From NCBI RefSeq assembly GCF_052857255.1, contig NC_135506.1, positions 75,845,056-75,909,055 of the forward strand: a stretch of 64,000 nucleotides of DNA, given 5' to 3'. Origin of the DNA: Amblyomma americanum. Lineage: Eukaryota > Arthropoda > Arachnida > Ixodida > Ixodidae. Position numbers and translations under genes: made by a program. Below the pieces are notes generated by a model that did not search any database, was not told the DNA's origin, and was given only the letters and a program-made list of their open reading frames with translations. Shown here piece by piece: positions 1-64,000 of the stretch (its first letter is position 1; every line of letters begins with the position of its first letter).

Positions 1-415
1 TACTTTCTCGTGCTGTTTTGGTTTCGGTTTCAACAGCGGAATGGTAGCTGTGATCTCAAAGTGTGTTTATAGGTCACGTGAGGCATGCAGTATAATCACT
101 GCTTCTACATTCACTGTCATTACGGCTCTTGAGGAAGGATGGTTTCAGTGCTCTAGTGAATTAAAACGATGAAGCAGCTATTATATAGTCGTTTTTCCAT
201 GGCTCATATGACATATAATTGCACTTTGACGTCACAGCCATCGTCTGGCTGTTGAAATGGAAACAGAAACAGCGTGACAGAAAAGTTTGATTGTAAATTA
301 CTTGGCAGCCATAGGCGAATACCACATGGTTATTCATGCATAGTAGTGTCTTCTGCTTCATTGTAGAGAAGAGAACATGCCATGAAAATTAGGTGTCTAT
401 ACTCTCTTTAAGGGG
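1..415. repeat. Palindromic MITE-like repeat, copy 1 (left end outside window)
   Basis: The two halves of this segment are imperfect inverted repeats of about 100 bp. Each arm carries a 'GCTGTTT..GTTTC..TTTCAACAG' block and a CRE-like site (TGACGTCA in the right arm near 230, TGATCTCA in the left arm near 51). A second copy lies in opposite orientation at about 10639-11068, and the two copies match through a CTTTAAAG-like end near 405-412. No coding capacity is seen. I read it as a non-autonomous DNA transposon with long terminal inverted repeats; the superfamily is not known. Confidence 0.6.
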
Positions 416-1057
416 GAAGGCAGCTCTTTGGAGCAAAATCGATTTTCTAAAAATTTACTTTTCAAAATCTGCAGCTTTTTTGTTGTAGTCTGTGAATTTT
501 GTAACCTCGAGAGTCAATATTTGAGCTGTAAAATGAGTATAAAACTTCGATCCCTGCTCTCTCTGAGTAGATTTTCACACAAGAACAGGGCTTTTTCTGC
601 GACATGCTATTATCATTCTACTGTAGTGATCGCCACCATCTTGGCTTCATTTGAAAGAGCTGCTTTTCATTTTTAATTTTGTGTCATTGCTGCTCTTTTA
701 TGCTTACTGGATAAGGAAGAAAATGCCGCCAAATTGCTGTCGTAACGTGCCATGCTATTCGCTAGTCGATGCAGGTTACTGAAGGCTGCTGCAGTTGGCT
801 TCGATAATTTGAAGCTGCTCAATTAGAATTTTCGATTAATTAGAAGCGAAATGTTGATCCCGACATTTTTGCATGTATTCCTGTAGAAATATCACTCAAT
901 AATTCGTTGTTAAACAGCTTAAAGTGTCATTTAATTAAAAGTTATTTTTAAATCGATAATCATGACTGTCATTTTTGGTACCATTGTGACTATCGTGAGG
1001 CTACTTTCTTAAAAAGGCAAAATACACCACTGCCATTGTAAGTGCCTATAGCACCGC
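416..1057. other. AT-rich gap with no gene
   Basis: No convincing coding sequence. It begins with a TTAAGGGGG terminus (from 408) resembling other TTAA-GGG ends in this window (about 21745, 23122, 30910), which could mark a TTAA-targeting MITE family. The rest is AT-rich filler. Confidence 0.4.
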
Positions 1058-1217
1058 TCATCTCAAAGTGGTCAGATGAGGCTTGAAGTGAGCTGATATA
1101 GCTGATATGTCACAGTGCAATGGCAGGGCGACGGAGTCATTTTGGCCATTTGTTTGTCGCAGATGGTTCCACGTTTCGATTACAATTTGGAGTTCACATG
1201 CAGCGGTTGTACCAGTC

Positions 1218-2566
1218 ATGGCGACTCGTGGACCATATCGCATGCTTGACTCTGCGACGAAAGTCGAGATTTTGAGAGAAGTGGAAAAGGAAGGAACCAC
1301 CAAGCAAGGTATCGGGCGGAAGTATGGCATTAAGCCTAACACGCATTCTAACTTCAATAAGAATAAGCACTTAATACGGGACGCTTTTGAGCACGACATG
1401 TTTAAGATGTCGCGTAAGTGAATGCGTTCAGGCTGCCATCCGGAGCTAGAGAAGGTTCTATTGGTATGTATTCGAGGAGGACGGAATAACAGCGGGGAGA
1501 TTGTTGCGAAAGCCCAATCTCTCGGAGCAATGTTGGGGATCGACGACTTTGCTTCATCTGATGGATGGCTCACATGCTTGAAAGACTGCCATGATCAGGA
1601 TTTCAAGAGCGTATTTGGAGAGAATGCGTCAGTATATCCTGAAACAATCTCGATGTGGAAGGACGAAAAGCTTCCGAGATTCTTGGCTGAGTACCAGCCG
1701 GAATATATCTTTAACGCAGATGAGTCTGCTCACTTTTATCGGCTTGTCCCTGAGAAGACTTACTTTCAAAACGGATTAATGCGCCGGGGGCAAACGGAGC
1801 AAGGAGAGGGTTTCAGTGCTGTTCGTGCCGCCAACATGACTGGCACAGAACTATGTCGCCTGCTCATGGTGAGGAAAGCTGCCAAGCCAAGATGTTTTAA
1901 AGGCATGAAAATGCTTCCTGTTGACTACACATCAAACAAGAAGGCGTAGATGATGTCAGAAATTTTCAGAGATTGGCTGATGAAGCTGGTTTGGAAATTT
2001 ATGTCATTCATCCAGAAAGTGCTCTTTCTTGTAGACCAGTGCAGTGCGCATGATCTTAAGTCCTATCCACCTTGCATACCTTCCTGCAAATACCGCATCT
2101 GTCCTGCAGCCTATGGAACAGGGCATAATCAAGAATGTTAATGTCCTTTAAAGCAAGCACCTTGAGTGAATGATTTTGTGCATGGACAACTCCTTCCTGT
2201 GAGTCGGTAGAGTGCTCTCTACTTGTTGCCGATTTTGATACCGATGTTGGCACCGATTTTGATGTTGCTTTTGGTGACGTCCGTTTCAAAGAATTTATAG
2301 CCATGTACAATGAAGTCGAAACATGCGACGCTCTTACGGACAGTGAAATTGCACTGATTGTTCGGCCCAGCCAATCTGTTCATGACTGCGATCATGACGT
2401 GCTGCATCTGACAGCTGCAGATGCAGCTGCGGGCTTCGCTGTTGTGGAGCGTTTTCCAGCAGACAATAATCCAGCAGAACTGTTTAGGCACATTTATAGT
2501 CTTCAAAACATGCTTTCTGCTGCAGGATTCAATAAGCAGAGAAAGATGACAGACTATTTCTCGTGA
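1218..2566 (+). pseudogene. pogo/Tigger-type transposase pseudogene (CENP-B-like)
   Basis: Decayed DDE transposase of the Tc1/mariner-pogo group, which would bind its terminal repeats in the nucleus and catalyse cut-and-paste movement. The ATG at 1218 opens an N-terminal helix-turn-helix (KVEILREVEKEGTTKQGIGR). A CENP-B-type second HTH follows at about 1422-1620, then a DDE core with 'FNADES' near 1712 and 'FLVDQCSAHD' near 2027. The frame runs to about 2065 but is broken by TGA at 1419-1421 and TAG at 1947-1949. A shift near 2065 moves 'LQPMEQGIIKN' to another frame, and the C-terminal tail ending in 'RKMTDYFS' (2303-2566) is in a third. The third catalytic position, usually Asp in 'QPMDQG', reads Glu. 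Family assignment is secure; terminal repeats were not found. Confidence 0.85.
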
Positions 2567-2599
2567 ACACTGGCATGGTTTCAATGCAAATAAGGATGT

Positions 2600-4679
2600 T
2601 TTTATGTGCTCTTGCTTAATTGGAATCTTGTTCAATTCAAAGCTTTTGCCGTCCCCGTGGACTTCGTGCTAACCGGAGTTGACTGTACCCAATTGGCTGA
2701 TGCCCCTTGCGTCATCTGCTGGAAACATCTATTGAGCGCAAGCAATAGCAATCTTGTCAAAGTGCATTCGCGGGTGTGTCTCAACAATGTCAGCGCCAGC
2801 GCCAAAGTTCCGCACATCTCACAGGTACGAAAAAAAGGGGGGAAAAATCGCTTATTAGCAATCTCAAGAAGAGCGCTGTGTACATCTAGAGTACCTTGGA
2901 TATGCCTTCGCCAGCATGTAACGAAGTGCCGATTGGGCTAGGCCTGATGGCAGCGCCGGCCGCAGATACGTTTTCGGACAGCGGTCGCATTGATCATGAT
3001 ACCCCAATGCTACGGCTTTGTGAGATGCAAGAAATGGACAAGAAAGATTGGAAGAAACTTCAGTGGATGGCATCAGCTGCAGCAACAGAGCACTAGATGG
3101 CATTCTTGATAGAACTGGAGATTTCACAAGCTTCGTGTTTGGCGACACAACATTCTCCATTGTCGCTGGCGAACGAGATGGTTAACAAGAGTTGGTAGTT
3201 GGCGAACGAGATGCTGGCATCAGTGAAATGCAAAATGTGCAACGGTGACGTGACAATTGATAAAACCGGAAAACAGTACGGCCTTGCTGCCAAACTGATC
3301 CTGACATGTACGGACTGTGGCAACATTTCGTGTTGATGAAACTTGCCATGTAAGAAGACCGACCAGACAGTGAGCCCGTTTGTGGTGAACATTCTCGCTG
3401 CGCATGCATTGCACTTAACAGGAAATCAGCATGCTGCGCTACATAAAAATCTTGGCAGAAATATGTCGAGAAGAAATTGATGTTCGCGATGGACCATGTG
3501 GCCGAACAGTTGACTTCCTACTGTGTGGGAGCAGTTTCGGAAGCTTACATGGAGTTGAATCTCGGAAATCCAGGCAACATCACTGTGTCATTCGACGGCT
3601 CACGGATGACACGTAGACACTCATCACACATTGGCAATGTGAACTGTGATTGAACTGTTCACTGGACTTGTTAACTTTGTTGTACTGTGAATTTTTGCGC
3701 TGCGTGCGAACGGGGCCCAAAAGAAGGTGACCCAACATACCCCGCCTGGAAACAGAGCCACACCTGCCAGAAAAACACAAACAAGAAGGCTGGAAAATGA
3801 AGGTTGAAGCTGCCGTGATCTTATTCCAGTGGTTCCTATAGCAGCACAACCTTCTTTATACCACAGTGCTGTCTTATGGTGGCAGTTTCATCTTCCCTGC
3901 TTTGAAAGAAGCGGAAGTGTATGGATACATTGGAGTCCAGAAGGCAGATTGCGTGAATCATGTGTAAAAATGCATGGGCTCTGCTCTGCACAACGTGGTT
4001 GCCAAGCAGAAATGTCCTGCTGGAGAATGGCTTGGCGAGAGAGGCAAGCTCACGCAAGATTTGATCTCTAAATTGAGCTTCTATAATTCATGGGTGCTAA
4101 ACTCACGTATAGGTGATGTAGAGGCCACGCTCAAAGCTGTGATGGCCACCTACCATCATGTGATGTCCAACGACTCCACTCGCAGCCACACCCTCTGACC
4201 AACAGGCGGGGATTCTTGGTGCCGGCAGAATGCGGCAGAGGCCAGAGGTGAGGCTATGCCATGTCACCGGTACAATCTGCCTCTTCATGTTTGCGAGCCC
4301 TTACTTCCTATATATGAAAGGCTTTTGGACAGGAGGCTGCTTGAATTTTGCCAACGAGGCAACACCCAAAACAACGACAGTTTGTGTTCGATGATATGGG
4401 CACTTGCCCAAAATGAACAACATTCCTCTCTCTTCACTGTGTCTGTGGCTGAAGCCATGATGAAATCCAATGTGGGGAGTGAAAGGACTGCTACATGTAT
4501 ATTGCAAGAGCTCAGCCTAACTCCTAGCCCCAAGACAAACGCGCACGCAGGAGAAGGATAACCAAAGACGAACTGAATCTTTACAGAAATGCAAATGTGT
4601 GGAAAATCTGCAGTGCACACTGAAAAAGCACCATTTCAATGCTTCTGGTCAGACTGATTACATTCCAGGAGGCTATTAG
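2600..4679 (+). pseudogene. Mutator-like (MULE) transposase pseudogene
   Basis: Heavily frameshifted remains of a Mutator-like transposase as found in many arthropod genomes. In order I see: a paired CxxC block ('KCKMCNGDVTIDKTG' then 'LTCTDCG') at about 3220-3320; 'VSFDGSRMTR' near 3590; a Cys-rich 'GCERGPKEGDPTY'-like stretch in broken frames near 3700-3760; 'EAEVYGYIGVQKADCVNHV' near 3911-3965; an open piece at 3974-4198 with 'ERGKLTQDLI'; 'GDSWCRQNAAEA' near 4208-4243; and an open piece at 4256-4561 with 'CQRGNTQN'. The last recognisable residues are near 4640-4679. Multiple stops and shifts show a dead copy. The N-terminal limit (2600-2900) is uncertain. Confidence 0.8.
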
Positions 4680-5646
4680 GCATCTGCTAATGCCAGTATG
4701 TAAATAAAGGCGAAATACAGTCGACGACAGATTTTTTGGACCCCCTAGGGACCGCGAAAACGACCGAAAATTCAGGCAATCCAGAAAATCAAATTTTACC
4801 ATAAAAATCACAAACTTCTTGCCAATATGCCGGAGGAAGGGGTCAGTTGTATTGCACACACAGTTGTAAAGCTCCTCATGACAAAATTTTGCTGCGCGAC
4901 ATATCAAAAGATGACGGGCGGCGGTCGCTTTGACAAGCTCGGCCTGGGTGTGCTGCCCTTGGCATGTCACCGATGAACGCATGGATTGGGACAAAGTCTT
5001 TAGACGGGAGAGCGAACACGCCACCACAGGAACTGCGCTGCACCCGCAGTGCGATGGTCCCGGGACAACAACGCGAAGATGGCGAAACAATAAGAACTGA
5101 GAAATGGCTGGAGCAAGTGCTCTGTCGGCGTTGGCCTTCGTCATTAAGCCTAGCGACTAGAGCCAAAATCAACATCGTATCCGGCGGTGTGCACTCTGCG
5201 GTGGCTTGCTTATAATGAGAGGCATCTTGCCTGTCATCGAAACGCCAGCTGTTTACTGTTTTACAATAGAAGACTCAGGGTTGCGGTGCGTTTTGCCGTG
5301 GATATGCTTGCCTCGCTTTGAAATGCACCACCATCTCCTCCCACGCTCGCCGTTTCCGTGAAGCCGTATGCCTCCCACGCGCTTCGCTGCTACCTCTTCT
5401 CATATTCGAGACGAAAGACTCGGCACAGATGAGTTCTGCGAGCTTTGACTGCTGTTCAACTTCGTTCGGCGGAAGTCATTCAAGAACAGTACGAATTCGA
5501 AACCACGCAAGCGCAGTGTGCTGACTAGCGCAGGAGTCCAGCATCTCAAGCTAAGAGGCTCCCTTTAAGCATGAATAACGTTTTGTTTGATCAAGCTTTC
5601 GGTCTCTCCTGCAGTTTGAATGAATGAGATTCCACTGTACACATTA

Positions 5647-6467
5647 CCGTAAAAACCTGCATATAATACGAACCTGAATATAATGCGAGGTGAAGTTTTA
5701 GAGACGCGAAATGGAAAAAAAGTTTTACCCGCGTGTAATACGAGTGACATAAGCTCAGAGAAGCCATTTATTCAAATCGCATCCCGCACTTCAATCACTT
5801 TCATCTTCAGCAGCGCTTTCTTCAGACATTTCTTTGTCCGACAGATCATCCCAAATGTACTCATTTCCCGTGCCATCGAGGGCGTTCGAGATGCCGCACT
5901 TCTTAAAAGAACGACGTACAAGATCTGGGATGGACTCCCATGCATCCACAATACATTTTCACAGCTTTGCCGCGTTCCGCTGCACTCGAAAAGGGCTTCT
6001 TTCTGTCGTTGCCATCCACGAATGCTTCCCTCAGTGACACCAAACTGCCTCTCGGCTGCACTGTTGCCAATGTTCTCCGCAGCTAAAACCACTTCACTTG
6101 AAAGCAGCCGAGTACTGTTTTCGAGACCCTGACATCTTGCTCCCAAAAAAAAACATCCACTTCACGAAGTGGGGCTTACATGCGAGCATGTGCATTGTCA
6201 ACAGGCACACGGCACACCACGACCCCCCGGCACACCCATGGATCAACAACAAAAAAACGACATCGTGATGTCGTTTGTCGAGAGTAATGTAGCCAAGCCA
6301 TAGCCACGTACCAACAGCAAAGCCAAGCCGTAGCCACGCCGCAATAACGAAATCAAAACTTCGAGCAACTTCGAAAATTTTTGTTTGGATCCGCAAATAG
6401 TACGAGGCAGAAATTTAGGACGCTAATTATGGGAAATAAACCTCGTATTACATGCGGGTTTTTATGG
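5647..6467 (-). mobile_element. Internally deleted pogo-family transposon, 821 bp
   Basis: The ends are inverted repeats: CCGTAAAAACCTGCATATAA on the left and CCATAAAAACCCGCATGTAA reading in from the right, matching at most positions. A TA dinucleotide flanks the left end and a degraded CA/TG the right. Coding remnants are on the minus strand and comprise only the two extremities of a transposase (see 5791-6135). This is a classic deletion derivative that could have been mobilised in trans. Confidence 0.75.
5791..6135 (-). pseudogene. Fused N- and C-terminal ends of a pogo transposase
   Basis: From the ATG at 6135 the frame gives 'MSGSRKQYSAAFK'. A one-base shift follows, then 'VVLAAENIGNSAAERQFGV' and 'GSIRGWQRQKEALF', a Brinker/CENP-B-like DNA-binding helix-turn-helix. 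After more shifts an acidic tail 'NALDGTGNEYIWDDL' ends in 'SAAEDESD' and TGA at 5791-5793. That tail resembles the C-termini of DDE1 pogo transposases. The catalytic core is missing, so it cannot encode an active enzyme. The sizes agree with an internal deletion that kept both terminal repeats. Confidence 0.7.
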
Positions 6468-9426
6468 TGTATGGCAGCTTGGTGTATGGCAGATTGGATA
6501 TGGCAGCTTGGATCTCTGGATAACGGGTGGTATATAAGTGCGCATGGCTTCTTTTGTCGTCATTAAAGTTGAAAGTTGCTCTTCTTTCCTGTTGTCTCCT
6601 TTCTCCTGTGAACGTCTTTTATTAGTGCACAGCCTCCAGAAATGAATATGTACCAACTAGCCTGTCAGAAAGTCTTACTTGGATATTTCTGCCGAGTGCT
6701 AATGAGGTCCGAAAAATCGAGCAGTCAGTTGCGGTGCATCCGAAATTTTAAGTGCTCTTGTATATTGGCTCTATGGGCCATGTCACGGTGCCGCGAAAAA
6801 GTCCGAATAGTCAAGCCTGTCCCAAAAATCAGGCGTCCGAATTTTCGATTATTTTGCCAGAAATGGCACTTTGTTTTTCTCAAAATGAATTCCTAACTAG
6901 CATATCTGAGCATCTATGGCAGATAGGACCATAATTCTTTTAGCATGCAGTAGGTGTGCAGACCACGCGATGTTGGGAGCAGAATTTTTAATTAAGATTC
7001 AGAATTTTTTTTTAATTTGCTGTAATTGATTACACTTTAGGCACTATTTGTACCTTGAGTTTCAATGTCTTTTAAAACCGCCTATGATGATAAGATAAAA
7101 CTGTTTCCAACAATGCATCTTCTTTTTTTTCTAGAGTGTAACCAAGCACTATTTGTGACCCTTTATGGTGTGCGTTTTCTTTTCATTGTTCCTGTTAATG
7201 GTAGGGTGTTAAACGTATTTTAAGAACTAATCTACCTATCATAAAAGCAGACATATTATTTTAATCAGCACAAGAGACTAGTCAAGGGTGTGCATTTTGA
7301 TTAATTTAGGTGCAGAAACGAAAAATTTCCTTAAACGTAAAATGCGGCACCATTTAGCCTCCATTCAACTTTTCTCAGGGAAAGCTTGCTGGCTGCTGGA
7401 GTTCTGAGAAAGAAGAAAACCGTTTTTGAAAACTTTGCGGGAAGTCTGGAATTCTTAGGCATGATGTGTACTGTGAAATGCCGCTTAAAGAAACCTCAGG
7501 GTGCTTTAAGGAATTGTTTGCTTAAAGGACAGCTGGCTCACCTGAATTGAACATTGAGTGCTTTATGAACCGGAGTAAAATGTTAAGCCCCAAGCAGTTC
7601 TTCAGTGTTCTCTATTTCATTGAACTGAACCATGTGTTTGAATTTGTTTAACTAAATTTCGTTTGGATTAATGGTGCTTGACAAAGCGTATTCAAAAGCC
7701 AATTTGTTTGGGAAGTTTGTTCAAGTTATATTTTTGCAGCATTTGACGGGCAAACAACAGCAGACTCCTATGCTTCCTTTCAAGCCCACATGCTTGAGAA
7801 ATCAGGGTCCTTTTCCCCAATCTGTCTTCATCTACTAGCTTATGCAGCCAGCTGTAGTTTGCATGCGTCTATTTTTTCTCCCCTCTGATAAATAGTCTGG
7901 CTACAGCAATACCTTTGTAAGGAGGGACCATGAAGTTCTTTTGTACTTTTCGTTGCGAGTCTTCATGCTATGCTTCCAGTGCTTGGTGTTATCCTTGTCA
8001 TGCTGGGCATTTGTTTTTGTTTTTAATTATGCATTTTTGAAGCCAGCAGGAGGTATCAAGGGTGCCTGAAGTTTAGAGTGACCTTAAGCTTCTTGATATG
8101 CAAAGGCAGGCCGGTGGGCTGTCACATGTCTGTGTTACTGTGTAAATAGTACAAGTGGACTTTGTTGTATGGCACAGCACTTATGATGCTTTTCAGCTCA
8201 ATTGCACTGTCGACTAACAGGAAGGGCTACGCAAGGTAAATTGGGAAGCGTGGATAATTGTCAGGAAGGATTAGGAGACAATGTCGTCCCGTGGGGCTCT
8301 AAACTGGGTTACCGTGCTGACAGCAAGGTTTGGTGTGTGCTCCTAGATGCTTCCAGAAGTAACTTTCTATTATTCAAATATCTCCTGTAAGTGACGTTTA
8401 TTTCAGATAGTTTATCTGAGGCACTTGTTTTTATTATACTATCACAGCAATTTCACAGGACCCTGCCTTGTCCGTGCTTGTTTGGGCTAGCTACTTTCAT
8501 GGTGAACCTTGTCTAAGGGCTCCATTCTGGCCCGTTACAATGACCTTGTTGCAGCATACACAACTGAGTAGACAGCGTCATGTACATAGCTTCCGTGCAT
8601 ATTCATGTCTTCCTTCAAGGTAGAGGAAGCCTACTTCTTAGGGGCCTCTTCCAGTGGTCGCACACATAAATTTAAAATGTTGTAAAGTCTTATGAACTTA
8701 AGCTTTTAGTTGTTATCATCAGCGATGTCGTCGTCGTCATTGGCAACAACCCAATCACATCCACTGCACTAGAAAGCCCTTTACCAACTGACCCGCAATT
8801 AGCGTTGTCCTGTTCCACCTGTGGCCGCCCTATCCTGGTCTCCTGGATAAGGTGGATAGACAGTGCTGCTGCCCCTGGCGGCATTTTCTTCCGGGTGGCA
8901 TTTTCTTTTGCTTCGGATCCGCTGTGTTATATATCCTACACTCATACCTCAGCCCTTCAAGACAAAGACGAGAAAATGGCTAAAACTGAAGCAGTGCATA
9001 TTTGTGTCACAAAAGTACTGCATGCTGCACTATGCGAATAACTGTGCAGCATGTCAAAATAGGGGTGAAGTGCAATCAATTATTGGTTTCTGTGCATTAT
9101 CTAGTAGTGAATGGTGTATTGGTACTGTGTAACAATAAGTTCACATTAATGGCAAATCTTTGCATCGTTTGTTCACTTGAAAATACTGAAATTCTGGGCT
9201 GCTACACGTTACAGATATTTAACATAGTCTAGCAACTCTGCAATCGTGCAACCAGAATTGCATTTTGTGCTGATAAAAGGAAGGCTGCGACAAAGTTGGT
9301 CATGGATCCTTTAGTGATTTAATTGTACCATGTGGTCTTTTATGCTCATAATTCATGTGTAACCATTCTTTTCTCTCCAAGTCGTTAATTTATTTGTGAA
9401 AGATCACTTTTTCTTCTTTTCCTCAG
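6468..9426. other. Non-coding AT-rich stretch
   Basis: No gene recognised. A 'GGTATATAAG' TATA-like string at about 6529 is followed by a T-rich run and could be an LTR or transposon promoter, but no LTR partner was found. From 6930 to 8400 the sequence is plain AT-rich DNA with no domain in any frame. The short open frames at 8690-9232 show no family features. Confidence 0.5.
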
Positions 9427-9486
9427 ACGGTCGGTAAAATGCAGCGCACCTTCCAGATGATGCGAGAGAAGAAGACTGCAGCGTAG
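9427..9486 (+). other. Possible short coding exon (weak)
   Basis: A good polypyrimidine tract and acceptor (CTTTTCCTCAG) precede 9427. The first frame reads TVGKMQRTFQMMREKKTAA and then TAG. It could be a terminal exon of an unseen upstream gene, or part of the helicase locus that follows (DEAH helicases often have an 'xxYxxMxxxRxxLP' stretch just before the core), in which case a frame break separates it from the next exon. Only the splice signal and the charged peptide support it. Confidence 0.25.
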
Positions 9487-9562
9487 AGACCGAAGCCACT
9501 CGCGCGAGTTCACACCGTGTCGTGTATGACATCATGACCGGATGGCTGCTCATTGTTTCCAG

Positions 9563-9673
9563 CGGGTTTCAGCCCCAAAGAGACGGGGAGCTTTTGGCCA
9601 GGCTTGAGGGGGCCTCCCATTACTTGTCCACGATGCAGCAGGCCAAACAGGCTCTCCCCATATTCCCGCAGAG
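9563..9673 (+). pseudogene. Helicase exon 1: linker before the core
   Basis: The frame with codons starting at 9564 gives 'PQRDGELLARLEGASHYLST' then 'MQQAKQALPIFPQR', the type of helical linker that precedes motif I in DHX helicases. The donor AG|GTGAGA lies at 9674. The split codon AG+G joins the next exon to give 'PQR-QNVVHMERYRVVVV'. The acceptor is TTTCCAG (exon from 9563) or GTTTCAG (exon from 9573); both keep the frame. Confidence 0.65.
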
Positions 9674-9679
9674 GTGAGA

Positions 9680-10638
9680 AACCTGGCGCTTGGTGGCGGT
9701 TATCAGTTGCGCCCTTATTTGTGCCGCATGAAAGGACATTGAGGACAGATTGAAGTACATTAAACTTGCGGTAATTCGAACTTTCGGTGAATTCAGATAA
9801 CTTTGGAAGTTTTGGTTGACTGGCTATATTTTCAATGCATTTTAAAGCCACTTAATTCGTACTGCACATTCTTTTAAATTTGCTGAATTCAAACTTCTTG
9901 GCTTGTTCCAACTCTCCCAGCACGCGAAAAAGCAATGGCCGAGGTCAGGTACATTAGGTCTGAGTTATTCCACGCCAAAAGTTCCAGACATTGCACTTGA
10001 CCATCTTTCAATTTGTTCAAAAAAATTGATGGAGACTTATCCTAATGTGTGTAATCAAAGCCTAAAATATTTTTGCCGGAAAAAAATTATTCATGAGGTG
10101 AGGGCAGTTTGAATATTTAGAAAAGGCGAGCAACCAGGCACTGCTAAATAATTATTAAAAAATTCAAATTTTAGAGAATGCTTCACAATTTTTTTTATTG
10201 ATATTTGCACAATTCTGGTTTTCGATAAAATTCAAATTATGCAGCTTTATATGGCAGAAATATATTAAAAAAATCGAAAAGATGCATGAAAATCTTCCAT
10301 TTCTGTCGTTTTTTTATTTATCAACTTGCTCATGGAAATTCGGAAATAGCCGTTTAGATTGTCTAGATGTCTAGTACCTAAACAAATGTTGCAGGTGATA
10401 GAACTGCGTACATCGAAAGTAAAAAATACTGAAGTTGAAAAAGTGTTTTGAGCCAAAAACGCTCGTTAATTTCACCGTGAGGTGGCCCAAGTAAAAATAT
10501 AAGCAATAGCGGGTTACGTATAACAGTTTATTGGGTTTCATTTCTGAAATTTTTGTAGAGTTAATTTTTGTTTGAAGCGAAAAAAGAATTTTTGAAGTTG
10601 AGCTCTCGTGCCACAAGTTGCGTCGTCTCGTAACTCCT
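9680..10638. repeat. AT-rich dispersed-element body
   Basis: First helicase intron. It is non-coding and runs into the MITE copy at 10639-11068, joined through CTCTTAAAG. The stretch 9900-10638 may be part of a larger element bearing a TTAA-like end. No open frame carries domain signal. Confidence 0.35.
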
Positions 10639-11068
10639 CTTAAAGGAGTGTAGACACCTAATTTTGTTAGCATATTTCCTTCTCTGCAATGATGCAGAAG
10701 ACACTACTATGCATGAATCACCATGTGGCAGTCATCTACGACCACTAAATAATTTATAATCGAATTTTTTCTGTCGAGCTGTTTCGGTATCTGTTTCAAC
10801 AACCGAACGATGGCTGTGACGTCAGAGTACTTTTGTGTCATGTGAGGCATGGAAAACATCCATATAATCGCTGCTTTATTGTTTTAATTTACTGCTGTGT
10901 TGATGCCAGCCTTCCTCAAGATCCGGAATGACAATGAATGTGGAAACAGGGATTATATGGGCGTTTCCCATCTCTCACGTGACCTTTAAGTACACTTTGA
11001 CGCCACAGTGCTCATTCAGCTGTTGAAACCAAAATGGAAACAGCACGAGAAAGCCAAAAAAAGCACAG
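10639..11068. repeat. Palindromic MITE-like repeat, copy 2
   Basis: Reverse-complement relative of 1-415. Shared landmarks include 'TAGACACCTAATTTT', 'GCAGAAGACACTACTATGCA' and 'CGATGGCTGTGACGTCA'. Its own two arms (about 10772-10870 and 10950-11050) are inverted copies of each other, confirming the foldback structure. Confidence 0.65.
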
Positions 11069-11255
11069 AAGTGCCTTCAAAAAATGTTTTTGTGAGCGGA
11101 GGTAGCAAAAAACTGGCTGATACCCTTGGAAAATACCAGTTTTCTCAAATTTTTTCTTGACCCTGACTGCCCTGTTTGCAGAAAGCATAGCATGAAAATA
11201 GCTTCTTTGGATTTTCATGTAGTATGTTGCATTGTGTTCCTTGTTAAATTTTTTA

Positions 11256-11456
11256 TACTGACCTGAAAGACGCGGGTTTGATCCCGGCTGCGGCGGACGA
11301 ATTTCGATGGAGGCGAAATTGAAGAGGGCTGTGTACTGTTCGAAGTCGGTGCATGTTAAAGAACCCCAGGTGGTCGAAAGTTCCGGAGCCCTTCACTACG
11401 GCATCCCTCAAAGCCTGAAGCACTTTGGGACGTTAAACTCCCAAAAGCCATAAAAC
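11256..11456 (+). repeat. Ruka-type tRNA-derived SINE, 5'-truncated
   Basis: Starts inside the tRNA-like head ('CTGACCTGAAAGACGCGGGT', with a box-B-like GGTTTGATCCC) and continues through the conserved body ('TTTCGATGGAGGCGAAATT', 'AAAGAACCCCAGGTGGTCG', 'TTTGGGACGTTAAACTCCC'). Box A is missing. Confidence 0.8.
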
Positions 11457-12334
11457 AGTGACATTCCTACATTTATAAATTACTCCATTTTTTCACTCTG
11501 CCACTCTTTTGGCATGGTGATAATGAGTGCATTATGGAAGCAGGGATAGAACTTTTCGTGTAGAAAAAATCAGCCTACTGAAGCTATTTGGAGAGTGTCA
11601 CTGTATAACATATCTTTGTGTAACACTTGAGGGTGACTGCAGGCTCCTACCATGTTTCGTTGTCATGCCAGGCTTACTGCAAGTTTGGCATCTCAATGAA
11701 GCACATAAAAATTTATATTGTCAAAAGTACTGATGATATATGAGGGAAAATTTGTATTTATTCATTTAGTGCACTTTCCAAAAAGCATGCCAGATTTCAC
11801 TGCTCTTGGTCGAAAAGTAAAAACTTAAGTCCCGAAACCTGCCTCCCCTCTTACATCAGAGTTGTTTGCTTCTGCTTCTGAATGTTTCAGTGCAGATCGT
11901 AAATGTTCATGGCACAATCTGTGTAATCATTTCAAAAGCACTACAAGTTTGAGACACTCACAATGAGGCAGACATGGGTTAGACTTCTAACTCATTTATT
12001 CAGTAAAACCCACACGTAAAACCGCATGTAGGTTTTTTCGAGCGTTCATCCTGATGATGGTAGCACCAGATTTTGTTCTGGTATTTTTTTTATAATACTG
12101 TGTGCTAACATGAAAGAAGGTTCAAGAGTTGCTGGTACCGTTGTGTTCTTTGTATCGTTGCCAATGGCTGTGGCTAAACCGTGGGCATAGCGTTGGGAAT
12201 CGGCCTCGCTTGAAGAGGGAGGGAGTGGTCGTGAAGTTGGTAATGGTACACGTAATGGTACAGGCGTTGCTGATAATTGCCACTATATTGGGAATGTTAC
12301 ATTCCGGAATTTAACATTCATGCTTGTACTGCAG
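11457..12334. other. Intron sequence without recognised features
   Basis: AT-rich helicase intron DNA up to the acceptor CTTGTACTGCAG at 12334. Nothing else could be identified. Confidence 0.5.
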
Positions 12335-12542
12335 GCAGAACGTTGTTCACATGGAGCGCTATCGAGTGGTCGTGGTCTATGGCGAGACCGGCTCGGGAAA
12401 GATGATGCAAGGGCCCCAGTTCATCATTGAGGAGTTCATCTGCAGAGGTGAGGGCTCTGCCTGCAACGTAGTCATCACCCAGCCGCGGAGGACGGCAGCC
12501 ATCAGCATAGCAAAGCAGGTGGCACAGGAGCGAGGCGAAGAG
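12335..12542 (+). pseudogene. Helicase exon 2: motif I and Ia
   Basis: Bounded by acceptor TGCTTGTACTGCAG and a weak donor GAG|GTTGGT. It encodes 'MERYRVVVVYGETGSGKMM', 'QGPQFIIEEFICRGEGSACN' and 'VVITQPRRTAAISIAKQVAQ'. Motif Ia (TQPRR) is intact. In motif I the Lys is present but the Thr that helps coordinate Mg-ATP is Met. ATGATG stands where ACGACG (Thr-Thr) would be expected, two CpG-to-TpG changes. 'KQV' where family members have 'KRV' fits another CpG transition. Confidence 0.75.
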
Positions 12543-12582
12543 GTTGGTGGTTTTTCGTTTACTGGCATCGTACAATGCTGTC

Positions 12583-12669
12583 ATAGTGCAAGACAAAGAC
12601 GACAGACTGGAAGACTGGATGAGTGCTCGTCCAGTCTTCTAGTGCATCGTCTTTGTTGTCTTGCGCTAT
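12583..12669. repeat. 87-bp foldback hairpin
   Basis: The left arm 'TAGTGCAAGACAAAGACGAC' pairs with the right arm 'TCGTCTTTGTTGTCTTGCGC' plus TA. Inside, 'AGACTGGA' pairs with 'TCCAGTCT' around a short loop. It begins about 40 bases after the exon 2 donor. Small stem-loop of MITE type, non-coding. Confidence 0.7.
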
Positions 12670-12689
12670 TATGTATATGCATAAGCAAC

Positions 12690-14184
12690 TAGCCTAACAC
12701 TCCATTATTTTAAGGTACTCTGCTGATAGGTGCCGACACAGAAATTTTCAAAAGCGAGTTTGACGGAATCTAAGCGAGCTTTTGAGGCAAACTTTAGTTC
12801 TGTTCATTTTTGGGGTGCTATCAGGGCTGCACTGGAAAAGGGCCTGAGGTGTGGCCCTGCAGAAGTGACATCAACTTGCTGGCCTCGGCTGTGGAATTTT
12901 GGGGCCTTAACCAGGGGTCCTCAAACTGGGTTTCAGGGAACCGATTTGTTCTTTGCTTTTTGTGTTGCCGAAGAACCTAAGTCCTTGCATGTTTCAATCC
13001 ACCACCCCTCTTTTTTAGCTTGTGCTTAGCTTATGATGGCCTTGATTGCTTATGTACTGTAAAACCCAACAAACTCAAACCCTTTTATTTAGCTGCTTTG
13101 TCTTGCATCTTTTCATGCTGCAATTCATTATCCTGGTAAGTGTGTCCACATATGTGGATGCAATCTGAACACTGTCAAATCTTGCCTATGCAGTATAAGC
13201 TCATTACTGCATTTACATGATTGTATGTCAATTCGAATATAAGTCGACCCCTCCCCCATGTCACATCATGAAAAAAAATGTGTGCCGATGGCCACATTCC
13301 AGAACACAAATGTATTTGTCACTGGACTACTCGTTCACACTTGCGCCATCGTCCTCACTAGTGCTGCCATTGTCATTGCTGCTGCGGTCCCACACCACGT
13401 CGTTCTACCATCGTCGTCCCGTGTGAAAACCCGCGCTTCACAAACAACTGCGCAACAACATCACAGGGAACAGCTGAAAATTTTGACTCGCTGCAGCCAC
13501 ACCTGCATCACCCTTCCCAAAACTTGTGGCCTGACATGCAGTTCGTTTCTTCGGCGCAAAGAATGACAGCCATCTTGAACATGGCCATGGACAAGTGCTG
13601 GACGCTTCCTGGATGTGCACCACTAACGACTATTGACGAAGAGCAACAGTAAAAACTAGTAAAACGTGACTGCCAGTCAAGTCAAATGCATCAAACACAG
13701 CCAGCCCTACCGACCCATGGTGTCACCAACTCCTCTGTCTCTTCCACTCTTCACCCCACTCGTAACAGCGTCGTGCGAGCCGCGGCAGAGCTAGTAGTGG
13801 CGACTGCGATTGTGAGATGGTTCTCCATGTTTATGAATTCGAGTAACGGGGGTTTACTTCAACATTTCGTAGGTGATTTCACCTAAATTTATTTCTTATC
13901 TTCATTTTCTTTTCGCATTGCACTTTCGAGTCTGTGCGAAAACGTCAAGTAGTGAAAAACTGCCAGTGTAACGAAAAATTGCAGACTTTTCTCAATTTCA
14001 TTGTATAACACGTACTGGCACCGCTTAAAATCTTTTGGCGGGGCTAAATTATGCAATAACATTTCATATAAGCTGAAAAGAACATCCAATTTTGTGTCCT
14101 CACTAAAAGGATATGCGAACATTTTGTTCCATTTCTACAAATTTGTGTGTGTCGCTAAAAAAAATTTTTTTAGTAGTGGATCAG
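12690..14184. other. Intron sequence with a possible pogo remnant
   Basis: The string 'ATTCGAATATAAGTCGACCC' at about 13231 is reminiscent of pogo-type termini, but no partner end or transposase was found. The rest shows no coding signal. Confidence 0.35.
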
Positions 14185-14192
14185 ATTTTTAG
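14185..14192. repeat. hAT target-site duplication, left
   Basis: ATTTTTAG, identical to 16491-16498 on the other side of the element. Confidence 0.85.
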
Positions 14193-16490
14193 TTGGCTTG
14201 TGCAAATAGTGCTTTTTTCGTTCGAAGTAAATTCGAAGCAAATATTAACTATTCTCTAATAATTTCGAAGCGAATACGAAAAAAAGGCCGAGGGCTAAGG
14301 TCTGGGATTTATTCAAGGAAAGTAAACAACTTGATTATTTACGAAAGTCTACAAATTTTCGTGCAAAAACACTGGCTGTTCCGCATGCTGGTGTTTGAGG
14401 TGCTCCCTTCTGCAGCTTACAATGGCTCCTGCAGTCAAAAAAAGTGTTTCACTTCTTGTCTGGGTCGCTGGTATCGGAAGGTACCTACGGGCAGCTGCAA
14501 CCAGGGTTGGGTAAAGTTGGCTGCCCTTGCTTTTCCACCACACAAGGGGGTCTTGGAACCGGGAAAGAAGGAGGCCTTCAAATACCCAGCAACCTCATCC
14601 GAGATTGTACGGCTTGACTGATGATGTGCACGTAAGCTGAAGTGTGTAAAAGCACTCCACATAGATTACCGTGATTGGTCTGCAGAGCAGGTGCTGTACC
14701 ATGTTGATCAACTGGCACAGTCTCTTCTGCTGCCGTTGTGAGTAGAGTGAACGCCCATTACTTTGCGGGTCATTCAGCATAACAGACATCTTTGTATCTA
14801 GGATTGACCAACATTGACGATGCATGAAGGCATGACATCTTGATATCAGGTAACCTCGTCTTGATGCTACGCAAAGGCTTGAGGCAAGCAATGCTGCCTC
14901 ACCACCTTCGGAAACATGTTCAGCTAGAACCACCTTGGTACACTGCAACATGGGAATGACTTGTGACAGCGTGTGATATCTGACCCCTGACAGTTCAGTT
15001 GTGGCATGGTCAAGTGGCTTCAAGATGTGCACTGCTGCATTCATTAGCTTCCACTCACTTGCGTTCAAGTTTGGAACTGCATCAGATTCTGAAAGTTCTA
15101 CAGTGATGACTGTACAGAGATTCACGAGTCTGGCCATCATGGCATGCTCACTGTTCCATCGTGTCGGGACGTCTTGTATAACCTCGAGAGGGTCCAGCTG
15201 CATGTTTCTCTGAATTTCCTGAAGCCGTCCTCGGACCTTGGGACTTCGTTTGTATCTAGCCACAATTACTCTGGCCTTAGCACAGAACTGCAAAAACCCC
15301 GACACTTCTCTTTTGGCATCACTGACACACATCTGAAGGGTGTGTCCGAAACACTGCACACCACTCCAGGATGGCCGCGCTACTGCAGAAGTAAAGTTCC
15401 TTTCATTATCTGTAACGACGAAGATTGGCACAATATCGTGGGCCGGAAGTTCCGACTCCTCGATGACACCTGTGCTAAATAGCTCCAGGTTTTCTGCAGT
15501 GTGAGAGTTCGTCATCTCTATGCAAGCCAATGCATGCACGTGTTGCATGAAGTCCCTGTCCATGACGTGACAAGTTACACAAACATAGCTGTCATTTGCC
15601 CACGATGTCCAGCCATCAGCTGTGATTGAAAGTGTCTCCACTCCGCTTACAAAAATGTCCCCGAGCTTCTTTTTCACCTTCTCTTTGCTTGATGCGTAGA
15701 AGTCCGGATTAATCGCTCTCGAGAACATTGTCTGAGATGGCACGCCATAATCCGGCATTGCGAACTTCATCATGTCGAGGAAACCCAGTTCTTCGACAAT
15801 GTTGTAGGGGTGCATACCATGAGCTACGAAGCGAGCGATCATTTTCGTCATCTGTTGGGCTTTTGGGGCCAACGCCTTCATTTTCGGCTTGAAACAGCTG
15901 GCTGTGGATGGTTGTTGACCACTTGCCTTGCTTGCCCCCTTGAGCTTGGAAGGCCTTCGTGTGCATCCCACTTCTCTTGGTAGTCCTTGTGCAAGTCCGG
16001 GTTCCTCTTTAAATGCGTTGCTAGGGTTGTTGTCATACTTGTCGTGGTCTTCAGGACTGCCTTGCATTTAAAACATAGAGCTTCGGTTCCCGGTGGAATC
16101 TTTACAAAAAGGTCCAAATCGGATTGCTGGCCGCATGCAAGTCCAACATGGTGCTTTCTGAAGTGGTCCAATGCCGCCGCGGCAGAGACAGAGTCGCCCA
16201 CTAAATGTAATCGACCACACCACCACATGCCGCCACACTGACAAGATGCGTTTTTGGTATGCCTTTCTTCTGAGCTTTGCTGGCTTGGTTTGGATTGGAT
16301 TGGATTGGGAAAAGTATTACTGTATTAAAAACCGAAACTTCCGAAAATGCCTTCTCCCTGCCGCATGCGGCTATTTGTTTGAGACGAATAGTTCGAAATT
16401 TCTGAATAACAAAAGTCGAATCGAAGCGAATATCGAATATCGCATTATTCGTTAAACTATCCGAAAATATTGAATATTCGCACAAGCCTA
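14193..16490 (-). mobile_element. Full-length hAT transposon, 2,298 bp
   Basis: The left end TTGGCTTGTGCAAATA and the right end (read inward) TAGGCTTGTGCGAATA are terminal inverted repeats. Beyond them lie AT-rich subterminal copies of 'TTCGAAGCGAATA'. The flanks are a perfect 8-bp direct duplication ATTTTTAG, the size expected for hAT. The transposase is on the minus strand (14349-16228). It lies inside the helicase intron, in antisense orientation to the helicase. Confidence 0.9.
14349..16228 (-). pseudogene. hAT transposase (ZBED-like), frameshifted
   Basis: Cut-and-paste transposase with the full hAT order. A BED zinc finger lies at about 16130-15990 ('EALCFKCKAVLK' then 'TTLATHLKRNPDLH'). 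The long open piece 14595-16067 holds 'SITADGWTSWAND' (first catalytic Asp), 'FVVTDNERNF' (second Asp), the 'CFGHTLQMCV' C/H motif and 'DVPTRWNSEHAM'. The C-terminal dimerisation region 'YPTLVAAARRYLPIPATQT' to 'PVFLHENL' is at about 14520-14349. Frame changes near 15,970-16,060, in the 14,660-14,760 zone, and near 14,545 break the protein, so it is inactive as read, though age appears modest because the ends and target duplication are intact. Confidence 0.85.
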
Positions 16491-16498
16491 ATTTTTAG
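16491..16498. repeat. hAT target-site duplication, right
   Basis: ATTTTTAG, identical to 14185-14192. Confidence 0.85.
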
Positions 16499-16523
16499 TA
16501 ATGAAACAGAATTTTTGTGACAT

Positions 16524-16620
16524 CAGGCACATTAAGGAACCTCAGGTGGTCTAAGTTAATTCGGAGCCTTCCACTTCGGTATCCCTCACAGCTTAGGTGT
16601 CATCATGACATTAAACCCCA
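16524..16620 (+). repeat. Ruka-type SINE, 3' fragment
   Basis: Only the tail survives: 'AAGGAACCTCAGGTGGTC', 'CGGTATCCCTCACAGC' and 'CATTAAACCCCA'. Strongly diverged. Confidence 0.6.
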
Positions 16621-16847
16621 CATCTTATCATTTTTTTGCTTATCCAAATGTTTAGTAAAAGTGTGAAAGTTATGCACTGGATCTGTCACCAGCCGTGACA
16701 GCCCGGCTTTGGATCAAGATAATTATTCAACATTTTGTGTGCAGTTTATGTCAAATAAAATTTTTATTTATTGAAGCTGTTTGTGAAATCGGCAATGGCG
16801 ACTTTGTCTCCTGACTTCATGGTGTCACATATCCTTCAAGTGCTCCT

Positions 16848-17081
16848 CTGCGGTAGCTCAGTGGTTATGGCGCTCGGCTGTTGACCTGAAACGTGCGGGT
16901 GTGAAGGCAGCCGCGGTGGCCGCATTTCGATGGAGGCAAAATTCTAGAGGCCCGTGTACTGTGCTATATCAGTGCGCGTTAAAGAATCCCAGGTGGCCGA
17001 AATTGTATTCCAGAGCCCTCAACCATGGCGTCCCTCATAGCCTGAGTCACTTTGGGACGTTAAACCCAGTAAAGCCATCCC
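16848..17081 (+). repeat. Ruka-type SINE, nearly full length
   Basis: Has the tRNA-like head with box A ('GGTAGCTCAGTGGTTATGGC'), a degraded box B, and the full body to 'TTTGGGACGTTAAACCC'. It ends about 30 bases upstream of helicase exon 3, close to where its branch point should lie. Confidence 0.8.
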
Positions 17082-17112
17082 CTACAAGTACAGTGCGTTT
17101 ATTGCCTTGCAG

Positions 17113-17340
17113 CTGGGCGAGACGGTGGGCTTCCAAGTGTGGATTTCCAAACAGCTGTTGTTGAGCCATGGGGGCTTGCTCTTCTGCACTGTGGGCATCC
17201 TCCTGGAGCTCCTCAAGGGCAGTCCAAAGCTGCGTGGCATCTCGCACGTCATTGTGGATGAGGTGCATGAAAGGGACGTCTGCACCGACTTCCTGCTGGT
17301 GCTCCTCCAGGGTGTGCTGAAACTGAACCGCAACCTTAGG
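17113..17340 (+). pseudogene. Helicase exon 3: motif II
   Basis: Acceptor ATTGCCTTGCAG and donor AGG|GTGGGT. The frame gives 'LGETVGFQVW', 'GGLLFCTVGILLELLKGSPK' and 'GISHVIVDEVHERD', ending 'LKLNRNLR'. Motif II is DEVH, within the DEAH variant range. 'QVW' where relatives have 'QVR' is again consistent with CGG to TGG. No internal stop. Confidence 0.8.
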
Positions 17341-17659
17341 GTGGGTGTCTCTTCACTCGTTTATTCCCTACAGCCTGAGTACTGTCAAGCCCTTGTGTGT
17401 GGGGTCCGATCTCCACAGATGTGGATGCACTTAAGTGGGCCTCTTCAGTTATCCACCTCTGGCTGCCCACAGGCTGCCTGCAGGCTGTCAGAGTGCGCAG
17501 CCAGGCGCTTGATTTTCTTGGGCTGCTCCGTGCACTTCTGATGGCTGCCCAGAACGCGTTTGTTTTATTGCGAAGCAATACTACTTCAGGTCGCACTTCA
17601 GCCCGTTCCGTGGCGAGGCGTTGGTAGGCACCATTGACCTTTAGCGTGACCTCGCTGCG

Positions 17660-17826
17660 TGACGTCATACCACGTGACCTAGAGTGATGTCACACCAGCT
17701 GTGTAAAAACGGGGCCCCATCTCGCGCCGTCGCGAGGCGAGGCGGTAGCCACCAACGGCGGCCTAACTCCCGCTCCTCTCACCAGGGGCGCTACGGTCAG
17801 AGTGACGTCACACCAGCTGTATAAAA
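17660..17826 (+). promoter_or_regulatory. Duplicated CRE/TATA promoter
   Basis: Two direct copies of a promoter unit: AGAGTGATGTCACACCAGCT followed by GTGTAAAA (17681-17707), and AGAGTGACGTCACACCAGCT followed by GTATAAAA (17799-17826). A third TGACGTCA stands at 17660-17667. The second unit keeps both a perfect CRE (17803-17810) and a TATA box (17820-17826). The first has lost both by single changes. The TATA box lies 53 bases before the ATG of the first ORF. Confidence 0.6.
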
Positions 17827-17872
17827 CAGCTCCGCTCCTCTCGCCAAGGCAGTCATACAGCCAGATGTTACG

Positions 17873-18473
17873 ATGGTGCCTACGAACAAGGCAGCTCGGC
17901 AGAATGCAAAAAGGAAGCATCAGCAAGCTACGGAGACAGAAGAAGAACGAGAACGACTTACTAAGCGGCGTGCCCGGTATGCAGCTCGGCGACAACGTGC
18001 AACCTCCTCTGTGGAAACAGCAGAAGCAAAGGAAAAAAATATGAGTTTGCCCGACAGTGAGTCTCCTTCTACTAGTTCAGAACGCTGGAACGCGACTAAA
18101 CGGCAGAGGCGTGTCCAAGAAACCCCGGAACAGCGGCAGCAGCGGCTCGAGAAGGAACGTGCATTTCGAGAGAAGGAAAATGAAAAGCGAAGAAAACAGT
18201 GTGCAGAAGAAACACCCCAGCAGAGACAAGAGCATTCGAAGAAAAGACGAGAAATCTCTCACCAAGGCTGGCCCGACTCAACCCGAAGGACACATTGCAG
18301 TAGAATGACATGAAGAACATGCGAGAAGAGTAAAGGAGTTTGAGACGGCAATGCGTGATTTCAACAGACGCTTTACTAACAACCCGTTCGGCTATGCGTG
18401 TACAGTGTGTGACCGGTTGTGGCATAGGGACAAACTTGCGCCGATCCGTCAAAGACGCCGCCAAACCCCATAA
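17873..18473 (+). pseudogene. Arg/Glu-rich Helitron-type N-terminal ORF, frameshifted
   Basis: From ATG 17873 the open frame runs to 18313. It is dominated by charged repeats of the 'ETPEQRQQRLEKERAFREKE' / 'AEETPQQRQEHSKKRRE' type, about 25-30 residues per unit, resembling the Arg-rich leader repeats of animal Helitron proteins. After a shift near 18260 and a TGA at 18306 another frame carries 'EFETAMRDFNRRF', 'NPFGYACTVCDRLWHRDKL' and then TAA, the PxYxCxVCxRLW motif common at the start of Helitron-like ORFs. The Rep and helicase domains are absent. Likely a 5' remnant; nucleic acid binding is inferred from family only. Confidence 0.5.
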
Positions 18474-18490
18474 AGCAGTCTACTCGAACC

Positions 18491-19036
18491 ATGTTCAACA
18501 AAAACAATAAAAACGTGTTTTGCTACCTGGATGAGGTCTCTATAGGCGACGCGTACGAGCGCGTACCGCGCTACAAGAATGACATTGTAAGATGCAAGAT
18601 GGGTCTACCGCCGGACCCCGGGGCAACCAGCGACACGCCGGACACGCAGATGCACAAGTGGGGCAAACTTAAGATGACCGACGAACGATGGGGGTGTTAT
18701 GCAGACAACTTGGCCATCTACAACGTGGCCGAAACATACAAGCTACCGCTAATGCATCGTGAAGACGACGAGGAGACGTACAACAAACTGTATTGCATTT
18801 TAGATGCTAACAATAACCCCAACATTTATTACGGCGTAACGCTACCGTACTTTAACGAACGCTACTGCAAGCACCGAGTGGGCATATCTTATGATGCGGA
18901 GAAAATGGAGTGGTACCGCACTGTCGGCCAATCGATACTGGAAGATTTTGTAATGGGCACGCAAATCGATACTGGAAGATTTTGTAATGGGCACGCTGGT
19001 GAGGGAAATGTTTGTCGGCATACACGGATTTGACGG
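18491..19036 (+). pseudogene. Unrecognised protein ORF, broken by a 34-bp duplication
   Basis: ATG at 18491 in a fair context gives about 155 residues of compositionally normal, acidic and aromatic-rich protein: 'VFCYLDEVSIGDAYERVPRY', 'WGCYADNLAIYNVAETYKLP', 'DANNNPNIYYGVTLPYFNE', 'KMEWYRTVGQSILEDFVMG'. I do not recognise a family. Codon choice (many C/G third positions) differs from the surrounding AT-rich DNA. The duplicated block at 18929-18995 shifts the frame, so the ORF reads off into a different tail; the pre-duplication frame stops at the TGA near 19034. It follows the Arg-rich ORF by only about 20 bases and could share its promoter. No signal peptide or membrane segment is evident. 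Confidence 0.5.
18929..18995 (+). repeat. Tandem duplication, 33/34 bp
   Basis: A unit beginning CAATCGATACTGG and ending TGGGCACG (18929-18961) is repeated at 18962-18995 with one extra A. Because 34 is not a multiple of three, it disrupts the reading frame. Confidence 0.9.
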
Positions 19037-19170
19037 ATGACTTCCTCTTAGATGATTCACTGTAAGCCGTAACACTAGCATAACCCAAGACTACCACGAG
19101 CCATACTACCAGCTGATCCGAGAATAACACACTATTGCTTCGCAATCACCAGGCTTAACCAAGCTAAGCC

Positions 19171-22100
19171 ACGGCCATTTTTTTTCTGGGTTTTGGGCTG
19201 CCAGCGGGCAGCCACACTCGCCAGGACGACTTTGTGCTGGCAGCGCTTCGGCAACTAGCAGATTACGGAGACGTGGTATGTTAGCGGTAAGTGTGCGTGG
19301 CCATATTTATTTGGACTAGAAAGACTGCGGTTCTTTGTGTGATGTTTTGCAGAGTGCAGGCGCTTGTTTTGGCTGGAACACGGTGCAATATCGTTTGTGT
19401 CGGGTTCAGTGGCAACTTTTGCAGTAGTTCTCACTGTTAATCTAGTGGTTTTGCATACATGTGGGACTTTACACATAAACGAGGTCACTAAGTCTACAAA
19501 GGAAGCTCATCCTCTCCAACCTCACCTCCTGTCCGGCTTCTCCCTTCACATTTGTGGGCAGGTTGTGTCACTGGCTTTTCTTCCTTCTTTTTTTTTTTGC
19601 TGCCTTGAAAAACAGTGGTTTGAAAAACAGTGTCTGTCTCCAAGGAAGTTTGAAGCAAAATGGAAACTATTTCCCTAAGCGTTATTCTTGTCAATTTCTG
19701 TTCGCTTTCACTGAGAATAAATTTCTGTGGCATGTGAAAACCTTGCAGCACTCGGAGACATAATATTTTGGATCCATTTTGCGAGTATAAAGCAACTAGG
19801 TTCAAACTGGATGCCCAGCCGGTCAGAAAGACAGTGCCCAATCTGGATTACTGCGGCCAAAAATCACCACTACGTTGTGACACCATTGGCTCGATATGTG
19901 CACATCTGATCTCTTTGGGCATTCATGCGTCACAGTGTCTTTTACTTTGCTAACAGAGGATGAAGACCTCTTGCTTGATTTACGTTGCAGGGCACCGTTA
20001 AATCTGGAAAACTTTTCCTAGAAGCATCTCTAGCCAGGTGTACCAGTTGAATGCGGAAAATCGTTTTTAAAAGGGGCACCTCTCTTAGACACATTTTTCT
20101 TTTAATTTATGGACAGATTTACACCAAATTTTTACTGTCCGTGCATTTTCATGTGCTGATTCCGAAATTGCAATTGTTTTTCTCCTGCAGCAGTCACTTG
20201 TACATAGATCAAGGAAAGCATGTCTTTCTTTGGTGGAAGCATGGTTAACAAACATGAGATTTTACGAAGAACATTTCTATTTATAAATAATCTAAGGTCA
20301 TTAGGAGTGCTGTAAGGCATATTTAAGCGTCCTAGGATGATTTGGAAGAGTTTCAACTGGTCAAACTTGAAGAAAGCTCGTTTTGGGGGCTGGTGAAAAT
20401 TATATATTTTGAGCATTTTCTTGATGATCTAGTGGTCTAAAGTTAGTATTACTGCAGAGCATGTGCATTTATCTTTCTTTCACAAATTGAATTATAGTAA
20501 TAGCTGTTATAGAACTGGAGATATTGCTCCTCTAATATTCTGATTGTGTCAGAAAGGCAGTTGTGAGAAATTGGGGAAAGACATTTTTGGCATAATTTTG
20601 TGCCACCAAGGCCAACTAAAAATCACTGAAGCGAGCTCTGGCTATTTCTGGGGTGGGCGTACCACCATTTCTCCTCAACATAATAGCACTTGCAACAAGG
20701 AAATTGCCGGAGAAGAAATGGCATGATCTGGAGGCTGGTACCAGAGATGAATGCCTTTGCATCATGACTTCCCAGAAGTTGTTGCCAAAGTAGAGGTGTG
20801 CATGTGTGTATCTCACAACAATGCTGTGATTGCAATCGACCCATAAGTAATTAATTGTGCTCTTCGCTTGTCTTGCACCTCAAAAGATTGAGAACAAAGT
20901 TTATTTCGTCAAGCTTTGAGATTCCGCACGTTGCGGGACGCCGGTTTGTGACCGCCGCTGCCGTCACACCATTAGGTTTGCTGTAAGGCTCGATCTATCG
21001 TGCCCTTGCTGGCTATCAACGAAAGCTGCTTAGGTATCACTTCCTCATCTGCACACTCACGGTTATGCTGCCTGTATGCAGCAGGAATCTCTTGAGAGAA
21101 TCTGTGCTCACTCCTCGCTGTAGTGCTGAGCGCTGAGCTGGTTGCTGATCGTAGATAACAGGTTGCGATGATGCAGTGTACCCTGCAGCTTCAGATCTCT
21201 ATCTTTTGCTCCCTCTTAGGCTGAAGATGTTGCACATCTCGAAATGTGTATTCCTCATTTTGCACTGAGAAACCTAGCTCGGCCGTGACAGTGGAACAGC
21301 GCAGTGTGACCAACTCGCACTGGGTTGCAAGCGGTTGAAGCCGCCAGCCAACTAAAAGTCGCCATTTTGTTCACGTGATTTTGGAGACCAATAGCAGTAC
21401 GTGTATTGCACAGTTTTTTACCTTTGCTTACCGCTTCCATTGTTTGCTTATTGTCGCCAACCGAAACATGGGAATAACCTGAATCACGGCCTTTCAAACG
21501 AAGCCAAAATGTTGCGAGCACAGCGCATATTTCTCTAACTGCTGGGAGTCAATGTTTAGTGCGATTTGACCTCAATTAAAGTGCACGGATTCACATATCT
21601 TGAATTCTACAACGCACGAATTAGGTAGTGTGTTGTAAGGAAAATTTGTAGATAGCTGTGAAAAGATCTCAGGATAGCGAAAACTAAATATAAAAAATTT
21701 GATTTTTTTATTCTAATTTTCGGCTGTGAAGAGCCATGTCTCCCCTTAAGACGGACGGCCCTTTGTTTTATGGTAGCTCTGGCACGGCTGCAGTGAATGC
21801 ACCTGCCTGCTTGTTCTGCACAAGCATGTGTGCTTAAAATGCCTAATATGTAGTGGTCTTTTTACTGAGAGATAAGGCATAGGTAATCGTTCGAGAGGCT
21901 AGGAATTCTTAGTGCACAATCTTGGTATGCTCTCTCGAAAAATTTGAAAATTTTCTCCCACCCAATAATTAATGCCTAAGCGGTTATTTCTAGACATGAG
22001 CAAATATTCAGTAATTTCAAATGTTCAATCAAATAGTAAAGTATTCGATATTTGATTTGATCCGAATGTTGGTATTTGAATTCTTCAAGTATTTATTGCT

Positions 22101-24772
22101 TGCGAGTATTGTTTCTGGAATCCTTGCTTGGTGTGGTTTCAGTTCATCATGCTTCCTCTGGGATAGCATCGTGCGTGTTGCCATAGCCCAACTCCATGAA
22201 CACTTCCTAAGGATGTGCACAGCATACCTGCACGCCTGCATGTGTGTTAGAGCCAGTCTGCGCATGTACACAGTGCCCAGAGCTGTACCTGCCAGGTGTC
22301 TGAGCCTGCGCTACCCTCGGTGCGGACATGCTGGAACCGGCACGGCACCGTCCACCAGAGGATGCACGGCTCTCTTGTCCTCTGCGGGACGAGCCTGGGC
22401 TGACTGCGGCTGTCGCAGCTGTTGTCAGCGTGAAATTCGCTAAACAAGCGGTACAGTGCACCCATCTCAGTAAGCTAGCACATGGAGATGGGTCTCCCTC
22501 CGGTGCCTTACACGGGGCAGTGATTGATGTGCGATGCGTACGGTCCCGCATTTAAAGAACATGACGCCACAACGTGAAAGGCACGGTATCCCAATGAACA
22601 CAAAGGGTGACGTTTTGACTTTTGGATAGACTTGGACTTGGCTTCCATGGTACTCATGTTGCCAACAGACGTAATACCCCAAAACTGTGGAATCCGAAAC
22701 CTAGTTGCGATTGCTTCACAATGGCTGCTCCGCAACACTGCTTTAGGGCAGTCAAATCACGGTGTTTGGTTTCAACATGAGGGTGAACTTTAAGGGACAG
22801 AAAATCTTGGAAAAAAAACTTTCATTACATTTGAGTAAATGTGGTGTTTGCACTGGCCTAGTTAATTCTGACAGATTGTCTGATCTTCCACAGTGTATGC
22901 AGAAAGTCACCAGCTAATCAATAAATCAGTGAGCAGTAACAGCTGCCCTGTGTCTTATTTCAGTCACTGACAGATTTTTTTGGACTCTCTAGACACAGCT
23001 GAAATCGAAAGATTAAATTCATGCAAAAAAAAGCCGCAATTCACCTTTCAGTTGTGAAGCACCTGTGGAGAAAGGGATTGATAGTGTTCTGCACATTCTG
23101 AATTTTTTGTACTGCTTTAACTTAAGGGGTTATGAGGGTCTTAAATTTTTTTTATTTGTTAACATACTTTGGGGAAACTTAACTTTCAGGTATATCATAG
23201 GATGCTTTTTTGGATATTCATTAAGATTTCAAATATTTGACCTGGAAGGAAATATGCATTTGGCAAATTAACATATACTAATTAGGGTCTTAGACCTCCT
23301 CATCCAGGCATGTCACACGAAAACAGACAACTGACGGCGACTGCTTTCATTAACTTTGTGTTCAGTGGCTGCTCTGCCACTGATGAGACAAGGTTCAGAT
23401 GCAAAAGCAAACATGCTGTAGCGTGCAGTGCACTGTGCCTACTGTATGGAGGTCCGGAAACTAAGAGAAACATTTAAAAAAAATGACGGTCGATTTAGCA
23501 TGGCTAGTCCAAATTTGAATTAGGTGCGCTAGCATTTCTGTTTCGGTTTGAGGCTTGGTAATTCTGTGCCAGATAATTCTATCCCAGATAATTCTAGGTA
23601 TTGGGGCCGCATAATTTCTGTTGTAAATTTTACCAAATAATTAGGTCTGGTGGACTGCATCAACATGGTTATTTCGAAGATCTGGGGTGCAGGCACAGAG
23701 TATGGGCAAAGTTAATTCACTTGTGTGCTTCTTCTGCGTCGTTTTTGTGGCGGCCGCTTCAATCCTACGCAATACTTCTCTGTTGGAACCTAGAAATTGC
23801 ATTTTTAAGCTACTAGCGACAGGGAAAAGGCAGATGACTGCACGTAGTACAGCATTGCCAAGGTGGCGTTTGTCGTGGCATAGTTTTGTTTTCGCGCCTT
23901 CATTAGTTTGTGCTCGTGTCTCAATAGTGATGAAGCTGCACCAGCAGTCAAGACAAGCTTCACGCTGACTGTAAGTGTGCTCGGCATTGACATAGATGCA
24001 ACATGCTGCAGGTCACCGAACACGGTGACGGCCAACCTGCTATTGAGTATAGAGTACCTCTTTGGCTCCATTGCCATTCTGTGCGCCCCGATAGTTGGCT
24101 GTCAGAATGCTGGCACGGGATGAACCACTACCTTGAAATGACATTCGTGACGTAGCATGTGGGAAAGCTGCCACAGTTACGATGTAAGAGCCAAGTTTCT
24201 GTTGCACGGATTTCTATGGAAGCTTGGACAGTACTGGCTCTCGAAGACATAGCAGCCAGGAAAATGCAGCATCCAAGAACATAACAGCGGAATTCTAGTT
24301 TTTTCTTGTTCCTTGTCGGTGACCGGCTGACTGTGTGCCATGCTGGCTTGCACAGTTTCCTTGTGTGGTGTGTTAGAGGGTTAGGTTACCAACGTCTCCA
24401 ATTACCTCATGTAATTGAAAAGTTTGTCCAATAAGGATGATGCATTCCCGCAGTAAAATATTTTGCCTGGGTCCTGTTTTAATGCAATGGCATTAGAAAG
24501 AAAATCATCTGAAAGAAAATGTGTCGTCATTCAAACTTTGCTAGCTGACTGGAGGAAAGTGACGTCACCTCCGGTAAAGGCATGAACAGCTTCTAATACT
24601 GTAGCTTGGCCAACACATTATGTAATTAGGTGTCCCTGTGAATTTTTTGGCTTTCCTTGGTTAAATCGAAAACCCTCTTAATTAGAATATTTGTGAGGTC
24701 CTGATTACTTTGCAATAAAGAAATTTTACTGGGCTTTTTCCAGACAGACATTTTGCTCGCTTCACCTAACAG
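19171..24772. other. Long helicase intron with scattered repeat ends
   Basis: No gene recognised. 21560-21749 is an AT-rich repeat end closing on 'CTCCCCTTAAG' (minus orientation). 22021-22110 is an AATATT-rich stretch resembling hAT subterminal sequence. 22961 starts 'CAGTCACTGACAG', a Tigger-like end related to 4718. 23122 begins 'TTAAGGGGTTATGAGGG'. The open frame at 22021-22443 is GC-rich but lacks domain signal. Confidence 0.45.
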
Positions 24773-24929
24773 GTGGTCCTTGAGTGCCACTATCAATGCG
24801 GAGAAGTTTTCTGAGTACGTCAACGGTGCGCCCATCATCAGGATTCCTGGAAAGATCCATCCTCTGACTCAGTACTTTCTCGAGTACCTTGTGGCTGACA
24901 ACTTAGTGCCCCAGGATGCACTGTGAAAG
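24773..24929 (+). pseudogene. Helicase exon 4: motif III, frame-broken
   Basis: Acceptor CTTCACCTAACAG and a strong donor AAG|GTAAGC. The frame starting at 24774 gives 'SLSATINAEKFSEYVNGAPI' and 'IRIPGKIHPLTQYFLEYLVA', ending 'NLVPQDAL', TGA, Lys. Motif III is SAT. Exon 3 ends on a complete codon, so entry would be in the wrong frame; the sequence 'GTGGTCCTTGAGTGCC' looks two bases short before SAT. The TGA (24924-24926) sits where CGA (Arg) would give a fourth CpG-type change. Confidence 0.75.
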
Positions 24930-24998
24930 GTAAGCGTGGCGATGTTTGGCAAGGGCATTGTCTGCCTTTGCCACATATTCCAAAAAGCAAAAAAAAAG

Positions 24999-25222
24999 GT
25001 TTGGATTTAACATCCCAAAGCTGGACTGAAAGGGATGCCATAGTGAGGGGCTATGGATTAATTTCGACCACCTGGAGTTGTTTAACATGCACTCACAATG
25101 TACAGCACACAGGTGCCGTTTCCATTTCACCTTTATCAAAGCGTGACCACTATGGTTGGAATTGAACCCATGCCCTCCGGCCCAGTATCCAAGCACCCTA
25201 ACCACTGATCCAAGCTGGCAGG
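24999..25222 (-). repeat. Ruka-type SINE, nearly full length, minus strand
   Basis: Reads in reverse: 'CTTTGGGATGTTAAATCCAA' at the tail end, and the tRNA-like head near 25180-25220 (complement of 'CACCCTAACCACTGATCCAA'). Diverged. Confidence 0.7.
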
Positions 25223-25292
25223 TAGAAGTGCAAAAAAAGAGTGGGAGAGGATGAACACAAATCATTGGACAGCAATTCTCCCTTTGTCTTTG

Positions 25293-25437
25293 TGCATTTC
25301 GATGGATGCGAAATGCTAGAGCCCCATTTTCCGTGCGATGTCAGTGCACTCTAAAGAACCTCAGGTCGTCGAAATTATCCGGAGCCGTCTGCTACGACAT
25401 CCCTCATACCATAAATTGCTTTGTGACGTTAAACCTA
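25293..25437 (+). repeat. Ruka-type SINE, 5'-truncated
   Basis: Body only: 'CATTTCGATGGATGCGAAAT', 'TCTAAAGAACCTCAGGTCG', 'TGACGTTAAACCT'. Opposite orientation to the adjacent copy at 24999-25222. Confidence 0.75.
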
Positions 25438-25454
25438 ACATAACCTGCAGTATA

Positions 25455-26130
25455 TACTCTCGTAATGAACCCACTTTTCTTCCAGAAAAGTTGACATCAA
25501 TTTGGGGGATAGTTTATTACGTGGGAAAAAAGTTTAAAGAGGTTTTTTTTTGGAGAGCCAAAATTTCATATCATGCATCTGCCCACCCATCCGTCCGTCA
25601 ATTATCCACCCACCCACCATCAGCAAAAGCATGCATTCAGACAGCGGCAAACGCATCGTTCACACCGGAAGGCGTGTGCTATATCACATTGTGATACCCG
25701 GCCGCGATGGCGAATTGCGGCGAGATAAAACGAACATACTGAACTCCGGCCGTCAAGGTCTGGTGCGTGTTGTTTACACCAAGTTGAAAATAACACGCAG
25801 GACAGTGAGGGGTTAGGCATTTTTGCTACGTTTCTCTCTGATGCTTGAGCACTCGCCGCCTTTCTAAGCACACAGTAGCACAGATTGTGCCCAGCGAGCC
25901 ACCACCACCAGCGCCTTGGTGCTCTGCCCAGTTCGGAGAGCCCCCTCCCCTGGCCTTCCATTGGAGCTCTCCTCTAAAAGTAAACATGCCGTAATGTTAT
26001 CAGCTCCCAGCATATTGTAACACTGCCAAGGTCTGCGCTGCGGACGGCATGAAAACAGGAAGGGGTATGAAAAGCTATCCATTTAAAAAAAATAATTTTC
26101 ACTGACAAAAGCGGGGTGTGGGTTCATTAT
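25455..26130. mobile_element. MITE-like element with inverted ends
   Basis: 'CGTAATGAACCCACTTTTC' near 25463 and, inverted, 'GTGTGGGTTCATTATGG' near 26115-26132 form imperfect terminal repeats. The interior has no recognisable domain. A 'CCACCCATCCGTCCG'-like simple repeat lies near 25580. Probably a pogo/Tc1-type non-autonomous element, lying directly against the Tigger element that starts at 26155. Confidence 0.45.
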
Positions 26131-26154
26131 GGAAGTGTGTTCATTACACAAGTA

Positions 26155-27212
26155 CAGTCGAACCCGCATATTTCGAATTATTGGCTGTATTGAACACAAA
26201 GATTATCCCCTTGAAAATACTGTGCAAAAATAAAGGACAGTTGCATAGTATATCGAACTCCAGTTTCGCTGGCCATTCGATATTTCGAACACCGCACGGG
26301 GCCCCTGGGAAGTGCGCTTTCCTCAAAGACACTCGCATCTTGGGTCGCACAACGCACGGTACGGAGGCGAGCAGCGACGTTTGCAAGCCATGCCTCCTCG
26401 GTAAAGGCAGAAAACCGGCTCTTAAGTGAGGGCAGCACCTCCTCACTGGTGAGGAAGACGAGAGAACTGGAAAGAGTGAGGCGTGGCCTCCATGCCTGGC
26501 ACCCCGCAGGAGCCGATTGCGGAGGCCACGAGTCAGGAGGTAGTTTACCTGGTTGCACCCACTGTGCCCCATGACTGGCGTAACTAGCACCAATGGCACA
26601 TTTCCGCTGAGTTTTCTTCGTCTCTCTCCTTTGTTTTCCTTTGTGCCTCATTGACCGACTCCAGTTGACTCCATCGGCCAGTGTGGGGCCTGTCGCGTTT
26701 TTATGTGCGTGTTTTTGTTTCAACGTGTCCGTTGTAGCGTGCGGGACTACTGTCATCTAGTCAGCTATGGCATCTACGAACGTAAAAAAGAGAATCGACT
26801 TCGCAACAAAGCTTGAGATGAGGCAGCGCATTGAGAATGGCAAAAGGAAGTCCGTGGTACACGCATTCGGAATTCCACTGAGCTCTCTAATCGCACTGTT
26901 AAAAAACAAGCAGGGCATCACACTCAAAGCAGGTGAGCAAAGTCGCTCGGGAGCTTGTCTTGTGCGCCCTGCTGTTTTCGACAAAGTTGAGAAAGTGCTG
27001 TGTGTGTGTGGTTTCTCAAAGTCCGAGCGAAAAACATCCCTGTGGATGGCCCCATGTTAACGGAGAAGGCCAAATGGTTTGCCATGGCACTTGGTGAAGA
27101 GAACTTTTGTGGTGGCACTGGGTGGCTGCAACAGTTTAAAGACCGCCACGGCATTGTGGGAAAAGCCAGTAGCTTTGGTTTTCAGATATCAAGGCGATTT
27201 CCCAGGTGTTAA
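26155..27212 (+). mobile_element. Tigger/pogo element, left end and 5' part
   Basis: TA followed by CAGTCGAACCCGCATATTTC at 26155 is a typical pogo-family terminus; a related subterminal stretch occurs to about 26300. The transposase begins at 26767. No right terminal repeat could be located, so this is a truncated copy. Confidence 0.65.
26767..27212 (+). pseudogene. Tigger transposase fragment (CENP-B N-terminal domains)
   Basis: ATG 26767 opens 'RIDFATKLEMRQRIENGKRK' and 'SVVHAFGIPLSSLIALLKNK', the CENP-B-type first HTH. After a shift near 27000 the next frame holds 'VRAKNIPVDGPMLTEKAKWF' and 'GGTGWLQQFKDRHGI', the second (Tc5/CENP-B) DNA-binding domain. Nothing of the DDE core follows. 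It is not a close copy of the Tigger at 1218. Confidence 0.8.
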
Positions 27213-27739
27213 GCCTGCAGCGCTCCGACGCAGTTGGACTGGCTTGGTTTTGGCTCGTCTTGTATTACAGTGGCTACAGCAGTGGGCCTCTTCGATTAAC
27301 CGGGCTCGGGCCGCCCGCTGGCTGCCACCAAGTTCGCCCCTGACAGGAAACGGCATCATAGTCACATGGTCTGGCGGCCACCAGAACCAGGAGTCGGCAC
27401 CAGGAGTCAATTGAAAAGCTCCCCCTATGCAGAGCTGTGCAGAGCTGTTGTTAGAAAAATTGATTTGCACCTTACATTTCTTTCTAAACTATAGCAACAA
27501 TTTTTTTATTCACTTGTCAGAAACAACTGCTGGCCATGTTTGATAATTCTAGGATACTCATAAATGTTAATGATGCTGCACTTTAACTTTCTGTACCAAA
27601 CTGTCTTATATAATTGGAATTTCTGCACTGTGTACAAGGTGTATCCTAGTGATAGATCAAAATGTTGGGTTAACGAATTACAAAACTGGTTATGCTGGAA
27701 TATGCGTAGTTTATTCATTTATGCCTTTTTCTACTGCAG
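27213..27739. other. No gene seen
   Basis: Short AT-rich stretch after the Tigger fragment, ending in the polypyrimidine tract and acceptor of the candidate exon at 27740. Confidence 0.5.
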
Positions 27740-27827
27740 TACTCGTTCCACACCTCTTCCTATCACGGATGAAGGCGATGTTGCCAGCCAAGCAGTATCT
27801 GCAGCCAGAAACACTCTTTAAATGAAG
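27740..27827 (+). other. Candidate orphan exon (splice signals only)
   Basis: Excellent acceptor (CCTTTTTCTACTGCAG) and donor (GAAG|GTACGT) enclose 88 bases. All three frames meet a stop inside or at the end, one of them reading 'LPITDEGDVASQAVSAARN' before TAA. It does not extend the helicase in the phase left by exon 4. It may be a non-coding or decayed exon. Confidence 0.3.
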
Positions 27828-30800
27828 GTACGTATTTGCTCCCTCCAGTTTATATAATAAAGCTGTGCTCAATGGCTGCAATGGCAGCACCTGAGTCATA
27901 CTTTAGGAGGCCCCCTGGTTTTGCTATAGTAGATTGCTACATCATCTATAGTGTTATCTCATCAGTGTTATCTCATCAGGAGCATAAAATTTGTGTTGTA
28001 TTTGGTTTGCATTGTGTTGGTCATTAATTGTCTATTTCTGATGCTTGAGCAGGTGTTTGTTGAGTAAACTTCAAGTCATGATTAAATTTCACAGGTTATG
28101 TGTGCATTCAGACTTCTTGTTTACTGATACCCCATTTGAGAATTAGTTTGTACTGATGTTTATCACACTAGTGGAGTCTGTGACAGTGTATTATAGTTGC
28201 TGATGAGAGAACTAAAGATTAGCTGCAGGAGTCTAATAATAGAGCTGTAGTGAATGCAAAGGCTACAAGGAAAAGGTTGGAATTGAAATAAAGACTAAAT
28301 GTTGGGTGGAAATGAGGTCAATTTACTACACATATATACGCCAAATTAGAGCACATTTTATTTAAAGAAATTCAGCATTGTGGCTGCCTTTATACTCCCG
28401 GTATAAAACTACCTTGTCGATGTTGAGGTGCAGCTTTTCTCAGATACTCATATCTATGAATACTGCAGTCATAGGCACGTGCCAGAGGGGGGTCAAGAGG
28501 GTCAGTGGCCTGCCGAATAGACAAGGCGAAGGGGTACACAAATTTTTTACCATATTGTTCCCTGCTACCCAGGAGGCACCGGGTGGGCCATCGGCCGAGA
28601 GGAAGAACTGGCGGAAGTGACCCGTTCACTTAGAGTCGGCCAGCCGTCCGGCCGCGCTTGCTTTGCTGTGGCCCGCGCTTTGGCGAACCACAGATCAACG
28701 TAATCTTGCCGTTTACTTTCTCTCCAGTGCCATTTACTTTCTCTCGTTCGGGCTTTCCGTGTAATGCTTGAAGCCTGTATATAAACCAGTTTTTGCATGG
28801 TACTTCTTTCGAACAGCGCTCTGCACACAGCTTGGTAGAATCCGTCGATTGTTCTCCCCCAGCCTCTTCCACGTTAACCAGACAGTCTGGTGGTACGCAG
28901 CACGCCAAAACTGCCTGCACAAAATATGTGCATCGATATTTCTCTTTTCTTTATATTAATTTTTTGCCTGTTTGTAAACTTTTTGCCTTTTCCAGCTGGT
29001 TCACATCCATGCTGAGCTAAGGCCACTTCCAGCACTGTCTTTAACGCTCACAGTCTTGAACTCTTTTGAGCTCGTTACGCACTGTGTGCCTCTTGCTTTT
29101 TCCTGATTGCTTGCATCTCATGGCAGCGCAAGCAATTTTCTTAATCTTTCATCAGCGTGCAGCAAATGCAGCTGCACCTAACTGAAGAAAAAAGCAATTA
29201 TATAAGCCTAGTAAATTAAGCAAAGCAAATATTTGCATTCATGAGCGCTTGGTCATGGCTGACGATCAACAGTGGCACCACAATTCGTGCTAATTTGTCC
29301 TTGAGTCAGAATGGCAAAGATTTTGAGCCGTGGTATGCATACATGTATATCATCCACAAGTAATTCTGCTGGTTATCTCGATATGCAACAGCAGCAACTA
29401 TATCTTGCAGCACACTAGTTTTGATGAGCAGCATTGCAAACTCCGAAACGCAGCCATAATTATTGTTCAAAAGCTTGTTCAGCATGCAAAAGACAACGCA
29501 CGGAGGTAAGTGCAGAAGCTTCATCGTTGAACAATAGCCTGAACATGCGACAGAAAGAAAGCGCACACGAGAGCTTCCTCCCAGCCGCCTCGTCTCTTCG
29601 TGCTGCAGTACAGCAGTGAACCCACTCCAACTCATCCAGTTTGGCATTGTTTTGCATTTCTAAAAACCTTTGGGGGCAATTAGGCAAGCAACTATAAATA
29701 AATGAACAAATGCTTTATCTCGTGCGACTCGTGTAAGCGTGTTGGTGATCTGATTTAGATCATGTTTACAGGCGTTACAAGAAGTTGGTCAAGAGAAAAA
29801 AAACAGCGAAAAAAAGACTCAGGACCAGGAGAAGACACACACAGACTGTCGCCGGAAAGAAGTTGGTGGCCAGGCTTTTATGCAGCAGTGGTACACAACA
29901 ACATTTCGGTGCAATTTCCTTATTTTTGCAGTTCCCACTTCCACATGCACCTACGCAAAACATACGTATCAATCGAGATTCGGTTTTCGTGTTACCCTGG
30001 TAGGACATGAAAGGCCCATACTGGGTTAACAAAATTTCCGGCTTGCAGGCGCCGCCATGCAATCGCTCCTCTATTCCTTAGCTTCTTATCCGGCGGTGGC
30101 ACCAGTTTTCTGTCCAGTAGTCTGTAGTTCACAATGATTTCAGAATTGGTTTGCGCACACTCGTCCAGGTTCCGGCAGGCCGGCGGTTCCACGGTTACCC
30201 GGAAGCAAGGAATATGAGAATGCGCTGACTCCCAAGAGTCGACGAAGATATTGACAGCAGGGAAAGCAGGGAAGCCCTGCTGCACAGCGAAGAACCTGCT
30301 CGGCAGAAACAAGCCAATCCATCTGGCGGCTGAGGCCACGAGGAGATAAAATTTCTTTGTTACCCTTTAGTCACGGAGGCTCCGGCCCCCGCCCTCCAGG
30401 CCTGCGTGGCAGTGGCGATGAGTAGTAAGGTTTCTTCCTTTCTGGTGAAAATAAAAGCTGTCATCCATCCATCCAGTCGAGATTTCCACGTGAAAATGTC
30501 GCGACGTGACTTTTGCTGCCGGCGCACTCTACGGCGTATTTGTTTCCGCCGTTTTCTGAAGCTGCTGATGGCTTGAACATGCATGGTGAAAGTCCAAACT
30601 GTTCAACATTGCTTGAATTATCCATAATTTCTAAAACATAGTCCTTAAAAGCCAGCTGAAGCAACACACTACGCAGCAACGCCACCGGTGCCGGCCAGAG
30701 ATCCCCGTGGATGACGTCATGACAGTCCCGGCCAATTGCGGGCAAGAGCAGCGTTTGGCGCCCTGAGGCGATGGGCCGTGTTTTTGTATTAAAAACCGCT

Positions 30801-31849
30801 TTTTACGTTTATTTCCGCACTTTTTGAAAGATATTTTTTTTCAGCAGACTAAAAGCTATAAAATGACCTAGAGAACTCATTTTTTTCGAAAAGTGCTTCA
30901 GCTTCCCTTTAAATATTTGCTAAGGCAGCCATCTAATGCTCTTGCGTAAACAGTGCCTATAAGTAACAGTACACAAAGCGTTGCTAAAACGTGTGCGTAA
31001 TGTTACATGAAAGTTTTTTGTTTTGTTAGGGTTTGTTAGCCTGACGTTTCTAGAAGCATCTCACAAGTACAAAAAAAGGAAACTAGCAAGTTTCAGGTAA
31101 TGTTGCTGGTTAACATTTCATACCATTCAGATAACATTGCCACAATGAAATGCACTACTTGGGTTGATGATTCATTTATTGTGACTTCCCCACCTAGTAA
31201 CCATATATTCTCTCATAGGTTTTTGCTGTTATTTTCTCCCACCTTTCCTGTCTTCTGGTGTCATATTTGGGCTTTCTACTCATGTCGAGTAGCATGCACA
31301 AGCGGGAGACTAATGAGAGCATGTGACTTGCAACTACTAAGTCACCCTCTCCATTTGCGAGTGGGAGAAGTCAGTTTAGTATTTCCTTCTTTTCTTTTTC
31401 AGTAATGCAGCTCATTGTCTATTTCAAGATGCTACCAATGTTTGCCATCTCTTCTGTGCACCTTGTGTGTAATTATGAGTGAAATACGTTTTTCAAATTT
31501 ACACAATTTTCAAGTGAATGCATGGAGCAGAGGTATCCAAGCCTTTCAAGAAGAGCTGGAATGAGTCACTACTTTTTTCGTGCTTGAAGTTTTATCGCTA
31601 GTGTCTGAACACAATGAAAGATTTGGGGTATTTACTCATTTTTTTCTCATGGCATTATGCTTTTATGGGAGCAGCCTCATCCAGTGGCGTTCTAACCTGT
31701 TTGTGGCGAGGTGTATAAAAAAATGCTCAAGAAGGAATGAAATGAAGTGATGGGAACAGTTGGTGCATTTTCTTTTTGTCTGTTTTTCAGGTTGAAAGCC
31801 AATCTCATATTTGCTAGAGGGTTGCAGTATCCAATCCAGCAGTTTGTGA
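27828..31849. other. Gene-poor AT-rich stretch
   Basis: No supported gene. 28560-28925 has a TATA-like 'TGTATATAAACC' (about 28777) and moderately GC-rich flanks, possibly a decayed LTR. 30380-30760 is a GC-richer block ending with a 'GATGGATGG' motif, perhaps a repeat tail. 30880-30915 ends in 'AGCTTCCCTTTAAA', an inverted TTAA-GGGAAGC terminus. Confidence 0.4.
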
Positions 31850-32610
31850 ATAACGTGATGTCTAATCTCTCTCCCTCCTTAGGCCCTTCTCACTTGTTTT
31901 ATTTGTTGTTTTACTGTTTAGTACTTGTAGTGTATTCTGTGACTGCTATTTTAGACATTCATTGGGAAGATGAAACTCTGCCGTTGAACCCCTTGCAATT
32001 GTGTCTTAATTATTGTTTGAGACCTTATGGATCAATAATAATATAGAAATATCCTTGTCGCTTACAAGGCTGGCATCCGTGCATGTTTTATCTACACCGA
32101 AGAGCCAATTTTCAGTTGCTATGCTAGTTAAAACTATTCCATAACTGCAGGGCCTCACATTCGTGCTTTCTTATAGTTATGCATCACACGTTCTGTTTTT
32201 TTTTTCCAAGTTTGATGTTGACACGATTGCAAAGGCTGCATCACTGTGTGTAAACACTAGCAGCAGCTGCAAGTTGAAACGTGTTTTGCGGGGTCTTGTT
32301 TGTTCTCATGTGCTTTACGGAAAGTGGTGCTAAACACAATTGTGTGCTTGCAATTTAACCTTGCACTATGGGCAGGTTGGTGCCTCTCAACTTGCAAGTA
32401 ATGAATGCATGCTTCTCTTTTTGTAACAAGTCGTGCTGTACTCTGATCAAGTCATGCAATGTCATGTGATGTTTGTAGTTTTTTTGCTCAGTTCAGCTAA
32501 AAATGCATGCCGAAAAATACAGCTACAAGTACATGAGAAAGACATGCCTAGCTTAAAACAGAACAGCTTTTATTTTAGGTCTGCATGGCCTTAAGCGAGG
32601 TTTGGTTCTT
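31850..32610. repeat. Diverged duplicated segment, copy A
   Basis: Aligns by eye with 43650-44700. Shared blocks in order include 'GAAACTCTGCC' (31972), 'GCATGTTTTATCTACACC..AGAGCC' with 'TTTTCAG' (32080-32115), and 'GCATCACTGTGTGTAAACAC' with 'AGCAGCAGCTGCAAG' (32238-32273). It lacks the SINE found in copy B. Confidence 0.65.
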
Positions 32611-32769
32611 TGATGTAGACAATATCTAGCAAGCTTTATTTAAGGTATCCTCACCATTCATTAAATCTCCTATAGACAGGCCAGCTGTTATCAATGCATT
32701 GAGGCATACCCTTTCTTTCTAAAGAAATCTATGCTTTGTTTCCACAGGTTTGGCCGCACCTAAGATTTG

Positions 32770-33276
32770 CTGCAGCTCGTCTCCTCGAACAAAATCTCAA
32801 GGAGGCAGGTTGGGTTTCTGTGCCCTGAGTGTGGCTTTGCTACAGTGTATCCCTCCAGTTTCAAGAGACACCAGAGAATCCACACTGGAGAACGTCCTTA
32901 CCAATGCAGCCATTGCAACAAGGCCTTTATAGCTACAGGAAAGCTGGCAAAGAACTTCCGAATTCATACGGGTGAGAAGCCGTACCAGTGTGATCATTGC
33001 GGCAGGAGCTTCACATGGAGGTCCACCCTGGTGGAGCACCTCCTTATCCACACACGCGAGAAGCTGTTTTGGTGTCATCTGTGTCCCAAGGCTTTTGCAC
33101 AAAAAGCGGGCCTATTTCATCATGTACGATCTCACAAGAGGGGAACTCTGTACTATTTTTTTTTACACAAGTCGATTTTCGCACAGGCTGTTTTTGAAGT
33201 TCTCCGAGGGTGCAGTTTATTCATCTTAAGGCATTTGCTGTTGAAAAATGTTGCAGGGTGTTCTGCCAGCATTTAG
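32770..33276 (+). CDS. C2H2 zinc-finger exon (partial gene or pseudogene)
   Basis: The frame from 32767 encodes four consecutive C2H2 fingers joined by TGEKP-type linkers: 'CPECGFATVYPSSFKRHQ' (about 32821), 'CSHCNKAFIATGKLAKNF' (32905), 'CDHCGRSFTWRSTLVEHL' (32989), 'CHLCPKAFAQKAGLFHHV' (33073). Linkers read HTGERPY, HTGEKPY and HTREKLF. Finger 2 has Asn where the first zinc-binding His belongs, so it probably does not fold. A TAA at 32761 lies just upstream in frame, so entry must come from a splice site inside 32764-32812 (candidate acceptors GCTGCAG 32773 or GGAGGCAG 32807). Beyond the last finger the frame continues to TAG at 33274 without domain signal. Other exons were not found. Likely a nuclear DNA-binding protein if intact. 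Confidence 0.55.
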   Translation: MQLVSSNKISRRQVGFLCPECGFATVYPSSFKRHQRIHTGERPYQCSHCNKAFIATGKLAKNFRIHTGEKPYQCDHCGRSFTWRSTLVEHLLIHTREKLFWCHLCPKAFAQKAGLFHHVRSHKRGTLYYFFLHKSIFAQAVFEVLRGCSLFILRHLLLKNVAGCSASI

Positions 33277-35550
33277 TGCTGCACTTGTCAGCAATTGTGC
33301 ATTGCAAGAACCTGCCAATTTTGTCGTGATATCTTTGTTGGAAGTATCAAGGAGGATATTTTGACATAAATCATGTTGACACTATCTGATATGTGGTGTA
33401 ATTTCTTTAGGGAAGTATGAGCTGTGGCAAAATTTAAAGGTGAATGACTATGAAAAAACCTGCTTTTCCAGACATGGAATTAGAGTAGCAGCATTAGCTC
33501 TGTTTGTTGGGTGGCAATGCTTTGTTTTTGTTTCAGTTTTACCTCTTATTTGCTTGTAAGAACAGTAATGGTTAAAAAATCAGGCAGAAGTGTGCACAGT
33601 GTGTGCGTTGAGGGCTGATGCCTTTTTTCAACGTGTTTTAGTTTTCAAAATGGGTCGAGAGAAACGTTTTCCTTCATTTTGTATTGTATACAACAATTTT
33701 TCAGGAAATGTGTCTCTGGCACTTTCTTTTTTGCTGTTGTCTTATAAATTAGAATGGGGGATCCCTGTCTTGAAATGATACATTGTATTTATTGAGGCCA
33801 TTCCATTGGAAATGCAGTGATCACTGCCTTCTCATTTTTTACTGTCTATTGCACTCTATGCATTGTATCTCAGCAGCGCATGCTTCAGTGTTTGAAATCG
33901 TGTTGACGTCCGCTGCTTGTACTTTACTGGCAGAAACGAAGGTAGCGCACTTGGTGACAGATTTTTCTTTATCCTGACTTGAAGAGTTTTTGGTTTGCCA
34001 TTTAATCTTGTATTTCTTCCTCTATGATACTTGACAGGCAGTTTTCTCTTATTTGCATAAGCGAGCCTTTGATTCTGGCAAAATCTTACAATTCCAGTGC
34101 CTAAGTTGTTGTGCAGCATTTGTTGCAGAAGTTTTGAAATAAATCTGACAGTGGCAGCTTTTAGCGATGTCCACTTCTTTTGGTTGTTGGTTTTTCTACA
34201 ATGCATGCAGTACTTTTGTGCAATCCGTGAGATTTTATAGCATTAAGTGCATTTGAAAAAACTTGTAAATATATTACAAAAGATAATGTATGGCCAGAAA
34301 CCTAACTGCAGCATCTTAGCATAAGGGTGCACTAACTATATTACGAAAGGGATGGCACAAGATGACAAGCACACTTCAACAGTTCGTGTTTTTATAAGCT
34401 GCATATCGACGCAAAATTAGAGGGCAATGAATGAAGATGTAGAAAAAACCAAGAACACAAAGGAAAAACAGCTTAGCGAGCATCTGACAGATGTCACATA
34501 TATAGTTAGCGCATCCCTATGCTAAAACTCGCGACAAATTTCAAAGCTTTAAAAACTGTACCATGGTCACCTTTCTTTCTGATGTGTAGTACACTGCTGT
34601 GGGTATTGGAGGCAAAAAAACAGGACTCGCACAGTGGAAGTAGAAGCTGAAGTGATCTGCAAGGATGGATTTGGGACGGTGACTGCTCAGTTGGGAGCAA
34701 TGCTTTTATAATGTCTATATTACATTTGTCTGCCAACCTTTTCAACAAGCACCACACAGCTGCTGGCCTTTTCATTTGATGAGTCCATTTCTTAGTGATT
34801 CAAACCGGATCTGTCTAGAACCCTTTACATCAGTGAAAATTAGAAGTGATCACATGGATGTCCAAGTACTGCTTGTTGAGCTGTGTTCCAAATGCACTGA
34901 AACTTTGCAATACTTGCCGCAAAAATGCGATGGAAACATATTCAAGGTGCTGCACTTCTGACTGAACTGTAATTTTTTTATTTCATTCCTACAAATCACT
35001 TCCTCTAGTGCAGCATGATCTTGACATTGGGCTTCTGTGATTTCTGCTGCAGTAGTATCAATTTCTTGATGAGGCAGAAGCCACTCAGTGTACCCTGCCC
35101 ATAATGACTCATTCCAGGAAATTTTACGAAAAGGCTCCAAAACTAAATGGCAGACAAAAACGATCACACTGGAAACACATTGGCTTGCCTACTACTGTGT
35201 GTGTCCATGTATGTCTTATTCCTTGACTTTAAATTATTCCTTAACTTTAAAAAATCTCAAACCAACTCACTCAACAGTACTTAAGTAACTTTGATAAGTC
35301 AGTTGCACATTTAATCAGTGGAGCACATTCTTACATGCCTTACCAGTTCTGAGATATTGTGCAATTGACAACAATTGACAAACAACTGAATACATTTACC
35401 AACTGTAATCATTAAATGGTGGAAAACTAATACGGATGACTTTTCTGTCTTCTGCTCTCACTATAAGGTAGAGAGAGCATAGGTATATGGGTTTTCGTTG
35501 TTCTTTTACATTATGCTGTGCACCTGCTGCTATAATTTCTCAGGATTCCT
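33277..35550. other. No gene seen
   Basis: AT-rich DNA with no domain in any frame. The early part may be 3' untranslated sequence of the zinc-finger exon. Confidence 0.45.
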
Positions 35551-36260
35551 TGGCTTTTGCACTCCTTTGTCCTCCCCTCCTCCTTTCTTTTCCTCTTCCT
35601 TGTATTCTTTCTGCCATGCTGCTCAATTGCTTTCCCCTGATTTTTCCAGGTCAACCCAACCAGTCGTACCATGCCTAGTGTTGCAGCTCTCCACGCGTGG
35701 GCACACAGCCTTTCAAGCCCATATTTGCTCTCTGTCCACCTTCGCCAACCCCCAGATTCTTTTCTGCTGAGCTGGCATATTTCTTTATTACAGTTCTGCA
35801 GATGAACCGCCTGATCCTCTCTTGCAGCCATCCTGCCTGGGCAAGATTTTCAAGTTCACGCTTCCCATCCTAACACCCTTCCCACATCACAGCCTTCTAC
35901 CCCACACCAGGGCTTCCTCCTTTGTGTGAACACCCTATTTAAGCCCCTCCACTGACGAATGCTTTGCCCAGACGAAGACAAGTCCTCTTGTAAAAAAGTT
36001 GGCAAGCACCCTAAGGGCTCCCTTTCTCCTAGTTCACTTTCTGTCGGTTTTAAGTGACGCGGGACTTGACTCGCGTCTGTAATGTTAAAAAATGTGCCTT
36101 CTCTTTTTTCAACTGCCTTCTCCCATTATCATCATCCGCTTTCGTGACCCGCTTTTTTTTGCCTCTTCCCCTTCCTCAGTGCAGAGTAGCGGACCAGATA
36201 TTCATTTTTCCAGCCGACCTCTCTGTCTTTCCTGTCAATAAACCCTTTTTCTCTTGTAAT
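35551..36260 (+). repeat. Possible Penelope-like retroelement terminal region
   Basis: Pyrimidine-rich, moderately GC-rich island in AT-rich surroundings. It contains 'CCCTATTTAAGCCCCTCC' (TATA-like) and then a degenerate hammerhead-like motif at 35969-35996 followed by 'GTTGGCAAGCACC'. Terminal repeats of Penelope-like elements carry hammerhead ribozymes of this layout. No GIY-YIG or reverse transcriptase sequence is present here. Confidence 0.35.
35969..35996 (+). ncRNA. Degenerate hammerhead-ribozyme-like core
   Basis: CAGACGA (consensus CUGANGA, one change) is followed by a stem GACAAG-TCCT-CTTGT and then AAAA where GAAA is required. Layout fits the conserved core and stem II, but both conserved strands carry a substitution, so self-cleavage is unlikely. 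Confidence 0.35.
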
Positions 36261-39200
36261 GCCTATCCCTGTATGTACTTCACTTTTTATGCTCTCATCA
36301 GTAAATGTGAAATGAACTGAGCAATGTGCTTTTTTAGGAACTTAGTTTCCTTGTGTATGGATCCGTTGGGTGGCATGGTCTCGCTTGGCACCATTTGTGC
36401 CGAATATTTTGTTGCATGCCTAAAGTAGTTTCCTTCCTTTTTTAGTTTCAGTGTGTTATACACTTGCATCTCCTTCAGTTATCAATCAGTTATTCTTGCC
36501 CTCACTGCAGATTAAGTGTATTTTACACCCTTAGTGACTTTTGCACATCTCTCTCACTAGGCTGTGTACAACTCGCTTCCATTTAGCCATTGTTTCTGTT
36601 GCCAGTTGGTGCTTCTGGAATGATTGTAATGGCGTATTTTAGCAGTAGTAGTAACAAACTGCTTGGGACACAAATTAAATTTGGTCACCTGTCGTGTCAA
36701 GGCCAGTTTATCCTCCATTGGAGGAGACTACAGCCAGGCATGCTGGGAGACACGTGGAAGGTTTGGGTAGTGTGCGCACTGTAGGTGAGAGAACATTTAC
36801 AGTGATTTTAAGGCAAAAGCGTTTTTTGGCTCATGAATGGCATGGACGGAAGTTGTAGACAGAAGCTGTAAATGGTAGTTGTCTGCACAAACTTTCAATT
36901 GTAAGCTGTGTGGTAAATAAAACAAAAATGTAGTTATGTAACAGTTCTTAACCAAGGTATATGTAATGAAAGAAACCAGAAACTAACAACAGAAAAACAA
37001 CAAAAAATGAAAGGACAATGAGGACAGGGAGAGGCTTTCGCATTTGCACTCTTAAGTAGACTTGGATAAAATCCTGTAACTTTTCTTCTTTGATGCCAAT
37101 GTGCGCCAGCAGCCTACGTTCCAGCGACGTGTTTCTGCAGCAATGTTGTCAACGCCAACGTGCATAGCTCTAGTGCAGTGTTTCTGCCAAATTTGTCCTC
37201 ACCAACACTTGCAGTGCACATGTCTCTGCCACTACCGCCACATAGCTCAAAGCATGATTATTAGATTGGTAGTAGTATTAGTTGATGGAGAATGTGATGT
37301 GCAATGCACATAGACGTGATAGGTTGTGGTGATAGCCTAGTGCTCTCTGCATGGCCAGTGAAGATATCTGTGCGATGCTGTGGAAATCGAATCCTGGTCA
37401 CGGCAATTTTTTTTATTAACCTAAATGGATTAAACAGATCATAGGTTGTTATTAACCACTGATTTGTAATTAATATACTAATACTAATTCTAAATTTCTT
37501 CACAATTCTCAAGGGAAAAGTGTATAGGCGCTGAACAAAATAAAGTTTTTTTTGCCTAATGTCATTCTAAATCTACACAAAAACTGCAGTAGAATGAAAA
37601 TCTTGGTTATTTTAAATTAAGTGGTTCCTTATCTTAGTTGCATATTGAACTCTTAAGGTATGGAACTCTGCTCTCTCTTTTTTTACATTAACATGATACA
37701 AAGAATTCAGTGCAAAACCTCGTGCTGTATTTCAGAGTATTTGCTTTGTTCTGGTGGCATGCTTGTGTTTGTCATGTATGCTGAGTATTCAAAGTAGCTG
37801 TTGTCAGTAATGTGTGGAAGTAAGACAAAGCATATACTTTTTGGTGCTGTAGCGGCAGGAAATGAAACTTTTTTTTCCATGGTGTGTCTCGTTGCTTGGG
37901 TCAAAATAATGTCTTAAGTGCAATGCGTGCTTCTTGTATACATTGGTGAGCGCATGAAATGGTCGTTATTTGAATGCAGCCCTTGACAGCTGGTATCCCA
38001 GTACAAGTGATAATAGTGCCAGTAGTTTAGCATTTGTACTGGCATTCAAATTCATAGGCATACACTGCCATCCTTCCCTTCATTTTTGATACTAAGTTCT
38101 GCTATTGTACAAGGATAGCTTTGGTCCTCCCATCTTGTTGTTCACATGTGCTGTTCACAGAGCGATTTTGCACTATTGTGCAAAATGTGCAAAAGGATGA
38201 AGGGAATATCTGTTTCACAATAATTCATCTTGTTTTCTTGTTTGCTTTTTAGCGGTCACACCTGACATGGCTGGATGAACTGCAAGTCCTCACTGCCCTC
38301 CTTTGTGGATCACTCTTGGCCAAACAATTGTTGCTTGCCAGATCCCTTCACTGTTGTGGAACATGTTAAGGTCATCTCAGTTTTCTCTGTCTCATTATCT
38401 ATGCCTTCAGAAGGTGTCACAGCAAGACTATAGCACTTCTGTTTCACAATATAGAAGGTTTAACATCTCATCTCCTCTTGCTGATTTCTCATGTTTCTAC
38501 TTTGTGTTCTTAGGAGCCACTAATCTTCTGCCATGCTGCCCTTTCCCTCATTATTGCATTAAAATTGCAGCTTTAAATATTCTTGCAATGCTGCTGCACA
38601 CGTCCAATTGAAAGTATACTTGCATGGGCTCAAGAAAAGCTTATGTGGTGAGTGGTGTCAGTTAAACAGATATTACCAGGGACCATAAGGAGCAACATGT
38701 CACAATCGGCCAAATGGCTTCCAGAGATGGTGTTTAGCTTGTAGATTTCATGCTCAAGGGTTGCTTGTTGAAGAGCATCTCCATAAAGTCTGTTAATCTT
38801 CAAACAAAGGAAAAATCAATTTAGCTTGTTTGAAGACAAGGAAAATATATAAACCCATTTTTAGCACCATCCTAGTGCTTTTTATGTGCAGTGTCATTTT
38901 GTTGGCGACTAAGAATACTCGAATCAGTGCTGCCATCTTGACTTTTGACTGACCGGTTTTCATGAATCAGGAATGTGGCAACATTTTTTGCATGCTGGGG
39001 TGTGCCTTGATAAGTACTGTTATTCTTGCTTTAACTGCAGTGGTATATAGACAGTGTGATTGCATTTGTTGTTGAATAAGATGAGATATTATTGCTGGGT
39101 GATAATTAGTAGTTTGTATTGTTAACAATACCAAAAATTGGGATTCATTATGCACCCAAATGCATGCAGTGCTTTGAGGTGCTAAGTTCGCTTCCCATTC

Positions 39201-42189
39201 GACAATTTCAGCACTCAGTGAATCATTTTCAGCACCTTTTGAACACTTCCGCCTAACACTAAAGCTTAGGATTGTCCAAAATTCAGCCGTAAAAAAATGC
39301 AGAGGCAACTTTACAATGTGATGAGACAAATCAGCAAGTGCAGTACTGACTGTAAAGTTGTATTTTATATTTATTGCCTACCCATTACATGTCAATTGGA
39401 TTTCGCCATTGGTTTTTCATTCTAGTGCTGCGTCATGCAGCTGAAGGCTTCTGAAAGGTGAACATGATCGGGTGGGTATTAGATGGAAATGTTCAGGAGG
39501 TGGAGATGGGTGAACGTGGTTTGGGTGTTGGGCAGAGCCCCTCTGCACAGTAAAGGTGGATGGGTGGTGATGGCGGTGCTTATGGAGAGTGGAGTTGGAT
39601 GGGCATTGCTTCTGGAGGGTGGAGTGGGAGGAGGGTTTTGAAGTGAATGGCAGTTTAGCCTGGCCTCTTGGATCTGCATCCAAAAATCTGTGTCAGTACA
39701 CCACAGTTCTTCAAAACTTGGCCGGCAATATTGACAGCCATTCTTAATTTTCGGCCTCTTCTAGCTCATGAAACCTCCATTTTTAGCTAAAATAACAGAT
39801 GCTAGAATTCGGTAATATATTGATGTAGGCCAACAATAATTTCTTGTGAATGTTTCTTTGAGGCAGAAGAGATCATACTTGTAAAATAACATGCCACTAA
39901 GTGTGAACTAACTCAAATTTTGAATGTTGAAAAAAGGAATGCAAAGTTTGCTTTCCCATGAGAGAATTGTCAAAATTGCATTCCACAGTGGTGCCATGCT
40001 CTTGTGCAAGACTTTGAACAGCCATGTAGTTCAGTAGCCACAGCTGCCTTACTGGAAGTCCCTAGAAGCTCTTTCATTCCACCTAGTGAATCTGCCTTAT
40101 GAGAGTGCCAAGAATGTCCATGTTGAATTCTTAGAACATTGAAGGTCAGCTGCTCATAACATTTTGTCTTCAATAGAAATGGTGCATTTAATTTTTTTCC
40201 GGGCACTGGGGCTGGCAAGACGACACCAAAGATTTTCAAACTACTTCACAAGAACTGTGGTCCATCTTGACTGGCCACTTGTTTGTTGTAAGACGCAGTC
40301 AGTCATAGCATGTCTGATCTACATCCCTTTGTGCCAATGTAATAAAACAGTTTTTGGACTGTGGCAGTATTTTTATGAGGCTTTTTGATTGAGTGCACCT
40401 AGACTAGCAGGTTTAGTCTTTGCGGCCATAGTATAAAGCATGGTATGGGCAATTGTTATTTTTTTTTCATTATGTTTGGCAAGTCTTGTCTTGAGCATTA
40501 CAACGCAATATTGTTTGGAATTTACTTGCATTTGTGGTCGAAGCACTGTTATTTGCTTTGTGTCCTGGATGCAGTGCAGAATGTTAGTCTCTCTTGGAAT
40601 TGGATGTGGCATACCCTTCAAGTTCCCAGATAGTTGCAACAAACCTATGCTTGCTTTAGTATTCACCAAAAGTATCATTGTTTTTTATTCACAAGAGTAA
40701 TTGCTCTCCAGACGTTTCATGATTTTTCTGTCTTTGCAACATTCAAACTGCACCTTAAAGTATCCCCGAGGTTCCCTGAGATATAGCTTCACACACTAGT
40801 CATGAAGGTGTCTGTATATGTTGAAAATAGATTGTGCAATGAAGTGACCAGTCTGCTCAAGTTAATAGATGCCATCAAAGAGATCAGGAGTTATGCAATG
40901 CATGGGAGCAGGCTGCATCATTTCATCATCTGGTAGCCACTCACTTCAGAACTGAAATCCTGCACTTCACCGGTCCATTTCTTGTTTCTACGGTCACTTG
41001 TACAACAGTGTCTACTTTATCACTGATTTTATTAATATAGTGTGAGTGGTGATGCCCATATTTGACTATGAGGCTGTTTTCCAGGCCTTCTTGTAAACCT
41101 TCTAAAAGTCCTGGTATCTTTTGTTCCCAATATTGCCTGATGAAAGGGGCACAGAGGACAACTCCATCAAATGATGCACTAATCAAAAATTTATTCTCTG
41201 CCTTTTTTGGGTGGTATGTTAACATATGTCTCATGGCAATCGACGCACTTATACGAGGCTGAGAAAATCGTATTCAACAATTTTTTCATCACTTCGTTCA
41301 AACCTGGCATTTACGCCATAAAGGGCTGGTTGCAGTTTTTTTTTAAGAGAATGGCAGTGTAGCATAGCCTCTGAGTTCTCTGCCCAAAAATTAGTGTTAA
41401 CATAAGTAGTTTACTTGCACAACCAGCCAGGAATGGTGTCTCGTGTATTTTGTTTTTTGCACTTTTCTAGATCTGAAAAGCTCAGTTTTCGAGGAGAGTG
41501 GTTTCCTATCAATACAGACAGACTTTGATCTGTCCTCATTGTCCCTTTAATTTTGCTAATCATAGTTTTTATCTCTTTGCTAGTGAATACCTGTAAATGT
41601 TATTTGAGCAAGTGTTTCTACAATGCACTTACAGATTTATTTACCTTTTTTAGGAAGTACTCATATGCTTAATGTTAATGTGTGAAATAATATTTAATGC
41701 CCTTATACAAACCCATTAGACCACAAATTTTTGACAGATGTCCGCCAAATATCCGAATGCGTATGTCCAAAACAGTCACCAATGGTGCCACCGTTGGACA
41801 TAATTTTGGCATCCGGTTTGTTTGCTCCAGCAGAAGTAATGCAGATCATGCAGGCATCTGACAGAGAAGGATCGGCATGAATTTACATCCTGGAACTATA
41901 GCATTCAGTACTTAATGTGTCTGATGAGTGCAGTGCATAGTTAGCTTAAATGTGAAGACTTGATTAGATGACTGGTAGTAATGATGAAAATATTAACAGT
42001 GATGTTAAACAAATTATCAATATTTATTACAGTGCAAGTATTCATTATTTCTTGCCGCTAACATAAATTCAAAGGCACAACACATTTTGCAGATGTATCT
42101 GAACGCCTGTGTTATGAATGATTCTGGTTTGAATTTTTCATTCTACTCATAATATTTTCACTCATGCTTGATGTGTTTTGTAATGTATG
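36261..42189. other. Gene-poor AT-rich stretch
   Basis: No supported gene. 39470-39650 is a purine/G-rich run ('GGTGGATGGGTGGTGATGG'). 39640-39720 and 41350-41425 share a small diverged repeat ('GAATGGCAGT' .. 'TAGC' .. 'GCCTCT' .. 'CCAAAAAT'). Nothing else was recognised. Confidence 0.45.
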
Positions 42190-42921
42190 CAGTTGAATCT
42201 AGATATATCGAACTCAAAGGGGACCATGAAGTAGTTCAATATATCTGTAATTCGATTGTATAATAAATGAAAAAAGACAAGCTTACGTCTAATTTTCAAG
42301 CGAGAATACTTTACACCCATGCTATGGATGCACTTCTTGCATTGAAATTCCACCACTGGCATGCTGGCAGCGCACTGCTGCCTGGGCATAGCCAGGTTTA
42401 CCCTGGTTCACATCATTTCAAACTAGCCACTCCCTATCATAAATATCTGCTCGTGTTACGAGTACACTATAAATATAATACTGTCATTAAAATTGAAATA
42501 CAGCTGATTTTTGCAACATCTTTGGCAGCGAAGCAGGCCAGGCTAGAGCCATCAGTGCTCTTGTTAGTCAAATTGGCTTCACTGAATGACAGCAACATGG
42601 CATGGAAATTAAGTACAGGGGACCAAAGGCCACCCCCAAGCACACCCCACCTTCACCTTGTTTCTCGGTTGTTGCCAGCAGGTGCCCAAGGCCACACTCA
42701 GCTGAATTTCTCCGCACACGGAAATTGGCCGAAGAGCACCATTAGAAGGGCCACTTAAAAAAACACGGTGCATCGTTTAATATATTGAATGACTGGCTAA
42801 ATTGGAGTTCACATTAGGCAACTTTCCAATATTTTGCATGGTATTTTGAAGGGGATAATCTGTATGTTCGATGTAGTCAATAATTCAATATATCTGGGTT
42901 CAATATGTGGGGGCTCGATTG
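42190..42921. mobile_element. Tigger/pogo-type MITE, 732 bp
   Basis: The left end CAGTTGAATCTAGATATATC and the right end read inward as CAATCGAGCCCCCACATATT are diverged terminal repeats. TA follows the right end and a degraded TG precedes the left. Further 'ATATATCGAA/TTCAATATAT' motifs repeat inside both ends. The interior open frame shows no transposase similarity, so the element is non-autonomous. Confidence 0.6.
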
Positions 42922-43649
42922 TATGATGCACACGGAAATCAGTAACAAGCATTCTTTGTTAGATCACGTACGTGCTATGTCTGTTCGCAATGGCAGTTAG
43001 AGCCATGTTAAACACAATTCTATTTCCTGCATGTGGTAGCCGAAATTACGTTGCTAGATTGCAATATTATGTTTTGGTAACCAAAGCTTTACGAAAAAGA
43101 AAATTCCTGAGTGTAAGAGAAGTTGCACTTTCTCTAGCCAAAAGCTGGGTCCTGTATTCTACTTTGAAGTGTAAATCAAATTAGAGAGGAACTATGTTTT
43201 GACACAATCTTGTTTTGCTCAAATGCAGGGTAATGGATGGTTTGGTGCCTGATGAAGTTATGCAGAATTGATGCAGTATGCACACTGTTCTGTTTGGCGC
43301 TGCCCGACCCTATGCCAGGCTGTCACCTCACGGATGCTCACATACTCTACCAAGGTGTCCTATGTTCTTTGCCAATAACAAAATGTGTTCAGAAATTGGA
43401 AAATATACAATCTTTTCCTGTGCTTTATTAATCAGGTCTCTGCAATTTAAATTCTTTACCACTCACCAGTGTGCTGCAGAGGGCGGGAAAAAATATGTTT
43501 AATGCAACAAGCACTGCATTCTTATAGCGTTGCTGTAACAGCAAAAATGGAATGTTTTATGATGGCCTCTTGACAGTGGTCGCTCAATTCCTACCTTTCA
43601 TGTGTGTTTTTCAATGACTATTCTTGGTTGTTTTTTGTAATATAGTTTA
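42922..43649. other. No gene seen
   Basis: AT-rich DNA between the MITE and the duplicated segment. The short frames here show no recognisable domain. Confidence 0.45.
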
Positions 43650-44700
43650 TAGCTGGTGTTATGGGGACTTATCTCTATTTTTCTCTCTCAAGGCTGTTGT
43701 CAGTTTTCGTATTGGCTATGGCACTGTTTAGCACTTTTAGTGGATTTCAGAACTTCGGGGTATGTACGGCAATGAGCAGGAAGGTGAAACTCTGCCACTG
43801 GCTTCACACTGAAATTACAGTCAAGCATTCTTTAGGAAACCTTATTTTAAAGTAATGCCCTCATTGCTGATGAGGTTGGCATATCTATGCATGTTATACA
43901 TGTCTACAACCAAGAGCCAGTTTTCAGCCACCACGGTGGCTCAGTGGTTATAGCACTTAGCTGCTGACCTGAAAGATGCGAGTTCGATCTCGGCCATGGT
44001 GGTTGAATTTTGATGGAGGGGAAATTCTAGAGACCTGTGTACTGTGCAGTAGCAGTGCAGGTTAAAGTGCCCCAGGTGGTCAACATTTCCGGAGCACTTC
44101 ACTACAGCGTCTTTCATAGCCTGAGTCACTTTGGGATGTTCAACCTCCATAAACCAAGCCATACCAGAAGCCAGTTTTTCACTTACTATATTTGTTAAAA
44201 GTGTACCACGTCCATGAAGTCTCAAATCGCACTTTGTTGAAGTTTGCAGTTTAAGTTATGCCTCACATCTTTTCTTTCTTTTCTGAAAGTCTGGTGCTGT
44301 CATGATTGGGAAAGTTGCATTACTGTGCATGTCAATGACAGCAGCAGCTCCAAGATCTAGCTCAGAAGTGCTACTAAAAAAAAAATTGTGTTAGTGTGAT
44401 CTTGCCCAGCTAAAAACCAGTGGCCATCATTTCGCCAGTTATAAATGCTTTTTCTAAATTCTTGCTCAACATCATTATCAAAGGTGTCTTTTTCAATGGT
44501 GCACTTTTTATTAACTCTCATGCAGATAAGAAATGCATGCTAACTTTGAAACAGAACATCTCTCACTAGATTCCCCCTCAGCCTAGAGACATCGGTCATA
44601 GTCAATGTATGCTTCGGCATCTGACTTAAGGCCAAGTTCGAAGGTCACTTCAATGTCCTATACACATACAGACTGAAATTTTAGTTTTGCATTGAGTAGA
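43650..44700. repeat. Diverged duplicated segment, copy B, with SINE insertion
   Basis: Counterpart of 31850-32610 in the same orientation, about 11.8 kb away. It matches on both sides of the SINE at 43927-44165, for example 'GAAACTCTGCC' (43786) and 'GACAGCAGCAGCTCCAAG' (44338). Copy A preserves the empty site. Confidence 0.65.
43927..44165 (+). repeat. Ruka-type SINE, full length with target duplication
   Basis: Head with box A ('GGTGGCTCAGTGGTTATAGC') and box B ('AGTTCGATCTC'), complete body, and tail 'AACCTCCATAAACCAAGCC'. Flanked by AGAGCCAGTTTTCA (43913-43926) and AGAAGCCAGTTTTTCA (44166-44181), a diverged 14-16-bp target duplication as expected for LINE-mediated insertion. Confidence 0.85.
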
Positions 44701-45739
44701 GCTATCACTCTAAAAAATTCAGGTCATAAGAAGTTAAGACAGTGGTCGAAGTAAGGAGCAGTGAAACATAGACATCGTTGCATTTCATATATTGCACACC
44801 AACATCATCAACCAAACATTAATCTGTATGTAACAATGACATTATCTTTTTGTCTGTATATATGAAAGCTTTGACACGCAAAGGAGCTAAGTTATTTATT
44901 GACAGAAAATCCTAAGCACGATTATGATACCGCCTAATGTGAAATTTGAACGCATCTATGTAGGTGTCTCAGGCTCTGTAAGCTCAAAGTTTTGCTTTGC
45001 TGGGTCATTGGCTGGTCTTGTGGTGATACTCGTTCGATAGTAGTATTAGTTAATGAAGGTGACAGGGTGTGAGAATTCGTGTATTAATTAGTGCGGTAGC
45101 AGTATCAGTTGTAGAAGGCGACGAAAAGCAATGCACAGCGGCAGCGACGTGGCTCAACCCATGAACGGGCGCTTGAGAGTTGTGCTCTCAAAGACCACAT
45201 AAATGTTGTGCCTTGCAGTTTCTGAGTGTGCAATGAGAGCCTATTCTGTTACTTAAAGCTTGAGATTTTTTTTCCGCGGTGTTTATTTGTTGGATAGTAT
45301 ACCAGCTTTTTGCATCACTTTGCAACAGTCATAGGGCAGTTGTCAAGTGCAGGCCACTGCAGCTGTTCATGTTTGTAGAGCACGAAGATATGTCAAAACA
45401 AAGTAATGGCAGTACAAGAGCAGAAAATGTGCTTGTCTTCACTCTGTGCTGCCTGTTATCTTTTCTCTGCAAAATTTGAAAGCCTTCAAGCTCAACCAGT
45501 TCTTCATATTAATTCTGTAAGTGTTTCATAAGGCTATAACCGTAGAAACAAACTGAAAGAAGAAAAGCAAAAAAACAAGAATTGTGGAATTGCTTTGATG
45601 ACTTGATGATCTAAGGTATGGAGATAATGCTTTGAATAAGGATAGTAACTATACTGGATATTCTGAACTTCAAACAGGTTCCATTCCCACCACACTTGCA
45701 CTGCTCACACTATTCGAACAGATTACCCAGGCGAAAATT
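44701..45739. other. No gene seen
   Basis: AT-rich, no coding or repeat signal that I can support. Confidence 0.45.
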
Positions 45740-46260
45740 CGTTAATGGGCATCTACTGGATTTTGCAGGAATCAGAAGGAAATCTGCTGGTTGTACTGGT
45801 TCCAGTATGATGCTAACTGGTTTTCTGGCATTCCACTGGTTGTTGTACTGGTTCTAGTAGGGTGCTTACTGGTTTTCTACTGGTTCCAATAGGTAACCTG
45901 ATGGTTTTCTGCTGGTTGTACTGGTCCCAACAAGGTGCTTACAGGTTTTTTGTTGATTGCACCGGTTCTAGGAAATTAATTTTTTGCTGTTCTGTTTGGA
46001 ACACTTTCTTCTTTGTTTGAGGGGTAATAATATTCTTCAACTAACAAAATCTTGTAGCTAAATTGCTTTGACTATAAGCGCTAAACATTGAATAAATAGT
46101 TCCAGATTTAATTAGTTAAATTTTCTGGTACTTCCCTCTGGGATCGTACTGTTTTGAGTAGTACTGGTCTATTAACACATTCTCAGCACCTACTGAAACC
46201 AGCAGCTGATGGAACCAGTAGGTGATGGAACTGCAGTAACTGCTGGAACCATTATTTTTC
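45740..46260. repeat. 'ACTGGTTCC' tandem array with inverted partner
   Basis: 45778-45976 holds several imperfect 40-60-bp units of the type 'CTGGTTGTACTGGTTCYAGT' .. 'AACTGGTTTTCT'. After about 200 bp, 46190-46252 carries the complementary words ('GGAACCAGTAGGTGATGGAA'). The arrangement would fold back on itself. Non-coding. Confidence 0.6.
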
Positions 46261-46984
46261 AATGCAGCATTGAAACTTTACGTTTAGTTCTGCTTGGACA
46301 AACCATTTGTAAAAGGTCCGTTTAATGTCTGACTCTTTCAGAAACGTTAAAAACCAGTGTTAACGGGAGACACGGGTCTTGAAATGATAAAAAATATCAA
46401 AATTTGATTTTTCAAAAGTGGCATATTCTAGATCTATACACTACAAAGTACTTTGTGGGTGGTACAGTGCAGAAACAGATGAAAGCACAAAAGAAAGAGA
46501 CACCACAGAGGAGTGCTGTGGGGTCACTCAGCTAGATCCAACTCACCCTGCTATCCATCCTTCTAAAGTACACGCCTAAAAAGTTTGAATGCATAATTCA
46601 ACCTCCAATTACTCATATTTATGTGTTGTGTTGAGTTTAATGGCTCATGGGCAGTGAAGGCCATCATGCGCCAAGCTCAAGGCACAAAATAAGTTTTTGT
46701 AGAATGTTTAGAAGTGTGAAAGATCATCAATTGGGTAGGTGGTCTAAAAGGATTGTACTGCCTAGTAATAACAGAGGAAAAGAAATTTTGGAATGGCTAG
46801 TGCTAAAAGCCTTGGAGAGGTCAGGTAGCCTCAGCAGTTATCCTTGGCTGGGCAAGGATCCTGAGGCTCCTAACCAATCAAAAACCTCAGCCTTCTCAGG
46901 GATGAGAAAGTGGCTGAGGTGTATCATGTAATAAAGCAAACCAGTGGTTCAAAACCGAGTTTTTCAAGGACGCCTGCTTCTTTT
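46261..46984. other. No gene seen
   Basis: Open frame 46647-46931 on the + strand has no domain features. 'GATGAGAAAGTGGCTGAGG'-type words give a weak inverted repeat near 46860-46920. Confidence 0.4.
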
Positions 46985-47760
46985 AAAAAAGGTAAAAACA
47001 GAGGGTATGAACAATGGCATTATCATCCAAGAGCTGTGTAGGATGAAAAGTAATGAATTCTTTATAAAATTGACTTAAGTACTTTTTCTTAGTTTTTCCA
47101 ATTTCACACAAGAGAATAAAATGTGATTATCCGCGAGACCATCCCTGCATTCTTCTCAAACAGGTTTGTCTTGTTTTGTTAGCAGGAAGCTGTGCATAAG
47201 GCGTGTGTGGCCTATTTGAAGGTGGCATAAAATCACTTCCTTGAAACATTCTTGGTGCAGATGTGAGTTAAATTCACTTAAAACTGGCTTTTTCAAGTGT
47301 GGTTTATTATTCACTTCGCTTTTCTCAGCTGGCTGCCATTTTTTCCTGAATTTTTATTGTACTAATCTTATACAGTCATTAAAGGTTATGTTTACTCCTT
47401 TATTTCCTTTCCATGAGCATCAGCAGTGCACAAATTTGGTCTCTCGTTGCCTTTTATTCCGACATGACTCTGGACCCAGCAGAGTTTTGTTTCATCGTCG
47501 AGCTGTGGCTGTATGATGTCACGAAGTATAGAAGTGAATACGTTTCTAGAGTGGAGAGCTGTAAGTATGCTTAAGTAGTTTGTGTAAATAATACTGTTTT
47601 TGAGGTTCTCATTTACTATTCTTTCTATGGCCACACAGATTGCGTAACATTCTGCAATGAAGATGGATGCGCACTGTGGAAGTCCTACTGTGTCCTCCGA
47701 ATTCACCTGCACCCCGCAGTTTGCCCTTTAATTGGCAACCATGTCACTGTGAAACTGATG
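46985..47760 (-). pseudogene. LINE 3' fragment: RNase H and C-terminal Cys motif
   Basis: The minus-strand frame 47392-47712 contains 'SIFIAECYAICVAIERIV', 'NSIIYTNYLSILTALHS' and 'KLCWVQSHVGIKGNERPN', the RNase H domain of an I/R1-type non-LTR retrotransposon. In another frame further down (about 47260-47010) 'LQIGHTRLMHSFLL' and 'LADNHILFSC' form the usual C-terminal region, with one stop in place of a Cys. The Asp normally at 'YTDS' is Asn, so the RNase H would be dead. Only the 3' end of the element is present. It is a different LINE lineage from the one at 59.7-64 kb, which has no RNase H. Confidence 0.75.
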
Positions 47761-47930
47761 CCAAGTGCCCATTCTGGTGTACATGTGTTGTAAGATTGTG
47801 CTACCAAAAAAATTAGGTGCAGTTTAACTACTGCTGAACCTGGTTAGAGAGCGAAAGCTGTTGTGTATCTGGCAAGCAGATGCAGCTTGGCATCTGTAAT
47901 GTTGAGTGCATTCCACACACTGGACAGGTA

Positions 47931-48029
47931 CCTGCCGCGGTGGCTCAGTGGTTAAGATGCTCGTCTACTGAGCCGGAATACCCGGGTTCGAACCCGACCG
48001 CAGCGCCCGCGTTTCGATAGAGGCGAAAC
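47931..48029 (+). repeat. tRNA-derived SINE head, second variant
   Basis: 'GGTGGCTCAGTGGTTAAGAT' (box A) and a perfect box B GGTTCGAACCC at about 47984, followed by 'TTTCGATAGAGGCGAAAC'. The tail seen in the other copies is missing. The acceptor arms do not pair as in a genuine tRNA, so this is a SINE, not a tRNA gene. Confidence 0.75.
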
Positions 48030-51000
48030 AAAACTGATGGCACTTAAGTCTGCTTATGCGGAGGAATGCAAAGGCATGTGTTTTGAAGGAAGGAAACATT
48101 TTTGACAAAAGGAAAGGCCGCATTAGCTCTCAGATCTCGACATCTCGGTGGACACCTCAACCTCGTGAAAGCATGATCTCTGGCTCAAATTTAACGGTCA
48201 AATTTAGTGACACGTGAAGAGTGGCTTCACTACATAGCGTAGTGAAGCTTTCGGTGCTAAAGACCAGTCGCATAGATGCAGTTGTCACTCTAATACAGCT
48301 TTTCTTCAACTGCTCGAGACTGTTCTCAGGCTTAACCCTCTGAAATGCAATTTTTGTTTCATTGAAAAGAAACATTTTCCTGCCTAAATAGTGTATTCAG
48401 GCATTAAAAAAGATCATTTGTTAGTTTTCCAGTGCTAAATACTATAGTAGGTATTTTACTGCAGGGATGTGCAAAATTTCATACAGTGTCACAATTAATG
48501 AAATCAGTGCCATCAAAATGCTTTGACCTATCAAGTAAACACCCGAAGGATCGTGGCAATAATTTCTATTTCAAATGTGCACATTCTGCTTGAAATTGTG
48601 AAAAAAAAAATGATCTTACTATTGGCAGCAAAATATGTCTTCACAAAAATGGCGGATGACGTGCTACCATGCTCACTGTTTCACAAAATTTTTTTTACTG
48701 CATTCCCTATTATAACATAGAAACCACTCTATTTACCACATGAAAGATGCAAAATTCATCTGAAATAAAAAAATCATTGTTAAGTGCAATCACTCAAGAA
48801 AAGCTGCGGGCTTGCTTTGTACACAACTGTGTACATAGCGTGTCAAAGGGTTAAGCACAGTCTCTGGATTTATGCACGCTTGAGTAATAAGGCACATTTG
48901 TATTTTGCATTTACATGTCCTAACCAATGTTCAATCAACTTCAATTGTTTTAAAAATATTTTGGTCATCATAATTTTTACACATATTAACACATCCTTGT
49001 TTCCAGGTCATGCACTCTTCAATAAGTATGGAATTTTAACCAAAACTGTCCACCAAATAGGTAAACACTTCTACGTTCATTGGGCTATTGCGACAATGAG
49101 GTGCATCTGGCCACCTTGATATCTCAAAAGCCACCGAGTGGCATAGGACATGGCATCAAAGCATGCTCTCTGCAAGCTGCCTATGTGCCAAGCTGCAATA
49201 TTTTGCACAAAGTGACATAAAAAGAAATAAGATGCCTTTATTATCAATTGTGAAATACACAGCCTCGACAGTTTGCCTACAAGGTTTTTGGTCTTCACAA
49301 AAAATTTTATTGAACCAGCTTCACTATGAAATATTGAGCCCTTGAAAGCGGCAAGGTCCTTTCTGCCACCAAACTAAAGTTCGGCAGCACTTGTGAAATC
49401 TTAAGCAATTATGCTGCTCTCTTTAGCTTTTCATGCTATTAGATGCAAGCACAAATCAAGTGAGGTAATAAATCAACAACTGTTGAATAAAACAAATGGT
49501 CCACCTTTCACTTGAAATGTTGCTACACATATACCCGTGTACACTCACAGTGCACACAAGGCCAGTAATAACTATACATACAGTGCATGTATGATGGTTA
49601 ACCTATAATGCCAACATAAAGACAGGCAGCTGTTACACTCAACACTACAGCAAAATAAAGGTGAGTCAACAAAGAAAACAAGACGGGGGCAAATTCAGAA
49701 TACTTTGGGTACAAACCCTATATTTAAATGTACACACTGTGCACCAAATGCACCCATTAACCCACAACCACAAGTTAAATGTCATAGTCCTGTTACTATA
49801 TACCAGATATAGTCAACTCGACTAGAAAAAACTTGCAAGCTCAAGAATCTGAAGGTCTCTAGTCGTACTGCTGACAATTTTGTTAGGCTAAGCCGTTGTA
49901 CAGCACAGTGCTTATAAAAATGTTTTATGAAGATAAACAGGAAAAAAACATGATTCAGCTTCTGCACATATGGGAGATATGTGGCACTTTGAATCTACAA
50001 AAGATAAGAAATGGGTATTACATAATAAATCAACCTTGACACCTATCGTAAATTCTGCCTTCTATATCACTAGTTTGTTCGCTTTCAAACTTCCCGAATA
50101 GATCACATATTGAGGTCTGCTTTGAACAGTAATACATTTAAATGTGTACAAAGATTGATTCACATAACAGAGAATTGAAAACTATTGTTGTTGGCAAGGT
50201 CTGGCAACTGCTTGTACCGACAGAGCCCCTAGTCTTCGTAGCTTCTGTTCCCCACCTCGAAGTCTGTAACACCAGTTCACTCGGTTGGCTGAGCTTCCCA
50301 ATTCTGCCACACAAAATGCTTTACGATACAAAGTAGACCTTGAAAATGAATGTTTGTGAAATTCAAGTAGAAACAAGCTAGTAGTACAGAAGAAAACTTC
50401 TGACAGGACACAAGATAAATATGCAGGTTACTGTACAATTCAACACTTGAAACATACAAAGGAATTGCTACACAATTCAACTTTAAAATGCAAAGAGGCA
50501 CAGTGCTATGAAGACGTATGAAAGAGTGTACCTGCTGCAGAAAATAAAGAGTAAGCTATTAACTTGCAAAAGGAGCTGTGCCACAACAAACTACAAAACT
50601 GTTCTATACATACAGACAACAAATGTATAGACAAAGAGCTCTAAAACAGATAAAAAAAAGCAAAACAATGGTACACAAATACAAGGATGAGTAAACACAG
50701 AGTGAAGGTCCAAAAACAGGACCAGATTGAACGATGCATTTTCTTCATGCATGTATATGTGTCAAAAAAGACACTTCATATATAAAAAAGGCAAAACAAT
50801 GTTATATAAAACAAACTGAATGTGCAACATGTCATCTCGCCACACATAACTGAACTATAAAGCATCAGAACAATGTTACTGAACAACAAATTACTGTATT
50901 TGTCCACAACAGGCCACAAAAAAATGTTTCACTTAATATTTACCGTGATAAAAAATTCTAACTTTGCACCAAAATAAAATGTCCACAAAAAGTGGTCACG

Positions 51001-51329
51001 CTAACTTCGCTGTGCTAAAAGAAAAAAATGCATGAAATCTTTCCAACAATAAAAACGAAAAGGTAGAAAATAAGTGTCGAGGCATTGCACATAATCTCCA
51101 CTACTACACAAAATATACATGCCTTGCAAGATCTTCACTGTAATTCCCCTTCCATAGACACATTACACATCCGCAAATGGCACACCGGGAACATTGATGT
51201 AGGAGCAGCACCCTGTACAAATTACATGATTTGCCTCCAGTGTCAATGTTTAATTCTTCATTCTTAGTCTAGCTCTGGGACAAAAATGCTGTGCTGAAGC
51301 CCTGTAGGAGACTGCATTTCAAATACCTC
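48030..51329 (-). other. Gene-poor stretch; probable 3' UTR of the zinc-finger gene toward its right end
   Basis: No coding signal. On the minus strand, AATAAA polyadenylation hexamers (TTTATT on +) occur at 49306-49311 and 49237-49242, which would give a 3' UTR of about 2 kb below the stop at 51330. The exact end is not determined. Confidence 0.35.
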
Positions 51330-54300
51330 TTACGGTACAAGTATAGTATCGCCACCATGATCCGCTTTAATGGTGGGCAGTGATGAGCCAATTTCAATCT
51401 CCACTACATCCTCTGGCACAATGCATGACACTGCATCAGGGTCTGATCTGCACTTGCTGATCTCGTCAGCCTCAATTTCTTCCACTGCTATCTGGCAATG
51501 TGCATCGACGCCCAAGCTTGACAACACACTGTGCAGTACTAGAGTATCTTCCCCATCCTGAGTGCAATCATTTTCAGCTGTACAAGAATCTTCACTGCTT
51601 TTACAAACACTTATGCTGTTAACACCTTGGCTTGCTGGCATATAACTGCACCCTGAGCTGCTTTGCAGAACACTAGGCTCAGAGAAATCGTCATGCTCAT
51701 ACTGTGTTTTAGCTCGGCTACATGTGTCAGGCTCTAAATTGTACCCTGCAACAATGCCACAATCTTTCAGCTCAAAATTATTGGCCAAGTTTGATACAGC
51801 TGCTTCTTTTAGACCAACACATGGGCTGTCATCGGGAAATGTTGCTACTGGATGATGCTGTGAATCAATTCTTGAGCACACAGGTTCGCTCTCTTCAAAT
51901 TTTTTTACTCGACAGGAAGTATCGCTTTCAGAAGTTACGCCTGTCTCTATTGCTGCTGTAAAGCTTTTATCAGTGACCAAAGACGAAGTTGCAACACCAT
52001 CAGGAACATCTGCAGTCATATGTTCACTTTCACACTCTACACTATGCAGAAACATGTCCTTGCACTCTACAGACAGTTCACAATCAGATGCTTCAGTGAT
52101 ATCCAAAAATTCAGTGTGCTCAGCATGCTTATTGTGAGCTTTAAGCATGGGATCAGGATCTGCTGCAAGGGCTTCAGACTTTATTGAATCCTCCTCCACA
52201 TTTTTACATTCAACTTCATCAGCAACATCTGGATCTTCACTGAGTGTTTCACAGTACATATCCTTCTCATCTTCCAAATCTTCGTATTCCATGGAATCAG
52301 GATTGCAAACACGATTGAACAAATCCTGTGCACTCTCCACATCATCTTTAAAGTCAGTTTCACTTTCAGACTTGTGTTCTGCTTGTGCAACTTCTCCTCC
52401 AACCTCATTCAACTGTTTGGTGCCATCTAAAACTGCAATATTGACTACTTGCGTCTTGCAACCAGGAGGCATTTCTTCTTTTTTATCGTTGAGCACAACA
52501 TTGCTCACCAATTCCTCGAGCGTTTCCTTGCTTGCTAGAACCACATCATCTGTCTCATGCTTGACAGGCTTCAAAACTGCAGGCCTGAGATCTTTATTGT
52601 CCAATTGTAGCTGAGGAGTCCTGAATGCCATTGAAGCTGAACACGATCCAGAGGAGGCTGGTGTGGAAGCAGGGCTCGAAAGTGTGTCATCCTCACTGGC
52701 ATCAAGTTCAGGGAAATACTTTTCATCTCCAAGATCTCGAAACACCAGTGTCCTGGTGCCATCACTGGCAGTACTCCAAATCTCCAACGAATCACATTTC
52801 ATATAAGCCTGAGGCTTGTAGTGATGCATTGGCTGAAAATGACACCTTGTATGGTCTCGTAAAGTTGACATATGTGTTGACCGGTAATCACAAAAAGTAC
52901 AGCACAGTCCTTCTGAAGTACCGTGGTGCTGAAGATGGTTCACAACTGTCTCACGCCGATGAAATGCATACGGGCATTTGCTGCAGATGTACACACACTT
53001 TTCTTCAACAACTGCTGGTGTGGCAGCAGTTGGTGTACTGTCTGACAAAGGCATGGCAGTACTTGGCTCAGAGCCATTTTCAGGTGGCTGAGGAGAGCTT
53101 GTAAGTGGTGCAGGATGCTCTACTTTCGGCTGCTTCGACTCAGGCACAAGGACTTCATGGAGTTTACGATGCTTGACGAGATTGCCTGCAAGCTTGACAG
53201 AGTAGTCGCAGTGTGAGCAACGAAATCGTTCATTGCGTCCATGAAGGGTAAGGTGACTTTCGAAGCGATTGTACTTTGAAAATGATGCAGGACATTTGTC
53301 GCAGCGAAACATCTTGGGAGGTTGTTTCTGCTTCAGCACACCTTGGTAGTGAAGGTGCGTGTGTGTACTCACATTGGCTGCACTGTTGGCTGCATAGTTG
53401 CAGAAGTGGCAGGTATACACCCCTGTGCTACCATGCAGACTTAGGTGATACTCCAGCGTTGTTGGTTTCTGAAAAGCTGCAGGGCAGCGAATACAGCGGT
53501 GCAACTGGACTCCCATGCTCTGAGAGCCAGCATCCACAAAGGCACGAGTCTCGGCTTTCTCCAGAAGTAACATCTGATCAGCAGCAGCTGGAGCTGCAGG
53601 AGGGGTGGCAGACTCTGGCTGCTGGCTGCGAATCTCAGCTAATGTAAAGCCATTCTGGCGTTCTGCATATTCTTGTGTATGGACAAGAAGGTGCTTGCGC
53701 AGATGAGCCTTGTGTCTGGCTCTGTAGTCACAATGGTGACATGGATACAGATGACCAGAATTGTGGTACGCCTTATGGGTGTCCAAGTCGTAGTGACTTT
53801 TGAACATGGCAGGGCATTTGTCACAACAGTAGCTGAATATCTTCTTGCATGATGGTGACTCCAACTTGTCCTTTAATGCCGAGATCTCAGACTTCTGTGC
53901 ACCTACAGCTGCTGACTCAGGAACTGTTTTTTTGGCAACTGCTGGCCTTGAAGGCAGTGCATTGAGATTTTCACAAAATGTCCTCATACGGTTTAAGTCC
54001 AGCGATCGGTAATCTGCTTTGTGAAGCTTCATGTGGCTGGCGAGAACCCCAGTGTTGCTGCATCGGTAGCTACAAAGAACACACTGGAATTTAGCCCCCT
54101 TCAAAGCAGTATGCATGCATTCATGAATCTTCACATTAGCCCTGCGTTTGTTGGTCAGGGGACAGAATCGACATTTGAACATGCGATAGGCTGTGCCATT
54201 CACCATTGTTGTCATTGTCTGGATTCCACCACTATATGGCGTCCCGTCCAGTGGCCTTCCATCAGCAGATCTGTGTATCTTTTGGTGCTGAACTATCAGG

Positions 54301-57230
54301 TGCCTGTGGGTTGACCAATAATTGCAATGGGTGCATTTGTGAGGGGCATTCTTGTTGGGCCGATGGAACTGCTTGTGGTACAGGTACTGAGTTTTATTAT
54401 CAGAGCTGTATGGGCAATTCTCACAAGCATGTTTCTTCGTACCTGCCTTCACAAGCAAGCGAGGAAGAATTTCTGTGGCTGGCTGTTGCTCTTCTTTGTG
54501 CAGTTTCATGTGACGGGACAAAGTCTTTTTGACATTGGCATAGTATGGGCAATACTTACACTTGTAAATAGCTCCTTCTTTAGGCACATGGTGCTTCATG
54601 TGAAACTTCAAGTGGCATACCCTTGAGCATTGGTAAGGACATGTATTACATTTCAAAATCTTTGGCTCAGCGTTCTGCGGTGCATGAGGTACAGCAGGTT
54701 TTTGTTCTTTCAAACGAAATGTGTTGCCTTCTTCTACGAAAGAAACATTACTTTCTATGTGTTCTGGACCTGTGTTATGTCGATGTCTGACATGCATCAG
54801 GACAATATGGTACCACTCTGAAATAAAGTTGCAAAGACGGCAACGATAGGGATTTACTGACGCATGTGAGCCCAAATGTGACAGAACTGCTTTGCGTTCA
54901 GTATGATTGAAGTTGCAGTGGCCACAATATAGAACCTGCTGGTTAGAACTTGATTCAGGGATAGGAGCTTCCAAATCATCCTGGTAATCTTGGTCTCCAT
55001 AGAGTATATCAGGTGTTACCACTATGTTCTCAGTCTCATCACAACAAATCAGTTGCGCTTCCTCTTGATTGAGCCTGGAAGGCTGTGCGGGCTGAAGAAC
55101 TTTGCCACCTGTTGAGGATTCCTCTACATCCACTAGGTGAATCTTGTACTCTTCATAATTCTTGAAGCCGGTTTGATCCATGACTACCAACCTGGCCTCC
55201 TTGTGTTTTGGGTCATTGCCAGACTTGCTTTTGATATGCTTCTTCACATCGCATTTCCAGTTGGAGCGATAGCTGCAAACTGAGCACCTGAAAGGTCTTT
55301 TATTGAGGTGCTGTATCATATGGCGATGAAAATGCGATGCTGGTCGGGTCAGAAATGAACAGTGTGGACACTTGTATTTCTGAACGATCCTGGGTTTAGT
55401 GTCAGCTGCACCAGTGTTCTCCTTGTGCATTCGGAAAGCATGGCGCATCATGTCACCTTTCCGATGGCTTGTAAAGGAGCAGTGGGTGCACTTGAAGGCT
55501 TTCAAGTTTCCATGGATTAACTCATGCTTTCTCAGTGCTGAAATCCATCGTGCAGTATAGCCACAGCGTTGGTAAACGTGCATGGGCTGCTTGCTCTTCA
55601 TAGAGATGTCAAGTGCTTGGATAGAGCCAGAATAGTTAGCAGGGGAAGTCGAATCATCACTCTTGCCCAGCTCTATAATGATTGGTGCACTTGTTATCCC
55701 AGTAGCAACAGCATCACTACTGCTCTTTCCACTCGGCTCTTCTTGATGGTCTAGCATTACATGCTGCTCAAGGTGATCAAGCTGGTCAAAGCGAATATGA
55801 CAAAGTGAGCATCCATGCTTCCTATTCATTTTAAAATGAGTTTCCTCATGTCGTTTAAGCTCTGATGGCCGCAGGACTTGCTGAGGACAATATCGACATT
55901 TCCGCATTGTCCCTTCATTGTTTTCTACAACAGCAGTCTCTCCAGTTCGCTTCAGAGTCATTTTGAGTGCCGGTGGTGAGGTGGAGTCCTCAGCAGCATC
56001 TTCGTCAATCACGAGTCTGTCTTCATCATCATCCACATTTTCGCTTTCAGTGTTTTCTCCATCAATATTGGTAGCATCCTTCAAAAGTTTATTTTGAAGG
56101 TGCAAGCAATGGGCAGTAGGGCTTTTACGAGACATGGTCATGAAACCACATTTGTTGCAATGGAACTCACCACCTGAAGTATGGCGCTTGAGGTGCCAAT
56201 CCATGTTCCATTTGTAGCCGGTCTGGAAGTTGCAGAACTGGCATTTGATTTTTGGTAAACTGTGAAAACGCATATGGCGAGTGTAACGACCTTTTTCATG
56301 GCACACATAGCCACACTGTTGGCAACGATAGAACCGCCGCTTCAGATGCACTGTCTTTTTATGTTCTTCCACATGAATTTTGCTCTTTGCATGGAAGTTA
56401 CAAATGCTGCACTTGAACACTCTTTCTTGAATGTGCACTTTGATTTCAGCAGAACGGGATGGTGACGATGCAGGTGATCCTGTTTCTACCAAATGCCGTG
56501 AATTCTCACCATACATCTCCTCCTTGTGGACAATATTGCAGTGGGTCTGTAGCTTCTGTGGCTGTTTGGAAGCATACTCACAAAAAGGGCACTCATGAAT
56601 GCTAATGCAATCCCCATGAACATCTCTCCTATGGCTGAGAAATTCTCGCGCCCATTTCGTTACCAAGTCGCATTCAGCACAGGTATAGGTTCGTCTTCCT
56701 GTACGCCCTTTTTTGTTAGGCACAGGTGGTGAACTCTCGTGCGGCCTCTTTTTTGACTCTTTAACACATTCATTCTGCTCTTCAAGAACACTATTTTGCA
56801 GGTGAATCTGATCACTAACATCGCCAGTGCCCAGTTCTGGCTCAAGGTTGTTTGCAACTATTTTTTCAGCAGATGCACAGCCAGTGTCTCCACCTTCCAT
56901 GTTCATTTTTGCAGCATACTTCGCATAGCACACTCTCTTGGCTTCCAGCTTCCTCAGTAGCACATCCAAGAACTGCGGGTGTTCATTAGATGTATGCGCC
57001 ACAAGCTCATCTTGGTTGTCACACAGCTGGCCACACATTTCACAAACATTAGCCATTTTAAGCTTGTGGATACTCTGTCTGTGCCGGTAAAAGCTGGCCT
57101 GGTAGCGAGTAACAAACGCACAAATGCTGCACCTATACATGCGGCTCCTGTGGTTTAAGTATACATGGTTCGCTAGGTGTTTCCTGTTCTTTCCAACAAA
57201 CTTGCAGCTTTCACACCTATAACTAGGCAT
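51330..57230 (-). CDS. Large C2H2 zinc-finger protein, about 31 fingers, 1,966 aa
   Basis: Uninterrupted frame encoding a probable nuclear, DNA-binding regulator. I chose the ATG at 57230 (context CACACCATGC, protein start MPSYRCESC); the frame is open upstream but without another ATG. About 31 C2H2 units lie between residues 5 and 1,465, mostly of the 'CxxCxYxS...L..H...H' style seen in REST-, Hunchback- and ZNF462-like proteins rather than the TGEKP-linked KRAB type. Examples are 'CESCKFVGKNRKHLANHV', 'CKYCPYYANVKKTLSRHM' and 'CSHCDYSVKLAGNLVKHR'. At least two are degenerate: 'YQRCGYTARWISALRKH' lacks the first Cys and 'CSVCSYRSNWKCDVKKHI' lacks the last His. The final 500 residues are finger-free, acidic and Ser-rich, as in activation or recruitment domains. 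No stops or shifts; clearly under selection. Orthology to a named gene is not established. Confidence 0.92.
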   Translation of the reverse strand: MPSYRCESCKFVGKNRKHLANHVYLNHRSRMYRCSICAFVTRYQASFYRHRQSIHKLKMANVCEMCGQLCDNQDELVAHTSNEHPQFLDVLLRKLEAKRVCYAKYAAKMNMEGGDTGCASAEKIVANNLEPELGTGDVSDQIHLQNSVLEEQNECVKESKKRPHESSPPVPNKKGRTGRRTYTCAECDLVTKWAREFLSHRRDVHGDCISIHECPFCEYASKQPQKLQTHCNIVHKEEMYGENSRHLVETGSPASSPSRSAEIKVHIQERVFKCSICNFHAKSKIHVEEHKKTVHLKRRFYRCQQCGYVCHEKGRYTRHMRFHSLPKIKCQFCNFQTGYKWNMDWHLKRHTSGGEFHCNKCGFMTMSRKSPTAHCLHLQNKLLKDATNIDGENTESENVDDDEDRLVIDEDAAEDSTSPPALKMTLKRTGETAVVENNEGTMRKCRYCPQQVLRPSELKRHEETHFKMNRKHGCSLCHIRFDQLDHLEQHVMLDHQEEPSGKSSSDAVATGITSAPIIIELGKSDDSTSPANYSGSIQALDISMKSKQPMHVYQRCGYTARWISALRKHELIHGNLKAFKCTHCSFTSHRKGDMMRHAFRMHKENTGAADTKPRIVQKYKCPHCSFLTRPASHFHRHMIQHLNKRPFRCSVCSYRSNWKCDVKKHIKSKSGNDPKHKEARLVVMDQTGFKNYEEYKIHLVDVEESSTGGKVLQPAQPSRLNQEEAQLICCDETENIVVTPDILYGDQDYQDDLEAPIPESSSNQQVLYCGHCNFNHTERKAVLSHLGSHASVNPYRCRLCNFISEWYHIVLMHVRHRHNTGPEHIESNVSFVEEGNTFRLKEQKPAVPHAPQNAEPKILKCNTCPYQCSRVCHLKFHMKHHVPKEGAIYKCKYCPYYANVKKTLSRHMKLHKEEQQPATEILPRLLVKAGTKKHACENCPYSSDNKTQYLYHKQFHRPNKNAPHKCTHCNYWSTHRHLIVQHQKIHRSADGRPLDGTPYSGGIQTMTTMVNGTAYRMFKCRFCPLTNKRRANVKIHECMHTALKGAKFQCVLCSYRCSNTGVLASHMKLHKADYRSLDLNRMRTFCENLNALPSRPAVAKKTVPESAAVGAQKSEISALKDKLESPSCKKIFSYCCDKCPAMFKSHYDLDTHKAYHNSGHLYPCHHCDYRARHKAHLRKHLLVHTQEYAERQNGFTLAEIRSQQPESATPPAAPAAADQMLLLEKAETRAFVDAGSQSMGVQLHRCIRCPAAFQKPTTLEYHLSLHGSTGVYTCHFCNYAANSAANVSTHTHLHYQGVLKQKQPPKMFRCDKCPASFSKYNRFESHLTLHGRNERFRCSHCDYSVKLAGNLVKHRKLHEVLVPESKQPKVEHPAPLTSSPQPPENGSEPSTAMPLSDSTPTAATPAVVEEKCVYICSKCPYAFHRRETVVNHLQHHGTSEGLCCTFCDYRSTHMSTLRDHTRCHFQPMHHYKPQAYMKCDSLEIWSTASDGTRTLVFRDLGDEKYFPELDASEDDTLSSPASTPASSGSCSASMAFRTPQLQLDNKDLRPAVLKPVKHETDDVVLASKETLEELVSNVVLNDKKEEMPPGCKTQVVNIAVLDGTKQLNEVGGEVAQAEHKSESETDFKDDVESAQDLFNRVCNPDSMEYEDLEDEKDMYCETLSEDPDVADEVECKNVEEDSIKSEALAADPDPMLKAHNKHAEHTEFLDITEASDCELSVECKDMFLHSVECESEHMTADVPDGVATSSLVTDKSFTAAIETGVTSESDTSCRVKKFEESEPVCSRIDSQHHPVATFPDDSPCVGLKEAAVSNLANNFELKDCGIVAGYNLEPDTCSRAKTQYEHDDFSEPSVLQSSSGCSYMPASQGVNSISVCKSSEDSCTAENDCTQDGEDTLVLHSVLSSLGVDAHCQIAVEEIEADEISKCRSDPDAVSCIVPEDVVEIEIGSSLPTIKADHGGDTILVP

Positions 57231-57473
57231 GGTGTGGAATCCAGGCTTTGTGTCACTTGCTGTCCTGTCTGCAACCACAGCAACATAGGACAAAGCAGTC
57301 AACTTCACTTTTGGCGCGGCCGGGCTTGCACTTCACGATACAACAGCCAGCAAGATGCGTTCGGTAACCCTGTAAGGACGCCAGGTACATCAGGCACAAG
57401 TCAACCACTTCCAGTGCAGACTCACAGCTTATCTCAAGCTGAGCTCCATGATCCAGCAAGTCTTGAATTTGGG
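57231..57473 (-). other. 5' part of the zinc-finger exon (probable 5' UTR)
   Basis: A very strong acceptor (TTTTTTCTCTTATTGCAG) ends at 57474. The following 243 bases lead to the ATG at 57230. One frame here, different from the zinc-finger frame, reads 'IQDLLDHGAQLEISCESALE' and 'VVDLCLMYLASLQGYRTHLA' before stopping. A TGA closes the zinc-finger frame upstream, so in a simple model this is untranslated leader. A second possible acceptor (GTGGTTGCAG) ends near 57284. Confidence 0.5.
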
Positions 57474-58382
57474 CTGCAATAAGAGAAAAAATGGGGGAGG
57501 GGAGAAGAAAAAATAAAACGCAGTTCATTATTTCAGTTCAGTCACAGCACCATACGCGAATGGTGAAGGCATCCATGCACGGCTCGAAATATCCCACAGC
57601 AGGTCACAAGGACTGCAAAGTTATCTTATCAGAGAATGAACCTACTGTTTCATGAGCACAGCAGTGCAGCGGGCAACGGCCCTGCGGTAGTGTTGCTGGG
57701 AAGCGATACAGCCCACCGGTCTGCGCGGGACGCAGGCTGCTTGGACAGTCCGGACACGGACAGAACGCGCGCTCGCTGAAGCCGCTCCGCACCATGCCAA
57801 TGCACGCCGGAAAATCCTTGAAAGTGCTCCAGCACGCGTTTGCAAACTCTTGCCGCATTCACGGCGCATTATTTGAGTACCGAGCATGCTCCTAGAGTCC
57901 AACGTTGTCTGCTACCGCTTGCCTATGCAAGGAGCTGCTCCCGACCAACCCCGGCGGATCGCCATTGCAATGACGCATCATCGCGACGACAATACAAAAC
58001 AAAAACAGGAAAGCTAAGCAGCTCGCTCAGTGTTGCCCGCTACAGTGTCAAGCTCTTCCCGCCGATGCACCTAGGCGGATATACAGCTTCATAGTGGCCC
58101 CGGCACAGCTCCTCGCTTCCGATTACATTCTGTAATGCTTCGACAACGGACATCCCTGTAGCGTCAACGTGTCACAGTGCTTCAGCCGCAGCGGGATGGC
58201 ATGTCGGTATCACTCGGCGGCCCTCCCAACATGGTTCCCCGTCCAGCGCAAAGATCGGACGAGCACAGACGTCCTCTGGTACTCGGCACCGGTGGGTACC
58301 ATGGCTACACATAGGTGCGAACTCTGCGCAGCTCCCACTTTCAGTTCTGAACTGTGCAGTAATGATTGAAAGGACCGCTCAC
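57474..58382 (-). other. First intron of the zinc-finger gene (inferred)
   Basis: Lies between the donor CAG|GTGAGC at 58383/58382 and the acceptor at 57474. It is CpG-rich over about 57640-57960, where several overlapping short frames occur (for example one starting at 57858), but these look like by-products of base composition. Confidence 0.4.
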
Positions 58383-59200
58383 CTGATTCCGGTGTCAATG
58401 CGAGTAACGGCGTCACTTTTGTAGCTGGCCAGACAAGGCTCGAGACGCCATGTTGGCCTTTTCCAACAACGCGTCTTCGGCACTTCCTGCGGATGGCTGC
58501 AAGGTTCTGGTGTTGTTAGTGAGCCAGTCGCACCGTATATATTCTTGATGCTGAGTGAACGAACTTCCGCGACGCAAGCGCGCGTATCGCTAGCTAGCAG
58601 CGACCTGTCGGATCCGCTGTGGGCCCGGCCTGACTCCGCTCTGGTAGCTCTGGCAGGATCACGTGACTCTTCTCCCTGGTTTAGTGTTCCTGTAAATGCT
58701 CCCCAGGAACACTACCCTGAGTGTCTCCGTGGGACACAACCTGGGCCAGAGGGCGCTGCGGACGCCAGTGAAGAGCGCCTTCTCCGAGCGACTCCTTCTA
58801 GTTGATCGGGCAGGATGACGAGCTTCGCCACTGACTTCTGTGCGTTGCCTCGCCCACGCGTGTAGGAAACTAGTTTCGCGCGCGCACTCGTTTTTTCTGG
58901 CTTCTTCTTGTGGCTATGTGGGGGGAATGTGCTCGATTTCTGCCACCCATATCGCGGGGGCACAGCGCTTCGGCGCCGTTGTGAGAGGAGCTTGCTTCGC
59001 GCGCGCTATGCTCTCTCCGCTCGAGCGTTTTCCTCGCGCTTTGACACTGCTGCGAAACTTTTGCGCACGCTTTCGTGCTTTAGAGAGGGAGCAGCTCGTG
59101 TGCGCGGCGTCAAGCAAAGAGTCCAAAAGGGCGCTGTTTTTGTCACACCCTAGTTTAGTGCCCAGAGCCCATAACCACGTGGTGTAAGAAGTGAACACTG
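58300..59200. promoter_or_regulatory. CpG-rich promoter region
   Basis: Marked rise in G+C and CpG compared with the AT-rich DNA on either side. No TATA box at a sensible distance. Includes the ETS/YY1 cluster. A divergent transcript on the + strand is possible, but no + strand gene follows. Confidence 0.5.
58383..58500 (-). promoter_or_regulatory. Candidate first exon and TATA-less promoter
   Basis: On the minus strand an ETS-like site CAGGAAGTG (58481-58489) is followed by a YY1-like CCAACATGGCG (58446-58456), the classic pairing around TATA-less start sites. A strong donor CAG|GTGAGC follows at 58383/58382. The ATG inside the YY1 site opens only a 12-codon frame (MASRALSGQLQK) and would act as an upstream ORF. 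Splicing to 57473 would complete the leader. Confidence 0.5.
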
Positions 59201-59707
59201 AAATTTAGCCTACCTTCGAACGAAACTGGCACGAATGCGTTTCGCGTATTTTTTTTCTTCGTCTCTTCTAATTGTGCTAGCTCGGCTCGATCTGCTTGCT
59301 TCCGCCGTGCGTGCTGGTGACGTGGTTCTGCTGCCTTTTTCTTTTCCCTTTCCGCGATGTTTCCATGGTTTTGGCGCTCTGCTGCTAACCCCAGTGTCAC
59401 AGGTCGAATCGCGCCGCGTTTAGATTTGTGCGAAATACGAAAGCGTATTTCGCGATGTCGGTGCGCATTAATGAATCCCATTCTGTTGAGCTTTGAGAGA
59501 GTTAGCATGGGCGTGCGGCTGATGCGACCAATATGGTAACGCATTGCCGTTCGTATACCGGCGTCGCGCTCGCCTAGCCGCTTCTCTCATATGGTCGTAT
59601 TTACAGCAGATGGCGTATTTACTATACAGATATCTAAAAATAATATCTGTTATTCCGGAGCCCTTAAAAACGGCTTTGCACACAATCTACATACAGCCTT
59701 AGGACGT
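59201..59707. other. No gene seen
   Basis: Spacer between the CpG region and the LINE; no supported feature. Confidence 0.5.
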
Positions 59708-59730
59708 TATTTCATTTCATTTCATTTTAA
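59708..59730 (-). repeat. LINE 3'-terminal pentanucleotide repeat
   Basis: ATTTC repeated about three to four times on + (GAAAT/ATGAA on the element strand), directly after 'GGGTCTTTAAGGTATTAAAA'. Short tandem tails rather than poly(A) are typical of CR1/L2 lineages. Confidence 0.7.
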
Positions 59731-59794
59731 TACCTTAAAGACCCACTGGGTGTATTACATAAGGGGTGGGTACATACAGTCAAATGAACAAGTG

Positions 59795-62626
59795 TTATGT
59801 TGAAAAATGGTTGGTAACAGCTTCGGCGAATGTGGATGGGCATGAGATGGTAGCGATGTCATTGGAGAGGTCGTTCCAGTCTACAGAAACACGGTGAAAA
59901 AAAGAAGCGGCACAGGTAACAGTACGGGCACGGGGGCGAAACACTTGGAAAGGATGACGAATGTGGTGGGATATGCCGGCTGGCGGGGAAATGTAGGGAG
60001 CGCAGCGCAGCGAACTATGGAAAAATTTATGGTATAGGCAGAGGCTAGAAATACGACGACGAAGTGAAAGGGGCGCTAAACTGGATTCCGCTTTTAAAGA
60101 TGTTACACTGATATCGTACGAATAGGAGGAATGAATGAATCTGGCTGCTCTGTTTTGAAGTGACTCGAGCGCATTGAAAAGGTAAACTTGATGAGGGTTC
60201 CAAACTGGCGATGCGTAATCTAACTTTGACCTGACAAGAGTTTTATATGCTAGTAATTTTACCTGTTGTGGGGCGTGGCGAAGATGACGTCGTAAGAATC
60301 CGAGAGTTTTATTAGCCGAGGAAATGACGTTAGTAACGTGTGTAGCCCATGATAAGTTGTTACACAGTGTGACGCCTAGGTATTTGTATGATGAAACGGA
60401 CTGCAGGTGAACGTTAGCGACTACATATGGGAAATCAAGCGGGTTACGGCGGCGGTGGAAGGACAAACGTTTACATTTATGAGGGTTCAGTTCTATTAGC
60501 CAACGGTCGCACCATTCCTGTATGCGGTTTAGGTCATCTTGAAGGTATGTTGGGTCGGAGGCGTTAGTAACTGTGCGATAAACGACGCAGTCGTCCGCAA
60601 ACATGCGAATTTTAGAGCACACATTGGTCGGTAAGTCATTAATATAAATTAGGAATAGAAGCGGGCCTAGTACAGAACCTTGAGGGACGCCTGATGTTAC
60701 TGGTAGCGGATTGGATTTTTGATTGTTAACAACGACAAACTGTGAGCGATTAGTCAGGAATTCTTCTATCCATTTTACTATGTCGGGGGGCAAGTTCAAA
60801 CGGGAAAGTTTTAGGATTAAGCGTTTATGAGGTACCTTGTCAAATGCTTTTGCAAAATCCAGGAAAATGGCGTCGGTCTGTAGGTTAGAATCGAGATTAG
60901 CATGTAAATCATGAATGAATAGGGCTAGCTGCGTTTCACAAGAGAAACCTTTCCGAAAACCGTGTTGAGACGAATGGAAAAAATTGTTCGAGTCGAGGAA
61001 GTTTATAATATGAGTATAGATGACGTGTTCCATTAGTTTGCAGGGCACACTAGTAAGGGAAATGGGTCGGTAATTTAACGGCGAATCTTTGTTACCTGAT
61101 TTGTAGACTGGAACGACCTTTCCAGTTTTCCAATCGTCCGGTAGTTGTCCTGTTGAGAGTGACTGGGTAAAAAGTAAGCATAAGAACTCGGCACAAATAT
61201 CATTAGTGTTGTTTAGAAGTTTCGAGTTAATATTGTCTACACCAGATGAAGATGAGATTTCCATGTTTCTAATTAAGGACGCAATACCCAGTGAGGAAAA
61301 TGCGACTACCGGCATAGCATGCTCAAAGAGTAAATTAGATGTATGAAGTTGCGTATCGGTTTCATTAGTGAAGACGGATGAGAACGCTGCGTTGAATAAA
61401 GTAGCGCACTCAGAGTCAGTCATAGCCATGCCTGATTCGTCTTTGAGGGTAATCGTGTGTTCATGATGAGGGTTAACGGCTTGCCAGAACTTCCTGGGGT
61501 TATCGCTGAGCATTTTAGGAAGGTCTTGATGAAAAAAGTTGTGCTTGGTGTTATGGATAGCAGATTGATACGATTTTTCCGCAGCGCGGTACTTCGCCCA
61601 TGCGCTTTGCGCTCCATGGGCTCTTGCTGAGCGGAACAGGCGTTTCTTTTTATTTTCCAACCTTTTAAGACATTTAGTAAACCATGGTTTGTGTGGATTA
61701 GCGTGGAAAGTTATTTGGGGAATGAATTCATTGACTAGGGCATCAAGTTTATTCTTAAATGCTAGCCAGTTCTCATGAATACTTCGTGAATGAAAACTTG
61801 AGGAAAAACTTACGAAAAACGTTGTCAGTTCGGCATTCATTATATCATAATTACCTTTGTTGTAAAGGCGGATTGTTTTATTGTATTTTGGGCGCCAAAT
61901 TGCTTTAAGGTCGATGTTGACATGCATAGTTTTGTGATCACTAATCTCAAGGAGGTACGTAATGGGCTGAACGCTATCTGGGCAATTAGTCAGTAATAGG
62001 TCTAAAATGTTCGCACAGTTTTGTGTTACGCGCGTAGGTTTGGATATTACTTGAGTAAGGTTAAAATTGTAGCAGAAATCTAGAAATTCTGTTGCTTCGC
62101 CATTATTAGTTGTCGGTGCGGGCTGGTGCTGCCAATCAATATTAGGAAAATTAAAGTCGCCAAAGAGGAAGATGTGTGCGTTAGGGTGCTTCGTGATAAG
62201 TTTACTTACGGAATTATTAAGCTGACAGGAAAAATCACGAGAGTTATGTGGAGCCCTATAACAGACACCGAGTAAAATCGTGTGTGGTACAGCGTGGCAG
62301 TGGAGCCATAAGATTTCCAGGTCGGACGAGTCGTCAATTATCGACATTGATAACTGCTGGCTCACCGCTATCAGTACTCCCCCTCCTCGTGAGTCCTGGC
62401 GGTCTTTCCGAAAGACTTGGAAGTCTGGCAAGTCAGTTAGTACTTCGCTATCTGCGATGGCACTGTTCAACCAGGTTTCGGTTAGTATCAGTAGATTGCT
62501 GCTAGATGACAAGACAATATTGGAAACAAGTTCGCGCTTGGAAAGGAAACTACGTATGTTGGTGAACACAGCGGACAGGGGAATATTTTTGGGGCGGGTT
62601 TTTAGTTGTTTGCGAAGAGATGATTG
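59795..62626 (-). CDS. LINE ORF2: AP endonuclease and reverse transcriptase
   Basis: Enzyme that nicks target DNA and copies the element RNA at the nick (target-primed reverse transcription). The frame runs from the codon after the ORF1 stop to TAA at 59795-59797, about 943 codons. Counting from the GTG at 62569: endonuclease motifs 'LILTETWLN' (~27), 'FLFGDFNFPNIDW' (~134) and 'ISDHKTMHV' (~209); reverse transcriptase 'SPLNYRPISL' (~496), 'AIFLDFAKAFD' (~567), 'TSGVPQGSVLGPLLF' (~625), 'MFADDCVVYR' (~656, catalytic FADD) and 'YKYLGVTL' (~730). No stop or shift. Notably there is no in-frame ATG between the UAG and residue 75, which lies within the endonuclease, so ordinary initiation cannot give a whole enzyme (see the UAG-CAA-UCA site). 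Confidence 0.9.
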   Translation of the reverse strand, partial: QSSLRKQLKTRPKNIPLSAVFTNIRSFLSKRELVSNIVLSSSSNLLILTETWLNSAIADSEVLTDLPDFQVFRKDRQDSRGGGVLIAVSQQLSMSIIDDSSDLEILWLHCHAVPHTILLGVCYRAPHNSRDFSCQLNNSVSKLITKHPNAHIFLFGDFNFPNIDWQHQPAPTTNNGEATEFLDFCYNFNLTQVISKPTRVTQNCANILDLLLTNCPDSVQPITYLLEISDHKTMHVNIDLKAIWRPKYNKTIRLYNKGNYDIMNAELTTFFVSFSSSFHSRSIHENWLAFKNKLDALVNEFIPQITFHANPHKPWFTKCLKRLENKKKRLFRSARAHGAQSAWAKYRAAEKSYQSAIHNTKHNFFHQDLPKMLSDNPRKFWQAVNPHHEHTITLKDESGMAMTDSECATLFNAAFSSVFTNETDTQLHTSNLLFEHAMPVVAFSSLGIASLIRNMEISSSSGVDNINSKLLNNTNDICAEFLCLLFTQSLSTGQLPDDWKTGKVVPVYKSGNKDSPLNYRPISLTSVPCKLMEHVIYTHIINFLDSNNFFHSSQHGFRKGFSCETQLALFIHDLHANLDSNLQTDAIFLDFAKAFDKVPHKRLILKLSRLNLPPDIVKWIEEFLTNRSQFVVVNNQKSNPLPVTSGVPQGSVLGPLLFLIYINDLPTNVCSKIRMFADDCVVYRTVTNASDPTYLQDDLNRIQEWCDRWLIELNPHKCKRLSFHRRRNPLDFPYVVANVHLQSVSSYKYLGVTLCNNLSWATHVTNVISSANKTLGFLRRHLRHAPQQVKLLAYKTLVRSKLDYASPVWNPHQVYLFNALESLQNRAARFIHSSYSYDISVTSLKAESSLAPLSLRRRISSLCLYHKFFHSSLRCAPYISPPAGISHHIRHPFQVFRPRARTVTCAASFFHRVSVDWNDLSNDIATISCPSTFAEAVTNHFST

Positions 62627-62629
62627 CTA
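62621..62629 (-). promoter_or_regulatory. Candidate stop-codon readthrough signal UAG-CAA-UCA
   Basis: ORF1 ends ACA CCA CAA TCA GAT TAG (62629-62627), immediately followed by CAA TCA (62626-62621). This matches the UAG-CARYYA context known to promote readthrough. ORF2 continues in the same frame with no stop. Function is inferred. Confidence 0.6.
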
Positions 62630-63509
62630 ATCTGATTGTGGTGTAGCAATTGTTATTTCTTTCACAGTTTGCGAGATCTCATCAAAAATGTAGCGCCTGG
62701 GACCGATATGCAAGGTTTTGTAGCGTAGGGCAAATTTGTCGGAATTAGCTTTAGCAAAGGTGACTAGCTGCTTGCGGACGCTACGAACTCTGTGGGAGAA
62801 GTCTTCGCCGACACTGAATTTCGTTCCTTTAAATTTGCGGCCGTTAGAGAGTATTGTGTCTTTTATTTTGTACGAAATAAATTTGACTATTATTGGTCGA
62901 GAGCGGTTGGGTTCATGGCGGCCGAGTCGGTGGGCACGTTCTACATCCTCAGGATGAATGCTTAAGCTCAAGTGTTGAGCGCATGCAGTGACGAATGACC
63001 TCTCCCTCAGAGTCCGTAAACGTTTCGGAGGGGTTAGAATCCGAAATTCCATAAAATATGAGGTTGTTACGGCGAGATCTATTTTCACTATCGTCAATGC
63101 GGGCCTCAAGGGTTTCAATCTGACGAGATAGCCGAGTATTTTCAGATTTTATAATTTCTAACTCAGATTTTATGGCTGTCATGGCTTCCAAATGTGTCTC
63201 AAGATCGGTCATGCGCTTACTTAAACCAGCTATAGCACCGTCAGTGGATATAAGCTGGTTTTTGAGACCTTGCACTTCGGAGATTAGTTGAGTTTGACCG
63301 GCGGATAACTTTTTTAGTTCTGCGAGTACAGCCTCGAGATTGTTAGGTCCTGGGTTAGTTTCAATATCGCCTGCCAAGATCAGCAAGCAGCGAACAACAT
63401 GAGCGCATTCAAGCACAAGAAAAATGCAGCATTGCGGGCTCGGAAGCTGCACTAGGAAATAATTGCTACTTCTTTTAGCATACAAGGAATGCGGATAACT
63501 AACCTGCAT
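62627..63509 (-). pseudogene. LINE ORF1 with 2A leader, coiled coil and L1-type RNA-binding domains; one frameshift
   Basis: Nucleic-acid chaperone/RNA-binding protein of the element. From the ATG at 63509 there is a 55-residue leader with a hydrophobic run ('QCCIFLVLE', 'VVRCLLILAG') ending in the 2A-like GDIETNPGP. A coiled coil follows (about 'LEAVLAELKKLSAGQTQLIS' through 'LSRQIETLEARIDDSEN'), then an RRM-like start 'RRNNLIFYGISDSN'. After a one-base loss near 63000 the other frame continues 'VTACAQHLSLSIHPEDVERA', 'SRPIIVKFISYKIKDTIL' and 'FALRYKTLHIGPRRYIFDE', which resembles the L1 ORF1p (Transposase_22) C-terminal domain. It ends at UAG 62627. The shift site has no slippery heptamer, so I treat it as a mutation of this copy. 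Confidence 0.75.
63345..63371 (-). other. 2A-like ribosome-skipping motif in LINE ORF1
   Basis: Codons GGC GAT ATT GAA ACT AAC CCA GGA CCT encode G-D-I-E-T-N-P-G-P, matching D(V/I)ExNPG-P exactly. In known 2A peptides the ribosome skips the bond between the last Gly and Pro, releasing the upstream peptide while translation continues. 2A-like peptides are documented in several CR1-type and trypanosome LINEs. Activity here is not tested. Confidence 0.85.
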
Positions 63510-64000
63510 GATGTAGACAAACGGATTAGTGGTGTGCACGCTTGCACAGCCACCGAGCCCACAAAGCGGCGAAGGCGGTCGATCGCTGCTTATATATCCC
63601 GTGGCTGATGTTGCTGGTGATGAGGCTTTCCAGGATGGGCCGGGGAAATGGTATCCAGGGGGAGGCGCTGCCGGGCATGATGAAGTGATGACGTCGGGTT
63701 GGGGCCATGCGAAGATGCGATCGTCACTGCAGTAAACTGCAGTGGATGACGTGCTTGCTGGGGGAAGGGCCAACAACGCCGGAAGCAGGGCATTAGCGAC
63801 GAAGGCGAACACCTGCAACTCACAAACCACTGGCACAACTCTGTTCTGATGAGCATCGACGGGGCACGTGACAGTATTGCGCGGCCGCGCGAGGTCTACA
63901 GTCTGTAATTTGCAGAGCCACATTGCTACGCGTGTGTACGACAGAGACACAAGGTTAGTTCACATGTGGAATCGTGTCTGCCATCTTCACCTTCGCAGTT
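63510..64000 (-). other. LINE 5' region
   Basis: The ORF1 frame is open upstream to 63950, including an ATG at 63923, but the predicted peptide is low in domain signal and Pro/Ser-rich, so I treat it as 5' UTR with start at 63509. An N-terminal extension cannot be excluded. G+C is high, possibly reflecting an internal promoter. Confidence 0.4.

Follow-up and report, generated by a model that had tools for sequence, protein, structure and literature searches.

How a two-gene LINE mRNA yields a low level of ORF2 protein (ORF2p) is an unsettled question. Some LINEs fuse their ORFs, and reinitiation is on record for SART1 and has been suggested for L1. APE-type non-LTR retrotransposons that carry a 2A sequence were reportedly described by Odon in 2013. 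The 2A motif is given the form D[V/I]ExNPGP (PMC4981915). Frameshifting is reported for HeT-A, and the means used by TART is given as unknown (PMC5009743). Accidental readthrough of premature stops is described for human L1 ORF2 constructs (PMC4176336). Type I readthrough, in which UAG is followed by CARYYA, is described for tobamoviruses, benyviruses and pomoviruses; the motif stimulates readthrough of UAG and also of UAA, and the short local context is enough in tobacco mosaic virus (TMV; PMC3542737). Among LTR retrotransposons, a gag-stop-pol arrangement is reported for Tca2 (PMC2194720) and VdLTRE5 (PMC3441728). Here we analyze a clade of LINEs in the tick Amblyomma americanum whose probable use of UAG readthrough addresses the question of ORF2p supply.

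The ORF1-ORF2 junction in the window's LINE

The window (the whole stretch of 64,000 nucleotides analyzed here) holds an APE-type non-LTR retrotransposon on its minus strand. ORF2 (59795-62626) encodes a linker, an APE-type endonuclease and a reverse transcriptase (PF14529, PF03372 and PF00078). A simple-repeat tail, (AAATG)n, is present in all seven copies inspected, and the family includes 5'-truncated copies. From resemblance, the element may be of the CR1/L2 type. The 3' untranslated region, which ends in the (AAATG)n tail, spans 59705-59794, its low end being approximate.

The original prediction held that ORF1 ends in TAG followed by CAA TCA, that ORF2 stays open in the same frame for 943 codons, and that its first methionine is residue 75 counted from a GTG at 62569. 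All of this is borne out. The minus strand reads CCA CAA TCA GAT TAG CAA TCA TCT at the junction, with the UAG at 62627-62629 and, directly after it, CAAUCA at 62621-62626, which matches the type I readthrough motif CARYYA as given in PMC3542737. The 943 codons of ORF2 end in UAA, and the earliest AUG stands at codon 94, counted from the UAG. An in-frame linker of 20 codons (62567-62626) leads from the UAG to the endonuclease start, FTNIRS.

ORF1 begins with an AUG at 63507-63509. Its 5' part (62988-63509) encodes a hydrophobic helix, a 2A motif, a coiled coil and the start of an RNA recognition motif (RRM); its 3' part (62630-62983) encodes the end of the RRM and a C-terminal domain, and shares the frame of ORF2. 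In the window's copy, an insertion of 4 bp (at about 62984-62987) disrupts ORF1 and puts its N-terminal half into a different frame (62949-63959). The 5' unit that includes the ORF1 AUG (63502-63817) occurs once here; some other copies carry it as repeats spaced about 309 bp apart.

The ORF1 protein (ORF1p) is of the L1 type, with a coiled coil, an RRM and a C-terminal domain in the AlphaFold model (mean pLDDT 89.2). Human L1 ORF1p provides both its best structural match (2ykq, Foldseek E = 4.4e-10) and its best profile match (2ykp, profile E = 5e-8). Pfam did not recognize ORF1, returning solely coiled-coil matches below the cut-off. The sequence DIETNPGP (63345-63368) is a 2A (StopGo) motif, and a strict D[VI]ExNPGP occurs in 102 ORF1 relatives among the best 120 of 197. 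In an alignment of 44 sequences, the G, E, N, G and P columns of 2A are invariant, and D and the first P nearly so. Because ORF1 also has this motif, the mRNA probably carries two recoding sites, 2A and UAG.

Conservation within and between families

Within the window's own family, UAG is kept in 37 of 38 independent copies (L041 has UGG), and CAAUCA is fixed after the stop site (38/38). These copies lie only 0.5 to 0.7% from the column majority and are thus very young. Forty scored places of the family are 98 to 100% identical; such recent amplification means that a UAG-bearing source was mobile. The column majority of the 38 copies is free of AUGs, whatever the frame, from 53 nt upstream of the UAG up to the in-frame AUG at +282. 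In 18 copies ORF1 reads without interruption from an AUG, across the 2A motif, as far as the stop site, and six have both ORFs open with UAG between them. As the copies are so young, comparison between families is the stronger test.

In all 12 divergent families from this tick genome, which were sorted by eye, ORF2 follows ORF1 in the same frame behind a single stop. The stop is UAG in 11 families, UAA in one and UGA in none. If the families are independent, 11 of 12 UAG has a probability of about 2e-6 at p = 0.25 and 5e-5 at p = 1/3; note that three closer pairs (F6-F7, F1-F8 and F4-F9) leave fewer than 12 independent lines. Outside these pairs, the pairwise synonymous difference is 0.68 to 0.88, with most pairs near saturation, and amino acid identity between families ranges from 44 to 80%. 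The original prediction had named a different frame for ORF2, an upstream ORF2 AUG and a sense codon in place of UAG as findings that would speak against it. None of these occurs at the family level: the frame is the same in 12 of 12, and no representative has a methionine in the linker that leads to the endonuclease. Sense codons at the stop site occur in single copies, L041 (UGG), L083 (Gln) and L111 of a distant family (AAG).

The frame was tested on 60 junctions chosen by their endonuclease match alone. Ten of these do not have the pattern: eight are truncated, rearranged or frame-shifted, one has a deletion and one a sense codon. For a junction-spanning query (X at the stop), a stop is present in every one of the best 150 places, out of 8,079 candidates: a lone UAG in 121, a lone UAA in 24 and two stops in 5 (counted by eye). 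Since ranking by score favors one-frame matches, such searches are informative about the stop and not about the frame. Linkers vary between families by whole codons and are always in frame, with 20 to 31 codons in the 11 families measured by script and 25, by eye, in F8. Over the 12 families, pN/pS is lowest at the endonuclease start (0.20), followed by the ORF1 tail (0.31) and the linker (0.65), rough values given that pS is near saturation. Purifying selection acts on the codons that follow the stop, and the protein sequence is under selection upstream as well as downstream of the junction.

Conservation of the bases after the stop was also predicted, and this stands in part. Fixed in the window's family, these bases vary across the clade: strict CARYYA is present in 5 of 12 families, with UAA as the stop in one of these, and in none of four more distant families. 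UAG-CARYYA occurs in the window's family, F6, F8 and F10. F7 has UAA-CAAUCA, which fits readthrough because CARYYA is reported to stimulate readthrough of UAA as well (PMC3542737). More loosely, CAR follows the stop in 8 of 12 families and C stands at +4 in 11. The exact CARYYA hexamer is a trait of a subset, not of the whole clade. Other contexts in sister families are UAG CCACCA, UAG CGGUUG and UAG GAAUCA, none of which, to our knowledge, is a strong readthrough context without structure. In the 12 families, the sequence 3' of the stop showed no outstanding RNA structure (z from -1.2 to 1.7).

In the four more distant families as well, ORF1 and ORF2 are parted by an in-frame stop, UAG or UAA (UAA in L117/L118). 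This distant clade has a conserved stretch after the stop, UGCGYGAGGGGYAGUGG, possibly with a hairpin. A stop is absent from 10 of the 145 rows of the distant set that reach its position; of nine distant pieces that were read, one carries a sense codon and another an indel. Of the ORF2 relatives listed, 102 are at least 38% identical, none of these exceeding 962 amino acids. Other tick species were compared as proteins only. Protein ends (ORF1 terminating in VKEI[A/S/T/P], predicted ORF2 proteins beginning with MRG) had led us to guess at an AUGA overlap in relatives, with the window's family having switched; the DNA refutes this, as the relatives read share one frame, one stop and no AUG. Genome-contig scans yielded a single locus, the distant relative L049, which served as outgroup. 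It has a 2A-like motif, PHD fingers, endonuclease and reverse transcriptase in one ORF without a stop, and is probably mussel-host DNA within a symbiont assembly. Scans of viral contigs confirmed no relative.

Probable readthrough and its alternatives

The prediction of a fusion made by readthrough is supported, and more widely than in the window's family. From the sequence comparisons, we consider it highly probable that ORF2 is expressed as a fusion to ORF1 via readthrough of the stop codon. ORF1p would be the main product of the LINE mRNA, and occasional readthrough of its stop would give a minor fusion of ORF1, endonuclease and reverse transcriptase. The ribosome would decode UAG via a near-cognate tRNA, aided in the window's family by the linear CARYYA. 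The fusion would be the working enzyme, and readthrough would set the ratio of ORF1p to ORF2p. Judging from its motif, 2A probably acts by StopGo to free ORF1p of a hydrophobic leader.

A separate start for ORF2, by termination-reinitiation at a non-AUG linker codon or by internal entry, would make the shared frame incidental. We regard this as unlikely, even though such starts are known in other LINEs: stop-start coupling is described for SART1 and reinitiation proposed for L1 (PMC5972666), and Zorro3 is reported to need the first AUG of its ORF2 (PMC1965478). Reinitiation requires no common frame, yet all 12 families are in frame across linkers of 20 to 31 codons, for which chance would give (1/3)^11 if the families are independent. 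Nor does the linker hold any AUG or, by eye, a near-cognate start whose place is fixed, and the preference for UAG over UGA would be left unexplained. No AUG overlaps or adjoins the stop (AUGA or UAAUG) in the window's family between -53 and +282, and the other representatives have no in-frame methionine ahead of the endonuclease start. The Asn of TNIRS and the Glu of TETW (columns N23 and E50), which we take to be catalytic residues of the APE-type endonuclease, precede codon 94, so a protein begun at the codon-94 AUG would lack both.

There is very little chance that the UAG is instead altered at the RNA level, for instance by the kind of A-to-I editing known from hepatitis delta virus, which would give UIG (Trp). 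One such edit would turn this stop into Trp, and the UGG in the DNA of L041 can be counted in favor. However, the UAA versions (24 places with UAA alone among the best 150 of 8,079, and L117/L118) would need two edits, and the window's clade has no stable local hairpin. Just as improbable is a stop that is decay or a neutral leftover, with rare sense-codon versions as the working elements or ORF2 acting in trans. The three copies with sense codons speak for it, but the stop is kept in 37 of 38 young copies and in 12 of 12 families, where a neutral stop would be expected to drift among the three stop codons and into sense. Moreover, no fused protein, matching both ORF1 and ORF2, was found among 334 relatives (the best 120 each of 1034, 197 and 164, with the ORF1 search limited to at most 511 amino acids).

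Readthrough is the best explanation, and a Gag/Gag-Pol-like arrangement looks like the normal state of the whole LINE clade in this tick. It is likely that the lineage, out to relatives reached with an ORF2 just 45% identical to that of the window, makes its endonuclease and reverse transcriptase solely as an ORF1-ORF2 fusion, by conserved readthrough of UAG (rarely UAA) with 2A earlier in the mRNA. Stimulators would differ by sub-lineage, linear CARYYA in some and the UGCGYGAGGGGYAGUGG stretch in others.

Comparison with known systems

If correct, this would be retrovirus-like ratio control in LINEs, and it would show that Gag-Pol-type fusion by readthrough is not restricted to LTR elements and viruses. 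The clade would also offer natural variants of readthrough contexts within an animal. ORF2 genes of this kind may be missed or shortened in annotation, because they have no start codon of their own. In the part of the literature covered, we found no published description of a LINE that makes ORF2 by stop readthrough.

Type I viruses share UAG-CARYYA with four of the tick families, and the UAA-CAA of F7 also has a viral counterpart (PMC3542737). Unlike those viruses, this is a cellular LINE with the junction between an L1-type ORF1 and endonuclease-reverse transcriptase, and some families have UAG without CARYYA. As in gammaretrovirus Gag-UAG-Pol (type III, PMC3542737), the first protein ends at UAG and the minor product is fused to reverse transcriptase; in contrast, the window's clade showed no structure downstream of the stop, and the element is a LINE with an endonuclease and no LTR. 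Tca2 and VdLTRE5 likewise have an in-frame stop between two retroelement ORFs (PMC2194720, PMC3441728), but they are LTR elements with UGA, and CARYYA is said in PMC3441728 to be absent from both.

Among LINEs, SART1 stop-start coupling and L1 reinitiation also obtain ORF2p from a single mRNA, although ORF2 has its own AUG there, whereas the tick LINE has no such AUG and one shared frame (PMC5972666). HeT-A, TART and the L1 constructs, the last with low-level stop readthrough, resemble the tick LINE in their non-standard decoding; as described, these are not cases of a conserved ORF1/ORF2 stop, and the L1 stops are mutant (PMC5009743, PMC4176336). With the 2A-bearing APE-type retrotransposons, the tick LINE shares D[V/I]ExNPGP near the N terminus of ORF1, and to this it adds the ORF1-stop-ORF2 junction.

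The junction and the element that carries it

ORF1 of the minus-strand LINE ends in TAG (62629-62627), directly followed by CAATCA (minus strand CCA CAA TCA GAT TAG CAA TCA TCT). As the original prediction stated, the same frame then stays open for 943 codons; it encodes endonuclease and reverse transcriptase domains and ends in TAA. The late position of the first Met in this frame was also confirmed; it is codon 94 after the stop. In the window's copy, a 4-bp insertion (about 62984-62987) interrupts ORF1, and its N-terminal part (63509-62988, minus strand) lies in a different frame. In another copy (L012), ORF1 runs from AUG to UAG over 292 amino acids. Elsewhere in the window, a 2000-codon open frame (51330-57332, minus strand) with many C2H2-like zinc-finger motifs, recognized by eye, is apparently a host gene exon.

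ORF1 comprises, in order, a hydrophobic helix, a 2A (StopGo) motif, DIETNPGP (63345-63368, minus strand), a long coiled coil, an RRM and a C-terminal domain. Human L1 ORF1p was the best match of both the ORF1 profile and the ORF1 model. The strict 2A motif occurs in 102 of the best 120 ORF1 relatives (197 found), and in an alignment of 44 sequences the motif residues rank with the most conserved positions of the protein. The relatives include proteins from the ticks Ixodes, Rhipicephalus, Dermacentor, Haemaphysalis and Amblyomma; one from Dermacentor variabilis (P0155) has a C-terminal extension beyond the usual end, placed like that of the window's family. The 5' unit of the window's copy spans 63502-63817 (minus strand), and some copies (L018, L023 and L033) repeat such units at 309-bp (103-codon) spacing. 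The ORF1 AUG recurs in every unit and in frame with ORF1, so that this frame can span several units. The 3' end is an (AAATG)n tail in the seven element copies inspected. In a tree of 120 relatives built without reference lineages, the window's ORF2 groups within proteins P0001-P0014.

A 241-bp junction query against the window's own genome gave 206 candidate places, the best 40 of which were 98-100% identical and were taken with their flanks. Three of them (L009-L011, with L010 the window's copy) align with the window past the element boundaries and look like duplications of a single insertion; one of the three was retained, which gave a set of 38 copies. The near-identical partners lie about 126 kb and 1.2 Mb off on the same contig, an arrangement that looks like segmental duplication. 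UAG is present in 37 of the 38 copies (UGG in L041) and CAAUCA follows in all 38. In 18, ORF1 is uninterrupted from an AUG, across the 2A motif, as far as the stop site, and six copies have two open ORFs separated by UAG. Only L040 has a Met earlier than codon 94 in the ORF2 frame. Note that copies diverge from the family majority by just 0.5% in ORF2 and 0.7% in ORF1; because they differ so little, conservation within the family is mainly evidence that a recent, mobile source had the UAG.

Conservation of the stop across families

We searched with a query spanning the ORF1 tail, an X and the endonuclease start, in which the X gives a stop no advantage. Among the best 150 of 8,079 candidates, 121 had one UAG, 24 one UAA and five two stops (counted by eye), and none was stop-free. 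This ranking by score favors one-frame matches and so tests the stop rather than the frame, and places within a large family are non-independent.

A protein query taken from the endonuclease start in a relative at 65% identity yielded 11,572 candidate places, the best 150 of which were scored. From these, 60 short junctions were fetched, picked to span identity and open-frame classes. In 50, the ORF1 tail, an in-frame stop and then the endonuclease follow in the ORF2 frame, with an additional stop after the first in two (L078 and L096). Eight were truncated, rearranged or frame-shifted (L051, L061, L062, L067, L072, L087, L104 and L108), one had a deletion across the junction (L103) and one had Gln at the stop position (L083).

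Sorted by eye, the junctions form 12 families including the window's (F1), three of them (F5, F9 and F10) represented by one copy each. The stop is UAG in 11, UAA in one and UGA in none. The exact CARYYA context originally predicted stands for the window's family and four others: UAG CAAUCA in F1, F6 and F8, UAA CAAUCA in F7 and UAG CAGCCA in F10. The remaining families carry different hexamers after UAG: CAAUUG (F4), CAAUCG (F9), CAGAUA (F5), CAUACG (F12, with CAUGCG and CAUAAG in two of four copies), GAAUCA (F2), CCACCA (F3) and CGGUUG (F11). C at +4 is found in 11 of the 12 and CAR in eight. Strict CARYYA is thus not a general readthrough signal of the clade.

Synonymous sites are close to saturation between most family pairs (difference 0.68-0.88), barring three closer pairs (F6-F7, 0.48; F1-F8, 0.60; F4-F9, 0.62). 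Estimates of pN/pS, rough because pS is near saturation, were lowest at the endonuclease start (0.20), followed by the ORF1 tail (0.31) and the linker (0.65); the endonuclease-start and linker values come from codons upstream of codon 94. Linker length varies from 20 to 31 codons and the frame never changes. Within the junction pieces, F4 alone has a Met (codon 43), downstream of the endonuclease start.

Distant families and single-frame relatives

More distant families in the same genome were collected as matches to P0041, an ORF2 with 45% identity to that in the window. Seven of the nine very short pieces read have an in-frame stop ahead of the endonuclease with no in-frame AUG between: UAG CACUGC (L113, L114), UAG AGAUAC (L110, L112), UAG GGCUGC (L116) and UAA CGAUGC (L117, L118). 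L111 has AAG at the stop position, and an indel puts the UAG of L115 out of frame. In 150 rows of the corresponding spanning query (counted by eye), at least one UAG occurred in 116, including 38 of the 39 top rows, UAA only in 18 and UGA only in one; 15 were stop-free, five of which begin past the stop position. Open frames around these matches reach 1,777 codons with one UAG, a length that suggests an intact ORF1 upstream.

CARYYA follows the stop in none of the four distant families. After the stop, their pieces (L110-L118) share the stretch NNN-UGCG[CU]GAGGGG[CU]AGUGG, with UACG in L110, which may act as another type of readthrough stimulator or encode a conserved CARGSG-like peptide. Among four post-stop pieces folded, L117 gave a strong signal (z −4.1), L110 a weak one (z −1.8) and two none. 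Directly 3' of UAG in L113, CACUGC and GCAGUG are exact reverse complements, unused in the predicted fold.

A search with the read-through protein was followed by a check of the 334 proteins collected (the best 120 per search), none of which matched the ORF1 as well as the ORF2 of this element at E 1e-4. Among matches listed, the ORF2 relatives with 38% identity or more, 102 in all, do not exceed 962 amino acids. Outside ticks, a single frame with 2A, endonuclease and reverse transcriptase does occur in distant relatives, and a 2A-like motif is present in 14 of the 212 proteins that match ORF2. One such LINE frame (L049, NZ_CAHJWD020000157.1), stop-free over 1300 codons, has a 2A-like motif and adds PHD-like fingers to the endonuclease and reverse transcriptase; its contig is filed under a Bathymodiolus gill symbiont and is probably host DNA within the symbiont assembly.

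Probable readthrough and its alternatives

Judging from sequence comparison, ORF2 of this tick LINE clade is very probably expressed by stop readthrough. If ORF2 were initiated separately, no shared frame would be needed; the chance of 12 of 12 families sharing one if frames were free is (1/3)^11, a figure made optimistic by shared ancestry. Were the stop simply decay, 12 families would not be expected to retain it. If stop identity were free, the chance of UAG in at least 11 of 12 is about 2e-6 (p = 0.25) or 5e-5 (p = 1/3), again optimistic given shared ancestry. RNA editing of the stop is at odds with the families that have UAA. Programmed readthrough between ORF1 and ORF2 is the most economical reading.

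In the mainly open-access literature covered, we found no description of readthrough between LINE ORF1 and ORF2; an in-frame stop there may already be recorded in an entry of a database such as Repbase. The nearest precedents there are human L1 ORF2 constructs in which premature stops are read through at a low level (PMC4176336) and HeT-A frameshifting (PMC5009743). According to a review (PMC3542737), the motif of type I readthrough is CARYYA following UAG, and it also stimulates UAA and UGA; UAG is used too in type III readthrough, with a 3' structure. No RNA structure was found 3' of the stop in the window's family, which resembles type I readthrough in having a linear motif rather than a structure.
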